Assembly (NCBI GenBank): GCA_030524545.1 | Contig: JAUNGM010000003.1 | Span: forward strand, 163,094-227,093 | Length of the DNA stretch: 64,000 nt | Direction of reading: 5' to 3' | Source of the DNA: Eubacteriales bacterium | GTDB taxonomy: Bacteria > Bacillota > Clostridia > Lachnospirales > Lachnospiraceae | Shown here: in pieces, positions 1 to 64,000 of the stretch | Numbering within the stretch: position 1 is the first letter of the stretch | How the letters are laid out: the number at the start of each line of letters is the position of its first letter | The notes under the pieces: generated by a model | Told to the model about the DNA's origin: nothing | Database searches by the model: none | What the model saw: the letters and a program-made list of their open reading frames with translations, nothing else | Program-made: the position numbers and the translations under genes

Positions 1-204
1 CTTGACACAGGCGTATGCGTAGAGGATGAGGACGGCGATAGATTTTGGTGTCACTTCCGAAGCGATAGCATTGAAATTATGACAAGAAGATACGAAAGGT
101 ATCAGGAGTATATGAAGCGGGAAAAGACAGCAGAATATGACAACTATTCAGTTGCATGGGAAACGGAAGAAGAAATAGCAAAGAGGAAGGAAGATCTTAA
201 ATAA
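1..204 (+). CDS. 3' end of an unknown protein (partial)
   Basis: An open frame runs from the first base to a TAA at 202-204 and gives the last 67 residues of a hydrophilic, charged protein. Its start lies outside the window. It ends two bases before the next gene, so it is probably in the same accessory-element operon. I recognise no domain in the visible part. Confidence 0.6.
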   Translation, partial: LDTGVCVEDEDGDRFWCHFRSDSIEIMTRRYERYQEYMKREKTAEYDNYSVAWETEEEIAKRKEDLK

Positions 205-206
205 TT

Positions 207-968
207 ATGGAATTAAAAATTGTTACGCAGTTCGGAGAAAACATTTTTGATATGCCTGGCGAGAAAGTGATTGAGATTTTACATCACGCTATGCTGTATG
301 CTGAGGAAAAAGAAAAGTCTGTCGGAGCATCTCGGCAGGAGCCAGCAGGAAGGCCGCTCATTGACGGAGGCGTCGTTGGGGCAGCAAAAGATGATGAGAA
401 AATAGCCGAAAAGCAAAATAGCGGGGAAACGGCGATTACGGAGCCTAAGAGGATGTCGGATAAAACGAAAGAACATACCCGGAACGACAGCCTATTTGGG
501 ACCGAGTGGAGAAACGCCACATCCGAAAGTAAAGTGCCGAGAGATTATGGAGGTCATGAGGAAGGTTACAGAGGATTTCTTTATATCAAATGCCCAGTTT
601 GCGGGAAAACAAAAGGATTTTGTACGAAATCTAATATCACGGATCATATCTGTGAATGCGGACATAAATTCCAACTGGAAGGATTGAAACCAATGTACGT
701 CCATTGTGAGTGCGGGAGAGATTTCAAGTATTTTACCAATATTGATGATGAGAGATTTGAATATCACTGTATGAGTTGTGGATCTCCGGTTGATATGCGG
801 ATTAATAAAAGGGGAACAGCATATGTTAATTTAGTCCAAAATCGCTCGGGGGGGGGGATTTCTGATACTGGAAATTTTGGTATAAAGGCAGGTGGAAGAT
901 ATGACCGAAAATATAAAAAAGCAGGGACGGGCAGAATGCCCCTCCTGTGGCCAACTAATAGGGTTTGA
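207..968 (+). CDS. Zinc-ribbon-like protein; 3' end disturbed by a G10 tract
   Basis: Hypothetical protein with a variable, charged N-terminal half and a cysteine-rich C-terminal half from about residue 125. Visible metal-site motifs are CPVCGKTKGFC, CECGHKF, CECGRDF and CMSCG, which suggest two zinc ribbons. A run of ten G at 848-857 lies near the 3' end. In the sequence as given the frame continues to 968 and overlaps the next gene. With one G fewer it would stop at 883-885, just before the ribosome binding site of the next gene, which is the more natural arrangement. The last ~37 residues are therefore doubtful. Function unknown; probably part of a mobile element. Confidence 0.6.
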   Translation: MELKIVTQFGENIFDMPGEKVIEILHHAMLYAEEKEKSVGASRQEPAGRPLIDGGVVGAAKDDEKIAEKQNSGETAITEPKRMSDKTKEHTRNDSLFGTEWRNATSESKVPRDYGGHEEGYRGFLYIKCPVCGKTKGFCTKSNITDHICECGHKFQLEGLKPMYVHCECGRDFKYFTNIDDERFEYHCMSCGSPVDMRINKRGTAYVNLVQNRSGGGISDTGNFGIKAGGRYDRKYKKAGTGRMPLLWPTNRV

Positions 969-1221
969 TATAAAAAATCCATTAAGAAAAACGCAACTTA
1001 TCAAATGTCCCGTATGCAAAAAGTTTAGTTGGACGGCAACGGATACTATATCGGGATGCTTGTTACAGTTGGCGAAATATGAGGAAACAGGCTTTTCGCC
1101 TGTTCAGGTTATGGCTTTGCGGGCGTTGTGGAAGGAATGCAGAAAATATCCGGAGATTAGAGCAAAATTGGATGAATGGGAGGCGAAACTTAGTGAGATT
1201 GGAACCGAGAAAAAAGAGTGA
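901..1221 (+). CDS. Small zinc-finger protein
   Basis: Hypothetical 106-residue protein. ATG at 901 is preferred over GTG at 892 because AGGTGG at 890-895 sits just in front of it. The N-terminal third has two CxxC pairs (CPSCGQ and CPVCKK) that look like one zinc ribbon; the C-terminal half is charged and helical. It is one of a run of small cysteine-rich proteins here. Function unknown. Confidence 0.6.
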   Translation: MTENIKKQGRAECPSCGQLIGFDIKNPLRKTQLIKCPVCKKFSWTATDTISGCLLQLAKYEETGFSPVQVMALRALWKECRKYPEIRAKLDEWEAKLSEIGTEKKE

Positions 1222-1240
1222 TCGGGGCGGATATGCGTGT

Positions 1241-1405
1241 ATGCCATTAAAGAAGAATATTCCGGAAGGGCAGCCGGGATGGGAACTGGTACAATGTCCG
1301 GAATGTAGAAACTGGTGCTGGCGGACGCCATTACTGAAAGCGGCAGAGAAAACAGGAGCGAAAGCATTGTGTACGGAATGCGCATTGCGGAAAGGATTGA
1401 AATGA
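1241..1405 (+). CDS. 54-residue cysteine-rich protein
   Basis: A short hypothetical protein with two CxxC pairs (CPECRNWC and CTECALRK), probably one zinc site. ATG 1241 is chosen because the longer frame from 1079 lies inside the upstream gene and the cysteine-rich part is all downstream of 1241. Its TGA overlaps the ATG of the next gene (ATGA at 1402-1405), which indicates translational coupling. Function unknown. Confidence 0.5.
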   Translation: MPLKKNIPEGQPGWELVQCPECRNWCWRTPLLKAAEKTGAKALCTECALRKGLK

Positions 1406-1923
1406 CGAATAGGGAAAAAGCAATCATTATGGCCCATACCGGAATTTGCATGTTGGAAGGTGAAAACTTTGATACTTACCATAGATACATACAAGAAATC
1501 ATGGGGAGGCCGGTATATACACATGAGCTTGCTGAAAAAAGTGTGATGGATGAAATTGCGGAAAAGAGCAGAACGGACTTTCTCTCAATTTGCAAGAAAC
1601 AAGAAGCGGACAGCCGTATGGAGGGAGTAACGCCTGTGTTTCGAGAGCGTGAAAGCGTCATGGCAGTTGATTACGCAGACGGAACCGGGGAGGCGAAGAA
1701 AATCAAATATGCGGACTGGTTATGCCCTTCCTGCGGATGGTTTGTAGGCGAAAGGTATCTGCCGAGGATGCACAGTCAGCAAAAGTCCGATTATTGTTCC
1801 CGGTGCGGACAGGCTATTGATTGGACAAAGATCACCAAAGAGGAATGGGATACGGCAAAGAAGCGGATGGAGGAATTAAACGCTAAAAATTCTTTTCAAC
1901 ACAGAAATCAGAAAGGCGTGTGA
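1402..1923 (+). CDS. Accessory-element protein with C-terminal zinc ribbon
   Basis: A 173-residue hypothetical protein starting at ATG 1402 and overlapping the previous stop. The N-terminal part contains a helical segment ending in IMGRPVYTHEL, a motif I associate with hypothetical proteins of Clostridia phages and conjugative elements (memory, not a search). The C-terminal part has CPSCGW and CSRCGQ pairs, fitting a zinc ribbon. A longer frame from 1315 exists but lies within the upstream gene. Role unknown. Confidence 0.6.
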   Translation: MTNREKAIIMAHTGICMLEGENFDTYHRYIQEIMGRPVYTHELAEKSVMDEIAEKSRTDFLSICKKQEADSRMEGVTPVFRERESVMAVDYADGTGEAKKIKYADWLCPSCGWFVGERYLPRMHSQQKSDYCSRCGQAIDWTKITKEEWDTAKKRMEELNAKNSFQHRNQKGV

Positions 1924-1929
1924 AAAAAT

Positions 1930-2118
1930 ATGGGAAAAGGGAATGTTAAGAAAAAGAAACGGGCAAAAGGAACATGTGAAACCTGCGGCAATACTGTTTA
2001 TTGTGGTGACGGATGCCATATCTGTCTGGAAAGCCAGGAGGGGCCTAAGTATGTAATAGACGACTGGGAACCGGCAGAGGATTATTTCTGGTGTGGTGGG
2101 AAAAAGTATGAGGAATAG
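1930..2118 (+). CDS. Small basic cysteine-rich protein
   Basis: A 62-residue hypothetical protein: a lysine-rich start, then CETCGNTVYCGDGCHIC, a compact cluster likely to bind zinc, then an acidic aromatic tail. It follows the preceding gene by six bases. Function unknown. Confidence 0.5.
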   Translation: MGKGNVKKKKRAKGTCETCGNTVYCGDGCHICLESQEGPKYVIDDWEPAEDYFWCGGKKYEE

Positions 2119-2129
2119 GAGAGAAAAAG

Positions 2130-2411
2130 ATGGATTTTGAAACAAAGGTTGTTACATTTATGAGCGCATTATTTGATGTATATATGGATGAGGAAGAACG
2201 GCAAATGAACTTCCTGCCAAGGATTGAACTGAAAGAGGAAACACTGACAGAAGATTTTACCTGTATGATTTATGCTATTATGATGTTTTATAAGCAGGTG
2301 ACAAATGATAACATTGACGCACTGGGGTTTTCACATATATGTAATAGGCTGGTGTTTCAACAGATATGCAAAGATCATGGCATCAAATTAGGGGAGGCGC
2401 CGCATGAATAA
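2130..2411 (+). CDS. Hypothetical protein upstream of ssb
   Basis: A 93-residue, mostly helical, acidic protein with no motif I recognise. It has a GGAGAGAAAAAG ribosome binding region before ATG 2130. Its 3' end overlaps the SSB start by eight bases, so it is probably translated from the same mRNA. Confidence 0.55.
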   Translation: MDFETKVVTFMSALFDVYMDEEERQMNFLPRIELKEETLTEDFTCMIYAIMMFYKQVTNDNIDALGFSHICNRLVFQQICKDHGIKLGEAPHE

Positions 2412-2934
2412 GGTTATACTGATGGGAAGATTGACAAGGGATATTGAAATACGGTATTCAGCAGGGGACAGCGCTATGGCGATTGCCCGGTATACCCTGG
2501 CAGTACCGAGGAGATTTAAACGGGAAGGAGAGGCAGATGTTGATTTTATATCCTGTGTCGCATTCGGAAAAGCTGCTGAATTTGCTGAGAAATATTTCCG
2601 GCAGGGAACAAAAATTGCGATTACCGGAAGAATACAGACTGGCTCTTATACGAACCGTGACGGTCAGAAAGTATATACAACTGATGTCGTAATCGAAGAT
2701 CAGGAATTTGCAGAGAGCAAGAGTGCAAACGAAGCAAACGCCAATCGGCAGAGGAGTGAAGGAAACACAGGCGGTCAGAGCAGCGTCCGTCAAAATGGCG
2801 GAGGCTATAAAAACGGAAATAGTCAAGGCCAGCAGGGGAGAGGGCAGTCCTATCAGCAGCAGTCTTTTTCTACAGACAAAGACGGATTTATGAATATTCC
2901 GGATGGAATAGATGATGAACTGCCTTTCCATTAA
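2404..2934 (+). CDS. ssb: Single-stranded DNA-binding protein
   Basis: Binds single-stranded DNA during replication, recombination or conjugative transfer. The first ~105 residues form the OB fold, beginning MNKVILMGRLTRDIEIRY with later motifs DFISCVAFGKAAEF and GRIQTGSY. A Gly/Gln/Asn-rich linker follows, and the protein ends in the acidic tip DDELPFH, which in this family recruits partner proteins. The 176-residue length is normal. Its position among hypothetical cysteine-rich genes suggests the copy carried by a mobile element rather than the housekeeping ssb, which usually lies between rpsF and rpsR. Confidence 0.93.
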   Translation: MNKVILMGRLTRDIEIRYSAGDSAMAIARYTLAVPRRFKREGEADVDFISCVAFGKAAEFAEKYFRQGTKIAITGRIQTGSYTNRDGQKVYTTDVVIEDQEFAESKSANEANANRQRSEGNTGGQSSVRQNGGGYKNGNSQGQQGRGQSYQQQSFSTDKDGFMNIPDGIDDELPFH

Positions 2935-2975
2935 ATGAGGTGAATGTTACGATAACGAAATTGTTAGAGGGTGAT

Positions 2976-3131
2976 ATGATGGAATGCGATAATAAGAAAT
3001 GTGAATATATTTGTGATACATCGCTTGGTAGTTATTGTACCCTTACGAATGAACCGGTAGAAACTACCAGGTGTCACTATGAAGAACAGAAAGATTTAGA
3101 AAACGATATTTTTACAGAGGTCAGTCGTTAA
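2976..3131 (+). CDS. Small cysteine-rich protein
   Basis: About 51 residues from ATG 2976 (or 2979), which has GAGGGTG just upstream; the longer frame from GTG 2940 lacks a comparable site. Five cysteines are clustered around CDNKKCEYIC and YCTLTNEP. Probable metal-binding protein of unknown role, downstream of ssb. Confidence 0.45.
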   Translation: MMECDNKKCEYICDTSLGSYCTLTNEPVETTRCHYEEQKDLENDIFTEVSR

Positions 3132-3158
3132 ACTGGAATTTAGGAGGTGAAAAACAGG

Positions 3159-3494
3159 ATGGCGGCAGGAAAATGTACGGCAGCATATTATACTGATGAA
3201 TGGCACGGATATGGATGCAGTATAACGGAAGGGGCGTGTATGTTCCTTTTCCCGGATAGTAAAGCATGTGCTGAGAAGTATGGAGAAGGCCCGGATGCAG
3301 AATATTCAGAAGACGATCCGGATGAATGCGCGGATTTTGAATGTATTCATCAGCAATATGGAATTTGCAACTTTGATGATAAGGAGTGTGAGGGCTTGGA
3401 GTGTTCACTCTGGTGTGGGTGCGTTCATTGTATTCATGGAAGTGAGGGCGATAATACTTGCGAAAAACCTATTGCCACTGATAATGAAGAATGA
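3159..3494 (+). CDS. Cysteine-rich acidic protein
   Basis: A 111-residue hypothetical protein from ATG 3159, served by TAGGAGG at 3141-3147. It is acidic and contains more than a dozen cysteines, including a dense C-terminal cluster. The spacing is irregular, which could mean several zinc sites or an iron-sulfur cluster. It is the last gene of the accessory block; beyond it there is about 110 bases without a gene and then a terminator. Confidence 0.5.
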   Translation: MAAGKCTAAYYTDEWHGYGCSITEGACMFLFPDSKACAEKYGEGPDAEYSEDDPDECADFECIHQQYGICNFDDKECEGLECSLWCGCVHCIHGSEGDNTCEKPIATDNEE

Positions 3495-3611
3495 TAAAAT
3501 ACTCAACAAATGTTGGATTTTGGTGACAACCCTTTAACATGAGGGATGCGATGCTGATAGAGTAATGGAATAAAATAATCGAACAAGATAATTGAACAGG
3601 CTAATCGGAAA

Positions 3612-3652
3612 ACAGCGCTATGCGGCAGGAAAATATCGCCGCATAGCGCTGT
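3612..3652. terminator. Perfect 15-bp inverted repeat, probable terminator
   Basis: ACAGCGCTATGCGGC at 3612-3626 pairs exactly with 3638-3652 around an 11-base loop. It lies just beyond the stop of the capA-like gene on the minus strand and after the accessory genes on the plus strand. The T-rich flanks are short, so termination efficiency is uncertain. Confidence 0.6.
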
Positions 3653-3670
3653 GTTGTGTAAAAGGACTAT

Positions 3671-5188
3671 TTACGCAGTTTCACTTTCCGGATCATTATC
3701 CTGCTTCGGATTATTTTCCTGCTCCGATTCAGTATCACTGCCGGTCTCCTGCGTGGTCTCCGCCGCAGGAATCCAGGAACTGCGTTCCTGAATCTTGTTC
3801 ATGATCCTGGTAGCTTCCTCGCCTTCGGCGGGAGTTGGCTGATAATTATTGTAGCTGTAATCGGAGGAAACCGAACAGGGAATGATATTTGTCACATTGT
3901 CTGCTTTTACCCCATCTTTATCAATGGTAAAGGTCTGCTGGAAGATCATGGTGTCCATATCGCTCGGATAAGTATTGCCGCCAAAGCAGAAGTTGCCCAG
4001 GCTGTAGACGATATTTTTGCCCTTGTATTCTTCAATCCCCTGCAGGACATGTGGATGGTGGCCACAGACAAGGTCAGCGCCTTCGTCGATGGCAAGACGC
4101 CCAAGAGTCATCTGATTCGTATCCGGTACCGTTTCCTTTTCGTTGCCCCAATGGAAGATGACAATGATAAGCTGGGCACCGTCCGCCTTTACTTTTGCGA
4201 TATTGGTCTTTAGCTGTTCCGTACGTTCCAGATGGTCATTCAATTCATAAATTCCAACCAGTCCCACCTTGATTCCCTTTACATCCACCACTGCAGTTTC
4301 ATCATAACCAAAATGGACAATTCCTTCCGCATCCAAAGCGGCCATCGTATCGGTAAAGCTCTGTTCGCCGTAATCGTGACTGTGATTATTGGCGGTATTG
4401 ACCGTTTCAACAGAACTGCAGGAGAGGATTCCTGCAAATTCGGCAGGGGCCTTAAAGGCAAACTGCTTGTCCTCCCGGGTATCCAGGTCTGTCAAAGTTC
4501 CTTCGAAGTTTGCTATGGTAAGATCATCTGCGCTGAAAATGCTTTTTACGTTCTGCATAAAATACTCTTTGCCATAGCTGTAAAAATAAGCATTCAGGCT
4601 GCTGTCATAGTCAAAATATTCATCTGTGCCGAGAGTACAGTCTCCTACGACACTGACTGTGAGAGAAACCGGTTCAGCAGGGAGGGCAGAAGTATCCTCG
4701 CTGTCTGCTATGCCGTCTCCGTCACTTCCTTCTCCGTCCTTTTGGGAAGAGCTTTTGCCGGATTTTGTATCTTCCATGGAAACAGAATCTGCATTACCGG
4801 AAGAAGCGGCGGTGGATTTGTCCTTTCCGCAGCCGGAGCATCCCCGGATAACGAATAGGAGAAGAACCAGAAGAAGCAGGGCCGCGGCACCTGTAATGAT
4901 CCTGATTTTTAATTGTTGTTTTCTGTAATAGGCTGATCTGCGGTAAATTTTGCGTTTTCTGGAGTTGCGCTGCCCTGTGGAGGCGGATTTCTTATAGGGA
5001 CTTGCATTACGCTTTTCGCCGGAACTGCGGGCTTTTCTCTGTTCTGCCGTCCTGTCCGACGCTGTGCGAATGTTCTGACGGGAAGCAGCCCTCTCAGCAG
5101 TATTGCGTCTGCTCTGACCGGAGTCTGTTCTGCCGGAAGCAGCCCTGCGGGGATTTGGGCCGGGTGTTTTATCTGTTGGATTGTTCAT
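3671..5188 (-). CDS. CapA-family membrane-anchored protein
   Basis: A CapA/PgsA-like protein (metallophosphatase fold), a family tied to poly-gamma-glutamate or capsule formation. The start at 5188 is preferred because AAGGAGAA lies just upstream; the longer frame to 5227 has none. Residues 1-95 are very basic and low-complexity. A membrane segment lies near residues 96-115, so the rest is outside the cell. The CapA domain follows a Ser/Asp-rich linker, with [32 protein letters not shown] and GHHPHVLQG visible. No pgsB or pgsC is present nearby, so polyglutamate synthesis is not implied. A Glu/Ser/Thr-rich tail closes the protein. Confidence 0.88.
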
Positions 5189-5267
5189 ACATTTCTCCTT
5201 CTTCTTCCGTATTATCTTATCTACCAAAAGTATAGAAACTTTTCACACTTTCGTCAATATCTATCTC

Positions 5268-5296
5268 TTTTCATCGTATCCTTTTTTTGATATAAT
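5268..5296 (+). promoter_or_regulatory. Probable promoter of nfo
   Basis: TTTTCA at 5268-5273 and TATAAT at 5291-5296 with a 17-base spacer, 35 bases before the endonuclease IV start. Confidence 0.5.
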
Positions 5297-5330
5297 GGTT
5301 AAGATTTTATTACAGAGAAGAGGAAAGAAT

Positions 5331-6173
5331 ATGTTATATATAGGCAATCATACCACATCTTCCAAGGGCTATGCCGCAATGGCGCGCCAGATGATTCAAA
5401 ACGGCGGAAATACGTTCGCCTTCTTTACCAGAAATCCCCGGGGAGGAAAAGCGAAAGCCATTGACCCGAAGGATGTGGAAGCATATCGTGCACTTGCCGA
5501 AGAAAATCACTTTGGAAAAATTGTTGCACATGCACCCTATACCATGAATGCATGTGCGGCGAAAGAGAATCTTCGCGTATTTGCGCGGGAAACTATGGCA
5601 GACGACCTTGCCCGAATGGAGATGACTCCGGGCAATTATTATAATTTCCATCCCGGCAGCCATGTGGGACAGGGAGCAGAGGAAGGAATCCGCAAGATTG
5701 CAGAGATTCTGAATGCCGTACTTACAGAGGAGCAGACGACAACCGTTCTTCTGGAGACCATGGCAGGCAAAGGCTCGGAAGTTGGCGGTACCTTTGAAGA
5801 AATCCGTGCTGTTATGGATCTGGTGGAAAAGAAAGAGAAGCTTGGTGTCTGCCTTGATACCTGCCATGTCTGGGATGGAGGATATGATATCGTTCATGAC
5901 CTGGACGGCGTTTTGGGCGCGTTTGACAGCATCATCGGGCTGTCCAATCTGAAAGCAGTGCATCTGAACGACAGTCTGAATGGACTTGGGAGCCATAAGG
6001 ACCGTCATGCAAAAATCGGGGAAGGACAGATTGGAATGGAAGCTCTTGTAAATGTGATCCGTCATCCGGCACTTCAGGGAATTCCTTTTATTCTGGAAAC
6101 ACCCAATGACGATGAAGGCTGGACAAAGGAAATCGCGTCCCTTCGAAAAGCACATGAGGAGACGAGAGAATGA
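5331..6173 (+). CDS. nfo: Endonuclease IV (AP endonuclease)
   Basis: Cleaves DNA 5' of abasic sites in base excision repair. The 280-residue length fits the family. Metal-ligand motifs are visible: [50 protein letters not shown] and ETPND. ATG 5331 follows GAAGAGGAAAG; an upstream in-frame ATG at 5181 would overlap the promoter. Its TGA overlaps the ATG of the barnase-like lipoprotein gene, so the two are co-translated. Confidence 0.95.
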
Positions 6174-6889
6174 AGAAATTAAAACTGTTCCTGACCACCT
6201 TTCTGTTAATTTTTGTCCTTGCGTATGCAGGCTGCGGCAGTGAAGGAGATACTGCGCAGGAAAGCACCATGCAGGAAGAAGACAATGCGGATACCCAGGA
6301 TCCGGAAGAGATCGAAGCGGCTTTTGAGGATGAACTGATTCCCCTGGAAGGGGACGAGCTGGCTTTGATGGAAGAGTCCACGGGAGAAGGCATCTCAGAG
6401 GATGATGAAATGGTACCTCTGGATGAGGACGAGATGGAGCAGGAGGATGCGGACAATGCGGTGATGGAGGATGATTCCTCAGACTCCGGGGCAGACAGTC
6501 CGGCAGATGAATCTTCAACAGAGGACGGTGCCTCCGGCGGTATTCAGGTGAAAGAGGACGGCACCTATACAGGCAAAGAGGAGGTTGCGGTCTACATTCA
6601 TACCTATGGCCATCTGCCTTCAAACTATATAACGAAGAAGGAAGCACAGGAGCTTGGCTGGGTAAGCAGTAAAGGCAATCTGGATGAAGTCGCTCCGGGC
6701 AAAAGTATCGGAGGAGATAAATTCGGCAATTACGACAAGATGCTTCCGGAAGAAGACGGACGGACCTATCAGGAATGCGATATTGATTTTGACGGAGGAT
6801 TCCGCAATGAGAAGAGAATCGTATATTCCAGCGACGGCCTGATCTTCTATACGGAAGACCATTATGAGACGTTTGAACAGCTCTACTAA
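6170..6889 (+). CDS. Lipid-anchored barnase-family ribonuclease
   Basis: A secreted lipoprotein ending in a guanyl-preferring ribonuclease domain. Residues 1-21 are a signal peptide with lipobox LAYAGC (lipidated Cys22). Residues 25-125 are a strongly acidic Glu/Asp/Ser linker. From about residue 130 the sequence follows Bacillus barnase closely: [35 protein letters not shown] and [15 protein letters not shown]. Barnase catalytic positions are kept: Lys27 as Lys156, Glu73 as Glu202, Arg83 and Arg87 as Arg212 and Arg216, and His102 as His231. Known barnases are normally freely secreted and have a barstar inhibitor; I see no barstar-like gene in the window. It is coupled to nfo by ATGA overlap. 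Activity is inferred from conserved residues. Confidence 0.9.
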
Positions 6890-6908
6890 ATGCTTGTAAT
6901 CTGCAAAA

Positions 6909-6938
6909 GAAGGGCGCCTGCATTGCCGGTGCCCTCTT
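6909..6938 (+). terminator. Terminator after the barnase gene
   Basis: AGGGCGCC pairs with GGTGCCCT (one G-U) around a 9-base loop, followed by TCTTTATAT. Confidence 0.6.
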
Positions 6939-7015
6939 TATATGCTAAAGACAAAAATGTTTCGCAGCGTAAATTCTTTGTCTGCGGGACAGAAATTATG
7001 GAAGGAAAATGGGAA

Positions 7016-8188
7016 ATGGAAAGAAGATACAAACGGACATTATATGCAAGTTATCTTGGGTATATCACCCAGGCAATCGTCAATAACCTGGCACCGCTTT
7101 TATTTGTCACATTTCAGAAGGAATACGGCATTTCTGTGGCGCAGATCGGATTCCTGGTAACTTACAATTTTGCAGTACAGATGCTGGTGGATATTCTGGC
7201 AGCCAGATATGTGGAACGAATCGGATATAAGCCATCGATTCTTGCTGCTCATGTGTTTGCTGCGGCAGGTCTGATCGGAATGGGATTTCTGCCTGGAATG
7301 ACAGATAATCCATATGCAGGACTTCTGGCAGCTATTACGATTTATGCAGTGGGAGGCGGATTGATCGAGGTATTGGTAAGTCCCATTGTCCAGGCTCTTC
7401 CTATGGATGAAAAATCTGCAGCTATGAGCCTTCTTCATGCATTTTACTGCTGGGGCCATGTGCTGGTAGTGGTGCTTTCCACTGTGTTTTTCCAGGTGAT
7501 TGGAATTGAAAACTGGCGGATCCTGACAGTGCTCTGGGCAGTTGTCCCCATTTTTAATATCTTTTTGTACGCAGGGGCACCTATGAAGGTTCTTGTAGAG
7601 GAAGGAGAAGCTCTGTCTGCCGGAAAGCTGTTCAGTATGAAGCTTTTTTGGTGTTTCTTCCTGCTGATGATCTGTTCCGGCGCTTCCGAGCAGGCCATGA
7701 GCCAGTGGGCATCTTACTTTGCGGAAAGCGGACTTAAGGTTTCCAAGACAATGGGAGATCTGCTGGGGCCATGTATGTTTGCGATACTGATGGGTGCGTC
7801 CAGAACCTTTTACGGTATAAAAGGCGACAGGATCCCTCTGAAACGGTTTATCTCTCTCAGCAGTGTGCTCTGCATTTTCAGCTATCTTCTGGCTATTTTT
7901 GCGCCAAATCCGGTGCTTTCTCTGGCAGGCTGCGGAATCTGCGGGCTTTCTGTGGGAATTATGTGGCCGGGGGTCTTCAGCCTGGCAGCGGAGTACTGCC
8001 CACAGGGAGGTACGGCCATGTTTGCATTTCTTGCGCTTGCGGGAGATATTGGCTGCTCCGGAGGCCCAAGTGTGGTAGGAGGAATCTCGGGCGCCTTTGG
8101 AGGCGATTTAAAGACAGGGCTGATGGCTGCCATCGTGTTTCCTGTGATCCTGATCATAGGCGTTAATGCGCTGAAAAGAAGCAGATAG
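7016..8188 (+). CDS. MFS transporter
   Basis: A 390-residue Major Facilitator Superfamily permease with about twelve hydrophobic segments. ATG 7016 is chosen because GGAAGGAAAA lies nine bases upstream and the first membrane segment begins about ten residues later. Visible family features are the loop AARYVERIGYKPS between segments 2 and 3 and glycine-rich helices in the C-terminal half. The substrate cannot be told from sequence; the pattern resembles sugar or drug:H+ antiporters. A terminator follows directly, so it is probably monocistronic. Confidence 0.85.
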   Translation: MERRYKRTLYASYLGYITQAIVNNLAPLLFVTFQKEYGISVAQIGFLVTYNFAVQMLVDILAARYVERIGYKPSILAAHVFAAAGLIGMGFLPGMTDNPYAGLLAAITIYAVGGGLIEVLVSPIVQALPMDEKSAAMSLLHAFYCWGHVLVVVLSTVFFQVIGIENWRILTVLWAVVPIFNIFLYAGAPMKVLVEEGEALSAGKLFSMKLFWCFFLLMICSGASEQAMSQWASYFAESGLKVSKTMGDLLGPCMFAILMGASRTFYGIKGDRIPLKRFISLSSVLCIFSYLLAIFAPNPVLSLAGCGICGLSVGIMWPGVFSLAAEYCPQGGTAMFAFLALAGDIGCSGGPSVVGGISGAFGGDLKTGLMAAIVFPVILIIGVNALKRSR

Positions 8189-8206
8189 TTATATTAGGAT
8201 ATCTTA

Positions 8207-8234
8207 CAGCCGCTTTTTAGGCGGCTGTTTTTTT
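8207..8234 (+). terminator. Intrinsic terminator
   Basis: CAGCCGC (8207-8213) and GCGGCTG (8221-8227) form a 7-bp stem followed by seven T. It ends the MFS gene. Confidence 0.85.
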
Positions 8235-8368
8235 GCCTTAGATTTGCATTCCATACGAACGAGGAGTGATAATTTTTTTCGAAGCCGATGCTGCGGATCA
8301 TGTATAAATTACTGCTGGCCGGATAGAATAACTCCAAAACACATTTTCGGACAGAAGTTCGGAGGAAT

Positions 8369-8623
8369 ATGGTCACTGAGAGGGAAAATCCCTATGCAGA
8401 AGTATTCTCTCCATCCAGAAATATGCTGAAACCGCAGCTTCTGGTCAATGGCTGGGAAGCAGTGACTAATCTCTTTACCAGGGCATCCAGGCGCTGTCCG
8501 CATCTTGGCTGTGCACTGAAATGGAATAGTGTGGAACATACGTGGGATTGTCCCTGCCACGGCTCAAGGTTTGATGCAAAAGGCCGTCTGCTTGACAATC
8601 CGGCAAACGGGGATATAAGATAA
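8369..8623 (+). pseudogene. Relic of a Rieske-type FAD-dependent oxidoreductase
   Basis: An 84-residue frame holds only C-terminal pieces of a DadA-like oxidoreductase with a Rieske domain. First comes the segment NPYAEVFSPSRN typical of the end of the FAD domain, then, after a jump, the [2Fe-2S] ligands CPHLGC and CPCHGSRFDAKG. The ~350-residue flavin part is missing and there is an internal deletion between the two pieces. The four ligand residues survive, but no start or complete fold does, so I call it a pseudogene. Confidence 0.7.
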
Positions 8624-8710
8624 GGCCAGTAAAATGAGATGATACAGGAAATGTCTGCCGGAGCCGGATAAGATCTGTTGCTGAAAATCCCTGTAATAGA
8701 CAGAAACTGG

Positions 8711-8739
8711 TTGAACAATAAGAGCAATAGTAGTATAAT
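8711..8739 (+). promoter_or_regulatory. Promoter of the folate operon
   Basis: TTGAAC at 8711-8716 and TATAAT at 8734-8739 with a 17-base spacer. Transcription from here would give a leader of nearly 290 bases before folE. Confidence 0.75.
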
Positions 8740-8767
8740 GACCCCAGATAAATAATATGCAAAATAG

Positions 8768-8856
8768 GATTCCATGCGTCAAGTGTTCAGTGGATGGGGA
8801 GTTGCCGCAGAAACGAAAAGTTCGTCTTACGATATGGAGTCCGCACCCGTTGCAAC
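8768..8856 (+). promoter_or_regulatory. Candidate tetrahydrofolate riboswitch aptamer in the folE leader
   Basis: The leader resembles the THF (folT-type) riboswitch that controls folate genes in Firmicutes. Helix GATTCCAT (8768-8775) pairs with ATGGAGTC (8834-8841). Inside it are TGCGTCAAGTG, GGGGAGTTGCC and AACGAAAAG, close to family segments I remember (GCGUUAAGUG, GGGAUGUUGCC, AACGAA). GTTGC (8801-8805) can pair with GCAAC (8852-8856) as the long-range pseudoknot. A closing P1 helix is not clear. A covariance-model search with RF01831 would decide. Confidence 0.55.
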
Positions 8857-8869
8857 ACACAGATGACAG

Positions 8870-8940
8870 ACATCTCGATTGTGAAGGGATATAAGAATTA
8901 TTATTTATTCCAGATGCTCATTCACATCGGGATGTTTTTT
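8870..8940 (+). terminator. Leader terminator before folE (expression platform)
   Basis: Arm 8870-8885 pairs with 8921-8935 over about 15 bp with one bulge, followed by TTTTTT at 8935-8940. It lies between the candidate aptamer and folE, with no gene ending before it, as expected for transcription attenuation. A competing small hairpin (AGATG at 8861-8865 with CATCT at 8871-8875) overlaps the 5' arm and could act in the antiterminated state. Confidence 0.65.
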
Positions 8941-9033
8941 GCGTACCTGAATTTATTTCCATGCATTTCTCCGCATGACATGAATTCCGTTCGAAATGCC
9001 GCATCCCGAAATAATATTAAGGAGGTATGGGGC

Positions 9034-9591
9034 ATGATGGATCATGAAAAAATCAAACAGGGTGTCCGGCTGATGCTGGAGGGTATCGGAGAAGATATCG
9101 AACGGGAAGGCCTTTTGGAAACACCGGACCGGATTGCACGTATGTGCGAGCAGATTTACGGAGGGCTTTATGAAGACCCGGCCACTCATCTGAACAAACA
9201 ATTCCAGGCAACCAACAACAATATCGTAGTAGAAAAGGACATTATCTTTTATTCCGTCTGCGAGCATCATTTGCTTCCGTTCTACGGAAAGGCCCATGTG
9301 GCTTATATTCCGGACGGCAAAGTGGCAGGACTCAGCAAGCTGGCACGTACGGTGGAGGTATATGCCAGAAGGCCGCAGATTCAGGAAAATATGACCGCAC
9401 AGATCGCAGATGCACTGGAGAAATATCTGAATCCCAAAGGTGTCATGGTGATGATTGAGGCAGAACATATGTGCATGACCATGCGCGGGGTGCAGAAGCC
9501 CGGAAGTAAGACTGTGACAACCATTGTGCGGGGCGTGTTTGCGGATGATTATTCCCTGCAGCAGACATTTCTGCAGATGGTAAACCGCTGA
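9034..9591 (+). CDS. folE: GTP cyclohydrolase I
   Basis: Converts GTP to 7,8-dihydroneopterin triphosphate, the first step of folate synthesis. The 185 residues include the zinc and active-site motif [10 protein letters not shown] and the second zinc cysteine in [14 protein letters not shown], both as in type IA enzymes. ATG 9034 (or 9037) follows AAGGAGG at 9019-9025; a longer frame from 8794 lies in the leader. It is first of an operon with an HD hydrolase, folP and folB-folK and is probably controlled by the upstream leader. Confidence 0.96.
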
Positions 9592-9630
9592 TCCTGCAGG
9601 AAATTGTAAAAAAGGAATAAGGTATGGTAT

Positions 9631-10161
9631 ATGGAAGCAATGGAGTATTCAAATGAGAATATGGAAATAAGAAATATGGAGCGTATCCGCCATATACAGA
9701 GGCATCCTTTGTTTCAGGAGCTTTGGAAGAAACTTCAGGATGCGGAAAAAGACCGGATTTTCTGCCGTCATACCATGGAGCATTTTCTGGACGTGGCAAG
9801 GCTGATGTATATTTACAGTCTGGAGGATGGTGAAAAGATCAGAAAAGATGTGATCTATGCTGCCGCCCTTCTTCATGATATCGGGAGGTATGAGCAGATT
9901 GTCAGCGGAACCCCTCATGATATTGCCAGTGCGGGGATTGCGGAAGGCATTATGAAAGACAGTGGTTTTACAGCGGATGAGATACATATTGTCCAAAATG
10001 CCATTTTAGGACATAGAAAGAAAGACAGTCTTACCAGTGAGGACAGGCTTACCGCATATCTTTATCGTGCGGACAAAAAGTCCAGGAACTGTTTTGCATG
10101 TCCGGCGGAGGCAGCGTGTGACTGGCCAAAAGAAAAAAAGAACCTGTGGATAGAATATTAA
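9631..10161 (+). CDS. HD-domain hydrolase of the folate operon
   Basis: A 176-residue HD-superfamily metal-dependent phosphohydrolase. Metal-site residues are visible: His51 in HTMEHF, His82-Asp83 in LLHDIGRYEQ, His96 in TPHDIAS and Asp148 in YRADKKSR. A small cysteine set (CFACPAEAAC) near residues 154-163 may bind a second metal. It sits between folE and folP, where the missing step would be removal of pyrophosphate or phosphate from dihydroneopterin triphosphate. That role is inference from position; it has not been shown here. Confidence 0.8.
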   Translation: MEAMEYSNENMEIRNMERIRHIQRHPLFQELWKKLQDAEKDRIFCRHTMEHFLDVARLMYIYSLEDGEKIRKDVIYAAALLHDIGRYEQIVSGTPHDIASAGIAEGIMKDSGFTADEIHIVQNAILGHRKKDSLTSEDRLTAYLYRADKKSRNCFACPAEAACDWPKEKKNLWIEY

Positions 10162-10194
10162 CATGTAAGTGGATGGAAATATAAGGAGAAAAGC

Positions 10195-11001
10195 ATGAAA
10201 ATCGGCGGAAAAGAATTTGATGTAAAGAATCGTACATATATTATGGGAATCCTCAACGTAACCCCGGATTCCTTTTCAGACGGAGGGAAATATAACCGGA
10301 TGGATACAGCACTTTGCCATGCGGAGGAAATGATCCGGGACGGTGCGGATCTTGTGGACATCGGCGGTGAATCCACCCGCCCGGGCCATACGGTGATCAC
10401 GGACGAAGAGGAAATCGCCCGTGTGGTACCGGTGATCGAAGCGGTAAAGAGCCGTTTTGACATTCCCGTGTCCATTGATACATATAAAGGAAAGGTTGCA
10501 GAGGCGGCTCTGAAAGCAGGCGCAGACCTGGTAAACGATATCTGGGGCTTTAAGCATGACCGCAGGGTGGCGGAACTGACCGCACAGTACGGCGCTGCCT
10601 GCTGTCTGATGCATAACCGCCATGAAGCTGTTTATGAGAATTTCCTGGAGGATATGGTTCAGGATATGGAAGAATGCGTGCGGATCGCAAGAGAAGCAGG
10701 GGTTGCAGATGACAAGATCATGCTGGATCCGGGTGTCGGATTCGGAAAAACTTATGAGATGAATCTGGAATCCATTCACCATGTGGATGTGCTGCACTCC
10801 TTAGGATTCCCTATTCTTTTGGGAACCTCCCGCAAGTCCGTCATCGGCCTGACTCTGGATCTTCCGGCAGACCAGCGTGTGGAAGGAACCCTTGCCACCA
10901 CTGTCATCGGTGTGATGAAGGGATGTGCCTTTGTGCGTGTGCATGACGTAAAAGAAAACAAACGCGTCATTCAGATGACGGAAGCTATTTTAGGGCGATA
11001 G
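10195..11001 (+). CDS. folP: Dihydropteroate synthase
   Basis: Joins 6-hydroxymethyl-7,8-dihydropterin pyrophosphate to p-aminobenzoate; target of sulfonamides. The 268-residue TIM barrel shows the two signatures GILNVTPDSFSDGG and DIGGESTRPGH, then DPGVGFGKT and GTSRKSVIG. ATG 10195 follows AAGGAGAAAAGC. It is third in the folate operon, nine bases before folB-folK. Confidence 0.96.
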   Translation: MKIGGKEFDVKNRTYIMGILNVTPDSFSDGGKYNRMDTALCHAEEMIRDGADLVDIGGESTRPGHTVITDEEEIARVVPVIEAVKSRFDIPVSIDTYKGKVAEAALKAGADLVNDIWGFKHDRRVAELTAQYGAACCLMHNRHEAVYENFLEDMVQDMEECVRIAREAGVADDKIMLDPGVGFGKTYEMNLESIHHVDVLHSLGFPILLGTSRKSVIGLTLDLPADQRVEGTLATTVIGVMKGCAFVRVHDVKENKRVIQMTEAILGR

Positions 11002-11009
11002 GAGACACA

Positions 11010-11819
11010 ATGGATAAGATCACGATACATCATCTTGAAATATTTGCTAATCACGGAGTTTATCCGGAGGAAAATGTCCTGGGGCAGAAATTTGTGATTT
11101 CAGCAGTTCTCCATACAAGTACCAGAAAAGCCGGGATTACGGACAATCTGGAATATTCCGTAAATTATGGGGAGGTCAGCCATTTCATTCAGGAGTTTGT
11201 CACCGGGCATACCTGGAAGCTGCTGGAAAGTGTTGCAGAGCAGCTCGCCCAGGCTCTGCTTCTGAAGTTTCCGCTGGTGAAGCAGGCAGATTTGGAAATC
11301 GAGAAGCCCTGGGCCCCCATCGGACTTCCTCTTGACACGGTTTCCGTAAAGATCAGCAGAGGATGGCATACGGCCTACATTGCCCTTGGTTCTAATATGG
11401 GTGATAAAAAAGGATACCTGGATATGGCAGTAAAACGATTGGATGAAAGAAAAGACTGCCAGGTGAAAAAGGTTTCCAATTATCTGGTGACAGCGCCGTA
11501 CGGCGGCGTGGAACAGGATGATTTTCTTAACGGAGCGCTGGAGCTTAAAACTCTGCTGGAACCGGAGGAACTTCTTACGGTTCTTCATGAAATTGAGCAG
11601 GAAGCGAACCGTGTAAGGGAAATCCACTGGGGGCCAAGGACACTGGATCTGGATATTCTTCTTTATGACGATCAGGTAATCGATACGCCGGAGCTTCACA
11701 TTCCCCATATAGAGATGCATTTAAGGGATTTTGTCCTTATTCCCATGGCACAGATTGCCCCGTGGAAGCGCCATCCCCTTACAGGAAAAACCATTGAGGA
11801 GATGCGGAAGAACGTATGA
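11010..11819 (+). CDS. folK: Dihydroneopterin aldolase / HPPK fusion
   Basis: A bifunctional 269-residue enzyme. Residues 1-120 are dihydroneopterin aldolase (FolB; HHLEIFANHGVYPEE, with a Lys in EIEKPWAP). Residues about 123-269 are 6-hydroxymethyl-dihydropterin pyrophosphokinase (FolK; YIALGSNMGDK, RTLDLDILLYDD, IPHIEMHLRDFVL). Together they make the pterin substrate for FolP. The fused form is common in Clostridia. Its TGA overlaps the azlC ATG. Confidence 0.95.
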   Translation: MDKITIHHLEIFANHGVYPEENVLGQKFVISAVLHTSTRKAGITDNLEYSVNYGEVSHFIQEFVTGHTWKLLESVAEQLAQALLLKFPLVKQADLEIEKPWAPIGLPLDTVSVKISRGWHTAYIALGSNMGDKKGYLDMAVKRLDERKDCQVKKVSNYLVTAPYGGVEQDDFLNGALELKTLLEPEELLTVLHEIEQEANRVREIHWGPRTLDLDILLYDDQVIDTPELHIPHIEMHLRDFVLIPMAQIAPWKRHPLTGKTIEEMRKNV

Positions 11820-12514
11820 ACAGACAAACTCTGAAATATTCATTTTTATCTACCCTGCCTGTGATGGCAGGGTACCTTGTGCTGGGAATCGGATTCGGTA
11901 TTCTGCTTCATGACAAAGGCTATTCTTTCTGGTGGGCAATTTTAATGAGTGTGAGTATTTATGCAGGTTCCATGCAGTATGTGGGCGTGGAATTGCTTGC
12001 CACCGGGGCGTCCCCTCTTTCTGCTGCACTGATGACATTGATGGTCAATGCCAGGCACCTTTTTTACGGGATTTCCATGGTGGAGAAATACCGGGATACC
12101 GGAAAGGCTAAGCCGTATCTGATTTTTTCTCTGACAGACGAAACGTATTCCCTGGTATGTGCCCCGTACCTGCCGGATGGAATTGTGAAAAAGGATTATT
12201 ATCTGCTGGTTTCTCTGCTGGATCAATGTTATTGGGTATTGGGAAGCTTTCTGGGAAGCCTCCTGGGAAGTGCCCTGCCATTTCCAACCGAAGGAATTGA
12301 TTTTGCGATGACAGCACTGTTTGTGGTAATTGTTGTGGATCAGTGGGAAAAGACAAAGCAGCATATCCCTGCCATTCTCGGAATGGCAGTCTCCGTTGTC
12401 TGCCTGTTGATCTTTGGAGTGTCCAATTTTTTGATTCCTGCAATGCTGGGAATCTCCGCAGGTTTATTTTTCGTAAAAGGGGTCATCGAAAAGGGGGAAG
12501 AAGACCATGATTGA
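11816..12514 (+). CDS. azlC: AzlC-family branched-chain amino acid exporter subunit
   Basis: A 232-residue inner-membrane protein of the AzlC family, the large subunit of a branched-chain amino acid exporter. It shows the motif GSMQYVGVELL and the MVNARHLFYGIS signature, with five to seven hydrophobic segments. It starts inside the folB-folK stop (ATGA), so it is translationally coupled to folate synthesis; the reason for this link is unknown. Confidence 0.9.
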   Translation: MNRQTLKYSFLSTLPVMAGYLVLGIGFGILLHDKGYSFWWAILMSVSIYAGSMQYVGVELLATGASPLSAALMTLMVNARHLFYGISMVEKYRDTGKAKPYLIFSLTDETYSLVCAPYLPDGIVKKDYYLLVSLLDQCYWVLGSFLGSLLGSALPFPTEGIDFAMTALFVVIVVDQWEKTKQHIPAILGMAVSVVCLLIFGVSNFLIPAMLGISAGLFFVKGVIEKGEEDHD

Positions 12515-12830
12515 TATTCCATATTCCTTACTGCTGATTGCGATTATGGCATTGGTGACACAATTGATCCGTTTTCTTCCGTTTGCGGTTTTTGCAAAGG
12601 GAACACCGGCTCCGATCCTGTACCTTGGGAAGGTTCTTCCGCCGGCCATTATGGCCATGCTGGTGGTATATTGTTTGAGAAATATAAGCTTTACCGGGGC
12701 ATCTCACGGAATCCCGGAGGTATGTGCCGTTGTTTTGGTGATTGTATTGCATAAATGGAGACACAGTACCCTTCTTTCGATTGTAGGCGGAACCGCATGC
12801 TATATGCTGCTGGTACAGGTATTTGGCTAA
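12507..12830 (+). CDS. azlD: AzlD-family transport subunit
   Basis: A 107-residue protein with three to four hydrophobic helices and the AzlD pattern TQLIRFLPFAVFAKG and YLGKVLPPAIMAMLVVYCL. It overlaps azlC by eight bases; the two work as a pair. Last gene of the folate transcript. Confidence 0.9.
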   Translation: MIDIPYSLLLIAIMALVTQLIRFLPFAVFAKGTPAPILYLGKVLPPAIMAMLVVYCLRNISFTGASHGIPEVCAVVLVIVLHKWRHSTLLSIVGGTACYMLLVQVFG

Positions 12831-12950
12831 AATACCCTGCAGGTGCCGGGAAATGTCATAGAAACAGGAAAGAGGGTAATATAATACTAATATCCCTGTA
12901 AAATTATGGAAATGATATTTCAGTGAACGAAAGGGGAGTTGTGAAAGGGC

Positions 12951-14027
12951 ATGGGAACGAAAGAGAGGAAAAGAGCGTTTTTTCTGATACTGATCGCAGC
13001 GGCAGGGCTGATATTTCCTGGCGGAACTCCTTATGTGGAAGCAGGCAGCAGGAAACAGGCTTCTGTCCTGGAGAACACTGCATCAGTAAAGAATCAAAAG
13101 GAATCAGAAGCAAAGGGAAAGAAAAAATCAAGAGATAAAAAGCTTACGGCAGAAGGAACAGCATCAGAATCAATGGAAGCGGCAGAAACATCAGGCAAAG
13201 GGCTGACAGAGAAGCATGCACAGGAGACAGGCGCAAATACGATTATCTCAAAAATAGTAAAAGAGCCGACAAAAATCCCGGCGGAAAAGACGATAAAGGA
13301 GCCGACAAAAATCCCGGCGGAAAAGACGATAAAGGAGCCGGCAAAAGTCCCGGCGGAAAAGACAACAAAAGAGCCGGCCGGAAAAGAGTCGGATGCAGCA
13401 GCGGAACTTCCTGAAGCCTGGCAGATCGAGCAGTTCCCCATCATCCTGCAGAATCCGGAACTTCCCACTGGCTGTGAGATTACGGCTTTGGCGATGGTTC
13501 TGGACTATTATGGATTTGAGGTGGACAAGACTACACTCGCGGAGAAATACCTGCCAAAAACAACCGAAGATCTCTATCAGGGAGAGGATGGACGGTTATA
13601 CGGGCCGGATTTAAATAAGTATTTTGTGGGAGATCCCTTTGATCACGGTTTAATATGCGGAACCGAGGCAATCGTGACTGCGGCTGATACTTATTTGCAG
13701 GAAGTTGACAGTAAGTTCAGAGGAAAGGATCTGACAGGAACTGCTCCTGAAGAGCTGTATCAGCTGATCTCGCAGAATATGCCTGCTGTAGTATGGGTAA
13801 CGATTTATATGGAAGACAGGTGGGAGCCTGAGGAAGGCTGGTACACGGAAGAGGGAGAATATGTGGACTGGAGCACCAATGACCATGGTGCTGTCCTGGT
13901 AGGCTATACGGAAAAAACGGTTTCCATTGCTGATCCTATCAGCGGTTTAGTGGAATACCCAAGAGAGCAATTCGAGTTAGTTTATGCCTCCCGGGGATGT
14001 AAAAGCGTGATCCTTCAGAAGCAGTGA
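12951..14027 (+). CDS. Secreted C39-like cysteine peptidase with EPxKxPAEK repeats
   Basis: A 358-residue exported protein. Residues 1-32 form a signal peptide. Residues 33-140 are a Lys/Glu/Ala-rich spacer with a 12-residue repeat. From about residue 160 it is a Peptidase_C39_2 papain-like domain: Cys in LPTGCEITALAMVLDYYG, His in TNDHGAVLVGY, and Asp in IADPIS. Such domains process or degrade peptides or cross-bridges at the wall; the substrate is unknown. It is alone between the azl genes and the ZIP gene. Confidence 0.82.
   Translation: MGTKERKRAFFLILIAAAGLIFPGGTPYVEAGSRKQASVLENTASVKNQKESEAKGKKKSRDKKLTAEGTASESMEAAETSGKGLTEKHAQETGANTIISKIVKEPTKIPAEKTIKEPTKIPAEKTIKEPAKVPAEKTTKEPAGKESDAAAELPEAWQIEQFPIILQNPELPTGCEITALAMVLDYYGFEVDKTTLAEKYLPKTTEDLYQGEDGRLYGPDLNKYFVGDPFDHGLICGTEAIVTAADTYLQEVDSKFRGKDLTGTAPEELYQLISQNMPAVVWVTIYMEDRWEPEEGWYTEEGEYVDWSTNDHGAVLVGYTEKTVSIADPISGLVEYPREQFELVYASRGCKSVILQKQ
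13262..13375 (+). repeat. 36-bp tandem repeat in the C39-like gene
   Basis: About three copies of a 36-base unit encoding EPTKIPAEKTIK (last copy EPAKVPAEKTTK). The first two copies are almost identical, which implies recent duplication and likely length variation between strains. Confidence 0.85.
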
Positions 14028-14048
14028 GAAAGAGGTATCTAAAACAAG

Positions 14049-14077
14049 TTGCAATTAACCAACTTTTGCGGTATGCT
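14049..14077 (+). promoter_or_regulatory. Probable promoter of the ZIP gene
   Basis: TTGCAA at 14049-14054 and TATGCT at 14072-14077 with a 17-base spacer, about 70 bases before the start codon. Confidence 0.5.
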
Positions 14078-14145
14078 TGAGATGTTTTAAAGCATAGAAA
14101 ACATGGAAATACTATCAGATAACAGAGAAGGAAGGAGACAGGCTT

Positions 14146-14928
14146 ATGTCAGGAGAAGTGATGCAAGGTGTTTTGATTCCGTTTTGGGGGACAACATTGG
14201 GAGCTGCCTGCGTGCTGTTTATGCGGGACAAGCTGAATATGAGCATACAGAGGGCATTGTCCGGGTTTGCCGCCGGAGTTATGGTGGCAGCATCGATCTG
14301 GAGCCTGCTGATACCGGCAATGGATCAGTCCGCATCCATGGGACGGATGGCTTTTATCCCGGCTGTTGCGGGATTCTGGCTGGGAATCCTGTTTTTGCTG
14401 TTCTTGGACTGTGTGATTCCGCATCTTCATCAGGGGAGTGAAGAGCCGGAAGGGCTGAAATCGACTTTGAAAAAGACTACCATGCTGGTGCTGGCGGTAA
14501 CGCTTCATAACATCCCGGAGGGAATGGCTGTCGGCGTGGTGTTTGCCGGATGGGCAGCCGGAAATGGAACGATTACGAAGGCCAGTGCACTGGCACTGGC
14601 TCTTGGAATCGCGATTCAGAATTTTCCGGAGGGTGCTATCATCTCCATGCCGCTTCAGGCAGAAGGAGTGAAAAAGCACCGGGCGTTTTTATATGGGATG
14701 CTGTCCGGTATTGTAGAGCCGATAGCAGCCCTGCTTACGATACTGGCCTCCGGGTTTGTAATTCCGGTTTTGCCGTATCTTTTAAGTTTTGCTGCAGGAG
14801 CTATGGTCTATGTGGTTGTGGAAGAGCTGATCCCGGAGATGTCCGCGGGCCATCATTCTAATATCGGCACCCTGTTTTTTGCCCTTGGCTTTACGGTGAT
14901 GATGACGCTTGACGTGGCTCTTGGCTGA
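14146..14928 (+). CDS. ZIP-family metal transporter
   Basis: A 260-residue divalent-metal importer of the ZIP family (GufA/ZupT-like), probably for zinc. The two conserved metal-site helices are visible as LHNIPEGMAVG and IQNFPEGAIIS, with a later EE in VVVEELIPEMS. About eight membrane segments. ATG 14146 follows GAAGGAGACAGGC. It ends against the minus-strand ferredoxin gene with a shared hairpin. Confidence 0.92.
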   Translation: MSGEVMQGVLIPFWGTTLGAACVLFMRDKLNMSIQRALSGFAAGVMVAASIWSLLIPAMDQSASMGRMAFIPAVAGFWLGILFLLFLDCVIPHLHQGSEEPEGLKSTLKKTTMLVLAVTLHNIPEGMAVGVVFAGWAAGNGTITKASALALALGIAIQNFPEGAIISMPLQAEGVKKHRAFLYGMLSGIVEPIAALLTILASGFVIPVLPYLLSFAAGAMVYVVVEELIPEMSAGHHSNIGTLFFALGFTVMMTLDVALG

Positions 14929-14934
14929 TCATGG

Positions 14935-14958
14935 AAAAACGCCGTCACGGATGTTTTT
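14935..14958. terminator. Bidirectional terminator between ZIP and ferredoxin genes
   Basis: AAAAAC and GTTTTT flank a short CCG-TCA-CGG stem, giving a T-tail on both strands. It overlaps the last codon of the minus-strand gene. The stem is short, so confidence is moderate. Confidence 0.45.
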
Positions 14959-15655
14959 AAGGCAGGATCTTTCCGTCAACGGAAATAACGGCTGCCTGCC
15001 ATGGAATCATCTTTCCGCTTGCCTGCAGTGCTTTTTTTACAGCCTGTTCCAGGCCGCTGCAGCACGGAACTTCCATACGTACAATGGTAACGCTTTTGAT
15101 ATCGTTTTCCCGGATAATGGATGCTAATTTTTCTGCATAATCCACGCTGTCAAGTTTGGGACATCCTATCAGGGTCACATGGTTTTTGATAAAACGTTCA
15201 TGGAAATTTCCATATGCGTATGCCGTGCAGTCCGCAGCGATCAGAAGATTGGCTCCGTCAAAATATGGCGCATGGACAGGTACCAGCCTGATCTGCACAG
15301 GCCATTGTGAAAGCATGCTTTCCATCATAGTTTCAGGGGATCTGCTTTCTGCTTCGCCGGCGCGGCAGATCTGTTTTGCATTTGTGCCGGGACAGCCGCA
15401 GGGTAAGGATCCGGCTTTTTTCTTCTGGGCGGCTTTTACAGCCGCTTCATCATAGGCTGCAGCCTCCCGTTCCACAAAGGAAATGGCTCCTGTCGGGCAG
15501 GAGGGCAGACAGTCCCCCAGGCCATCGCAGTAGTCGTCACGGAGCAGTCGGGCCTTATTGTTGACCATGCCGATGGCTCCTTCGTGGCAGGCCGCTGCAC
15601 ATGCACCGCAGCCGTTGCATTTTTCTTCATCTATCTGTATGATTTTTCTGATCAT
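14957..15655 (-). CDS. 4Fe-4S ferredoxin-domain protein
   Basis: A 232-residue cytoplasmic protein. Residues 8-60 hold a two-cluster ferredoxin fold: CNGCGACAAAC, HEGAIG, then CDGLGDCLPSC and PTGAISF. A linker has CGCPG. The C-terminal part (from ~125) carries conserved CPKLD and VPCCSGLEQA motifs. The layout is that of the ferredoxin-like proteins often found beside an anaerobic Crp/Fnr regulator and hybrid-cluster protein; hcp itself is not here. AAGGAGG lies just before the start. It diverges from the Crp/Fnr gene. Confidence 0.85.
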   Translation of the reverse strand: MIRKIIQIDEEKCNGCGACAAACHEGAIGMVNNKARLLRDDYCDGLGDCLPSCPTGAISFVEREAAAYDEAAVKAAQKKKAGSLPCGCPGTNAKQICRAGEAESRSPETMMESMLSQWPVQIRLVPVHAPYFDGANLLIAADCTAYAYGNFHERFIKNHVTLIGCPKLDSVDYAEKLASIIRENDIKSVTIVRMEVPCCSGLEQAVKKALQASGKMIPWQAAVISVDGKILP

Positions 15656-15712
15656 TTGTGAAATCCTCCTTGATTTTATGGTGTAAGTATACTATCATAA
15701 TCCGCATAAATC

Positions 15713-15726
15713 TGTTGGAAATACAA
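15713..15726. promoter_or_regulatory. Possible operator in the ferredoxin/Crp divergent region
   Basis: GTTG-N6-CAAC, a short dyad 15 bases before the regulator start. A regulator gene in this divergent layout often controls both directions. The dyad is short and could be chance. Confidence 0.25.
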
Positions 15727-15740
15727 CGAAGGTGACGATT

Positions 15741-16403
15741 ATGAAAAAATATTTGCCTTTATTAAAGGAAACATCCCTGTTTTATGGTATTACGGAACAG
15801 GAGATGGAATCCATGCTGCATTGCCTGTCCGCTGCCAGGAGCAGCTATCAGAAAGGACAATCTGTTTTCCGCAGGGGAGATTATATTACGAGTGCAGCCC
15901 TGCTTTTGGAGGGCTGCATCCATATTCAGAAAGAGGATTACTGGGGAAATCTCAGCATCCTTCGTGAAATCGCGGAAGGGGAAGTATTTGGAGAGGTCTA
16001 TGCCTGCCTTGGAAAGGAAAAGATGCAAAACAATGCTGTGGCAGTGAAAGACAGCATGGTACTTTTTCTGGATATCAGCAAAGTTCTGGCTGTCTGTTCC
16101 TCTGCATGTCCGTTTCATCAGCGTCTGATCCGGAATCTGTTATCTGTCATGGCATTAAAAAACAGGGCGCTTACTCAGAAACTGGAACACATGTCCCAGA
16201 GGACAACCAGGGAGAAACTGCGGTCTTATTTGTCAGAACAGTCGCTGAAGGCCGGATCCCCTTCTTTTTCTATCCCTTTTAACCGCCAGCAGCTTGCGGA
16301 CTATCTCTCGGTTGACCGGAGCGCCATGTCCAATGAACTGTGTAAAATGCGGGACGAAGGGATCCTGGCATTTGACAGAAACCATTTTGAATTAAAATCA
16401 TAG
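15741..16403 (+). CDS. Crp/Fnr-family transcription regulator
   Basis: A 220-residue regulator. Residues 15-130 form the cyclic-nucleotide-binding-like sensor domain (FRRGDYITSAALLLEG, EGEVFGEVYAC). The C-terminal helix-turn-helix is NRQQLADYLSVDRSAMSNEL. There is no Fnr-type N-terminal cysteine cluster, so the signal may be haem, nitric oxide or redox (inference). ATG 15741 follows GAAGGTG; GTG 15732 is possible. It probably controls the divergent ferredoxin gene. Confidence 0.88.
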   Translation: MKKYLPLLKETSLFYGITEQEMESMLHCLSAARSSYQKGQSVFRRGDYITSAALLLEGCIHIQKEDYWGNLSILREIAEGEVFGEVYACLGKEKMQNNAVAVKDSMVLFLDISKVLAVCSSACPFHQRLIRNLLSVMALKNRALTQKLEHMSQRTTREKLRSYLSEQSLKAGSPSFSIPFNRQQLADYLSVDRSAMSNELCKMRDEGILAFDRNHFELKS

Positions 16404-16447
16404 GCAGATTCCATACTTTCGGGCCTGTGGCAATTGTTTTCCTGATA

Positions 16448-16456
16448 TGCTATAAT
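16448..16456 (+). promoter_or_regulatory. Extended -10 promoter of mnmM
   Basis: TGCTATAAT, an extended -10 with only a weak -35 (TGGCAA, 16428-16433). Confidence 0.5.
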
Positions 16457-16489
16457 AGGAATACTTGATTCCTGACGGGAGGTAAGAAC

Positions 16490-17053
16490 ATGAAACAGTC
16501 ACAAATTACGTACTGGTGCCATGAGATCATCCGTTCTCAGGCGCCAAAAGGCGGTTTTTATATTGATGCGACCATGGGAAAGGGCAATGATACGCGGATG
16601 TTATGCGAATTATCCGGGGAAGAAGGACAGGTGCTGGCCTTTGATATTCAGGAAAAAGCGCTGCAGGCAACGGAAGAATTGCTGCGAAACAGCGGATTTT
16701 CAAAGCGGGCCCGGCTGATCCTGGATGGTCATGAACATATGGATCATTATGCAGAAGCAGGGACGGCTGACGTGATCTGCTTTAATTTTGGCTATCTTCC
16801 AGGGGGAGATCACCGCATTGCAACTGCTGCGGACACAAGCCTGACAGCGATTTCCAAAGGCCTGAAGATCCTGAAAAGCGGCGGGATGATGAGCCTCTGC
16901 ATTTACAGCGGCGGTGATACGGGATTTGAAGAAAAAGAACGGATATTAAACTATCTCAAGGAACTTCCGGCAAGGGAGTACACGGTAATTGCCAATGAAT
17001 ACTATAACCGCAGGAACAATCCGCCCATGCCGGTATTTATATTCAAAAACTGA
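16490..17053 (+). CDS. mnmM: tRNA (mnm5s2U34)-type methyltransferase, YtqB/MnmM family
   Basis: A 187-residue class I SAM-dependent methyltransferase. The SAM motif is DATMGKGNDTRML; other family features are FNFGYLPGGDH and the C-terminal YNRRNNPPMPVFIF. Members of this family (B. subtilis YtqB, renamed MnmM) methylate aminomethyl-uridine at tRNA position 34. It is followed 23 bases later by a TetR gene. Confidence 0.85.
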   Translation: MKQSQITYWCHEIIRSQAPKGGFYIDATMGKGNDTRMLCELSGEEGQVLAFDIQEKALQATEELLRNSGFSKRARLILDGHEHMDHYAEAGTADVICFNFGYLPGGDHRIATAADTSLTAISKGLKILKSGGMMSLCIYSGGDTGFEEKERILNYLKELPAREYTVIANEYYNRRNNPPMPVFIFKN

Positions 17054-17076
17054 TTGCACAGAAGGGAGAAGACGCT

Positions 17077-17634
17077 ATGCCGAACATGACAAAATACGCA
17101 CTGGAAGCATCTCTGAAAAAGCTTTTGCTGCAAAAACCATTGGATAAGATCACGATCAATGACCTGACAACGGACTGCGGCATCAGCCGTATGGCATTTT
17201 ATTATCATTTTAAGGATATTTATGACCTGACGGAATGGGTATGTATGGAGGATGCCTCAAGGGCATTGCAGGGAAAGAAGACATACGATAGCTGGCAGGA
17301 AGGCCTTCTTCAGATCTTTGAGGCGGTTCTGGAAAATAAGCCGTTCATTATGAATGTCTATCATTCTGTCAGCAGGGAGCAGATTGAGAATTATCTGTTT
17401 CGGCTTACCTATGATCTGATCATGGGAGTTGTGGAAGAGAAATCTGAAGAAACGGAAATCTCCGATGATGAAAAGAAATTCATTGCAGATTTTTACAAAT
17501 ACAGTTTTGTGGGAATTATGCTGGACTGGATCAAACAGGGAATGAAAGAAAACTACCGGGAGCTTACCGAAAAAATGTGTACCACATTGAAAGGAAATAT
17601 TGCAAATTCCATCCGGAATTTTGCAGATCGGTAA
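17077..17634 (+). CDS. TetR-family regulator
   Basis: A 185-residue regulator. The N-terminal helix-turn-helix is ITINDLTTDCGISRMAFYYHF, shorter in front than most TetR proteins and like the DhaS-type subgroup. The all-helical C-terminal domain would bind a ligand. It stands directly upstream of the oleate hydratase gene with a large palindrome between, so control of the hydratase by fatty acids is a fair inference. Confidence 0.85.
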   Translation: MPNMTKYALEASLKKLLLQKPLDKITINDLTTDCGISRMAFYYHFKDIYDLTEWVCMEDASRALQGKKTYDSWQEGLLQIFEAVLENKPFIMNVYHSVSREQIENYLFRLTYDLIMGVVEEKSEETEISDDEKKFIADFYKYSFVGIMLDWIKQGMKENYRELTEKMCTTLKGNIANSIRNFADR

Positions 17635-17663
17635 TGGTTTTTTATGAATAGTTTTTTTTATCA

Positions 17664-17705
17664 AAAATGGGCGGATGATAAGTTTTTTATCATTGCGCCC
17701 ATTTT
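17664..17705. promoter_or_regulatory. Long palindrome between tetR and oleate hydratase genes
   Basis: An inverted repeat of nearly 18 bp per arm: AAAATGGGCG at 17664-17673 with CGCCCATTTT at 17695-17704, and inside it GATGATAA with TTATCATT. It ends five bases before a -35 box. It may terminate the tetR transcript or be the TetR operator; its short T-tail argues against a strong terminator. Confidence 0.6.
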
Positions 17706-17710
17706 GTAAA

Positions 17711-17739
17711 TTGAAGCAAAAAGAAAACCGCGCTAAGAT
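17711..17739 (+). promoter_or_regulatory. Promoter of the oleate hydratase gene
   Basis: TTGAAG at 17711-17716 and TAAGAT at 17734-17739, spacer 17 bases, about 90 bases before the start. Confidence 0.55.
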
Positions 17740-17830
17740 AGGCACATAAAAACAACAACATGATTTCAAAAAGGTGAAATAAGAAATACTATATTTAGAT
17801 ATTTCGATTATCAGAAAGGCGGTTATCTTT

Positions 17831-19801
17831 ATGGCAAAAAAAGGTATGAAATTAGGTATGACATCAGCTCTGATCGCAGGTGCCGGAGCAGCAGCCCTTA
17901 TGGCAAAAAAATCAAAAGAAAATGAAAAACAGGCTCAGGAAAAAGCCAAAGCGGAAAAAAATGAATATCGAAATACGGAACGAGGCAAACATGCAAAGAA
18001 CAGTAAAGGCATCTATTACACCAACGGAAACTACGAAGCATTTGCCAGACCGGAAAAGCCGGAAGGCGTAGATGAAAAAAATGCCTATATCGTAGGAAGC
18101 GGCCTGGCTTCCCTGGCAGCAGCCTGCTTCCTGGTACGTGACGGACAGATGCCGGGTTCCCATATCCATATTCTTGAAGCAATGGACATTGCAGGCGGTG
18201 CCTGTGACGGTATCTTTGATCCGACACGCGGATATGTGATGCGCGGCGGAAGAGAAATGGAAAACCATTTTGAATGCCTGTGGGATCTTTTCCGCAGCAT
18301 TCCGTCCATTGAAACGCCGGGGGTTTCCGTTCTGGATGAGTATTACTGGCTCAATAAGCATGACCCTAATTATTCTTTATGCCGTGCCACAGTCAACAGA
18401 GGCCAGGATGCCCATACGGACGGCAAATTCAATCTGAGCCAGAAGGGCTGCATGGAGATTATGAAGCTTTTCATGACAAAGGATGAAGATCTGTATGACA
18501 AAACGATTGAAGATGTTTTTGACGAGGAAGTATTTAACTCTACCTTCTGGCTGTACTGGAGAACCATGTTCGCGTTTGAAAACTGGCACAGCGCTCTGGA
18601 AATGAAGCTGTACTTCCAGCGGTTTATCCATCATATAGCAGGACTTCCGGATTTCAGCGCCCTGAAATTTACCAAGTATAATCAGTATGAGTCCCTGATC
18701 CTGCCGATGCAGAAATATCTGGAGGCAGCAGGTGTTGATTTCCAGTTTAACACGGAAGTGACGAATGTTATTTTTGAATTTAAGAACGATAAAAAGATTG
18801 CCACAGCTATCGAATGCAAGGTCAAAGGCGTAGAAAAAGGCATTCTCCTTACGGAAAATGACCTGGTATTTGTCACAAACGGAAGCTGTACGGAGGGAAC
18901 CATCTACGGTGATCAGAACCACGCACCCAACGGAGATGCGGAAGTTCGCACAAGCGGATGCTGGAGTCTCTGGAAAAATATTGCGAAACAGGATCCGTCC
19001 TTCGGCCACCCGGAGAAATTCTGCTCCGATATTTCCAGGACCAACTGGGAATCTGCTACGGTAACCACGTTGGATGACAAGATCATCCCCTATATCACCA
19101 ATATCTGTAAGCGTGATCCAAAGAGCGGCAAAGTGGTGACAGGCGGTATTGTAAGCTGTCAGGATTCCAAGTGGCTTCTGAGCTGGACCATCAACCGGCA
19201 GGGGCAGTTTAAGGAGCAGGATCCGGATAAAGTCTGCGTATGGGTATATGGCTTATTTACCGATGTTCCCGGCGACTATGTAAAGAAGCCGATGAAGGAC
19301 TGTACAGGAAAAGAGATCACGGAAGAATGGCTGTACCATCTGGGCGTTCCGGCCGATCAGATTCCGGAACTGGCGGAACACAGTGCAGTGTGCGTTCCGA
19401 CGATGATGCCGTATATCACAGCATTCTTTATGCCGAGAACCAAAGGCGACCGCCCGGATGTCATTCCGGACGGATGTGTAAACTTTGCTTTCCTGGGACA
19501 GTTTGCCGAAACCCCGAGGGATACCGTATTTACAACGGAATATTCCGTTAGAACTGCAATGGAAGCAGTATACGGGCTTCTTGGCGTAGACAGAGGTGTA
19601 CCGGAAGTTTGGGGAAGCGTTTATGATATCCGCGAGCTTCTTGACAGCAGCGTGAAGCTGATGGATGGAAAATCCCCGCTGGAGATTGAGCTGCCCGGAC
19701 CGCTGAATGCACTGAAAAAACCTGTGATCCATGTGATCAAAGGAACGGTTGTGGAGAAATTATTAAGAGATCACGATGTTCTGAAAGATTATATGCTGTA
19801 A
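17831..19801 (+). CDS. ohyA: Oleate hydratase (MCRA family)
   Basis: FAD-dependent enzyme that adds water to cis-9 double bonds, e.g. oleate to 10-hydroxystearate, detoxifying unsaturated fatty acids. The 656-residue protein has the dinucleotide fold AYIVGSGLASLAAACFLV at about residues 86-103 with GGACDG, and the MRGGREMENHFECLWDLF motif typical of the family. It carries an N-terminal extension of about 75 residues with a short hydrophobic stretch (LGMTSALIAGAGAAALMA) and a Lys/Glu-rich part, perhaps for membrane contact. ATG 17831 follows AAAGGCGG. The TetR gene upstream is its likely regulator. Confidence 0.95.
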   Translation: MAKKGMKLGMTSALIAGAGAAALMAKKSKENEKQAQEKAKAEKNEYRNTERGKHAKNSKGIYYTNGNYEAFARPEKPEGVDEKNAYIVGSGLASLAAACFLVRDGQMPGSHIHILEAMDIAGGACDGIFDPTRGYVMRGGREMENHFECLWDLFRSIPSIETPGVSVLDEYYWLNKHDPNYSLCRATVNRGQDAHTDGKFNLSQKGCMEIMKLFMTKDEDLYDKTIEDVFDEEVFNSTFWLYWRTMFAFENWHSALEMKLYFQRFIHHIAGLPDFSALKFTKYNQYESLILPMQKYLEAAGVDFQFNTEVTNVIFEFKNDKKIATAIECKVKGVEKGILLTENDLVFVTNGSCTEGTIYGDQNHAPNGDAEVRTSGCWSLWKNIAKQDPSFGHPEKFCSDISRTNWESATVTTLDDKIIPYITNICKRDPKSGKVVTGGIVSCQDSKWLLSWTINRQGQFKEQDPDKVCVWVYGLFTDVPGDYVKKPMKDCTGKEITEEWLYHLGVPADQIPELAEHSAVCVPTMMPYITAFFMPRTKGDRPDVIPDGCVNFAFLGQFAETPRDTVFTTEYSVRTAMEAVYGLLGVDRGVPEVWGSVYDIRELLDSSVKLMDGKSPLEIELPGPLNALKKPVIHVIKGTVVEKLLRDHDVLKDYML

Positions 19802-19849
19802 ATAATAGGATTTCACTGATCTGCGGTAAGCGATATGCTGAAATTTATG

Positions 19850-19902
19850 GAGCTGGTGCAAAAGCAGCGTAGTAAGCTGTTTTTCACCAGCTCTGTTTTT
19901 TT
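19850..19902 (+). terminator. Terminator after oleate hydratase
   Basis: GAGCTGGTG at 19850-19858 pairs with CACCAGCTC at 19885-19893, followed by TGTTTTTTT. A smaller inner hairpin sits in the loop. Between here and 20064 I see no gene. Confidence 0.85.
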
Positions 19903-20064
19903 GATGCGCTATCAGAAATAAATAGAAAAATGTATAGCTGTGTGATAAAATAAAAAAGCAGACGGGAATTTATGATGCGGATAAGAAGGAAATTTTTGCA
20001 AAAGATAAAGGAAAGGCTGCACTGGTAAATTAGTATATGGTTCATTTAGAGGAGGATTGTTGTA

Positions 20065-20541
20065 ATGTTCAGAGAGATGCGGAGATGCAGGCAGCAGATG
20101 ACATCAGAGGAGTGTATTGACCTGCTGGAAAAAGGAAAGCGCGGTGTGCTGGCTGTTCTCGGAGATGAGGATTACCCTTATACGGTTCCTATGGACTATT
20201 TTTATGATAAAGCTGCCGGACAGCTCTATTTTCACAGTGCGAAGAAGGGGCATAAGCTGGATGCGGTTCAAAAACACGACAAAGTGAGCTTTTGTGTGCT
20301 GGATGAGGGATACCGGGAAAACGGCGATTGGGCATATCATTTTCACAGTGTCGTTGTATTTGGCCGCCTTCATATTGCGGATACACCGGAAGAAAATGAA
20401 GCAATTCTGAGAAAGCTGGGACTCAAATACTTTCCGGATGCGGAGTACGTGGAAAAGGAACTGCGCAAAAACGGGAAGAATGCACAGTGCCTGATTCTTT
20501 CGGCAGAGCATATTTCAGGAAAAGCGGTGTATGAGAAATAG
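20065..20541 (+). CDS. FMN-binding split-barrel protein (NimA-like)
   Basis: A 158-residue member of the pyridoxamine-phosphate-oxidase-like split-barrel family. It has the opening MTSEECIDLLEKGKRGVLAV, then PYTVPMDYFY and YFHSAKKGHKLDA, the pattern of Nim-type nitroreductase-related proteins. FMN or haem binding is likely; the natural substrate is unknown. GAGGAGG lies before ATG 20065. Confidence 0.85.
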   Translation: MFREMRRCRQQMTSEECIDLLEKGKRGVLAVLGDEDYPYTVPMDYFYDKAAGQLYFHSAKKGHKLDAVQKHDKVSFCVLDEGYRENGDWAYHFHSVVVFGRLHIADTPEENEAILRKLGLKYFPDAEYVEKELRKNGKNAQCLILSAEHISGKAVYEK

Positions 20542-20577
20542 CTCTATAAGAGCAGGAATATCAGGAAAGACAGGGAT

Positions 20578-21546
20578 ATGAAAAATAAAAAAATAAAAAT
20601 ATCAGGCATTGCCGCTGCAGCGGGCAGTATCTTTATGGGATTTGGCTGGCCCTTTTTTGAAATGATGGTTCACTGTAAAAAGAAAAAGAATCTGACCAAA
20701 AAGAAATGGTTTGGATTGGCCCATATCAGGATGAATCATCCAAGACATAAATTTGAAAAAGAATATGAAGACGGAAAGGCATGGTGCAGGGAGCAGGAGA
20801 TGCAGGACTGGTACATCAGAAGTATGGATGGCCTGCTGCTGCACGCATACTATCTGCCAGCAGAGAATGCGGAGAGGTTTGTTCTGCTAAGCCATGGATA
20901 TAAGGGCAGCGGATTCGGGGATTTTGCATATACAGCCAGGTTTCTCCATGAGCATCACTGCAGCCTTCTGTTCATTGATCAGAGATGCTGCGGAGAGAGC
21001 GAAGGAGAATACATTACCTTTGGCGCGAAGGAGCAGTATGATGTTCAGAGATGGGCGTATCATATTGCGGAAAAAAATAAGGATAAGCTTCCCATATATC
21101 TTTATGGAGAATCCATGGGAGCAGCAGCGGTTCTGATGGCATCCGGGCATTCTCTGCCGCAGGAGGTGAGAGGACTCATTGCAGACTGCGGGTTCCGGTC
21201 CATGAAAGGGCAGCTTCAGGATATTGCTGCCAACTGGTTCCGCCTGAACTGGGTGGAGCTGCTGCTGTTTCGGGTTGATCTGTTCTGCAGGATCTGCGCC
21301 GGATTCCGCATGAAAGATGCGGACACGACGATAGCCATGAAAACAAATAAAAGGCCGGTTTTGTTTTTCCATGGGATGAAGGATACTTATGTGGATCCCA
21401 GGAATTCGAGATATAACTATTCTGTGTGCAGGGCACCCAAAGAGCTTGTCATGATACCGGAGGCAAGGCATCTTTGCAGTGCATATGAAGATCCGGAACT
21501 GTACAGGGAAAAACTCTTAGGTTTCTTTAAAAAATATGATGAATAA
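20578..21546 (+). CDS. Alpha/beta hydrolase
   Basis: A 322-residue serine hydrolase. An N-terminal hydrophobic stretch (residues 9-30) may anchor it in the membrane. The fold shows the oxyanion region LLSHGYKGSG, nucleophile elbow YGESMGAAA, acid in HGMKDTYVD and the final His in EARHLCS. Members of this group act as esterases or acyl-peptide-like hydrolases; substrate unknown. It follows the split-barrel gene by 36 bases and ends in a terminator. Confidence 0.85.
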   Translation: MKNKKIKISGIAAAAGSIFMGFGWPFFEMMVHCKKKKNLTKKKWFGLAHIRMNHPRHKFEKEYEDGKAWCREQEMQDWYIRSMDGLLLHAYYLPAENAERFVLLSHGYKGSGFGDFAYTARFLHEHHCSLLFIDQRCCGESEGEYITFGAKEQYDVQRWAYHIAEKNKDKLPIYLYGESMGAAAVLMASGHSLPQEVRGLIADCGFRSMKGQLQDIAANWFRLNWVELLLFRVDLFCRICAGFRMKDADTTIAMKTNKRPVLFFHGMKDTYVDPRNSRYNYSVCRAPKELVMIPEARHLCSAYEDPELYREKLLGFFKKYDE

Positions 21547-21560
21547 GAAAAAATGATCTG

Positions 21561-21590
21561 ACGTCAGCTAAAAAAGGCTGGCGTTTTTTC
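21561..21590 (+). terminator. Intrinsic terminator
   Basis: ACGTCAGC at 21561-21568 pairs with GCTGGCGT at 21577-21584 (one G-U), then a run of T. Confidence 0.8.
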
Positions 21591-21630
21591 TTTTCCACAA
21601 TTTGTTATGTCCCGGTCAATTTCAGGTAAA

Positions 21631-21652
21631 CTGTCTGTTAAGTCTTTGACAG
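21631..21652. promoter_or_regulatory. -35 box with overlapping dyad before the condensation-domain operon
   Basis: A consensus TTGACA lies at 21646-21651 but no good -10 follows at normal spacing. CTGTC (21631-21635) and GACAG (21648-21652) form a dyad over it. A TetR-type operator for the regulator encoded at the end of this cluster is possible; this is weak. Confidence 0.3.
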
Positions 21653-21714
21653 GGTAGAAATCAAAAGGAAAATGTGTTAACGTCACAGGGAAGGAAGGAA
21701 ACAGGAGGTTATCT

Positions 21715-23100
21715 ATGAAAGAATATTATCCTTTAACAGCAGCACAGAAAATGCATTACAACTGGATCCGCAGATACAACACACAGCAGGTGTCAGGAGT
21801 CAGTGTTGTGGCATCTCTGAAATCCGCCCTTGATTTTGGCCTTTTGAAAAAATGTATTCAGTTAGAATTTGAGCGATATGGATGTATGAGGATCCGTTTT
21901 ACAAAACCTGACGAAAAAGGAGAAGTAAAGCAGTACATAGTAGAAAAAGATACCAGAGATATTCCGCTTACCGATCTGTCCGGTATGAGCCTTGCCGAAG
22001 CTGATAATCTGATGCAGCAATGGGCTTATGAGACCTTTGACGGTGATGACATCCCGATGTGTGATGTGACCATGGTAAAGCTTCCGGAGGGATATAACGG
22101 ATTTTTTATCCACATGGATCACAGGTTGATTGATTCCTGCGGTCTTGTGGTCATGATCAATGACCTGATGCAGCTTTATACGCATTATCGATTCCAATCT
22201 GCTTACCCGGAGGATCTGGCTGATTTTGAGACAGTTCTGGTCAAGGATCTGAAAAAAGCAAACAATGAGAAACGCTTTGCGAAAGACAAGAAGTTTTGGG
22301 ACGACCAGCTTGATGCTCTGGGAGAGCCGCTTTATTCCGATATCCAGGGGCCTTCCGTTCTGGAAGAGGCGAGAAAGCTCCATGGCAATGCAGACTTAAG
22401 AGCCGCAGATATTGAGATGAAGAACTTATTTGTAGAAGTGAAGGATTATGAGCTGGAGCCTGAACCGACGAAAAATCTGATGGATTTTTGTATGAATCAC
22501 CAGCTTTCCATGACAAATCTTCTGCTGCTGGGAATCCGGACATACCTGTCAAAGGTAAACCAGGGACAGGAAGACATTACGATCCAGAACTTTATTTCCA
22601 GACGGTCTACCCATGACGAGTGGACATCCGGCGGCAGCAGGACGATCATGTTCCCCTGCAGGACCGTGATTTCTCCGGAAACAGATTTTATGTCTGCAGC
22701 TTATGAGATCCAGAATGTGCAGAACCGGATTTATATGCACAGCAATTATGACCCCGCATTGATTGAGGAAGAAATGAGAAGACGCTACCATACACCGGAA
22801 CATACAACGTATGAAAGCTGCTATCTTACCTATCAGCCAATGCCGGTGAAGATGGATAATCCGCACCTGACCCATATTCCGCAGCATGCAAAATGGTTTG
22901 CCAATGGTGCGGCTACCAAGAAAATGTATTTAACCGTATCCCATACTCCGAACGGAGGGATGAATTTCTCCTTCCACTACCAGACGGCGCATTTACAGGA
23001 ACATGATATGGAACTTTTATATTACTATATGATGCGTATTCTTTTTAAAGGAATCGCAGAGCCGGATATGAGTATCGGGGAAATTATGGAACTGGTGTAA
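21715..23100 (+). CDS. Stand-alone condensation-domain protein
   Basis: A 461-residue protein of the NRPS condensation-domain superfamily with no other domain. It begins with YYPLTAAQKMHY, the usual C-domain opening. The active-site motif is DHRLIDSCG at residues 135-143: the second His (His136) and Asp (Asp140) of HHxxxDG are kept, while the first His is Asp. Such proteins join an acyl or aminoacyl thioester to an amine or alcohol. It is followed by a carrier protein and an acyl ligase gene, so it probably uses the acyl carrier as donor. The acceptor is not evident. AACAGGAGG precedes the start. Confidence 0.85.
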   Translation: MKEYYPLTAAQKMHYNWIRRYNTQQVSGVSVVASLKSALDFGLLKKCIQLEFERYGCMRIRFTKPDEKGEVKQYIVEKDTRDIPLTDLSGMSLAEADNLMQQWAYETFDGDDIPMCDVTMVKLPEGYNGFFIHMDHRLIDSCGLVVMINDLMQLYTHYRFQSAYPEDLADFETVLVKDLKKANNEKRFAKDKKFWDDQLDALGEPLYSDIQGPSVLEEARKLHGNADLRAADIEMKNLFVEVKDYELEPEPTKNLMDFCMNHQLSMTNLLLLGIRTYLSKVNQGQEDITIQNFISRRSTHDEWTSGGSRTIMFPCRTVISPETDFMSAAYEIQNVQNRIYMHSNYDPALIEEEMRRRYHTPEHTTYESCYLTYQPMPVKMDNPHLTHIPQHAKWFANGAATKKMYLTVSHTPNGGMNFSFHYQTAHLQEHDMELLYYYMMRILFKGIAEPDMSIGEIMELV

Positions 23101-23192
23101 AAGAGAATACGTTATGTTTCCGAGAAGGAACACATGGAGACAGAAAATCAGACAATAGTCAAAATAGTGAAAGATTTATGGAGGAAAAACAG

Positions 23193-23432
23193 ATGACACA
23201 GGAAATGCAGTTTAAAACAATCGTAGCACAGTATTGCAAAGTAAAGCCGGAAGATATGAAAGAGGATATGCGGTTCAGAGAAGACCTGGGATTTACATCT
23301 CTTGATTTTATGTCTTTTTTTGGAGAGTTAGAGGATACCTTTGATGTAGAGCTTGAACAGGAGGATGCGGTAAATATCCTTACCATTGCAGAGGCTCTTG
23401 ACTTACTGGAAAAACTGCAGCAGGAGGCGTAG
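23193..23432 (+). CDS. Stand-alone acyl/peptidyl carrier protein
   Basis: A 79-residue four-helix carrier protein. Ser36 in DLGFTSLDFM is the phosphopantetheine site. ATG 23193 is chosen because GGAGG at 23180-23184 lies before it; ATG 23178 would leave that site inside the gene. It needs a phosphopantetheinyl transferase from elsewhere. Its position between condensation and ligase genes marks it as the shared thioester carrier of the set rather than the fatty-acid synthase ACP. Confidence 0.9.
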   Translation: MTQEMQFKTIVAQYCKVKPEDMKEDMRFREDLGFTSLDFMSFFGELEDTFDVELEQEDAVNILTIAEALDLLEKLQQEA

Positions 23433-23439
23433 GAAAAAT

Positions 23440-25002
23440 ATGGAAGTGCTTATTCGTGATATTTTAGAGGAAAGCGAAAAGAGATATTCGGAAATTACGG
23501 CTGTAAAGTGGCTGAAAAAGAAGGAGATTCTTGAGAGAAGCTACCGTGAACTGATGGAAAATGTCAAATCTGTCAGAAAGGGACTGCGTGCAGAAGGTTT
23601 TGAAGGAAAACATATTGCCCTGATCGGAACCAGCTCCGTGGAGTGGATGGAGAGCTACCTGGGAATCATTACAGGAAATACGGTCGCTGTGCCGCTGGAC
23701 GCAGGACTTCCGGGAGAGGATCTGATTGACCTCATCAACCGTTCCGATGCTGAAGCGCTCTTTTTAAGCCCGAAGAACCAGGCGCTTTTGGATGGAATTT
23801 TGGAAGCCTGTCCAAAGCTTCGAAAAATCTGGATGCTTCAGGAGGAAGAACCGGAAACTTCAGAAGAAAGAGCAGCGTCTCTGGCAGACCTGAAAAATGC
23901 ATCGAAAAACTGTCCGGCGGATTCCGGCAGACCATCCCCGGATGATGTGGCAACCATTATTTTTACCTCAGGAACAACCGGAAAAAGCAAGGGTGTTATG
24001 CTGACCCAGAACAATCTTGCATCCAATGTGAAAGCGGTTGATTTTACATTAGAGCCAGGAAGTATCGTGCTCAGTGTACTTCCCATTCATCATGCGTTCT
24101 GTCTGGTGATGGACTGGCTGAAAGGATTTTCCCTGGGAGCGACACTGTGTATCAATGATTCACTCCTGCATATGGTGAGAAATATGAGTGTATTCAAGCC
24201 GGATATCATGCTGATGGTTCCTCTGATGATCGAAACCATTTATAAGAGACTTGCCGGCGCAGACCCTGCAATTCCGAAAAAAGCACTGGCAGCTCATGTA
24301 TTTGGAGGAAATCTGAAGATCATCTTTACAGGCGGAGCCCATCTGGATCCCTATTATATCGATAAATTTGCGGAATACGGAGTGGATGTCCTGGAGGGAT
24401 ACGGCATGTCAGAGTGTTCTCCGGTGATCAGTTCCAATACGCCGGAAGATCATAAGGCAGGTTCCATCGGAAGACCTCTTTCCAATGTGGAAATTGCGTT
24501 TGAAAACGGAGAGATTCTGGTCAGAGGCAGCAGCGTGATGAAAGGATATTACCATATGCCTGAGGAAACAGAAGAAACACTTCGCGGCGGATGGCTTCAT
24601 ACAGGCGACAAGGGATACCTGGATGAAGATGGATTCCTGTTTATCAACGGAAGGGTAAAGAATCTGATCATCCTTTCTAATGGAGAGAATATCTCACCTG
24701 AAGAAATTGAAAATAAACTGGCATTAGGCGCACTGGTAGGCGAAGTGATCGTTACAGGCGAGAATAACGGGCTTACTGCAAGAATTTATCCGGATCAGGA
24801 TGTGGTTCAGGCAAAGGGCCTGTCCGAAGAAGAAATCCGGACAGCACTGCAGGCGTTTCTGGATCAATATAATAAGTCCCAGCCTACGTACCGTCAGATT
24901 ACAGGGCTGGTAGTGCGGAAAAATCCGTTCATCAGAAATTCCACAAAGAAGATTAAACGGCAGGACGCTTTGATTGATGAAGCTGTGCTCCCTACAGCAT
25001 AA
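23440..25002 (+). CDS. Acyl-AMP ligase / acyl-CoA synthetase-like adenylating enzyme
   Basis: A 520-residue ANL-superfamily enzyme. Motifs: P-loop IIFTSGTTGKSKGVMLTQ, GYGMSECSPVIS, HTGDKGYLDEDG, GRVKNLIILSNGENISPEEIE and the C-terminal catalytic lysine in NSTKKIKRQD. It resembles long-chain acyl-CoA synthetases more than amino-acid A domains, so the likely job is loading a fatty or other carboxylic acid onto the adjacent carrier. ATG 23440 lies in the correct frame with AGGAGGCG upstream. Its end overlaps the convergent TetR gene by 11 bases. Confidence 0.9.
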   Translation: MEVLIRDILEESEKRYSEITAVKWLKKKEILERSYRELMENVKSVRKGLRAEGFEGKHIALIGTSSVEWMESYLGIITGNTVAVPLDAGLPGEDLIDLINRSDAEALFLSPKNQALLDGILEACPKLRKIWMLQEEEPETSEERAASLADLKNASKNCPADSGRPSPDDVATIIFTSGTTGKSKGVMLTQNNLASNVKAVDFTLEPGSIVLSVLPIHHAFCLVMDWLKGFSLGATLCINDSLLHMVRNMSVFKPDIMLMVPLMIETIYKRLAGADPAIPKKALAAHVFGGNLKIIFTGGAHLDPYYIDKFAEYGVDVLEGYGMSECSPVISSNTPEDHKAGSIGRPLSNVEIAFENGEILVRGSSVMKGYYHMPEETEETLRGGWLHTGDKGYLDEDGFLFINGRVKNLIILSNGENISPEEIENKLALGALVGEVIVTGENNGLTARIYPDQDVVQAKGLSEEEIRTALQAFLDQYNKSQPTYRQITGLVVRKNPFIRNSTKKIKRQDALIDEAVLPTA

Positions 25003-25570
25003 AAGGGAGCACACCGGCGATAAAGGCCTGCGTCAGAATGTCGGCAATGACTTCTGTGGGAACCTGGAAATTTTCCCGGGTCCATTTGTGCAGTACACCG
25101 ATGGTGCTGCCGATCGTAGAGGCGATCATATAGGAAAACTCCACTTTATTGGGATGGGAAGGTTCCGTATTGTGCGTAACCTTTGTTACATAGCGGTGGA
25201 GCATGGTGATTGTTTTCTCAAAAAATGCATCCCCTCTTGGATTGCTGAGAAGATTGGCTAAAAATGGATTCGTCCTGGTATAGTTACAGATCGCAAGAAA
25301 ATAGGATCTGCACATATCCCGGTCATTTTTTGGATGGAAGGTCTCCATGAGGGAGAAGATATCATGAATGGTCTTGTCCTCAATAGCAGTGATAAGGGCT
25401 GGAATGTTTTCGTAGTGATTGTAAAATGTACTGCGTACCACTCCGGCCTTTTTTATGACATCGGATACCGTTATTTTATCTAATTCTTTTTCTTTCAGGA
25501 GTAAAAAAAACGCATCATAGATGGCTTCATCGGCGATATGATATCTCTCATCCTGTATTTCATGATTCAT
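24992..25570 (-). CDS. TetR-family regulator beside the condensation cluster
   Basis: A 192-residue regulator with N-terminal helix-turn-helix ITVSDVIKKAGVVRSTFYNHY. The helical C-terminal part is a ligand-binding type seen in Clostridia. It converges on the acyl-ligase gene (11-base overlap) and lies 20 bases downstream of the AraC gene on the same strand, so it may be co-transcribed with araC. Control of the condensation cluster is an inference from position. AAGGAG precedes the start. Confidence 0.85.
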   Translation of the reverse strand: MNHEIQDERYHIADEAIYDAFFLLLKEKELDKITVSDVIKKAGVVRSTFYNHYENIPALITAIEDKTIHDIFSLMETFHPKNDRDMCRSYFLAICNYTRTNPFLANLLSNPRGDAFFEKTITMLHRYVTKVTHNTEPSHPNKVEFSYMIASTIGSTIGVLHKWTRENFQVPTEVIADILTQAFIAGVLPFML

Positions 25571-25590
25571 ATGGGTCTCCTTATTTTTTC

Positions 25591-26460
25591 TTATTCATTC
25601 TTTTGCCCTTGCCGGATCCATTTCCGGTATTCAGAAGGCGACATTCCTTTCTGTTTCTTAAAAATCCTGCTGAAATACAGAGGATTATCATAACCTACAA
25701 TGCTGCTGATCTCCGTTACATTATATTCGGTTACATCCAGAAGACTCTGTGCATTGGAAATCCTCAGGGAGAGAATATATTGCATGGGTGTGAATCCTGT
25801 ATACTCCTTAAAGCCCCGTATGAACCAACTGGTACTCATATGTCTGGAAGCAGCATATTGCTCGATGCTGATCTCTTTATTGTAATTCTCATTAAAAAAT
25901 GTAACAGCACTGTCAATCTCATCTTTGAGATAAGAATTTTCTGTTTTCCGAATACTGCCCAACTGCCTGTGAATGAGAATCAGAATCTGGCGCAGGAGGA
26001 GAACAAGAAGCTCCTGATAATCTTCTCTGCACATCTGCAGCTCCCGTATCATCTGGCGGAACAGATTCCGGTATTCCAGAGAAGCACCGCTGTAAAACAC
26101 GCGGGTGGAATCGGAAATGCCATATTGCCGTAAGATATTTTTTACATTGCTTCCGGTAAAATGCACCCAGTAGACCTCTGTCTGATCCGTACCGTAATAT
26201 ACATATTTTTGAACTTCTTTTGGTCTGTAGATGACCATATATCCGGCAGGGACGATTTCTTCCCTGTCATTAAAAAAGAAGTGGGCTTTTCCTGCGGCAA
26301 TATAAAGCAGCTGATAGTCAATTCTTCCATGAGGCCTGTAGGTGGGGAGTTTGGGACGGGTATACAACCGGTAAGTTCCGCAGCTTCCCACGATCAGAGG
26401 CTTGCTTTTGTCTTTAAAATCAATTTTTGAGTGATTCAGGTATGCTGAATTGATATACAT
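25591..26460 (-). CDS. AraC-family regulator of the beta-galactosidase operon
   Basis: A 289-residue activator. The N-terminal cupin-like sugar-sensing domain (PHGRIDYQLLYIAAGKAHFFF) is followed by two helix-turn-helices from about residue 190: ISIEQYAASRHMSTSWFIRGF and VTEISSIVGYDNPLYFSRIF. It is divergent from the GH2 gene, a standard arrangement for local control by the sugar. Confidence 0.9.
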   Translation of the reverse strand: MYINSAYLNHSKIDFKDKSKPLIVGSCGTYRLYTRPKLPTYRPHGRIDYQLLYIAAGKAHFFFNDREEIVPAGYMVIYRPKEVQKYVYYGTDQTEVYWVHFTGSNVKNILRQYGISDSTRVFYSGASLEYRNLFRQMIRELQMCREDYQELLVLLLRQILILIHRQLGSIRKTENSYLKDEIDSAVTFFNENYNKEISIEQYAASRHMSTSWFIRGFKEYTGFTPMQYILSLRISNAQSLLDVTEYNVTEISSIVGYDNPLYFSRIFKKQKGMSPSEYRKWIRQGQKNE

Positions 26461-26587
26461 GCATCATCCCTCCCCGCAGTTGTGCAATCCACGATTATTA
26501 AAAAGGTATTATATAAGATACACGGATTTCTTTTGAATATACAACAATATTCTATCATTTTGTGCATGTTTTGTCTAATGGAGTTTA

Positions 26588-26616
26588 TGGAAGTTCAGGG
26601 GCGGTTTGAGTATAAT
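26588..26616 (+). promoter_or_regulatory. Activator-type promoter of the GH2 gene
   Basis: TATAAT at 26611-26616 with a poor -35 (TGGAAG, 26588-26593) at 17 bases. A weak -35 is what one expects where an AraC protein must activate. Confidence 0.45.
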
Positions 26617-26634
26617 CTTCTTATAAAAATGTAA

Positions 26635-29724
<3,090 letters not shown>

Positions 29725-29738
29725 AAGAAGGAGAAATA

Positions 29739-31100
29739 ATGGAAGAAAAAAAATATTTAAAGTGGTATAACAAAGTAGGGTATGGTTCCGGGGATATTGC
29801 AGGCAATGTAGTGTATGCGTTTTTGTCTTCCTTTGTTATGATCTTCCTGACAGATACGGTAGGACTGAATGCCGGAGTTGTAGGAACGCTGATGATGTTT
29901 TCCAAGCTGTTTGACGGCGTTACGGATATCTTTTTCGGTTCCATGATCGATAAGACAAAGAGTAAGATGGGAAAAGCACGTCCGTGGATGCTTTGGGCTT
30001 ACTTTGGATGTGCGGCAATGATCATAGCGATCTTTGCAATCCCTGTGGATCTTGGAGAAACGGCAAAGTATGCCTGGTTTTTCATCGCCTATACAGCACT
30101 GAACGCTGTGTTCTATACGGCGAATAATATTGCATATTCTGCACTGACCTCCCTGATCACCAAAAACAGCAGTGAGCGTGTGCAGATGGGTTCTATCCGG
30201 TTTATGTTTGCGTTCGGCACGAGCCTGCTTATCCAGACGATCACCGTAGATGCCGTAAAAATAATGGGCGGCGGTGCCAGAGGATGGAGAACTGTTGCGG
30301 TCATTTATGCTGTGATCGGCCTGATTGTCAATACAATCTCTGCTCTGTCCGTAAAAGAGCTTTCTTCTGCGGAACTGGAAGAGACAAATTCTTCCAAAGA
30401 GACCGAAGAGAAATACAGTTTAAAAGATGCGGTAAAACTGCTTGCAGCAAATAAATATTATATGATGATCTGCGGTATCTACATTTTGATGCAGATTTTT
30501 ACCGCAACATTAAATATGGGCATTTACTTCATGACCTATATTCTGGGAAATGCTTCCCTGCTCGGCGTATTTTCCATGGCGGTCAATATTCCGCTGATCT
30601 GCGGACTGGTATTTACGCCTATGCTTGTGAAAAAATTTCGCGGTATGTATAAAATTAATCTGGCGGGATATGCATTGGCAACTGTGGCACGCGGACTTGT
30701 GATCGTCGCAGGATATATGGGGAATCTGCCGCTGATGCTGCTGTTTACCGGAGCTGCATCTATTGGCATGAGCCCGCTGCAGGGAGATCTGAACGCATTG
30801 ATCGCGTCCTGCTCCGAGTATACTTTTCTTACAAAAAAGAAAAGAATTGACGGTACCATGTTTTCCTGTACCTCCCTCGGTGTGAAGATCGGCGGCGGTA
30901 TTGGTACGGCACTGGCCGGATGGCTCCTGGCAGCCAGCGGATATGTGGCAAATGCTGCAGAGCAGGTGCCGTCCTGCATCAATATGCTCTATTTCATGTA
31001 CCTGTGGATTCCAATGATCATTAACCTTATTATTACAGTAGTACTTTCCCGGCTGAAAGTAGAGCAGGCAAATGAAAGGATAGAAGGTAACCGCGTATAA
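29739..31100 (+). CDS. GPH-family sugar:cation symporter
   Basis: A 453-residue membrane protein of the glycoside-pentoside-hexuronide family (MelB/LacS-like), with twelve hydrophobic segments. Family features are YGSGDIAGNVVYAF near the start and the loop DKTKSKMGKARPWMLW. It would import the galactoside hydrolysed by the GH2 enzyme encoded upstream. AGAAGGAG precedes the start. Confidence 0.93.
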   Translation: MEEKKYLKWYNKVGYGSGDIAGNVVYAFLSSFVMIFLTDTVGLNAGVVGTLMMFSKLFDGVTDIFFGSMIDKTKSKMGKARPWMLWAYFGCAAMIIAIFAIPVDLGETAKYAWFFIAYTALNAVFYTANNIAYSALTSLITKNSSERVQMGSIRFMFAFGTSLLIQTITVDAVKIMGGGARGWRTVAVIYAVIGLIVNTISALSVKELSSAELEETNSSKETEEKYSLKDAVKLLAANKYYMMICGIYILMQIFTATLNMGIYFMTYILGNASLLGVFSMAVNIPLICGLVFTPMLVKKFRGMYKINLAGYALATVARGLVIVAGYMGNLPLMLLFTGAASIGMSPLQGDLNALIASCSEYTFLTKKKRIDGTMFSCTSLGVKIGGGIGTALAGWLLAASGYVANAAEQVPSCINMLYFMYLWIPMIINLIITVVLSRLKVEQANERIEGNRV

Positions 31101-31216
31101 AAGAAACTCAAGAAACATTGTCAAATCGAAAAAATCACATAGACAGGTTTGATTCTATGAGGTATCCTATTATTTATGAAAGAGAACGGATTTATGCTGA
31201 TATCAGGAGGAGCCAC

Positions 31217-32317
31217 ATGGAGAGAAATCAGATCTATATCAAATGCGGAACCAATTATAAAGAAATGACAAAGGAACTTTTAGAGGAGTGCGGTCTGGCA
31301 GAGCTTATTGGCAGCCGCGGAAGACGGATCGGCATCAAGCCGAACCTCGTCTCCCCTACGGTGGCTTCTTACGGCGGCACCACCCATCCGGAAGTAGTGG
31401 CAGGTATCCTGGAATATCTTCAGGACTATGGATTTACGCATCTGACGATGATGGAAGGGTCCTGGGTGGGGGACAGAACCCCAGAGGCGTACGAGGTGTG
31501 CGGATACAGAGAATTGTCAGAAAAATACGGGGTTCCTTTTATTGATACTCAAAAGGAAAAGTCTGTTTCCAGAGACTGCGGCGGAATGAAACTGAACCTC
31601 TGTGCATGTGTGGAAGCCGTGGACTTTTTGATCAATGTTCCTGTGCTGAAAGGACACTGTCAGACGAAGATTACCTGCGCGCTGAAAAATATGAAGGGAC
31701 TGATTCCAAATTCTGAGAAACGGCGTTTTCATTCTATGGGACTCCACAAACCGATTGCTCATCTGGGAACGGGTATCCGACAGGATTTCATTGTGGTGGA
31801 TAATATCTGCGGGGATCTGGATTTTGAAGACGGTGGACACCCGGTGGTGATGAACCGGATTCTGGCCGGAAGGGATCCGGTGCTGATCGATGCCTATGTC
31901 TGCCACATGATGCACTATGATGTATCGGAAGTTGCTTATGTAACAATGGCGGAAGCGCTTGGTGTGGGATGTGCGGATATTTCCTGTGCAGATATCCGTA
32001 TCTGCGGCGGGGAAGGCGGGGCACAGATGCCAAAATCCCGCAAGATCGTGGAACTTCAGGATGCGGTAGAAGAGGTGGAGTCCTGCAGTGCATGTTACGG
32101 ATACCTGATTCCTGCACTGGATATGCTGCGGGAAGAGGGACTTTTTGAAAAGCTTGGTGAGAAAATCTGCATTGGTCAGGGATGGCGGGAGAAAACAGGG
32201 GAACTTGGCGTTGGGCATTGTACCGGGAAATTTCGCTGCCATCTGGACGGGTGCCCGCCTACGGAAGAACAGATTTATGAATTCTTAAAAGAATATATAA
32301 AGGATCATCAGAATTAA
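31217..32317 (+). CDS. DUF362-domain protein
   Basis: A 366-residue protein of the DUF362 family. The fold is marked by IGIKPNLVSPTVASYGGTTH, MMEGSWVGDRT, NVPVLKGHCQTKITCALKNM and GRDPVLIDAY. C-terminal cysteines (CSACYGYL, CTGKFRCHLDGC) may hold a cluster. Function is unknown for the family. ATG 31217 follows CAGGAGGAG; the longer frame from 31118 lacks such a site. It ends at a bidirectional terminator. Confidence 0.85.
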   Translation: MERNQIYIKCGTNYKEMTKELLEECGLAELIGSRGRRIGIKPNLVSPTVASYGGTTHPEVVAGILEYLQDYGFTHLTMMEGSWVGDRTPEAYEVCGYRELSEKYGVPFIDTQKEKSVSRDCGGMKLNLCACVEAVDFLINVPVLKGHCQTKITCALKNMKGLIPNSEKRRFHSMGLHKPIAHLGTGIRQDFIVVDNICGDLDFEDGGHPVVMNRILAGRDPVLIDAYVCHMMHYDVSEVAYVTMAEALGVGCADISCADIRICGGEGGAQMPKSRKIVELQDAVEEVESCSACYGYLIPALDMLREEGLFEKLGEKICIGQGWREKTGELGVGHCTGKFRCHLDGCPPTEEQIYEFLKEYIKDHQN

Positions 32318-32329
32318 AAGGGAAGAGAA

Positions 32330-32380
32330 AAACGCCCTCCTGTACAGGTGGCCTGACGGTGACTGTGCAGGAGGGCGTTT
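32330..32380. terminator. Strong bidirectional terminator
   Basis: A 17-bp stem: 32330-32346 pairs with 32364-32380 (core ACGCCCTCCTG), with A-tract and T-tract flanks. It separates the convergent DUF362 and cytidylate-kinase-like genes. Confidence 0.85.
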
Positions 32381-32385
32381 GTTGG

Positions 32386-32973
32386 TTACAGGCTGCATTT
32401 GATGATATTGATGATCTGTTCTTTGCTGAAGCGGCTGCTGTTCAGGCAGAGGTCATACTGATGCAGGTCTGTCCATTTGGTATCTGTGAAATATTCATAG
32501 TATGCACGGCGCTCTTTGTCCATGCGCTTTACCAGCTTGCGGGCACTTTTTTCTTCTCTGCCGGTACGTTCCATTACATTCTTTACCCGATCCTCAAAGG
32601 GAGCATAGATGAAAACACTCAGGGTTTTGTTTTTCAGAATATGGTTGGCACAGCGGCCGACGATCACGCAGTCCTCTTTTTCAGAAAGGGAAAGAATGAT
32701 TTTGCGCTGAAGCTCAAACAGGACATCATTCATAGGAATAAAATGATATTCCGGATTCATCTGAGCCTCGTGGTCTACGGGGAAAAGCCACTGATTGGCT
32801 TTCTTTTCATCTACTTTGGCAAGTTCGCCAAAAGGAATCTTTTTTTCTTTGCTTGCCAGCTCGATCAGTTCTTTGTCATAAAACTGAATTTCCAGTTCCT
32901 CAGCAAGCGATTTTCCGATAACACGTCCGCCGCTTCCGAACATCCGGTTAATGGTAATAATGCGTTTACTCAT
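32386..32973 (-). CDS. Cytidylate kinase-like protein
   Basis: A 195-residue P-loop protein of the cytidylate-kinase-like family. It opens ITINRMFGSGGRVIGKSLAEEL, where the usual Walker A is altered to GSGGRVIG, then IVGRCANHIL. The target is not CMP with certainty; many Clostridia carry such paralogues of unknown role. ATG 32973 follows AAGGAGG; eight more residues upstream are possible. Confidence 0.8.
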   Translation of the reverse strand: MSKRIITINRMFGSGGRVIGKSLAEELEIQFYDKELIELASKEKKIPFGELAKVDEKKANQWLFPVDHEAQMNPEYHFIPMNDVLFELQRKIILSLSEKEDCVIVGRCANHILKNKTLSVFIYAPFEDRVKNVMERTGREEKSARKLVKRMDKERRAYYEYFTDTKWTDLHQYDLCLNSSRFSKEQIINIIKCSL

Positions 32974-33023
32974 AATAGTTCCTCCTTTCCTGGACATCAG
33001 TTTTAGAATAAATGTATAATACT

Positions 33024-33052
33024 ATTATAACATAATTTTACAAAAATGACAT
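33024..33052 (-). promoter_or_regulatory. Probable promoter of the cytidylate kinase-like gene
   Basis: On the minus strand TATAAT (33029-33024) lies 17 bases after ATGTCA (33052-33047). Confidence 0.45.
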
Positions 33053-33133
33053 CTATAAAATCAAAAAGAATGTGCAAAATAACGAAGAAAGATGAATTGT
33101 ATAGATTATTTTGAAGAATTCCTTTTTGGTTTT

Positions 33134-33147
33134 TACAAAATTTTGTA
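33134..33147. promoter_or_regulatory. Perfect 14-bp palindrome upstream of the molybdenum hydroxylase operon
   Basis: TACAAAATTTTGTA, a perfect dyad about 115 bases before the FAD-subunit start. A candidate operator in an otherwise AT-rich gap of nearly 290 bases with no gene. Confidence 0.4.
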
Positions 33148-33260
33148 GTGTTCCTCTGGTATTTTACTGCGATTCCTGTTAAAATTAAGTGAATACTGCC
33201 CATTTGAGGGCAGAGATGAAGAGAAACAGAAGAAGATATAATTCCAGAAAGGATAACGGA

Positions 33261-34079
33261 ATGCTGAAGATTAAAAACTACGTAAAAGTAAAAAGCGTTG
33301 CCGAAGCCTATGAACTGAATCAGAAGAGAACCGCATGTGTCCTGGGCGGTATGGTATGGCTGAAAATGGGAAACCGCAATGTTTCCACTGCCATTGACCT
33401 TTCCGGACTTGGCTTGGATGCAATCAAAGAAACGGAAGAGGAATTTGTCATCGGATGCATGACAACACTGCGGGATCTGGAAATGCACCCTGCATTAGAT
33501 GCATTTTCCCACGGTGCCATCCGGGAGAGCCTGCGGCATATTGTTGGAGTACAATTCCGCAACTGTGCAACTGTGGGCGGAAGTATTTATGGGAGATATG
33601 GATTTTCGGATGTGCTCACCATGTTTCTGGCAATGGATACCTGGGTGGAACTCTACCAGGGAGGCCGGATTTCACTTGCCGAATTTGCCGTGATGAAAAA
33701 AGACAATGATATTCTGGAACATATCATTGTAAAGAAAACGCCCGTGTTCTGTGCTTACCTGAGTCAGAGGAATACGGAGACCGATTTTCCGGTATTGACC
33801 TGCGCAGCTTCCCTGGTGGGGGAGGAAGCCAGAACGGTGATCGGAGCCAGGCCGGGAAGAGCTGTGATCGTGGAGGATGCGAACGGCATTTTGCAGGGCT
33901 TTAAAGAAATGACAAACAAGCAGCGTGCTGCTGCCATACAGTCATTTGCAGAATATGCTTCGCAGAATGTTCCTGTAGGCGGAAATATGCGTGCATCTGC
34001 ACAGTACAGGGCACTTTTGGTGAAGATACTGACCAGAAGAGCCTGGGAAGCAGTGGGAGGAATGAAGAATGAATATTAG
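33261..34079 (+). CDS. Molybdenum hydroxylase, FAD-binding subunit
   Basis: The medium subunit of a xanthine-dehydrogenase-family enzyme (272 residues). The flavin region is VLGGMVWLKMGN, with VGVQFRNCATVGGSIYGRYG in the middle. ATG 33261 follows AGAAAGGATAACGG; an upstream start at 33189 is less likely. The next gene begins before this one ends (11-base overlap), so the three subunits form one operon. Confidence 0.9.
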   Translation: MLKIKNYVKVKSVAEAYELNQKRTACVLGGMVWLKMGNRNVSTAIDLSGLGLDAIKETEEEFVIGCMTTLRDLEMHPALDAFSHGAIRESLRHIVGVQFRNCATVGGSIYGRYGFSDVLTMFLAMDTWVELYQGGRISLAEFAVMKKDNDILEHIIVKKTPVFCAYLSQRNTETDFPVLTCAASLVGEEARTVIGARPGRAVIVEDANGILQGFKEMTNKQRAAAIQSFAEYASQNVPVGGNMRASAQYRALLVKILTRRAWEAVGGMKNEY

Positions 34080-34545
34080 TTTCTGGCTGAATGGTGTCTG
34101 TATCCGGGGCGAAGCAGAGCCGGATACTCTGCTTCTGGATTTCCTTCGGGAAAAAGGCTGCTATAGTGTCAAAAGGGGATGTGAGACTGCCAACTGCGGT
34201 CTTTGCACCGTGCTTATGGACGGAAAACCCGTACTTTCCTGTAGCGTACTTGCTGTGCGTGCAGAAGGAAGAAGAATCATTACTCTGGAGGGAATGCAGA
34301 AGGAAGCGGAGGAGTTTGGAAGCTTTCTGGCAGACGAAGGGGCAGAGCAGTGCGGCTTCTGCAATCCGGGATTTATCATGAATGTGTTTGCCATGCTGAA
34401 TGAAATGGACGAGCCTACAGAAGAACAGATCCGGGAATACCTGGCAGGAAATCTCTGCCGCTGTTCCGGTTTTGTGGGACAGACCAGGAGCATTCTGAAA
34501 TTCCTTCAATATAAGAAAGCGCAGAAGGAGGCAGGACAGGTATGA
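34069..34545 (+). CDS. Molybdenum hydroxylase, 2Fe-2S subunit
   Basis: The small subunit (158 residues) carries electrons from molybdenum to FAD. Plant-type cluster ligands are in KRGCETANCGLCTVLMDG with a later Cys, and the second cluster in QCGFCNPGFIMN and CRCSGF. Overlaps both neighbours by a few bases. Confidence 0.93.
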   Translation: MNISFWLNGVCIRGEAEPDTLLLDFLREKGCYSVKRGCETANCGLCTVLMDGKPVLSCSVLAVRAEGRRIITLEGMQKEAEEFGSFLADEGAEQCGFCNPGFIMNVFAMLNEMDEPTEEQIREYLAGNLCRCSGFVGQTRSILKFLQYKKAQKEAGQV

Positions 34546-36842
34546 AATACGTAAATCAGCCTATCAGAAAAAGCGATGCGATGGCACTTGTAACCGGTAA
34601 ACCTGTTTATACGGATGATCTGGCACCTAAGGACTGCCTGATCGTAAAAATTCTGCGAAGTCCCCATGCGAATGCGTGGATTGAAGATATTAAGACAGGA
34701 ACCGCAGCTTCCGTAGGCGGTGTTGCCTGTGTATTTACTTATAAAGACGTTCCGCAGAAGCGCTTTACCCTGGCAGGGCAGACGTATCCGGAGTTAAGTC
34801 CCTATGACCGTCTGATCCTGGACCGTCATCTGCGCTTTGTGGGAGATGCGGTTGCAATCGTGGCTGGAGAGACTGAGGCAGCAGTGGACAAAGCCCTGAA
34901 GAGGATTAAGGTAAAGTACCGTGTGGAGGAACCGGTGCTCGATATCCATAAGGCTAAGGACAACGAGATTCTGGTACATCCGGAGGACAACTGGATCGCG
35001 AATGTTCCTGTAGGGGCAGACAATCATAGAAATCTCTGTGCTTCTCATTCGGAAGAACACGGAGATGTAGAGAAGCTGCTTTCAGAATGTAAGTATACGG
35101 TGGATCATGTTTATCATACAAAGGCAAACCAGCAGGCTATGATGGAAACCTTCCGCAGCTATTGCTTTAAGGACCATTTCGGAAGGCTGAATGTGGTTTC
35201 TTCCACGCAGATTCCGTTCCATGTCCGAAGAATCCTGGGGAATGCCCTGGATATCCCCTCTTCCAGGATTCGTGTGATAAAGCCGAGGATCGGCGGAGGT
35301 TTTGGCGCTAAGCAGACAGCCGTGTCGGATGTTTATCCGGCATTTGTTACCTGGAAGACAGGCAGGCCGTCAAAACTGGTCTATTCACGATATGAGTCTC
35401 AGATTTGTTCCTCACCGCGTCACGAGATGGAGATCCGTGTGCGTGCAGGTGCTGACGAGAACGGAATCGTCCGTGTGCTGGATATGTATTCCCTGTCAAA
35501 TACGGGGGCCTATGGAGAGCATGGACCGACGACCGTCGGTCTGAGCGGCCACAAATCCATTCCGCTGTATCGCCATCTGGAAGCCTATCGGTTCACCTAT
35601 GATGTGGTTTATACTAACGTGCAGGCAGCAGGGGCATACAGAGGCTACGGCGCTACCCAGGGAATCTTTGCGGTGGAATCGGCAGTCGATGAGCTGGCGG
35701 CAAAGATGGGCATGGATCCGGTGAAAATCCGGGAACTGAATCTTCCGTTGGAAGGCGGCCCCCTGCCAGGCTATCCGGACAGTCCTTATGCTACAAGCTG
35801 TGCTATTGATCAGTGCATGGCGAGGGCAAAGGAAATGATGAACTGGGATGCCAAATATCCGTGCCGCGATATGGGCAATGGCAAAGTACGCGGTGTAGGT
35901 GCATCATTGGCTATGCAGGGTTCTTCCATTGCAGGAGTGGATGTAGGAGGAGCAGATCTGAAATTAAATGAAGATGGTTCCTATACGCTGGGACTCGGAT
36001 GTACGGATATGGGAACCGGATGTGATACGATCATGGCCCAGATCGCAGCCGACTGTCTGGAAACACAAATGGATAATATTGTCGTGTTCGGCGTTGATAC
36101 GGATATTTCCCCCTATGATTCTGGTTCGTATGCTTCCGCAACGACATATACCACGGGAATGGCTGTTGTACAGGCCTGTGAAGCTCTCCGGCAAAAAATC
36201 TGTGCGCTGGGTGCCAAGATGCTGGATACGGAGCCGGAAAAAGTTGATTTTGACGGAACGTATGTTTCTTCGGAAGACCGCAGGGTCTCCCTGAAAGAGA
36301 TTGCAATTAAAGGAACCTGCGGCAATAATCAGGAGCTTCAGGTAACAAGGACACATTCCTCCCCGATTTCACCGCCGCCGTTTATGGTCGGTATGGCAGA
36401 AGTCGAGATTGACAAAGAAACAGGAAGTGTCAAAGTAATTGATTATGTGGCAGTTGTAGACTGCGGTACCCCGATCAACCCGAATCTGGCCAGGGTCCAG
36501 ACAGAGGGCGGCATTGTACAGGGAATCGGTATGGCTCTTTCGGAAGATATCCAGTATAGTGATAAGGGTGCCATTCGGAATAATTCCTTTATGCAGTATA
36601 AGATTCCGACAAGAATGGATATTGGAGATATCCGTGTGGATTTTCGATGCAGCTATGAACAGAGTGGTCCTTTTGGCGCAAAATCCGTCGGGGAACTGGT
36701 AATCGATACGCCTTGTCCGGCAATTGCAAATGCGGTTTACAATGCAGTCGGGGTAAGAGTGAGGAAGCTTCCGATTACTCCGGAAAAGATCGCCATGGGT
36801 ATTTTGGAAAAAGAAGCAGGAGAAGTTCCGGAAAGGAATTGA
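34542..36842 (+). CDS. Molybdenum hydroxylase, molybdopterin-binding subunit
   Basis: The large catalytic subunit (766 residues). Visible motifs are IGGGFGAKQTAV, GAYRGYGATQGIFAVES, and the active-site Glu in GAKSVGELVIDTPCPAIANAV. Family members hydroxylate purines or other N-heterocycles; the exact substrate cannot be read from sequence, and no purine-degradation genes are next to it. It starts inside the previous gene (ATGA) and is followed within ten bases by a membrane protein gene. Confidence 0.93.
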   Translation: MKYVNQPIRKSDAMALVTGKPVYTDDLAPKDCLIVKILRSPHANAWIEDIKTGTAASVGGVACVFTYKDVPQKRFTLAGQTYPELSPYDRLILDRHLRFVGDAVAIVAGETEAAVDKALKRIKVKYRVEEPVLDIHKAKDNEILVHPEDNWIANVPVGADNHRNLCASHSEEHGDVEKLLSECKYTVDHVYHTKANQQAMMETFRSYCFKDHFGRLNVVSSTQIPFHVRRILGNALDIPSSRIRVIKPRIGGGFGAKQTAVSDVYPAFVTWKTGRPSKLVYSRYESQICSSPRHEMEIRVRAGADENGIVRVLDMYSLSNTGAYGEHGPTTVGLSGHKSIPLYRHLEAYRFTYDVVYTNVQAAGAYRGYGATQGIFAVESAVDELAAKMGMDPVKIRELNLPLEGGPLPGYPDSPYATSCAIDQCMARAKEMMNWDAKYPCRDMGNGKVRGVGASLAMQGSSIAGVDVGGADLKLNEDGSYTLGLGCTDMGTGCDTIMAQIAADCLETQMDNIVVFGVDTDISPYDSGSYASATTYTTGMAVVQACEALRQKICALGAKMLDTEPEKVDFDGTYVSSEDRRVSLKEIAIKGTCGNNQELQVTRTHSSPISPPPFMVGMAEVEIDKETGSVKVIDYVAVVDCGTPINPNLARVQTEGGIVQGIGMALSEDIQYSDKGAIRNNSFMQYKIPTRMDIGDIRVDFRCSYEQSGPFGAKSVGELVIDTPCPAIANAVYNAVGVRVRKLPITPEKIAMGILEKEAGEVPERN

Positions 36843-36851
36843 AAAAATTGT

Positions 36852-37895
36852 ATGAATAATATGATATCAGGTACTTTACTTGCAGTAGGATATCCGGTAC
36901 TGTACTGGATCCTGGGAGCCGTACTTCCGGACAAGTATCAGGCAAGATCAATTCCCGTGATGTGTATGACTGGCTTTTTACTTTATTATTCTCTGCTCCA
37001 GATCATAGGTTTACCAATGAAACTTATTCAGCAGCCACTTAGCCATCTGACGATTGTCTGGGCATGTGTTATGCTGATTCTGGTGGGTTATGCGATGCTG
37101 CGAAGAAGAAAAGTACTTGCTGACAGCATCCAGAATCTTTTTGGGAGCAGAGATAAGATGCTGCTTCTTGCGGTGCTTGCAGTGATGACTTTGGCAGTCG
37201 CATTGCTCCTGGGCTATAACACGGATACCATTTCTGACTATGACGCTGCTTATTATATAGGTCTTCCATCTGCTTCGGCGTATAGTAATACGCTGGAGCT
37301 TGTGAATGCACTGACCGGAAAAGTACAGAAAGCACCGGATCATTTTTATTTGATGAATACGGATACGCTTCATAGTGCAATGATATATCAGGCATTGGGC
37401 ATTCATCCTTTGATTGAACGGAAGTGGAGTTTCACCATAGCAATGGTGATTTTGTTTGAAATGGTGCTGTATCAGTGTGGTAAGGAATTTTTCCGAAAAG
37501 AATATGTCCGGACAGGTGTCTTTTGTGTGTTTGCAAATCTGACGATGTTCTTTTCATATGGAATTGCAAATGTATCACATTATTTTGCATACAGAACTTA
37601 TGAGGGAAAATCAATTGTATCTTATTTTTATATGAGCCTTATTTTCTGTTTTGGCCTTGCATTATATAAAAAGGAAAAGGGTAAATGGCCATGGGCCGGT
37701 CTTTTTCTGTGCTGCGTCAGCGGAATTTCTTTTTGCAATACGGCTTTGTTTGTAGTTCCTGCAATGGCAGCCTTTACTTTGTTTCCCTATGTATTGTCTG
37801 ATGGATTTTTCCGCAGGAAATGGAACATTCTTCTGCGTTATGTGATCATGCTGCTGCCTGGTTTGTTCTGGATCGTTCTGCATAAAGTATTGTGA
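36852..37895 (+). CDS. Polytopic membrane protein (DUF6077-like)
   Basis: A 347-residue protein with about nine hydrophobic segments. An outside loop after the third segments holds SDYDAAYYIGLPSASAYSNT and NTDTLHSAMIYQALG, reminiscent of GT-C-type glycosyltransferase first loops (Asp-containing), so it may be a large-loop glycosyltransferase relative. Function unknown. It lies ten bases after the hydroxylase operon and before a second membrane gene. Confidence 0.6.
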   Translation: MNNMISGTLLAVGYPVLYWILGAVLPDKYQARSIPVMCMTGFLLYYSLLQIIGLPMKLIQQPLSHLTIVWACVMLILVGYAMLRRRKVLADSIQNLFGSRDKMLLLAVLAVMTLAVALLLGYNTDTISDYDAAYYIGLPSASAYSNTLELVNALTGKVQKAPDHFYLMNTDTLHSAMIYQALGIHPLIERKWSFTIAMVILFEMVLYQCGKEFFRKEYVRTGVFCVFANLTMFFSYGIANVSHYFAYRTYEGKSIVSYFYMSLIFCFGLALYKKEKGKWPWAGLFLCCVSGISFCNTALFVVPAMAAFTLFPYVLSDGFFRRKWNILLRYVIMLLPGLFWIVLHKVL

Positions 37896-37920
37896 GATGG
37901 CGGAAAGGAAACTATAGGAT

Positions 37921-38742
37921 ATGAAAGAAATGGTAACAGAAATGCTTCGGTTTCTTGCGGAATCATTTTATACGTATACAGGCGGAAACAAAATTTGGCT
38001 TTTGTATCCGGTGGCGCAGATTGTGATTTTTCTATTTGGAAAAAAAGAAGATAAAAAGCTTTTTGCCGGAGTATGGATACTGGAGGCCCTGACTATCTTT
38101 AACCCGCTTCTGATAAAACTCTTTCTGGAGCTGTTTGGATTCGGTAACAGATATCTTCGGCTTTTTTGGATGGTTTTACTATTTGTGACGGTTGCGTACG
38201 CAGTAAATCTGGTAATTTTCCGATGGAAAAAACCCATCTGCCGTTTCGCTGCCGGAGCTGTTTGTGTGGCGCTGATCGTGGGGCTTGGAAATCCGGTATT
38301 CTGGGGGAAAGATGTATATCCGTATATTCCGGCAGAAAATGAATATTTTACAGAAACTGATTTGCTGGGGCTTGCGAGTATTTTGCATAGTGAGGGAAAA
38401 GAAAAGCCCCGTGTGCTTTATGGGAGGATTATGCTGTCTTACTGCCAGTTTGATCCGGCAGTAAGATCTGTAATCTCGCGAAAGACTCTTTTGGATTTGG
38501 AAAGCCACACAATGGAGGATTTTCTGAACCTTGATGGTTACACGGATACGATGAAAAATATTTGCCGTGTCTATTACTACGGCGATTATAGTATACCAAC
38601 AGATACGTTTTACAAATGTGTTCGCAAGGCGAAGCTGAACTATGTGGTTTCTGCTTCGGCAGAACTGGATGCTTATCTTCAGGGGACAAAGATGACGATT
38701 TTAGGGACTTCTGGTAAATACAGTGTGTGGAAGGTTTTATAA
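37921..38742 (+). CDS. Membrane protein with extracytoplasmic C-terminal domain
   Basis: A 273-residue protein: about four hydrophobic segments in the first 125 residues and then a soluble ~150-residue domain. That layout matches the C-terminal half of GT-C-type proteins, so this and the preceding gene may be one protein family split in two (inference). No catalytic motif recognised. Confidence 0.55.
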   Translation: MKEMVTEMLRFLAESFYTYTGGNKIWLLYPVAQIVIFLFGKKEDKKLFAGVWILEALTIFNPLLIKLFLELFGFGNRYLRLFWMVLLFVTVAYAVNLVIFRWKKPICRFAAGAVCVALIVGLGNPVFWGKDVYPYIPAENEYFTETDLLGLASILHSEGKEKPRVLYGRIMLSYCQFDPAVRSVISRKTLLDLESHTMEDFLNLDGYTDTMKNICRVYYYGDYSIPTDTFYKCVRKAKLNYVVSASAELDAYLQGTKMTILGTSGKYSVWKVL

Positions 38743-38796
38743 TTTTACTTATTCATTCGGTTGTTGCCGAAGGCAATCTGGAATGAATTTTGGCCT

Positions 38797-38825
38797 CGTT
38801 ACTGAGAACGGAGTGATCAGTAACG
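38797..38825. repeat. 9-bp inverted repeat after the membrane genes
   Basis: CGTTACTGA (38797-38805) and TCAGTAACG (38817-38825). No T-tail. It may stop or stabilise the upstream transcript. Confidence 0.35.
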
Positions 38826-38863
38826 CAGAGTGCGAAACTGTAAAAAGAAGTAAAATTCAAAAC

Positions 38864-38892
38864 TTTACAAATCAGGAAAAGTGTGTTATATT
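38864..38892 (+). promoter_or_regulatory. Promoter of tRNA-Arg
   Basis: TTTACA at 38864-38869 and TATATT at 38887-38892, spacer 17 bases, 30 bases before the tRNA. Confidence 0.65.
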
Positions 38893-38921
38893 ATATTATG
38901 CTTTGGGTTTGAAATAAGCAT

Positions 38922-38993
38922 GCACCTGTAGCTCAGTGGATAGAGCAGTGGTTTCCGGTACCATGTGCGGGGGTTCGATTCCCTTCAGGTGTG
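38922..38993 (+). tRNA. tRNA-Arg (anticodon CCG)
   Basis: Cloverleaf of 72 bases: acceptor GCACCTG/CAGGTGT, D arm GCTC-AGTGGATA-GAGC, anticodon stem GTGGT/ACCAT with loop TTCCGGT, variable GTGC, and T loop TTCGATT. The anticodon CCG reads CGG arginine codons. No CCA is encoded. T-stem ends in two G-U pairs. Confidence 0.93.
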
Positions 38994-38997
38994 TTGT

Positions 38998-39021
38998 CCG
39001 GAACGGTGGCTTCCGTTCCGG
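38998..39021 (+). terminator. Hairpin after tRNA-Arg
   Basis: CCGGAACGG and CCGTTCCGG, a perfect 9-bp stem with a 6-base loop just after the tRNA. No clear T-tail, so it may be a processing or partial termination signal; the next gene could be read through. Confidence 0.45.
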
Positions 39022-39049
39022 CGTGTTGTATCATAAGGAGGACAAGAAC

Positions 39050-39979
39050 TTGGATAATTTCAGAGAATGGTTATCAGATAACCTTCGCTACTTTATGCTG
39101 GGCGGAGCGATTCTGTTAATCGTTGCTGTATTGTTCTTCGGTGTCCGTGCATGCATCGGAAGCAAGAAGGGGAATTCCGAATCAGGGCAGCCGGAAGCCG
39201 GACAGCAGTCAGTGGAAGACAACAACCAGGGAAATGTTCCTTCTTCTCCGGATGATGATGGGGAGACAAACGACGGGAAGAAAGAAGAAGATACCAATCC
39301 CATGGAAAAGAATAATGCAGAGATTACTGCATTGGTAAAGAGCTATTATAAGGCTCTTGGGGAGAAAGATATTGCAACACTGAGGACTCTGGTAAATGAC
39401 CTCTCGCCATCTGATGAGGCTAAGATCACCAATGCGAAGGATTACATTGAAGGGTATGAAGTTGGTGATGTCTACAACAAGAAGGGGTTGACTGAGGGTT
39501 CTTATGTAGTTTATGCCGCCTTTGACTATATCTGTCAGGGAGTTGACACGCCGGTACCTGCTTTAAGTCAGTTTTATGTGGTAACAGACAGTACAGGAAG
39601 TCTGAAGATTGACGGCGGAGCAGAGCAGGATGCAGAAATTGCTGCATATACGGATGAGCTTCAGAATGATGCAGATGTGGCAGAACTGACCGCTGATGTA
39701 AAAGAGAAGAATGAGAAGGCACAGGATGGGGATCCGGCACTTGCACAGTTCCTTGCCGGACTTGGAAAGGAAGCGGATACTTCCGTTTCATCGACAGACA
39801 CTGTGAAGCTCACAGTAAAAGAAGACTGTAATGTGAGAGAAAGTGCAGATGGAGAGGCCGAGATCATTGATGTTTTAGCAACTGGAACCGAAGTTGAGAA
39901 AATCGGTCAGGAAGGCGACTGGATTCAGGTGAATTATAACGGCGGTACAGGTTATATTCACAGTAGTCTCCTTGAGTAA
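39050..39979 (+). CDS. Membrane-anchored SH3b-domain protein (TTG start)
   Basis: A 309-residue protein starting at TTG 39050, eight bases after AAGGAGGA; longer frames would begin inside the tRNA gene. A membrane helix lies at about residues 15-31. It is followed by a low-complexity acidic linker, a NTF2-like helical/beta region starting ITALVKSYYKALGEKD, and a C-terminal bacterial SH3 domain (CNVRESADGEAEIIDVL, GDWIQVNYNGGTGYIHSSLL) that may bind cell wall. Function unknown. Confidence 0.85.
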   Translation: MDNFREWLSDNLRYFMLGGAILLIVAVLFFGVRACIGSKKGNSESGQPEAGQQSVEDNNQGNVPSSPDDDGETNDGKKEEDTNPMEKNNAEITALVKSYYKALGEKDIATLRTLVNDLSPSDEAKITNAKDYIEGYEVGDVYNKKGLTEGSYVVYAAFDYICQGVDTPVPALSQFYVVTDSTGSLKIDGGAEQDAEIAAYTDELQNDADVAELTADVKEKNEKAQDGDPALAQFLAGLGKEADTSVSSTDTVKLTVKEDCNVRESADGEAEIIDVLATGTEVEKIGQEGDWIQVNYNGGTGYIHSSLLE

Positions 39980-40010
39980 AGTTTATGAACAAAAGGAATC
40001 GTAGAATGAG

Positions 40011-40042
40011 AAGAGCACAGGAATCAGCCTGTGCTCTTTTTG
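40011..40042. terminator. Bidirectional terminator
   Basis: AGAGCACAGG pairs with CCTGTGCTCT around a 6-base loop, with T-tract after and A-rich bases before. Serves the SH3 gene and the convergent deacetylase gene. Confidence 0.85.
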
Positions 40043-40049
40043 CTGCAAA

Positions 40050-41333
40050 TCATTCCACTGCCGTGTCACCGGTAAGTTCGCCGTAAGCAATACCTGCCTG
40101 TAATTCGATGCCATGTGCCTGTGCCAGTTCATGCACAGTAACCAGTTCATATCCCTGTTCGATCAGTTTGGGAATGATCACCTCAGCCGCATCTACTGTC
40201 TGGGAGTAGATATCATGCATAAGAATGATGGCCCCGTCCCTTGCTTCGGAAAGGGCGGTATCGATGGTCTGCTGTGCATCCAGGGTTTCCCAGTCTCTTG
40301 TGTCCACAGACCAGAGGAACATCGGTGTTGTTACGGTAGAAACAACATTATCATTGATGGATCCGTATGGCGGTCTTAAAGCCGTGGAAGCATGTCCCGT
40401 CAGTTCTGTAAGGAGCTGGTCTGTTTTATTGATCTCGGAAGCAATACCGTTCGGATCGAGACTTGTAAGGTCAGCATGAGAGTAGGTATGATTCCCAAGT
40501 TCACAGCCGAGAGCATCGATGCGCTTCACTTCGTCCTGAAAGTAGTTGGCTTCTTCGCCGACCAGGAAGAAGGTAGCTTTGGCATTGTTGGCTTCCAGAC
40601 AGTCAAGAAGACGGTTCGTGAAGGAACTTGGTCCGTCATCGAAAGTCAGAGCAATGGTTTTACGGTCTTTGGAAGCTGTCTCTTCTGCAGCGGCCGTATT
40701 TTTCTGATCTGTATCATCTGCATCAGAATTCTTTTTCTTTGGCTTGGGTGTTGGCGTAGCTTCCGGAAGATAATCCTTCAGAGAACCATCTTCCCCGAAT
40801 TCATAAGTTTCTTTGTCGATTTTAACAGTACCGGTCTGCATAATACCGTCAAGATCCAGATAATAGCGCTTACCGCCGTCATCGAGCCAGCCGGTCTGCA
40901 TGATACCGTCTGAATTAAAGAAATACCGATGCTGGTCTTTGTCAGTCAGCCATCCTGTATAAGGTGTTCCATCAACCAGAAACATCCAGTTGCTGCCGCT
41001 TGGTGTCCATACACCTCTGTCTGCTTCAGGAGAAACTTCAAAAGATATTTTTTCTTTTTTCTCCGGGGCCTTCGTGGGAACCGGGGTGTTTGTTGGCTGA
41101 GGGGTATCTTCCTCTGTCTGGGAATTGTCGGTTGGATCCTTCTCGGTCACAGTGCCTTTTGATAGGGAAGCAGAGTCATCTGCATCTTTTGCAACGAACA
41201 TATCCGGCTGTGTTCCGCTGCTGCCCGGCGAACGTTCTGCGGAGGACCTGGAAAGGACTGCACCGAAAAACAGACATACAAGCAAAGTAATGAGAAACAG
41301 CACAGGGTTGGTTCGTTTTTTACCACCTGGCAT
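40050..41333 (-). CDS. Polysaccharide deacetylase with choline-binding-like repeats
   Basis: A 427-residue exported protein. A membrane helix lies at residues 11-27, then a Thr/Pro/Glu-rich linker. Residues ~105-195 hold cell-wall-binding repeats of the GWLTDKDQHRYFFNSDGIMQTGW type. A second Pro/Lys linker precedes the NodB deacetylase domain (TFDDGPSSFT metal motif, NHTYSHADL, RPPYGSIN, WSVDTRDWE, ILMHDIY). It probably removes acetyl groups from peptidoglycan or a wall polymer. Confidence 0.93.
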   Translation of the reverse strand: MPGGKKRTNPVLFLITLLVCLFFGAVLSRSSAERSPGSSGTQPDMFVAKDADDSASLSKGTVTEKDPTDNSQTEEDTPQPTNTPVPTKAPEKKEKISFEVSPEADRGVWTPSGSNWMFLVDGTPYTGWLTDKDQHRYFFNSDGIMQTGWLDDGGKRYYLDLDGIMQTGTVKIDKETYEFGEDGSLKDYLPEATPTPKPKKKNSDADDTDQKNTAAAEETASKDRKTIALTFDDGPSSFTNRLLDCLEANNAKATFFLVGEEANYFQDEVKRIDALGCELGNHTYSHADLTSLDPNGIASEINKTDQLLTELTGHASTALRPPYGSINDNVVSTVTTPMFLWSVDTRDWETLDAQQTIDTALSEARDGAIILMHDIYSQTVDAAEVIIPKLIEQGYELVTVHELAQAHGIELQAGIAYGELTGDTAVE

Positions 41334-41501
41334 AATTTTTCCCCCTTATGTAATTTCCTGTTATCCTGTCTATCATACAATAATCGACCTAAAAATACAA
41401 TCCCAAAATATGAGGAGAAGGAAGAGGGGAAAATGTTACTGTTTATGCCGAAGACGTGAACAGTAATGAGAAAATCAGGAAGGAAATCTGTAAAACACTG
41501 G

Positions 41502-41530
41502 TTGCGGTCAAAAGGAAAAAAATATATAAT
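41502..41530 (+). promoter_or_regulatory. Promoter overlapping the pseudouridine synthase start
   Basis: TTGCGG at 41502-41507 and TATAAT at 41525-41530, spacer 17 bases. Transcription would start at about 41537, the ATG itself. Confidence 0.5.
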
Positions 41531-41536
41531 GGAACA

Positions 41537-42586
41537 ATGGACAAGAAAAAAGCAAATAACAATCAGCAGGCAGAATGCCTGACAAACATAAGAATCAATA
41601 AATACCTCAGTGAAGCAGGCATCTGTTCCAGAAGAGAGGCAGACCGCCTGATCGAAGCAGGAAGAGTGTGTGTTGACGGACACACAGCCAGGCCGGGGGA
41701 TCGGATTGCACCCGTAGCGGAAGTGACTGTGGATGGTGTAAAGGCACGAAAAGAGGAGCGGAGAATTTTGCTTCTTTTTCATAAACCCAGAGGAATTGTC
41801 TGCAGTACCAGACAGCAGAGACAGGAGACAACTGTGACAGGGTATCTGAATTACCCAGTCCGTATTTATCCCGTAGGGCGGCTTGATAAAGACTCCGAAG
41901 GACTTCTCCTCATGACCAATCAGGGTGATTTGGTAAACCGTATTATGCGGGCCGGTAATTACCATGAGAAGGAATATCTTGTGGCTGTGGACAAACCTGT
42001 GACTGCGGAATTTTTAAGAAAGATGGCTGCAGGAGTTCCTATCCTGGATACGGTTACCCGTTCCTGCACGGTGGAACGTACAGGAAAGAAGAGTTTTCGT
42101 ATCATCCTGACTCAGGGGCTGAACCGACAGATCCGCCGTATGTGTGAATACTTTGGCTATCAGGTAACAGCTTTAAAACGAGTCCGCATCATGAACCTGA
42201 CTCTGGACGGAATACCGGAGGGAAAATACCGGGAGATCAGCCCGGAAGAATGGGAAGAATTAACCAGGATGCTGGCATCCTCATCCGGTGAAACGGTTAT
42301 AGAAGCAGATACAGAAAAGAATACAGGAATAAGTATAGAAAAGAATTCAGGAGCAAACATAGAAACAAATACAGAAACAGGAGGACATCATGGGGACAGA
42401 GACATCCATAGAGCAAATGAAGGAGCTGGCAGAAAAACTGAATCAGGCCGCAAGAGCATATTATCAGGAAGACCGGGAAATCATGAGCAACCGGGAGTAC
42501 GACGCACTGTACGACCAGCTTCAGGCGCTGGAGAAGGAGACAGGAACCGTTCTGGCAGGAAGTCCCACCGTCAGCGTCGGGTATGA
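41537..42586 (+). CDS. Pseudouridine synthase, RluF/RsuA type
   Basis: Converts a uridine of 23S rRNA (or tRNA) to pseudouridine. The S4 domain (RINKYLSEAGICSRREADRLIE) is at about residues 17-60. The catalytic domain has LFHKPRGIVCST, the Asp in VGRLDKDSEGLLL, and QGLNRQIRRMCEYFGY. Beyond residue ~255 comes a Thr/Asn/Glu repeat, then a basic tail that overlaps ligA by 197 bases in another frame. The tail is unlike the family and is probably a read-through after loss of the original stop. ATG 41537 has no ribosome binding site; an alternative is GTG 41456. Confidence 0.85.
   Translation: MDKKKANNNQQAECLTNIRINKYLSEAGICSRREADRLIEAGRVCVDGHTARPGDRIAPVAEVTVDGVKARKEERRILLLFHKPRGIVCSTRQQRQETTVTGYLNYPVRIYPVGRLDKDSEGLLLMTNQGDLVNRIMRAGNYHEKEYLVAVDKPVTAEFLRKMAAGVPILDTVTRSCTVERTGKKSFRIILTQGLNRQIRRMCEYFGYQVTALKRVRIMNLTLDGIPEGKYREISPEEWEELTRMLASSSGETVIEADTEKNTGISIEKNSGANIETNTETGGHHGDRDIHRANEGAGRKTESGRKSILSGRPGNHEQPGVRRTVRPASGAGEGDRNRSGRKSHRQRRV
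42299..42382 (+). repeat. Low-complexity ATAGAAAc/gAATaCAGGA repeat
   Basis: Several degenerate copies of a unit near ACAGAAAAGAATACAGGA, encoding EKNTG, EKNSG, ETNTETG. Slippage here could have moved the reading frame into ligA. Confidence 0.55.
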
Positions 42587-44354
42587 GGCACTGGACACTC
42601 TCCCCAAGGAGGCACACGAAACCCCTATGCTGTCCCTGGATAAGACAAAAGACAGGGAAGTACTGCGGGAGTTTATCGGCAGCCATAAGACTGTGCTGTC
42701 GTGGAAGCTGGACGGTCTGACTATTGTGCTTACCTACGAAAAGGGAGAGCTTTTGAAGGCTGTTACCCGCGGCAACGGTACTGTAGGAGAGGTGATCACC
42801 AATAATGCAAAAGTATTCCGGAATATTCCTTTGAGGATTCCCTATCAGGGAAGACTGGTATTAAGAGGGGAAGCAATTATTACCTATTCTGATTTTGAAA
42901 AGATCAACGCATCCATTGAGGATGTGGATGCGAAATACAAAAACCCGAGAAATCTTTGCAGCGGCTCTGTACGGCAGTTAAATAATGAGATCACAGCCAA
43001 AAGAAACGTGCGTTTCTATGCTTTTTCCCTGGTAAGTGCAGAAGAAATTGATATGCACAATTCCAGAGAATATCAGTTCAGATGGCTGAAAGAGCAGGGA
43101 TTTGATGTGGTAGAATACCGTATGGTGACAGCAGAAACGCTGGATGAGGCCATGGATTATTTTGCCGGAGCTGTAAGCGGAAATGATTTTCCTTCTGACG
43201 GTTTGGTAGCTCTGTATGACGACATTGCTTACGGAGATTCCCTGGGAAGAACGGCAAAGTTTCCCAGAAATTCCTTTGCCTTTAAGTGGGCGGATGAAAT
43301 AAGGGAAACCCATCTTCTGGAAATCGAGTGGAGTCCGTCAAGGACCGGGCTGATCAATCCGGTGGCAGTCTTTGAGCCTGTGGAACTGGAGGGGACAACG
43401 GTCAGCCGTGCCAGTGTACACAATGTGAGTATTGTGAAAGAGCTGGGGCTTGGCATTGGAGATACGATTCAGGTTTACAAAGCGAATATGATCATACCAC
43501 AGATTGCAGAAAATCTTACACGCAGCAGTAATCTTGAAATCCCTGACAAATGTCCGGCATGCGGACAGGAAGCCAGGGTGATCAAAGAAAATGAGGTGGA
43601 AGCCCTTTACTGCATGAATCAGGACTGTGCAGCCAAAAAGATCAAAGCATTTACCCTGTTCGTAAGCAGAGATGCCATGAATATTGACGGCTTGTCAGAG
43701 GCAACCCTGGAAAAATTTATTGCAAAGGGATACATTCATAATTTCGGTGATATTTTTGAGATTGGGAAATATCGGGAGGAAATCACCTCCATGGAGGGAT
43801 TTGGGGAGAAATCCTTTGAAAACCTGATGACCAGTCTTGAAAAGGCCAGAGAGACTACCCTTCCGAGACTGATCTACAGCCTTGGAATTTCGAATATCGG
43901 ACTCGCGAACGCAAAGGTCATCTGCCGGTATTTTGATTATGATCTGGAGCGTATCCGGCATGCAGAGGAAGAGGAAATCAGTGCTATTGACGGAATCGGA
44001 CCAGTCATTGCCCGGAATCTGACGGCATATTTTGCAAAAGAAGAAAATAACCGGAAGCTGGATCATCTTCTTGAACACCTGAACATTCAGGTAGAAGAGC
44101 AGACCGGAGAACAGATTTTTGCGGGAATGAATTTTGTGGTCACCGGAAGCGTAGAGCACTTTGCCAACCGGGGCGAGGTGAAGACCTTTGTGGAATCCCT
44201 GGGCGGAAAGGTGACAGGTTCCGTAACCGGTAAGACGAATTACCTCATCAATAATGACAAGGCGTCCAATTCGTCCAAAAATAAAAAGGCGAAAGAGCTT
44301 GGCATCCCTATTTTGTCGGAAGAAGATTTCCTGAAACTGGCCGGACGCGAATAA
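42390..44354 (+). CDS. ligA: NAD+-dependent DNA ligase
   Basis: Seals nicks in DNA using NAD+. The 654-residue protein has domain Ia (AARAYYQEDREIMSNREYDALYDQL), the nucleotidyl-lysine Lys106 in SWKLDGL (KLDG instead of the common KxDG variants KVDG/KIDG), the zinc finger CPACGQEARV...YCMNQDC, helix-hairpin-helix repeats and a C-terminal BRCT domain (FVVTGSVEHFANRGEVKTF). ACAGGAGG precedes ATG 42390, confirming the start even though the upstream frame overlaps it. Confidence 0.95.
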   Translation: MGTETSIEQMKELAEKLNQAARAYYQEDREIMSNREYDALYDQLQALEKETGTVLAGSPTVSVGYEALDTLPKEAHETPMLSLDKTKDREVLREFIGSHKTVLSWKLDGLTIVLTYEKGELLKAVTRGNGTVGEVITNNAKVFRNIPLRIPYQGRLVLRGEAIITYSDFEKINASIEDVDAKYKNPRNLCSGSVRQLNNEITAKRNVRFYAFSLVSAEEIDMHNSREYQFRWLKEQGFDVVEYRMVTAETLDEAMDYFAGAVSGNDFPSDGLVALYDDIAYGDSLGRTAKFPRNSFAFKWADEIRETHLLEIEWSPSRTGLINPVAVFEPVELEGTTVSRASVHNVSIVKELGLGIGDTIQVYKANMIIPQIAENLTRSSNLEIPDKCPACGQEARVIKENEVEALYCMNQDCAAKKIKAFTLFVSRDAMNIDGLSEATLEKFIAKGYIHNFGDIFEIGKYREEITSMEGFGEKSFENLMTSLEKARETTLPRLIYSLGISNIGLANAKVICRYFDYDLERIRHAEEEEISAIDGIGPVIARNLTAYFAKEENNRKLDHLLEHLNIQVEEQTGEQIFAGMNFVVTGSVEHFANRGEVKTFVESLGGKVTGSVTGKTNYLINNDKASNSSKNKKAKELGIPILSEEDFLKLAGRE

Positions 44355-44440
44355 AATACATGCAGCATGCCGGAGATGGGGTATATTAGTGTGATATAGA
44401 AATGATAATTATGGCACAGCGAGAAGAGGAGGACTGAAAA

Positions 44441-45373
44441 ATGCCGATTAAAATACAAAGTGATTTACCAGTAAAAGAAATTCTGGAAAAAGAGAATATT
44501 TTTGTCATGGATGAGCATCGTGCAATGCACCAGGACATCCGTCCCATTCAGATTCTGATCCTGAATCTGATGCCCCTGAAGGAGGAGACGGAGCTGCAGC
44601 TTCTGCGCTCCCTTTCCAATACGCCTCTTCAGGTGGACGTGACCTTTATGACCGTGGAGAGCCATGAGTCCAAGAATACATCCATGAGTCATTTAAATAA
44701 ATTTTATCAGACATTTTCTGAACTGAAAGAACAGAAGTTTGACGGGATGATCATCACAGGTGCGCCTGTGGAGCAGATGGAATTTGATGAGGTGGATTAC
44801 TGGCAGGAACTGGTAGAGATCATGGACTGGACAGATGCTCATGTGACATCTACGATTTATCTGTGCTGGGCTGCCCAGGCAGGTCTTTACCATCACTACG
44901 GGCTTCAGAAAAAACCGCTGGATTCTAAAATGTTCGGACTTTTCTGGCACAAGGTGCTGAACCGTAAAATACCTCTGGTGCGCGGATTTGATGATATGTT
45001 CCTGGCACCTCATTCCAGACATACGGAGGTTCCCATTGCGGATATCCATGCATGCAAAGAGCTGACGATTCTTGCAGAATCCGAGGAAGCAGGCCTGTTT
45101 CTGGCTATGGCGGATGAAGGACGCAAGATTTTTGTCATGGGTCATCCTGAGTACGACCGTGTGACCTTGGATGGGGAATATAAGAGGGATCTTGGTAAGG
45201 GCCTTCCAATTGAAATTCCGGAAAATTATTACAAAAACGATGATCCGGCAAATCGCCCTCTGCTTATGTGGCGCGCCCATGCGAACAATCTTTACACCAA
45301 TTGGTTAAATTATTATGTCTATCAGGCAACACCATATGACTTGGTTGGAACCCCGAAAATGCCAGTGTTTTAA
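44441..45373 (+). CDS. metA: Homoserine O-acetyltransferase (MetA fold)
   Basis: Activates homoserine for methionine synthesis. The 310-residue protein is of the MetA/HTS fold, with Cys142 as nucleophile in YLCWAAQAG, and GHPEYDR later. Position 111 is Glu (TGAPVEQMEF); in this family Glu111 gives acetyl-CoA use, while Gly111 gives succinyl-CoA use, so the name succinyltransferase would be misleading. No SAM riboswitch is visible in the 86 bases upstream. Confidence 0.93.
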   Translation: MPIKIQSDLPVKEILEKENIFVMDEHRAMHQDIRPIQILILNLMPLKEETELQLLRSLSNTPLQVDVTFMTVESHESKNTSMSHLNKFYQTFSELKEQKFDGMIITGAPVEQMEFDEVDYWQELVEIMDWTDAHVTSTIYLCWAAQAGLYHHYGLQKKPLDSKMFGLFWHKVLNRKIPLVRGFDDMFLAPHSRHTEVPIADIHACKELTILAESEEAGLFLAMADEGRKIFVMGHPEYDRVTLDGEYKRDLGKGLPIEIPENYYKNDDPANRPLLMWRAHANNLYTNWLNYYVYQATPYDLVGTPKMPVF

Positions 45374-45405
45374 GGGGAAAATAGCACTTTAAAGTACTAA
45401 AGTAC

Positions 45406-45484
45406 TTACCCCATTTTTCACGAATTACCCCATATTTTGTTATATCCTCACACGAAAATGGGGTACTAAAAAAATCGTGGGGTA
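45406..45484. repeat. Four TACCCCAT sites in a symmetric array
   Basis: TTACCCCAT occurs at 45406-45414 and 45425-45433, and the reverse form at 45458-45465 (ATGGGGTA) and 45477-45484 (GTGGGGTA). Each pair is 19 bases apart and the two pairs face each other. Doubled AGTACT lies just before (45394-45406). No gene uses this stretch. Confidence 0.6.
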
Positions 45485-45553
45485 CGTTACTTATTAATTA
45501 TAATCACACAAGATAAGAACAATAAATGATAGAATAAAAATGGTATATGTAGG

Positions 45554-45595
45554 AGACCTGGATAGTTAGCTCATGCTGGCTGTCTGGGTCTTTTT
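45554..45595 (+). terminator. Terminator-like hairpin
   Basis: AGACC at 45554-45558 pairs with GGGTCT, with inner pairs TAGTTAGC/GCTGGCTG, followed by five T. It stands 180 bases after metA, so the gene it serves is unclear. Confidence 0.6.
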
Positions 45596-45627
45596 GCGTG
45601 GAGGACAAAGTAGTTACAGAATTACGG

Positions 45628-45960
45628 CCATCCCATTGTTGTCCATGCAGGTATTGATACCGATATGCATCGGTTGGGTGAGCGGAGCGATAATATCGAA
45701 CATATTTTTAAAATTTGGGAGTTTGATCAGTTGAAGGTCACGGGAGTATTTTCTCATTTATGTGTATCAGATGGGGTTTCTGAGTTCCTGTGGTTAGGCG
45801 AATCTGCATGGATCAATTGATGATAGATGTATCTAAGCTTCCTTGTGTAGTTCCAGGTGATGATGATGTATTCATCGGAAAATGTGGAAATGGGCAGATT
45901 ACGGCCAGTGAATTTGCATATACGGCGGGTACAATTTCAAATGAAGTCCTGAACGCTTTC
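45628..45960 (+). pseudogene. Relic of an alanine/serine racemase (VanT/Alr C-terminal type)
   Basis: Two separate pieces of a fold-III PLP racemase remain. One reads VHAGIDTDMHRLGERSDN and then VTGVFSHLCVSDG (about 45640-45780). The other, in the next frame, reads RRICMDQLMIDVSKLP and TAGTISNEVLNAF (about 45797-45960). About 180 residues between them and the whole N-terminus are missing. The wording of both pieces recalls VanT-type serine racemases of D-Ser vancomycin clusters, but a housekeeping alr origin is also possible. Confidence 0.75.
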
Positions 45961-46073
45961 TTTATTGTATTTTTAGAAGCATTTGAAATTATCTTTGAAA
46001 TTTTTCTCAAAAAATTGGACATTTCGATGTTCTATTTTGTTATATAGATATAAAGAAAATTTAAGGATGAAAT

Positions 46074-46595
46074 ATGATGTATCGTACGAGCAAAATAAAA
46101 GAAATTTATGACCGAAACTGGGACAGTTTGTACAGGCTGTGTCTTATTTATATGCAAAATCAGGAAGACGCCTGTGATATGGTTCAGGAGACTTTTGTGC
46201 GCCTGTTGCAATATATTGGACGGCAGGAAGAGAAGACAGAGGTATTCCGGGATGAAGACCATGAACGTGCATGGCTTCGCACGGTTGCATGTAATCTTTG
46301 CAAAAATGAATTACGCCATTGGTGGAGAAGAAAGCGGCAGGAAGTGGAAGCCATAGAAAACCTGTTTGAGCCAGGACAAGCGGTGCAGGAGCATGGGGAG
46401 ATACTGGAAGATATTTTGGAAATGCCGGAGAAATACCGGGTGCTAATATATCTTCATTATTATGAAGGGTACAGTGTAGAAGAGATTGGGAATATTTTGA
46501 AAGAGAAGCCCTCCACGCTGCGTTCCAGAATATCGAAGGGAAGAAAGCTGTTGGAAAAGAAGTTAAAGGAGGATGGATATGGAAAAGAGAATTAA
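46074..46595 (+). CDS. ECF-type RNA polymerase sigma factor
   Basis: A 173-residue sigma-70 family protein. Region 2 spans about residues 10-80 (YRLCLIYMQNQEDACDMVQETFVRLLQ) and region 4 residues 110-165 (LIYLHYYEGYSVEEIGNILKEKPSTLRSRISKGRKLL). It is followed by an overlapping anti-sigma gene and then ABC transporter genes, which are its likely targets. ATG 46074 or 46077; AAGGATG lies upstream. Confidence 0.92.
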   Translation: MMYRTSKIKEIYDRNWDSLYRLCLIYMQNQEDACDMVQETFVRLLQYIGRQEEKTEVFRDEDHERAWLRTVACNLCKNELRHWWRRKRQEVEAIENLFEPGQAVQEHGEILEDILEMPEKYRVLIYLHYYEGYSVEEIGNILKEKPSTLRSRISKGRKLLEKKLKEDGYGKEN

Positions 46596-47490
46596 AGAGG
46601 CAATGGACTCTATAAAGATCCCCGAAGAACGCAGGGAAGAAATGTTTGACCAACTGCTGATGGAAGCTGAAAAAGAGCCGGAGCCAAAAAGAAATAGAAA
46701 TGGGCAAACAGGGAAAAAGATCTGTATTGCTGCGGCAGCTTTGCTGGTGCTTGTTTTGATTCGGGAGCCCGCCGAGACGCTGGCGCGAAGGCTGCTGTTT
46801 CCTGCGAGGGATTCCATAACCGGGGAAACTGGAATCCAGAGTGTGAACATTGGTGAAATGGGAGTGACTCAGTTCCAAAAGCCAGAAGACATGGAACCGA
46901 TCAGGCGGGAACTGATAGAAATGCAAAGAGAACCCTCTGGAAATTTTGTTTGTACATCGGAAACAAAACTCCTGGGAAACCGGAAACAGTATGATTTTCT
47001 TGCGGATATGGAGAAAGAATTGGGGCTTTCTTTTTTGAAAAACAGGAAACTGGAAGAACAGCCGTTATCCACAACTCTCTGTGTTTATGATCAGAATGGA
47101 TTGTCTATTTCTATTGTGGATGCAAAGTGTACGTTCGGAGAGGATAACTCAGAGATTTGTATGGAGATAATTATGGAAATGGAGGATACCTCGAAGGAAT
47201 ACCGCTACGGTATGAACCAGAGGTCGGATTATCAGGGGATTTACCGGCGAGAGGATGGATTGTTTGAAGCTGTGCTGCTGCAGAACAATCAGAGTATGGG
47301 TCCGGACTGGCAATATTGGGTAGATTCTACGCATGGCACTGTGATGTTTCAGCATTATTCTCAGTACTTTGCACCGCTGAATACTTATGGAGCTGTGTTT
47401 TACTATGACGGTATGCGCTATAACATATATGGAGCGGAGTCGCCGGAAACGTTGAACGAGATCCTGGATAATTTTCAGGTGAAAGGATAG
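46579..47490 (+). CDS. Probable membrane anti-sigma factor
   Basis: A 303-residue single-pass protein. Residues 1-45 are a cytoplasmic, charged part that would hold the sigma factor. A membrane helix is at about 49-62 (ICIAAAALLVLVLI), and the remaining 240 residues are outside. It overlaps the sigma gene by 17 bases; ATG 46579 follows AAAGGAGG. The layout is that of DUF4179-type anti-sigma proteins. The signal it senses is unknown. Confidence 0.75.
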   Translation: MEKRIKEAMDSIKIPEERREEMFDQLLMEAEKEPEPKRNRNGQTGKKICIAAAALLVLVLIREPAETLARRLLFPARDSITGETGIQSVNIGEMGVTQFQKPEDMEPIRRELIEMQREPSGNFVCTSETKLLGNRKQYDFLADMEKELGLSFLKNRKLEEQPLSTTLCVYDQNGLSISIVDAKCTFGEDNSEICMEIIMEMEDTSKEYRYGMNQRSDYQGIYRREDGLFEAVLLQNNQSMGPDWQYWVDSTHGTVMFQHYSQYFAPLNTYGAVFYYDGMRYNIYGAESPETLNEILDNFQVKG

Positions 47491-47535
47491 CAGGTCATAA
47501 TTACATGATGAAAGTGTAAATGAAGGAGTAATGAC

Positions 47536-48583
47536 ATGAGATTATTGAGACAATGTGCCAGAAGTATTTGTCGGAACAAAAGTAAGAGTTTGCTTAGCGT
47601 GAGTATCTGCATGGTTGCAGTATTGTTTCTGAACATTTATATAGGAAATCTGGCGGATTGCCAGCAGCAGTTTGAAAAGCTGCCGAAGACTTTTACAGTC
47701 ACGGCCCGGGTGACAAATCCAAATGGTTCTCAGGATGCAGGGCTGGAAATCCCTTCCGATTCAGTATTCCGGGTTTTCTTATCCAGACGGATTGAATGCA
47801 GAGGGGAAAAGTTTTGATGTATTTTCGGAACATTCCTACAAAATCGTGGGAATTTATGATTTGTTTCCCGGTACACCTTTAAGTGCCGGCTATTCTATGG
47901 GGTATGGTGAGGTTGTCGTTCCCATGAACTCGATTGAGGAAAGTGACGAAAACAACATTGTGGAATATGGGCCCATGATGGGATATACCACTTCCTTCCA
48001 GATACCAAACGGCTCTATTGATTCTTTTATGGAAGCGTGGGAGAAACAGGAAATCGACGAACTGGATCTTACGTTTTATGACGGCGGCTATAGCCAGGTC
48101 AAGGACGGGCTGGAGCAGATGATGCAGATGGGTGTGATCCTGTTTGTGGCAGGGGGAGTCACCTCCCTTCTGATCTTCATTCTCTTTTCAAGGCTTTTTA
48201 TCGGGAAACAGAAGCGCAGGACAGCCATTGAGAGGTCCTTGGGGCTCAGCAGGAGAAAGTGCAGGCATTCCCTGCTCATCAGTATGATGCTGACCGCAGC
48301 GCTTGGATGTACGGCGGGATGTGCTATGGGAATGGTATTTACAAGAGTGGCAGCGGAAAAGACCGGACAGGAAGCGGAATTTGATACCACATACAGCAGC
48401 GGTAATCTGCGGATTGACGGGACAGTTACGGAGCAGGAAGTGATTGATTATGATTCTTTGAGCAGTTTGGTGGGTTTAGCGGCAGGATTTGGCATGATTT
48501 TAGCGGCATATGTCATTGCTTCCGCAGAGATCAAAAAGAACCTGATCTGTGAGCCGCTGGAGCTTTTGAGTGTGCGGGATTGA
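47536..48583 (+). pseudogene. Broken FtsX-type ABC permease
   Basis: The first 80 residues (frame of 47536: RSICRNKSKSLLSVSICMVAVLF) match the start of the permease encoded at 48640. After about 47775 the sense shifts by one base into YPDGLNAEGKSFDVF and on to the normal C-terminal half (KIVGIYD, TTSFQIPNGSI, RTAIERSLGLSRRKCR). The 620-residue paralogue at 50559 shows that some 300 residues of extracytoplasmic domain are gone at the junction. A deletion plus frameshift has killed the gene. Confidence 0.85.
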
Positions 48584-48639
48584 CTTTCCTATAGTTCCAT
48601 GAAATGAAATAGGCGATAGAAAAAGGGAGGACGGTAAAA

Positions 48640-49863
48640 ATGCTTTTTTATATATTGTGCAGTATCAGGAAAAGAAGAGTAAAAAATCTGATTACGATAG
48701 GCATTAGTATGGCTCTGGTGATTTTGCTAAGCCTGTACTTTGGAAATATTCATAGCTACCAGAAACAGTTGGATGATTTTGCGGAAAATGTTCCCATTTA
48801 TTGCCAGATTACCAATAAGAACGGTAGCCGTGAGACGGGATTATTCATTTCAGACGACATAGTGCAGGGAATTCAAAACTCAGATTTGGTAAAAGACGAG
48901 ACTTGTATGGTATGGCTGATGGCTGGGGAGGGTGATTTTGAACCAAAGGACTGGGCGGGAAATATCAACCTTTGGGTGCATGGGGCGAACCGGGCAGAGG
49001 CGGTTCCGGGATTGGCTGAGGATGGGATTTCTCTGGAACAGGGGACTCCTGATGCGTTTTTTTCTTCTGATAAACTGACCTGTCTCGTCAAAGAGGACAC
49101 GCTCGCAAGGCGCGGATGGAAAGTGGGGGATAAGATCCTGCTGAATTTCTTTTTCTTTACCTTTGACAATGCTACGATGGGATTGAGCTGCTATACGAAT
49201 CCGCTGGAGCTGGCAGAGGTGGAGATTGTTGGAACGATGAAAGAAGGGAACATCACAACTGCGGCAGTCTTTTCGGATATTGTTCTGCCTTTTGAGACTG
49301 TGAGGGCTATGTATCAGAGAGAAGAAGTAGCTTTTTTGGCTGATACGGTGTCATTCAGCGTAAAAGATCCTTTGAAATTGAATGAGTTTAAAGAGAAAAT
49401 GAAAGGACTGGGGCTGCAGGAGAAAGATTTGGCAGCCATGGATTCTTACAGTGGGATTTCTCTGGCAGTAAAGGATGGCAATTTTATATCCATGGCTAGT
49501 GACCTGCGTCAGGCAATCGAATATATGGAGGCTTTTCTTCCAATCGTGATCCTGATGGTACTGTTAATTGGATATGTGGTGAGTAATCTCCTTGGCGGCA
49601 GCCGAATGGAGGAATATATCCTGCTGCGTCTGCAGGGAGCAGGAAGATGGAAAAGTGCGGTTGGCTTTTGGTCGGAGCAGATGTTTCTTGTATGGATAGG
49701 TATTGTGACAGGAGACATCCTTGTGGGTCTGTTCTATCCGGAGCCTGCTACGATCGCATTGGTAACAGGCATACTTGTGACAGCTTATCTGGCGGGAGCG
49801 GCTGTGGCATACTGGAGAATGAGCAGAGGCAGTGTGATGCAGCTTTTGTCTGGAAAAGCATAA
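48640..49863 (+). CDS. FtsX-type ABC transporter permease
   Basis: A 407-residue permease. One N-terminal membrane helix (LITIGISMALVILLSLYFG), an extracytoplasmic domain of about 240 residues, and three C-terminal helices. It resembles the antimicrobial-peptide resistance permeases of Firmicutes (Vex/Bce-like by layout). AAAGGGAGG precedes the start. It works with the ATPase that follows. Confidence 0.85.
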   Translation: MLFYILCSIRKRRVKNLITIGISMALVILLSLYFGNIHSYQKQLDDFAENVPIYCQITNKNGSRETGLFISDDIVQGIQNSDLVKDETCMVWLMAGEGDFEPKDWAGNINLWVHGANRAEAVPGLAEDGISLEQGTPDAFFSSDKLTCLVKEDTLARRGWKVGDKILLNFFFFTFDNATMGLSCYTNPLELAEVEIVGTMKEGNITTAAVFSDIVLPFETVRAMYQREEVAFLADTVSFSVKDPLKLNEFKEKMKGLGLQEKDLAAMDSYSGISLAVKDGNFISMASDLRQAIEYMEAFLPIVILMVLLIGYVVSNLLGGSRMEEYILLRLQGAGRWKSAVGFWSEQMFLVWIGIVTGDILVGLFYPEPATIALVTGILVTAYLAGAAVAYWRMSRGSVMQLLSGKA

Positions 49864-49884
49864 TTCTTTATGGAGGGAAAGCAT

Positions 49885-50562
49885 ATGGATACGATTATAA
49901 AAGCAGAAAATGTGGATTATGTTTATAAAACCAGGTATCAGAAAACACAGGCACTTTTCCAGGTTACCTGTTCCTTTGAGAAAGGTTTGGTGTATGCGAT
50001 CACTGGAAAGTCCGGGAGTGGGAAAAGCACGTTCTTATCCCTGCTGGCAGGTCTGGATGTGCCAACGGGGGGAACTTTATTCATTGACGGAAAGGATATA
50101 CGGAGCATCAACCGGGATCAGTACCGCAAAAACCAGGTCACGGTCATCTATCAGGCATTCCACCTTTTTCCGCTGCTTACCGTGTTGGAAAACGTCATGT
50201 TTCCAATGAAACTTCAGGGTGTCCCGGATAAAGAAGCAAAACCAAAGGCACAGGAGCTGCTAAAAAAGGTGGGATTGCCGGATACGGTCTATAAAAAAAT
50301 GCCAGGCATGATCAGCGGCGGAGAGCAGCAGCGGGTGGCGATTGCCCGGGCAATGGCTTCCGGGGCGAAGGTACTTCTGGCTGATGAACCAACCGGAAAC
50401 CTGGATAGCCAGAACGAGAAAAATATCATAGAGCTACTGGGGCGGCTGGCCCATGAAGAAGGTTATATGGTTATCATCGTGACGCACAGTGAGAAAATCT
50501 CCATGTCGGCGGATGTGGTTTATGGGATGATGGATGGAAGGCTGGAGGTGATCCGGGGATGA
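49885..50562 (+). CDS. ABC transporter ATPase
   Basis: A 225-residue ATPase of the MacB/LolD/Bce type. Walker [11 protein letters not shown]-loop [10 protein letters not shown], signature [14 protein letters not shown], Walker [13 protein letters not shown] and switch His in VTHSEK. ATG 49885 is preferred; the ATG at 49870 contains the ribosome binding site GGAGGG. Overlaps the next permease start by four bases. Confidence 0.95.
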
Positions 50563-52421
50563 AAAACAGTATCAAACAAATGCTGCGGACACCGGTACGC
50601 ACCATCCTGTTTTTTGTACTATTAACTTTTGCCGCTCTTTTGATGACTTTAGGGGCAAGTCTCTGGATAAAAAACGAAAAAACGGCAGCGGAATATGAAA
50701 AACAGTTTATCACCATAGGAACAGTGCGGCAGAAACCAAAGTCCTTTGAGCAGAATCTGGTCTGGGATGCCGGGAAAAAGGATTATCAGATCCTAAGAAG
50801 GGCACAATATGATTCCTATTTTACGGTGGATGATCTGAAGATCCCAGGAGTTGAATTTCTGGCGGGACCGGAGCAGCGGGCATATTATGGTTCCTGGATT
50901 CCGGATTATGTTAGTAAATTTGAAGCTGAAAATGCGACGGGGTTCAGTTGTGTTGCAGAGTTTTCCCCTTTGGAAGACTGCAGACCGGACGAGTCTGTTC
51001 AGGTTAAGATTACAAAGGTTCTTGGTAAGGATACCACTATGGAAAATTCCGTTGTATTCTTCTGTGAACATGACAATCCCCAACCGGATATGCTTTATAA
51101 AGATAAGACGTATGTAGCTTATTTGGCTGCATGCGGGCTCTCCCACGGCAAGACGTATGAAAAAGCGAAGGAAGCTTCTCCCATGCTGGATATCAGTGTA
51201 GAATATGGTTCTGCTTCCATTGCCTCCGAGCTGTATCAGCCGGATGGAAGCAGGATTGAAGATGAATTCCGGGACGGGCAGACAATCTTTGAAGTGGCAG
51301 ATGGATTCTATGACACTGCACCGGGGAAGAGGCTATTGGATCTGGCGGAAACCATAGGATATAGCTTTCACACCCAACCGGTTACCGGAACCAGTAAAAC
51401 ATGTTTGCTGATGCCGTTTTACAATGGGGAATCGTATATCAGTGAAGGTCGGGATATTGACCAGGAAGAATATGAAAATGGCAGTAAGGTGTGCCTGGTT
51501 CCCCGGAATTTTATGGAAAACAACAACCTTTCCCTTGGGGATAAGATTAAAGTTCAGCTTTTTTATACCAATACCAGACGGAACGCCGGAGCAGACTTTT
51601 GTCTGGATGGAAGTGGATCATCTTATCAGATCATTGATGAGAAAGGGAATAAACTGGAACCATTTGAAACCTCTGATTATATGATCGTGGGAATTTACGA
51701 TACCAGAATGGGAAGCGGGGATTATGCGTTCCGATCAGGAGCGGATGAACTGATCGTGCCAATCAGATCTATCGAATCCGGCGTCACTGAAAATCTGGTG
51801 GCTTGCGGGCCAATGAGCGATGCAACGACATCCTTCCAGATCCCCAATGGTTCTATCGAGGACTTTCAAAAGAAATGGGCGGAGCATGGAACATCGGATT
51901 TGGAGATTACTTTCCATGACATGGGTTATTCCAGATTGAAGGCAGGGATTGACAACATGAGAAATCTCTCCCTCTTCTTCCTGATCGTGGGAGTGATCCT
52001 GACAATGCTGTTATTATTCTTTTTCAGTCATCTGTTCATTACAAAGCAGGCGAAGCGGACGGCTATAGAGCGCTCTTTCGGAATGACTCGCTCCCAATGC
52101 AGATGGTCTCTGCTTTCCGGAATACTGCTGTTGGTTTTGCTGGGAAGTATAGCCGGTTCTGTCGGAGGCGCTTATGTCTCCCGAAATATTTCGTCTGAGA
52201 ATACCGGGAAGGTGTATTATGACAGCACCTTTAGCGTAGGAGCATCGGGGACAGAGGAAGATGTTGGGATTTCTGATATAGGCGTTGAAATGTCAGAATG
52301 GATGGCATTTGGCTGTGCTGCAATAATCGTATTAGCAGCGGCAGGAATTGCAATCACGAAAATCAATAAAAGACTGCGGCGGGAACCTATGGAATTACTC
52401 AGGGATATGCAGAAGGAATAA
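50559..52421 (+). CDS. FtsX-type ABC transporter permease (large)
   Basis: A 620-residue permease. One N-terminal helix (TILFFVLLTFAALLMTLGASL), about 430 residues outside the cell, and three C-terminal helices with an FtsX domain (RTAIERSFGMTRSQCRWSLLSG). It is the intact full-length relative of the broken gene at 47536 and is coupled to the ATPase by ATGA overlap. Substrate unknown; the sigma/anti-sigma genes upstream suggest response to envelope stress. Confidence 0.88.
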   Translation: MKNSIKQMLRTPVRTILFFVLLTFAALLMTLGASLWIKNEKTAAEYEKQFITIGTVRQKPKSFEQNLVWDAGKKDYQILRRAQYDSYFTVDDLKIPGVEFLAGPEQRAYYGSWIPDYVSKFEAENATGFSCVAEFSPLEDCRPDESVQVKITKVLGKDTTMENSVVFFCEHDNPQPDMLYKDKTYVAYLAACGLSHGKTYEKAKEASPMLDISVEYGSASIASELYQPDGSRIEDEFRDGQTIFEVADGFYDTAPGKRLLDLAETIGYSFHTQPVTGTSKTCLLMPFYNGESYISEGRDIDQEEYENGSKVCLVPRNFMENNNLSLGDKIKVQLFYTNTRRNAGADFCLDGSGSSYQIIDEKGNKLEPFETSDYMIVGIYDTRMGSGDYAFRSGADELIVPIRSIESGVTENLVACGPMSDATTSFQIPNGSIEDFQKKWAEHGTSDLEITFHDMGYSRLKAGIDNMRNLSLFFLIVGVILTMLLLFFFSHLFITKQAKRTAIERSFGMTRSQCRWSLLSGILLLVLLGSIAGSVGGAYVSRNISSENTGKVYYDSTFSVGASGTEEDVGISDIGVEMSEWMAFGCAAIIVLAAAGIAITKINKRLRREPMELLRDMQKE

Positions 52422-52462
52422 AAGACAGGTTTCATTAACTGAGAATGTAAAGTCTTATATAT

Positions 52463-52495
52463 AGGCGGTGCCGGTCAGCATTCTGGATACCGCCT
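52463..52495 (+). terminator. Hairpin after the ABC operon
   Basis: AGGCGGT (52463-52469) with ACCGCCT (52489-52495), then GTTTG. The tail is poor; probable terminator. I see no gene between 52422 and 52805. Confidence 0.5.
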
Positions 52496-52698
52496 GTTTG
52501 CTCGCACTTTATCTGGTTGGAAAACACTTTTTGTTATAAAAACAGGCTCTGACTAGGAGTAGCAGAAGGATGAAAATTCATTATAGTTGTTGTCCTGCAC
52601 CGCTGCTAAAAGCTCTTTGTTTATGTTCCCTTCTGCAGGAGTTTTCTCAACCTATTAGTTTCTATTTTAATAGCGAAGAATGATAAATGCAACAAAAC

Positions 52699-52732
52699 AA
52701 GGGGTGTCAGAGAGGGCATCCCTTATTTTTTT
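52699..52732 (+). terminator. Intrinsic terminator
   Basis: AAGGGGTGTC pairs with GGCATCCCTT through ten base pairs including two G-U, followed by ATTTTTTT. Confidence 0.8.
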
Positions 52733-52739
52733 CAGAAAG

Positions 52740-52765
52740 TGTAACTTTCCTTTTTAGAATACGAC
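52740..52765 (+). promoter_or_regulatory. ECF-type promoter of the second sigma operon
   Basis: TGTAAC at 52740-52745 and CGAC at 52762-52765 with 16 bases between, the pattern of ECF sigma promoters (AAC -35, CG -10). It lies 40 bases before the sigma gene and suggests autoregulation. Confidence 0.55.
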
Positions 52766-52805
52766 AATATATATGAATGCATTCAGATAAAAATGGAGGA
52801 AACAG

Positions 52806-53363
52806 ATGGATGACAAAGAGATTATTACGTTGTTTCAAAACCGTGATGAATCAGCAATCCGGGAATTAAGCAGCAAATATGGTCCATATTGCTCAAGGAT
52901 TGCGTGGAATATTTTAGAGAACCGTGAGGATGTGGAAGAGTGCGTCAATGATACCTGGTTTTCTGTATGGACCTATATTCCGCCGCAGGTTCCGAAGGTG
53001 CTGTCAGCATTTTGCGGGAAAATCGTGAAAGGGATTGCCATAGATAAACTGAGAAAGCGATGTGCCGGCAAACGTACTGACACGCATATGGCGGATATTG
53101 CAGCTGAGACGATAAGCCTTAACAGAGCAGCGGATTTTGCCGAAGATGTGGTGAAGGAAGGGGAAATTCTCCAGGCAATCAATGAGTTCCTATGGAAACT
53201 GGATCCGGAAAAAAGAGATATATTTATAAGGCGGTACTGGTATCTGGATTCTGTGGAAGAGCTTGCGGCTCGCTATGGAAAAAGTGTGGGCAGTATAAAG
53301 ACCGCATTGCACCGGATGCGGAGAAAATTGGAGAAGGATCTGAAAGAAAGGAGGTTCCTATGA
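52806..53363 (+). CDS. ECF-type RNA polymerase sigma factor
   Basis: A 185-residue sigma-70 family protein. Region 2 (ENREDVEECVNDTWFSVWTYIPP) and region 4 (YWYLDSVEELAARYGKSVGSIKTALHRMRRKL) are clear. Its stop overlaps the next ATG (ATGA). A likely ECF promoter lies in front, so it probably activates itself. AATGGAGG precedes the start. Confidence 0.92.
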   Translation: MDDKEIITLFQNRDESAIRELSSKYGPYCSRIAWNILENREDVEECVNDTWFSVWTYIPPQVPKVLSAFCGKIVKGIAIDKLRKRCAGKRTDTHMADIAAETISLNRAADFAEDVVKEGEILQAINEFLWKLDPEKRDIFIRRYWYLDSVEELAARYGKSVGSIKTALHRMRRKLEKDLKERRFL

Positions 53364-54460
53364 AGAATGAAGAATATGGGTTTGTGGAGTTATTTAATAA
53401 GATTGATATTCAGCTTGTAAAAGAAGCGGAGGGAGACTGGAAAAAAAGAAAAAACGTGTTATGGTTGCGCAGCGGTTTTGCAAAGGCTGCCTGTGCCGCT
53501 CTTTGTATCAGCCTTGGTGCCTTGCGTATTTTCCAGACGCAGGTACAGGCTGCGATGAAAGAATTTACTGGATGGGTTGTCCGGATATTGCAGTCTGAGC
53601 GTGATCTGTCTCCTTACTCAGAAGTCATTGATAAACAGATGACGGCCGATGGTTTTACCCTCTGTCTGGAGGAGGTGATCCTGTCTGATAACAGGATTTA
53701 TGCGGCAGTGACGATCAATACGGAGTATCCGGAAGGAACAGTCAAGGGAGGAACGTGTGTTACGGTTAATGGGAAGGATTATCCGGTAGGAAGCGTTTTT
53801 GATGCGGCAGAGGATATCGGGCAGAATCTTGGCGAACAGGTACCGCATCATGTATACACATTTGTGCTGGATGAAGAGCTTCCGGAAACTGTTACAGATT
53901 TGGAACTGCATTTTACGGCATATCAAAATTATGAAGACTGTTTGGAGGAAAAGAATACATTTACTTTTGATTTTGCGTTTTCTGCTACAAAAGAAGAACT
54001 GGAAAAAGATAAAATCCAGGTGCCTGTGGATAAAAGGATTACCCTGGAAGATGGAACTGCCATCCGGCTTAAAAGTCTGACACTTACAAAACTTGACAGC
54101 AGGATAGAAGCGGAATTGGAAAATATCCCGGAAAATAAAAAAGACAGGGATGCTGCTTTTAATAGCGGATATCTGGAAGGATGGGACAGCCTTGGAAATC
54201 CGGTCTGGTATATCTGCGATACCAGTAATGGAAAAGATATTGCATTTGTATGTGATATACAGAGCGGGATGCTTCCGTCCGTGGATAGTGAATGGGTGGA
54301 ACTTCAGTACTATTTCTATGAAAAGGTGGACGAGAAAGACCAGCGGCCAATCGATACGGTGGACGGAGAAGATATGGTTATGGAAGATGACGGTATCCCG
54401 ATTAATCGGGTAGATGTGGGAGAGCCATTCCGGATTGAGGTGGAGCAGAATATAAAATGA
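53360..54460 (+). CDS. DUF4179-type anti-sigma factor
   Basis: A 366-residue single-pass membrane protein coupled to the sigma gene. About 40 cytoplasmic residues, a helix near residues 37-55 (AACAALCISLGALRIF), and an extracytoplasmic part of ~300 residues with beta-rich repeats. ATG 53360 follows AGGAGG; the much longer frame from 53192 lies inside the sigma gene. No transporter follows, only small or broken genes. Confidence 0.75.
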   Translation: MKNEEYGFVELFNKIDIQLVKEAEGDWKKRKNVLWLRSGFAKAACAALCISLGALRIFQTQVQAAMKEFTGWVVRILQSERDLSPYSEVIDKQMTADGFTLCLEEVILSDNRIYAAVTINTEYPEGTVKGGTCVTVNGKDYPVGSVFDAAEDIGQNLGEQVPHHVYTFVLDEELPETVTDLELHFTAYQNYEDCLEEKNTFTFDFAFSATKEELEKDKIQVPVDKRITLEDGTAIRLKSLTLTKLDSRIEAELENIPENKKDRDAAFNSGYLEGWDSLGNPVWYICDTSNGKDIAFVCDIQSGMLPSVDSEWVELQYYFYEKVDEKDQRPIDTVDGEDMVMEDDGIPINRVDVGEPFRIEVEQNIK

Positions 54461-54514
54461 TGCAGAAAGTGTGGTTAAAGCATGTGATATTCAATATATG
54501 GAGGCGTAAAATAC

Positions 54515-54682
54515 GTGATTAGAGACACCATTGTTTTTATAGTAATTCTGTTGCTTGTAGTTAATACTCTTATCAAATACAAAGAAACTAAAAGAACAGG
54601 ACAGAAACTCAGTGTATTGATGGGTGGTCCGTTTTGTTTCATGGCAATTATTTTATTGCTGCTTGATCTTATATTGATATAA
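54515..54682 (+). CDS. 55-residue two-helix membrane protein
   Basis: Small open frame from GTG 54515 with ATGGAGG upstream (54498-54504). Two hydrophobic helices (TIVFIVILLLVVNTLI and FCFMAIILLLLDLILI) flank a basic loop KYKETKRTGQK. No family recognised. It may be a peptide membrane partner of the sigma system. Confidence 0.45.
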   Translation: MIRDTIVFIVILLLVVNTLIKYKETKRTGQKLSVLMGGPFCFMAIILLLLDLILI

Positions 54683-54797
54683 GCTTCAAATCATTAATTT
54701 AACGAGGATGTAGTCCTCACCATAGAAAATGCCTTAACTATGGGCGTTACATTTTAGCGGATAACAGTTTTAATTTAATGAAAGGAAGGTTGATTAT

Positions 54798-54947
54798 ATG
54801 AAAGGTAAGATGATTATAATGGGCGTTATTATGACTATGGTGGTTATGGGAACATCATTAGCTGCTATGGCGAGTGATGAAGATACAGCAAAGGCAGAAC
54901 CGGAGCTGGAATTTCAGGTACCAGAGGAAAATCTCTTACGAAAATGA
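54798..54947 (+). CDS. Short secreted peptide, probably truncated
   Basis: A 49-residue frame after AAAGGAAGG: a signal peptide (IIMGVIMTMVVMGTSLAAMA) and an acidic mature part of about 25 residues. Its end runs into a relic of a histidine kinase, so the original protein was probably longer and was cut by the recombination that left the relic. Confidence 0.45.
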   Translation: MKGKMIIMGVIMTMVVMGTSLAAMASDEDTAKAEPELEFQVPEENLLRK

Positions 54948-54990
54948 CACTACATTCACCCTGGATTTTTCTATTCCTACAAAATTGTAG
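54938..54990 (+). pseudogene. Relic of a histidine kinase C-terminus
   Basis: The bases encode NDTTFTLDFSIPTKL and a stop, matching the last residues of the intact kinase at 58512 (GTTFTLNFLIPTKLQ). Only the tail remains. It is followed by the same promoter element that precedes the ABC genes at 59787. Confidence 0.7.
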
Positions 54991-54992
54991 CC

Positions 54993-55029
54993 TTACAGTA
55001 ATATTACAGTAAGGTATGGATGATATACT
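54993..55029 (+). promoter_or_regulatory. Response-regulator box and -10 (copy 1)
   Basis: TTACAGTAA at 54993-55001 and again at 55004-55012, 11 bases apart, then TATACT at 55024-55029. It is preceded by CTACAAAATTGTAG. The direct-repeat spacing suits an OmpR-family regulator. Confidence 0.6.
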
Positions 55030-55068
55030 TTCGTAGAATGTAAAGTTTGGGAAAGGGGTGGTTATTCT

Positions 55069-55392
55069 ATGGAGCATTGCCAGACGAGGAGTAATTTTAT
55101 GATAAATATTGAGGATGTACCAAGATTTGAAACTGAACTGCAAATGGTAAATACGCATATAGAACGTTTATGTCGGTCAAACAGTGAGTCAATGCAGAAA
55201 ATGCTGGATTGGGTGTTGAACGCAAGGGGAAAGCAGATACGGCCGATTTTGACACTTTTATGTGCGAGGCTGAAAGGGAAGGCCGTTGATGCGACAGAGG
55301 TCGCGGCAGTGATTGAAATATGCCATACCGCTTCACTGATCCATGATGACATTATAGATGAAGCGGATACCCGCAGGGGGGTGAAAAGTTAG
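55069..55392 (+). pseudogene. Truncated polyprenyl synthetase
   Basis: 107 residues of the start of a trans-isoprenyl diphosphate synthase: GKQIRPILTLLCARLKG, ATEVAAVIEICHTASL, and the first Asp-rich motif HDDIIDEADTRRG. A stop follows soon after; the second Asp-rich motif and some 200 residues are missing, so it cannot be active. Confidence 0.8.
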
Positions 55393-55445
55393 CTTCTATT
55401 TAAGAGGCCGGTTTAAAAACCAGGAAAATACATCAGAGGAATATT

Positions 55446-56042
55446 ATGACAGAAAGAAAAAAGTGGAAATCAATGATAGAAAAAATAGGACATGTCTGTG
55501 AAGGTAAATATGATTCGTTCTGGTCTATGGTTATGATATTTTTCACCATGAGTCTGACAGGATGGTTGTGGGAGGTTTGCCTTCATTTGGTTTCGGACGG
55601 GATTTTTGTGAACCGAGGATTCCTTCATGGACCGTGGCTGCCTATTTATGGTTCCGGGAGTATACTGATCCTGACACTGCTTCATAAGCTGCGCAAAAAG
55701 CCTCTGCTGGAATTTCTGGCGATCATCCTCCTGTGCGGCTGTATTGAGTATTATATATCATGGTTTCTGGAGCAGATATATGATGGAATGAGATGGTGGG
55801 ATTACAGTGGTTATTTTCTGAATCTTAATGGAAGAATCTGCGTAGAGGGTTTGCTGGCCTTTGGCCTTGGCGGGATGGTGATTGTATACTTTTATGCACC
55901 GCTTCTTGATCATCTGTTCAGGCGCATACCGAAAAAAATACTTGCGCCGGTATGCATGGTACTAATCTTAATATTTTGTGCGGATCTGATATATTCAGGA
56001 AAAAATCCGAATCTTGGTAATGGGATCGCCGGATGCCGTTAA
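55446..56042 (+). CDS. Membrane protein, putative ABC-transporter type IV (PF06541-like)
   Basis: A 198-residue protein with about five hydrophobic helices. The pattern TGWLWEVCLHLVSDGIFVNRGFLHGPWLPIYG is typical of a family labelled putative ABC transporter permease (CmpB-like), common in gut Clostridia. Function unknown. Its neighbours are envelope genes. Confidence 0.75.
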   Translation: MTERKKWKSMIEKIGHVCEGKYDSFWSMVMIFFTMSLTGWLWEVCLHLVSDGIFVNRGFLHGPWLPIYGSGSILILTLLHKLRKKPLLEFLAIILLCGCIEYYISWFLEQIYDGMRWWDYSGYFLNLNGRICVEGLLAFGLGGMVIVYFYAPLLDHLFRRIPKKILAPVCMVLILIFCADLIYSGKNPNLGNGIAGCR

Positions 56043-56093
56043 TGAAACATATATCCTAAAGTTTAAGTGTTGTGAAAAAAGTATGGAGAGATT

Positions 56094-57359
56094 ATGCTTG
56101 CTGTTTATTTGTCACCAGTTTATATTATTGCAAACAGCTATCTGCTGATCCGGATTCACAGATGGCTGGGTGCATGCAGTCCATTGTTCAGAAAAATATG
56201 GATGCGTGTTGTAATCAGCCTGGCCTATGTTTTCCTGGCAGTGTCAATATTGATTGCGTTTTTTTTGCCGACAGGACCGGCCAGGAGGATCATGAAACTG
56301 ATCAGCAATTATTGGCTCGGTATACTGCTGTATCTGCTTTTGGCTGTTCTGCTGGCAGATTTGATCTGTTTCCTGCATTTCCTCATCATGAAACGGAGGT
56401 TAAAATGCCGGACTGCTGCCGCGGGAGGAATCTGTGCAGTGGCTGTTCTTGGGCTTAGTGCATGGGGAATATACAATGCCCGTATCATCCATGTCACACC
56501 ATATGAGATTACTGTCAGTAAAGACGGAGGAAGATTAGAAAATTTAAATGTGGTATTAGCCGCTGATCTGCATTTGGGATACAACATTGGTACTGTACAC
56601 ATGATGCAGATGGTAGATAAGATCAATGAACAGAATGCGGATCTTGTGGTAATTGCAGGCGACATTTTTGATAATGAATACGAGGCGCTTGATGCCCCGG
56701 AAGAACTGATTGCCGCATTGCAAAAAATTCAGTCGAAGTACGGTGTTTATGCCTGTTATGGAAATCATGATGTTGAGGAAAAAATACTGGCAGGCTTTAC
56801 TTTTGGGGGAAGCAAAAAGAAAGAGAGCAGTATGCAGATGGATGAGTTTTTGGAGAAAGCCGGTATTCATTTGTTACAGGATGAAGCAGTACTGATTGAT
56901 GACAGTTTTTATCTGTATGGCAGACCGGATGCACAGCGGCCCGGACGTGGGATTAATATGAGAAAAACCGCCGCTGAACTGATGGGGGAACTTGATACGG
57001 AAAAGCCGGTTATTGTGATTGACCATGAACCGAAGGAACTCCAGGAATTGGCAGATGCCGGCGTGGACGTTGATCTGTGCGGACACACACATGATGGCCA
57101 GATGTTTCCGGCAAATCTGATCACAGCGCTTATGTGGGAAAATTCCTATGGATATTTGAAGAAGGACCATATGCATACGATCGTGACTTCGGGTGTCGGG
57201 CTTTTTGGACCGAATATGCGTGTAGGTACGATTGCAGAAATCTGCCCCATCACAGTACATTTTCAAGATAGGAATAACATAAAGGATGGTGAGTTTATCA
57301 GTATTGTGCATGGTTCGATTTATAAAAAAGTAGTATTGGAGGGTAAATTTTGGAATTAG
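56094..57359 (+). CDS. Membrane-anchored metallophosphoesterase
   Basis: A 421-residue protein: three to four hydrophobic helices in the first 140 residues and a calcineurin-like phosphoesterase domain from about 165. Metal-site motifs are ADLHLG, VIAGDIFDNE, CYGNHDVE, DHEP and CGHTHDGQMFP. Relatives (YaeI/YkuE) act on lipid or nucleotide phosphates at the membrane. Substrate unknown. Confidence 0.9.
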   Translation: MLAVYLSPVYIIANSYLLIRIHRWLGACSPLFRKIWMRVVISLAYVFLAVSILIAFFLPTGPARRIMKLISNYWLGILLYLLLAVLLADLICFLHFLIMKRRLKCRTAAAGGICAVAVLGLSAWGIYNARIIHVTPYEITVSKDGGRLENLNVVLAADLHLGYNIGTVHMMQMVDKINEQNADLVVIAGDIFDNEYEALDAPEELIAALQKIQSKYGVYACYGNHDVEEKILAGFTFGGSKKKESSMQMDEFLEKAGIHLLQDEAVLIDDSFYLYGRPDAQRPGRGINMRKTAAELMGELDTEKPVIVIDHEPKELQELADAGVDVDLCGHTHDGQMFPANLITALMWENSYGYLKKDHMHTIVTSGVGLFGPNMRVGTIAEICPITVHFQDRNNIKDGEFISIVHGSIYKKVVLEGKFWN

Positions 57360-57488
57360 AAAAGACAGATGAAAATCTGGTAGATATTATAGTGAATTAT
57401 GAAAAATAAAACACATACTCCGGTTTCAATAGGGATTCTTCAGAAGATAAAAAGTTTGTGACCAGTTAACAAATTAGGAGGAACTGTT

Positions 57489-57545
57489 ATGCTGCGTAAA
57501 TTGATTTCTGGATTGCTGCTCATGGCAGTATTGCCGCATACATAA
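57489..57545 (+). CDS. 18-residue micro-frame with good ribosome binding site
   Basis: AGGAGG at 57476-57481 precedes ATG 57489; the peptide is MLRKLISGLLLMAVLPHT. It looks like a beheaded signal peptide or a leader peptide. The rest of 57360-57816 holds nothing I can support. Confidence 0.3.
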   Translation: MLRKLISGLLLMAVLPHT

Positions 57546-57816
57546 TGTTCTGTTGAGTGTTCAGAGAAAGGTAATAGATAAGGGCGGCGGCTACGGGTTT
57601 ATAGGGGAAAATAAGAGTTGGTAGCAGTTATCTGGAAACAGGTGTGTCTATCGGCTTTTTTGCATTGTTGATGATAGAGTTGAGATAATATGCTTTTAGA
57701 GGTAAAATAAGCTGTGGCATACCTGCTGCCATGTAAGTGAAATGGAAGTGTATAAAGAAACGCAGGAGTTATTTGCAAGGAGATTAAGCAGCTGATAAAA
57801 AGGATGGTAAAAATAA

Positions 57817-58503
57817 ATGAAACGGATTTTATTAGTTGAGGATGATTTAAGTTTAATAAATGGCTTATCCTTTGCCGTGAAAAAGCAGGGCTATACGCTT
57901 GATGTTGCACATACCAAAGATGAAGCGGACCGGTTATGGGAAAACGGAGCATATGATCTTGTAATTTTGGATGTATCCCTGCCGGATGGTTCCGGTTTTG
58001 ATATATGCAGAAGGATACGGCAGACATCAAAGGTTCCGATTATGTTTTTGACCGCTATGGATGAAGAAACGGATATTATTATGGGGCTTGATATCGGCGG
58101 CGATGATTACATCACAAAACCATTTAAACTGGCAGTGTTTATGTCGAGAATCAATGCGCTGCTTAGAAGGAGCGATAATTTTAGTCAGGCGGATGCGGAA
58201 CTGAATTCGAATGGTATACGGGTTCAGCTCCTGAAAGGAGAAGTATATAAAAATAATGTGCAGGTCGGATTAACGGCGAGAGAGTATAAATTGTTATGTT
58301 TATTCATGGAAAACCCGGATGTGGTTCTTTCCCCGGAGCAGATTCTAAATCGGTTATGGGACTGCGATGAAAATTATATAGACAATAATTCCCTTACGGT
58401 GTATATACGCAGACTGCGGACAAAGATTGAAGATGATCCGGGGAATCCGAAAAGGATCGTGACTGTCCGCCGTATGGGATATAAGTGGAACGCAACTGAG
58501 TGA
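57817..58503 (+). CDS. OmpR-family response regulator
   Basis: A 228-residue regulator. Receiver domain: acidic pocket Glu8-Asp9-Asp10, phospho-Asp52 in LVILDVSLPDG, Thr in FLTAMD, Lys in ITKPFK. C-terminal winged helix: LTAREYKLLCLFMENPDVVLS and NSLTVYIRRLRTKIEDDP. Its stop is next to the kinase start. It probably binds the direct repeats before the ABC genes at 59787. AAAAGGATGG precedes the start. Confidence 0.95.
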   Translation: MKRILLVEDDLSLINGLSFAVKKQGYTLDVAHTKDEADRLWENGAYDLVILDVSLPDGSGFDICRRIRQTSKVPIMFLTAMDEETDIIMGLDIGGDDYITKPFKLAVFMSRINALLRRSDNFSQADAELNSNGIRVQLLKGEVYKNNVQVGLTAREYKLLCLFMENPDVVLSPEQILNRLWDCDENYIDNNSLTVYIRRLRTKIEDDPGNPKRIVTVRRMGYKWNATE

Positions 58504-58511
58504 GGTGCATC

Positions 58512-59576
58512 ATGAAAATACTGGCGAACAGAAAAATCAAATCTCTGTTTTATAAAATATTGATGTGTATGCTGACCTTTATTGTTGTTTCTGTGTTGTT
58601 CATGGTTTTTGAACTTAATAATGCAGCACTTTATATCTTACTATGCGCTCTGGCTATGTGCATTGTGATTATGGTTGTTTGCTATGGATATTTTAAGGAA
58701 CAGAATGAGATTATGGAAAATGCGGTGGCGCAGATTACAGAATACATTTCCGGCAACCGGGAGGCGAGGATAGCATGTGATGAAGAGGGGGAAATGTACA
58801 GGCTGTTCCATGAGGTGAATTCCCTGGCAGCCATTCTGAACGCAAATGCAGAAAATGAGAGAAAATCGAAACAGTTTCTGAAAAATACCATATCGGATAT
58901 TTCCCATCAGTTGAAAACACCTCTTGCGGCACTGAATATTTATAACGGACTTCTGCAGGAGGAAACGGAAGAACTGCCGCAGATTCAAGAGTTTGCAGCA
59001 CTGTCGGAAAAAGAACTTGACCGGATTGAGACGCTGGTGCAAAACCTGCTGAAGATTACAAAGCTGGATGCCGGCTCCATTGTATTTGAAAAGACCTTGG
59101 AGAATGTGGCGGATATGATGGGAGAAGTGGAACTGCACTTTGCATACCGTGCCAGGCAGGAAGAGAAGGAACTGGTGCTGTCCGGGGAAGGAGATATTTC
59201 ACTGCTTTGTGACCATGACTGGATAATAGAAGCGGTAGAAAATATCGTGAAAAATGCCTTTGACCACACAGAAAACGGCAATTATATCCGGATTGAGTGG
59301 AAAACGTCTGTATCTATGGTTCAGATTAGGATAACAGATAATGGAAGCGGTATTCATCCGGAAGATCTGCACCATATCTTTAAGCGGTTTTACCGGAGCA
59401 GGTTTTCCAAAGACAAGCAGGGCATTGGTCTTGGGCTGCCACTTGCAAAAATGATTGTTGAAGCGCACAATGGCACGATAGAAGTGGACAGCACGTTAAG
59501 AGTCGGAACAACTTTTACCCTGAATTTTTTAATTCCTACAAAATTGCAGGCTGGGAGTTATGCTGCTGTAAGATAA
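58512..59576 (+). CDS. Sensor histidine kinase
   Basis: A 354-residue kinase. Two membrane helices near residues 15-35 and 40-60 with almost no outside loop, as in intramembrane-sensing kinases that work with Bce-type transporters. Then a HAMP-like coiled part, phospho-His in ISDISHQLKTPLAAL, N box NAFDHTENG, and G boxes DNGSGIHPEDL and GIGLGLPLAKMI. ATG 58512 follows GAGGTG. The C-terminus FLIPTKLQ is the part repeated as relics elsewhere. Confidence 0.93.
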   Translation: MKILANRKIKSLFYKILMCMLTFIVVSVLFMVFELNNAALYILLCALAMCIVIMVVCYGYFKEQNEIMENAVAQITEYISGNREARIACDEEGEMYRLFHEVNSLAAILNANAENERKSKQFLKNTISDISHQLKTPLAALNIYNGLLQEETEELPQIQEFAALSEKELDRIETLVQNLLKITKLDAGSIVFEKTLENVADMMGEVELHFAYRARQEEKELVLSGEGDISLLCDHDWIIEAVENIVKNAFDHTENGNYIRIEWKTSVSMVQIRITDNGSGIHPEDLHHIFKRFYRSRFSKDKQGIGLGLPLAKMIVEAHNGTIEVDSTLRVGTTFTLNFLIPTKLQAGSYAAVR

Positions 59577-59654
59577 AGGGTATATCCTAATTGGGGAGAA
59601 GGAATGATTGGAAAGGCGGGATAAGGTATGTGTGAAATTTCGTTTAGAAACAAC

Positions 59655-59681
59655 TGCCCCAGGAAACTGGGGCAATTTTTT
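59655..59681 (+). terminator. Intrinsic terminator after the kinase gene
   Basis: TGCCCCAG-GAAA-CTGGGGCA, an exact 8-bp stem with tetraloop, then a T-tract. Confidence 0.9.
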
Positions 59682-59715
59682 CTATTAATTTTTGAAATCC
59701 TACAAAATTGTAGCC

Positions 59716-59752
59716 TTAGAGTAATATTACTGTAGGAAACGGATGGTATTAT
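59716..59752 (+). promoter_or_regulatory. Response-regulator box and -10 (copy 2) before the ABC genes
   Basis: TTAGAGTAA at 59716-59724 and TTACTGTAG at 59727-59735, 11 bases apart, then TATTAT at 59747-59752. The distance from second repeat to -10 (20 bases) equals that of copy 1. Confidence 0.7.
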
Positions 59753-59786
59753 ACCAGTAGAAATCAAAGAAAGAGGTGCTTATCAC

Positions 59787-60470
59787 ATGGATTTATTAGA
59801 AGTAAAATCAATTTCCAAAACTTACGGCAGTGGTGAAACAGCTGTTCAGGCATTAAAAAAAGTCAGTTTTTCAGTTCCCAAAGGCGAATACGTTGCTATT
59901 GTTGGGGAATCTGGATCCGGAAAAAGCACATTGCTTAATATGATCGGTGCGTTGGATAACCCGACATCAGGAAAAGTGCTGATCGACGGAAAAGATATTT
60001 TTGCAATGAAGGAGAGCAAGCTGACGATTTTCCGCAGGAGGAACATCGGCTTTATCTTCCAGTCATTCAATCTGATCCCGGAGCTTACTGTGGAGCAGAA
60101 CATCATCTTCCCGGTACTGCTTGATTATCAGAAACCGGATAAGAAGTATCTGGAGGAGCTCCTGGAAGTTCTTAACTTGAAAGAACGCCGGAACCATCTG
60201 CCGAGCCAGTTATCCGGAGGTCAGCAGCAGAGAGTGGCAATCGGACGTGCATTGATTACACGGCCTTCCCTGATCCTTGCTGACGAGCCAACTGGAAATC
60301 TGGACACGCAGAACAGCAGTGAGGTCATTGCCCTGCTGAAGAATGCGTCAAAGAGGTACGCACAGACGATTATCATGATTACGCATAACCGGAGCATTGC
60401 GCAGACGGCGGATAGAGTTTTGAATGTATCGGACGGAGTATTGACTGATCTGGGGAGGTGCAGTGAATGA
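59787..60470 (+). CDS. ABC transporter ATPase (Bce/MacB-type)
   Basis: A 227-residue ATPase: Walker [11 protein letters not shown]-loop [10 protein letters not shown], signature [14 protein letters not shown], Walker [13 protein letters not shown], switch His in MITHNRS. AAAGAGGTG precedes the start. It overlaps the permease start by four bases. Regulated probably by the upstream two-component system. Confidence 0.95.
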
Positions 60471-62797
60471 AAAGCTATTTAAGCCTTATCCCGATTTCGG
60501 CAAAGGTACACAGACGTCAGAATCGCATGACGCGCGTTTGTATTATTCTTGCAGTGTTCCTTGTGACATCAATCTTCTCTATGGTAGAGATGTGGACGGA
60601 CGCGCAGACAACGGCGATGCGCCACAACCATGGAGATTGGCACATTGCCCTTCAGAATGTACCGGAAGATGAAGCGGAACAGATTAGTGGAAATGCTAAT
60701 GTTGCGTTTTCCTCCTGGTATGATGCGATAAATGTTGATGCTGACCAAGGCTATTATATAAATGGCAAAAACGCTGTTTTATATGGTATCGAAGAAACGT
60801 ATATCACGGACATCATGAATTATTCGACGGAAGGTTCTTATCCACAGAATGAAAACGAAATTGCCCTTAGTGCTGATGCAAAAGAACTTTTTGGAATTAA
60901 GGTAGGGGACAGTATTACCTTAAATACGCCTGCAGGAGTTTTTGAGTATACCGTTTCCGGATTTTATGAGGATGATACAGAGTTTAACGATATAATTGAA
61001 GGCAGCTGCGTGTATATGAACAGGGAGGCATTTGATGAAGTACGTAGCCTGAATGGCGTGGAAGCATCGTCTCAGTTTTATATCCGGTTCCAGAAAGAGA
61101 ATGGCTTGAAGAAAACAATTGCTAAAATGAAAGAGCAATATAACCTTACCTCTGAAAATGTCATAGAAAATACGGCTGTTTTGAGCCTGTTGGGGGCAAG
61201 TACAAATGAGAGTATAAATGGGCTTTATCCTTTGGCAGCAGCTTGTTTTGTAATCATATTGATTGCCGGGGTTTTAATGATCTCAGGCTGCATGAACAGT
61301 AATGTGGCGCAGCGGACAAAGTTTTTTGGAATGATGCGGTGTGTCGGTGCAAGCAAACAACAGATTGTACGTTTTGTAAGGCTTGAGGCATTGAACTGGT
61401 GTAAAACCGCAATCCCGATTGGTTGTGCATTGGGGACGGTAACCTGTTGGATATTATGTGTGATATTGCGGTTTCTTGTAAAAGGAGAATGGGTGGATAT
61501 GCCTCTTTTTGCGGTAAGCATAAGCGGCATTCTTTGCGGAGCTGTTGTTGGTGTGGTTACAGTATTTATTGCGGCTCAGTCCCCTGCGAAACAGGCTGCG
61601 AAGGTTTCCCCGGTGGCAGCAGTATCCGGAAATGCGGAATCATCGAAAAAAGTTATCCATGCGGCAAATACAAGGCTTTTTAAAGTGGAAACTTCCCTTG
61701 GAATCCATCATGCAACAGGAACTAAGAAAAATCTGCTTTTGATGACAGGTTCTTTTGCCCTTACGATTGTGTTATTCTTAGCCTTTTCTGCCTGCCTTGA
61801 CGTTGTGCATAAATTGCTTCCGTCGGTGTCAAGTAAATTCACACCGGATATCGTAATTGCGAGCCAGGATGATACGAACTCCATAGACAGAGGGCTGGTA
61901 GAAGAAATTTCAGAAATATCGGGAGTGGAGTCTGTCTTTGGTATGATATATAACACAGAATATCCGACTGAGATTAATGGCAACGCAGGAGCAATTGATT
62001 TGTGTTCCTATGATGATTTTATGATGGGCAACTTCGCGAATTCGGTCGTAAGCGGTGACATGTCAAAAGTCTATGGAGATTCCAGCTATGCTTTGGCGAT
62101 CTACAACCAGAGTAATAGACTGGATGTCGGAGATAAAATAAAAATCGGAGATGAGGAAATTGAAATTGCAGCTGTCCTTTCCGAAGGAGTAGGAAGTGTC
62201 AGCGGTGCAGCGACGGTGGTTTGCTCTGAAGAAACCTATCTACGTTTAATGGGCGATCAGAATTATGTTATGGTGGGGATGGTATTAGAAAAAGATGTAT
62301 CTGAGTCGGCAGTAAGAAAAATCCAGGATATGGCCGGAGAACATTTATTCATGGATAATCGGGAACAAAATAGTGAGACCAATGGTTCTTACTGGGTATT
62401 CCGGCTTGCGGCATATGGTTTTCTGGCGATTATTTCCCTGATCACCGTGCTGAATATTATGAACAGCATTTCTATGGGGGTGTCTGCAAGGATTAAGCAA
62501 TATGGGGTAATGCGTGCTGTTGGTATGGAAAGCAGGCAGGTTACAAAGATGATAACGGCAGAGGCAGTAACATACGCTGTTTGCGGCACAATTGTCGGAA
62601 TTGTACTTGGGTTGATACTTCACTATTTGATTTATGTGAAGATTATCATTAATCATTTTGGCGGCTTTTGGAATATTCCGCTTACTACCATTGCAATCAT
62701 ATTTTTGCTGGTTGCCATCTCATGTGTTATTGCAGTCCATGGACCGGCAAAACGGATACGTAATATGGCAATCACAGATACAATCAATGACCTGTAA
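60467..62797 (+). CDS. ABC transporter permease with two FtsX domains
   Basis: A 776-residue permease. N-terminal helix ([18 protein letters not shown]), an outside domain of ~220 residues, then FtsX helices near residues 255-380, a second helix and outside domain, and a final FtsX block from about 640. Layout fits antimicrobial-peptide detoxification or sensing transporters next to two-component systems. Substrate unknown. Confidence 0.92.
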
Positions 62798-62911
62798 TTG
62801 GAACGATAGATAAAGCCAGCGGTACAGTAGAAAGGAAAAGCTGCTGTTTATTGCCACTGGCATTGTCTGTTTACTGGCAGATTTTGTGGTCAGAAAGCTG
62901 GAGAAGGGTAG

Positions 62912-63649
62912 ATGATTATGAGAAGAAGGCGGAAAAAGAAACATTCTGTTAGAAAAATGATTATTAGCCTGCTGGCGGTTCTTTTCTGTGCTTTTATTGC
63001 TGTCTGTGCCTTTTTTGGGATGAAAGGATATCAGATGTATCGGGAAGCAGTAGCAGAAAAGCCAATCAATGAAAGAGTGGAAGAAATCCGCAGTATGGAA
63101 GGTTTTGCTTCTTATTCAGATCTACCGCAGTTTTATATAGATGCCACGATATCTGTGGAGGATCACAGGTTTACAGACCATTGTGGAATCGATTTGATTG
63201 CGATAAGCCGTGCGGTATGGACAGATATAAAGGAGATGTCATTTGTGGAAGGCGGAAGTACCATCACACAGCAGCTTGCTAAGAATATGCTTTTTACACA
63301 GGATAAAAAGATTGAGCGGAAAGTGGCAGAAGTTTTTGCGGCATTTGAGATAGAATCAAAATATACTAAGGAAGAAATCTTCGAGTTGTATGCAAATACA
63401 GTTTATTTTGGCAGTGGTTATTATGGTATTGGTGAGGCAGCCGCAGGCTATTTTGGAAAAGAACCATTAGAATTAAGCGATTATGAATGTGCAATGCTGG
63501 CGGGGATTCCCAATGCACCATCTGTCTATTCCCCGGATATGGGGAATGAACTGGCAGAAAAGCGTGTGAGAAAGGTTCTGGACAGCATGGTGAGGAATAA
63601 AGTGATTCCCCAGGAGAATGCTGACAGGATAGAATTGGAGAAGAAATAG
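62912..63649 (+). CDS. Monofunctional peptidoglycan glycosyltransferase (GT51)
   Basis: A 245-residue protein with one membrane helix (MIISLLAVLFCAFIAVCAFFG) and a GT51 domain only, lacking a transpeptidase. Motifs: SVEDHRFTDHCGIDL with the catalytic Glu, EGGSTITQQLAKNMLF, RKVAEVFAAFEIE and YANTVYFGSGYYGI. It polymerises lipid II. GAGAAGGG precedes ATG 62912. It stands 114 bases after the ABC permease and may share its regulation. Confidence 0.93.
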   Translation: MIMRRRRKKKHSVRKMIISLLAVLFCAFIAVCAFFGMKGYQMYREAVAEKPINERVEEIRSMEGFASYSDLPQFYIDATISVEDHRFTDHCGIDLIAISRAVWTDIKEMSFVEGGSTITQQLAKNMLFTQDKKIERKVAEVFAAFEIESKYTKEEIFELYANTVYFGSGYYGIGEAAAGYFGKEPLELSDYECAMLAGIPNAPSVYSPDMGNELAEKRVRKVLDSMVRNKVIPQENADRIELEKK

Positions 63650-63657
63650 TAGAGAAG

Positions 63658-63852
63658 TTGAACAATATTATTTACAATGAGTTATGGCTGGGAATGATAT
63701 CGGATACATCGCGTGATACTTATGCAAGAATTATTGGACGATTAAAGGATAACGGAGCAGAAGGCGTGATTTTGGGATGTACAGAAATTGGACATCCGAT
63801 CCCAGCAGCCACTGCAACCGCAGCCAACCCGATACGGCCGATGAGCAAATAA
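63658..63852 (+). pseudogene. Fragment of an Asp/Glu racemase-family protein
   Basis: The frame from TTG 63658 gives the C-terminal motif IIYNELWLGMISDTSRDTYA and GAEGVILGCTEIG, with the second catalytic Cys of the family. The first ~150 residues are missing and the last 15 residues diverge. A relic, directly behind the GT51 gene. The remaining 148 bases of the window hold nothing I recognise. Confidence 0.7.
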
Positions 63853-64000
63853 GAGACTATTACCCGGATAGAAATAGAAAATTGAAACAGTAAAAAAGCA
63901 GGTTACCATTCACAGCCCCCTTAAGAGGTTCTTCAATGGATAGTCTGTTGTGCGGTTAAGATTTCTTTAGTAATAGTGCTGAATTTTATTTTTTTTAAAT

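Follow-up and report, generated by a model that had tools for sequence, protein, structure and literature searches.

A stand-alone condensation protein, normally expected inside large NRPS proteins, is followed in this Lachnospiraceae genome by a carrier protein and an adenylating enzyme, raising the question of which acyl product the three genes could make, and with which partners. We addressed it by comparing a window of 64,000 nucleotides (the whole stretch of DNA analysed) with related loci and with reported systems.

Gene content and order of the locus

The condensation protein C (21715-23100, plus strand, 461 aa), which carries the motif DHRLIDSCG, covers the Pfam profile PF00668 (Condensation) almost end to end (E 1.5e-35). 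It is followed on the same strand by the acyl carrier protein T (23193-23432, with an alternative start at 23178; PF00550 PP-binding, E 2.9e-11) and by the fatty-acid-type adenylating enzyme A (23440-25002, 520 aa; PF00501 AMP-binding, E 1.3e-65, and AMP-binding_C_3). A TetR regulator gene on the minus strand (24992-25570; TetR_C_8, E 1.3e-7, and TetR_N) converges on A, the two genes overlapping by 11 bp at their 3′ ends. Gene calls and Pfam thus agree with a previous sequence-only reading, which had described three consecutive plus-strand genes and a convergent TetR gene. That reading placed the serine of T at residue 36, which holds if translation starts at ATG 23193, immediately preceded by GGAGG, while a start at ATG 23178 makes it residue 41. 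It had also seen no exporter, and indeed none was found among the window genes scanned near the trio, except a sugar-type MFS gene (29739-31100). Its statement that there is no thioesterase has to be amended, as a 322-aa alpha/beta-hydrolase gene with conserved Ser, Asp and His (20578-21546, plus strand; Hydrolase_4, E 1.2e-15) lies directly upstream of C and adjoins the trio in many relatives.

The trio does not have the make-up of a canonical NRPS module, which would comprise an amino-acid A domain, several modules and a thioesterase, since C is the only match to PF00668 at E ≤ 0.001 in the whole genome and A scores 266.6 bits against an acyl-CoA ligase model versus 135.9 against the amino-acid adenylation model. 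The best NCBIfam match of A is a long-chain-fatty-acid--CoA ligase model (E 3.1e-79, under the curated cut-off of that model). The genes form instead an operon-like row of free-standing C, T and A, with T in the middle, and the same order recurs in relatives, where the sequence-only reading had proposed to look for it. Among the named loci (best 80 of 148), T lies 3′ of C in 76 of the 77 that extend 400 bp or more past it, and A comes next in all 72 that extend 1400 bp or more, showing that the C-T-A arrangement is not due to chance; a convergent TetR relative stands 3′ of the trio in 60 of the 62 with at least 3 kb downstream. The 172 C-bearing loci examined, of which 80 are named (49 of the named ones with 3 kb on either side), show no second condensation-like stretch, so that the trio does not appear as a fragment of a larger NRPS cluster.

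Kinship with reported fatty acid amide operons

The C-T-A system itself is already published, as a fatty acid amide operon of gut Clostridia (Chang 2021, as cited in PMC13142362, a preprint). Going by their description, the clusters of Chang et al. belong to the same pathway type as the window trio. For Coprococcus eutactus, the three-protein reaction of OaaA, OaaACP and OaaC is reported to have been reconstituted in vitro, OaaC being assayed with 5-aminovalerate and GABA (PMC13142362). The window C matches OaaC (PDB 12KH) over its full length (E 8.4e-189, 56% identity) and aligns without gaps around the extra helix reported for OaaC (Gln214-His224). OaaC is likewise a stand-alone protein with the motif DHRLxDSCG and a separate ACP and A, but differs in sequence at the identity given, and the Oaa account, as available, mentions neither a hydrolase nor a TetR gene (PMC13142362). 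Opening of the OaaC homodimer by holo- or acyl-ACP is described for OaaC only (PMC13142362).

The catalytic motif points in the same direction. DHxxxDS is found in 104 of 105 distinct clade I C proteins, the window C having DHRLIDS, which retains the second His and conforms to (D/H)HxxxDS, the motif reported for the C-FAA clade (PMC13142362). The sequence-only reading had proposed that the His-to-Asp replacement marks a distinct subclass; it does mark one, but one already published as C-FAA. In a tree with OaaC and four Lachnospiraceae NRPS C domains as its only reference C domains, the window C joins OaaC and the B. wexlerae C (fork 100/98) and is split from the four NRPS domains (100/100). 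It therefore sits with an active enzyme, and the grouping with inactive domains that would have spoken against the earlier reading was not seen. A PHROGs search returned no result for C.

The closest comparison is with Blautia wexlerae, reported to carry a CTA operon and to make N-acyl amines (PMC13060934, a preprint). In that work, CTA-carrying Blautia had more of the N-acylethanolamines OEA, PEA and LEA, as well as oleoyl dopamine, than species lacking the operon, which made some amide too; the account, as available, sets carrier against non-carrier species and shows no knock-out (PMC13060934). Against the B. wexlerae locus L097, the window proteins are 84% (C, over 462 positions), 68% (T, over 76), 79% (A, over 513), 63% (hydrolase) and 62% (TetR) identical. 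With L097 standing in for the published reference, C and A satisfy the reported CTA rule of 70% identity over 80% of both proteins (PMC13060934). A genome of the window's genus (G355) has the same sequence as L097 over the 2400 bp compared, which makes the window genome and B. wexlerae congeneric. The two loci have in common the gene order, the hydrolase upstream, the TetR gene downstream and an 87-bp element 5′ of C (E 7.6e-9 in L097); L097 belongs to another species and shows, near C, neither the oleate hydratase nor the Nim-like gene that the window has a short way upstream. Taken together, sequence, gene order, motif, phylogeny and conserved neighbours make it very probable that the trio is a fatty acid amide (CTA) operon of a Blautia species, predicted to make N-acyl amines.

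More distant loci, which we call clade II (C about 34-39% identical to the window C), also display the C-T-A order with an adjacent serine hydrolase and a TetR gene. They differ from clade I by the motif (D/H/N)HxxxDA instead of DHxxxDS, by a hydrolase from a different branch whose gene runs into the start of C, by an SCP2-like gene, and by a TetR gene of a different subfamily, located upstream. Given that 36% of the published C-FAA set has Ala at the final motif position (PMC13142362), the published fatty acid amide clusters probably include clade II.

Hydrolase neighbour and upstream element

Two features go beyond the available accounts in PMC13060934 and PMC13142362, the frequent hydrolase neighbour, with its likely double recruitment, and the 87-bp element. 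The hydrolase retains Ser179, Asp269 and His298 in 66/66 aligned relatives. Its model (mean pLDDT 86.6) has a membrane-type N-terminal helix at residues 2-30, predicted with low confidence, and the fold search returned esterase PF2001 as best match and monoglyceride lipase next, with the thioesterase DcsB and peptidases further down the list. In 8 of 12 close-lineage places of a family sample, and in 3 of 13 of a genus sample, C does not have the hydrolase gene as its immediate neighbour, so that the hydrolase is not indispensable; three of these 11 places do have a relative up to about 3 kb away on the contig. A hand-picked set had a hydrolase relative in 14/14 C-bearing and 0/6 C-less genomes, but across the genus sample, where 26 of the 28 genomes with C and 9 of the 32 without it have one, strict co-occurrence does not hold up. 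Hydrolase and C are linked as neighbours rather than by occurring only together.

Each of the two main C lineages has hydrolases from a branch of its own, suggesting that a C-adjacent hydrolase was probably recruited twice. The AU test rejects a single origin (p 0.0007); it used 15 of the 91 clade I rows and only loci with a hydrolase adjoining C, not merely near it (as in G002 and G010), and the 21 unlinked relatives were the best matches to the window hydrolase, so that close clade II-type paralogues may be absent; the deep forks of the hydrolase tree are weak (88/86).

Between the hydrolase gene and C, a consensus scan found a terminator-like hairpin with a T run (21560-21585, plus strand); over the region, the scan gave 9 such sites against 5.0 (sd 2.0) in shuffles. 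Further downstream lies the conserved promoter/operator-like 87-bp element (21602-21688, plus strand; nhmmer E 1.4e-20, with a 32-row profile that includes the window itself). Of 123 clade I loci, 104 have the element 5′ of C, or 78 of 93 once identical upstream stretches are merged, as against 0 of 41 more distant loci. A scan of the genome allowing up to 3 mismatches finds the core of the element a single time. Rfam shows no known RNA element upstream of C, with two sub-threshold matches elsewhere, and the element contains no convincing simple dyad operator.

According to published work, human gut receptors respond to amides from operons of this kind, so that knowing all species that carry the operon, and all of its genes, can help to predict which bacteria make them and when. 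The hydrolase, probably recruited twice, and the clade II SCP2-like protein are testable candidates for fatty acid supply, and the operon-specific element for switching production, neither of which is covered in what is available of PMC13060934 and PMC13142362.

Proposed pathway and its alternatives

Based on these comparisons, we propose that A would use ATP to activate free long-chain fatty acids and attach them to the phosphopantetheine arm of T. C would then bind acyl-T and pass its acyl group on to a small free amine, so that the N-acyl amine would be set free with no need of a thioesterase. The window strain would thereby carry out the same reaction as its relatives. This ligase-carrier-amine chemistry, already proposed by the sequence-only reading, matches that reported for OaaA/OaaACP/OaaC and fits the B. 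wexlerae CTA work, their C proteins being 56% and 84% identical to the window C (PMC13142362, PMC13060934). The amine would be taken from outside, consistent with the lack of any match to PF00282 in the genome, a search that covers one decarboxylase family only and was positive in 8 of 14 control genomes. The reported amines differ between C. eutactus (5-aminovalerate, GABA; PMC13142362) and B. wexlerae (ethanolamine, dopamine; PMC13060934), so that they do not single out one for the window. The TetR protein and the 87-bp element may act as the operon switch, and the membrane-type hydrolase may supply fatty acids in the manner of a monoacylglycerol lipase, or have another role in the same lipid handling. 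The hydrolase, C, T, A and TetR genes would then constitute a five-gene module conjugating fatty acids to exogenous amines. A broader version, which we put forward tentatively and hold somewhat short of an even chance, is that the pathway is a lipid-scavenging module rather than a three-gene system, in which a membrane-type serine hydrolase (in clade II also an SCP2-like lipid carrier), recruited independently at least twice, cuts glycerides of the diet or the host and feeds the fatty acids directly to C-T-A, with a TetR switch of its own.

Could the trio make another acyl product, namely an ester, an N-acyl amino acid or the start unit of a lipopeptide for an NRPS? The C superfamily does have ester-forming and starter types. 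The FAA clade is moreover reported as nearest the starter domains, but its C domains reportedly take free amines and exclude amino acids (PMC13142362), and there is neither another PF00668 match in the genome nor a second condensation-like stretch in the 172 loci. No support was found for the ester option of the sequence-only reading, and we regard any such product as highly improbable. The hydrolase might instead degrade the amides or edit acyl-T, as an amidase or thioesterase; its generic alpha/beta-hydrolase fold and the lower-ranking matches to DcsB and peptidases would allow this, but the membrane-type helix and the esterase and monoglyceride lipase matches favour, weakly, a lipid-ester substrate. 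We consider an amidase or thioesterase role rather unlikely.

Whether the chief benefit of the operon is the detoxification of free fatty acids, signal-like amides being a by-product, appears evenly balanced. Certain amines rescued B. wexlerae from oleic or linoleic acid, and two amides assayed were non-toxic (PMC13060934); C is patchy within the genus (28 of 60 genomes), and the window has an oleate hydratase gene (17831-19801) 1.9 kb 5′ of C. Of the 59 named loci (among the best 80 of 148) that extend 3.9 kb or more upstream, however, none has an oleate hydratase near C. The question is one of benefit rather than of chemistry, and detoxification can go together with the CTA operon reading.

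The same count rejects oleate hydratase as a general partner and makes its pairing with C particular to the window genome. Among ten same-genus oleate-hydratase stretches (6 to 17 kb each), none holds a match to C, T or A, and all ten hold the oleate hydratase gene together with its own TetR_C_8 gene.

The stand-alone trio and its published relatives

The condensation protein C (21715-23100), the carrier protein T (23178 or 23193 to 23432) and the acyl-activating enzyme A (23440-25002) are encoded by consecutive plus-strand open frames, each preceded by a GGAGG-type ribosome-binding site, and a minus-strand TetR gene (24992-25570) converges on them, as the sequence-only reading had described. 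That reading had also taken A for a fatty-acid-type adenylating enzyme, which is borne out by its score of 266.6 bits to a long-chain acyl-CoA ligase model vs 135.9 bits to an amino-acid adenylation model; by sequence, A is closer to the former family. A genome search with A hit one further place (30% identity), phosphopantetheinyl transferase PF01648 has one match in the genome, and C is the genome's sole match to the condensation family PF00668 at E<=0.001.

The trio is an instance of a system already in print, its conserved partners being a modest new lead. According to one preprint (PMC13142362), gut Clostridia carry A, ACP and C as free-standing proteins in sets that form fatty acid amide pathways, whose discovery it credits to Chang et al. 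2021; their C proteins have the motif DHxxxDS and use free amines as acceptors. A second preprint (PMC13060934) names the same three genes the CTA operon and counts 36 Lachnospiraceae species that possess it. It also reports that CTA+ Blautia have higher N-acylethanolamines than CTA- Blautia, that oleoyl dopamine is formed, and that amines relieve fatty acid toxicity. The window C matches OaaC of Coprococcus eutactus, whose structure is PDB 12KH, end to end (E 8.4e-189), the next-best PDB chains being those of PvdL, an NRPS, at only ~4e-4; it shares 56% identity with OaaC and 84% with the Blautia wexlerae protein. In a 51-row tree these three proteins belong to an 18-row group (support 100/98) that excludes the four NRPS C domains from Lachnospiraceae (100/100).

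The sequence-only reading had suggested that Asp in place of the first active-site His marks a subclass. This agrees with a census of 141 distinct C proteins, in which 104 of the 105 from clade I (the close lineage, 55% identity or more) carry DHxxxDS, a motif already published (PMC13142362), and one carries DHxxxDA. The 33 proteins at 30-55% identity have DA in 31, with D, H or N as first residue, and DS in 2, a distribution across lineages that fits the published Ser/Ala split. Nor is the trio a piece of some larger NRPS within the loci examined, as had been conceivable, since no second condensation-like stretch occurs in any of 172 loci with C (80 named, of which 49 extend 3 kb or more to either side); an open frame of at least 900 codons is present in 11 of the 80 named loci, without any such match. 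Two loci (L014, the same place as L206:6441-7829, and L015) hold a stand-alone C of 40-41% identity (motif DHRIMDSxG) that lacks its partners, neither T nor A being matched immediately downstream, and a molybdopterin-type oxidase gene set lies near C in L206. A long-branch relative (L205, genome G047; 27% identity, NHMIQDSSG) falls outside both main lineages in identity.

In the proposed mechanism, A would load a fatty acid onto T and C would pass the acyl group from T to a free amine. This chemistry, anticipated by the sequence-only reading, is reported for relatives, and we infer its extension to the window strain from 56-84% identity. The genome has no match to the decarboxylase family PF00282, so the amine may well be of outside origin, and part of the fatty acid supply may come from the alpha/beta-hydrolase encoded upstream of C (20578-21546).

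Conserved neighbourhood and upstream element

The three-gene order recurs elsewhere: among the named loci (best 80 of 148), T comes after C in all but one (L059) of the 77 that have room for it, A lies downstream in 72/72 with room, a TetR gene converges in 60/62, and an alpha/beta-hydrolase lies within 600 bp upstream of C in 55/73. Of 30 family-sample loci, split into close and more distant ones at a cut-off of 50% identity, all 12 close and 16 of the 18 more distant loci have T and A after C. The hydrolase directly adjoins C at 4/12 close and 28/31 more distant places in family genomes and at 10/13 and 15/16, respectively, in genus genomes, counts that include the window's own genome in both samples and leave out five NRPS-size places.

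In genome G318, the block hydrolase-C-T-A-TetR lies between homologues of two window genes, one DUF362 (31118-32317) and one cytidylate-kinase-like (32386-32997). These two are adjacent in the window, 5.5 kb past the TetR gene on its downstream side, so the five-gene block keeps together while its surroundings vary. Between the TetR gene and this pair, the window holds AraC, beta-galactosidase and MFS sugar-transporter genes (25591-31100), as if either the sugar locus or the five-gene block had moved. On the other side, an oleate hydratase gene with its own TetR_C_8 gene ahead (17077-19801; NCBIfam PRK13977, E 2.1e-285, above cut-off) ends 1.9 kb upstream of C; the pair is present in 10/10 same-genus stretches fetched, where C, T and A matches are absent. 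A PPOX-type protein (20065-20541) resembles Nim nitroimidazole reductases at 139.7 bits, well below the curated cut-off of 270.

A conserved 87-bp element (21602..21688), with the core GTCAATTTnnnGTAAAnTGTnTGTTAAGTC, then GGGGTAGAAAT, at nearly fixed spacing, sits in the gap from the hydrolase gene to C. A profile built from 32 loci, scored on clade I loci with >350 bp upstream (those 32 included), finds it ahead of C in 104/123, or 78/93 with identical upstream stretches counted once. At E<=0.01 the profile has no other match in the window or these loci, and the element is absent from 41 loci (33 distinct) below 45% C identity. B. wexlerae carries the element (E 7.6e-9), and in the whole genome of the window strain the core occurs once at up to 3 mismatches. 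The element, in which no clear dyad was seen, is probably the operon promoter and the binding site of its TetR protein. A hairpin with a T run, seen in a consensus scan only, follows the hydrolase gene, so that in the window this gene and C may be transcribed separately.

Distribution, the hydrolase partner and the second lineage

Genomes assigned to the same genus as the window's include G355 and G313, which over the 2400 bp checked are identical to B. wexlerae (L097) and Blautia luti (L106), respectively, and the window therefore belongs to that genus. C relatives occur in 45/299 family genomes at E<=1e-10; NRPS-size frames hold 4 of the 47 C places there, and 3 genomes have such a place only. 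The operon is patchy even inside the genus, since 28/60 genomes have a C match at E<=0.001, a few of which are fragments.

The hydrolase family is common, with a relative in 130/299 family genomes at E<=1e-10, mostly not beside C; in the genus sample it is found in 26/28 C-bearing vs 9/32 C-less genomes. In a 66-row tree, with 15 clade I rows (thinned from 91) and 30 from clade II, the second C-T-A lineage (of 36 before merging identical rows), the C-adjacent hydrolases of each lineage group by themselves (100/100 and 100/98), unlinked relatives branching between the two groups, and a tree constrained to a single group is rejected (p-AU 0.0007). The simplest reading of these sequences is that the same kind of enzyme was recruited twice beside C. 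Ser179, Asp269 and His298 are conserved in 66/66 hydrolases and, being kept in unlinked ones too, are no marker of C-linked enzymes. In the predicted model (mean pLDDT 86.6), a helix at the N terminus (2-30), placed with low confidence, precedes an alpha/beta-hydrolase body, whose nearest folds, among ~1500 matches at E<=0.001, are the esterase PF2001, then monoglyceride lipases.

The available text of PMC13142362 lacks the words "hydrolase", "TetR" and "scp2", and that of PMC13060934 lacks "hydrolase", "TetR", "lipase", "SCP2" and "esterase"; among the titles and abstracts listed in literature searches, none reports the hydrolase, SCP2 or TetR partners.

Of 11 longer clade II stretches, 10 have an SCP2-like gene ahead of the hydrolase gene and 9 show a divergent TetR gene of a different subfamily, the exceptions being two stretches that both start <=1.4 kb from the block; Pfam confirmed SCP2 in 2/2 stretches scanned and TetR in 3/3. 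The hydrolase gene end overlaps the C start by 4 bp in the three clade II stretches with ORFs listed. Two ABC half-transporter genes (L159:2537-6179), possibly an exporter, lie immediately 3' of one clade II C-T-A set.
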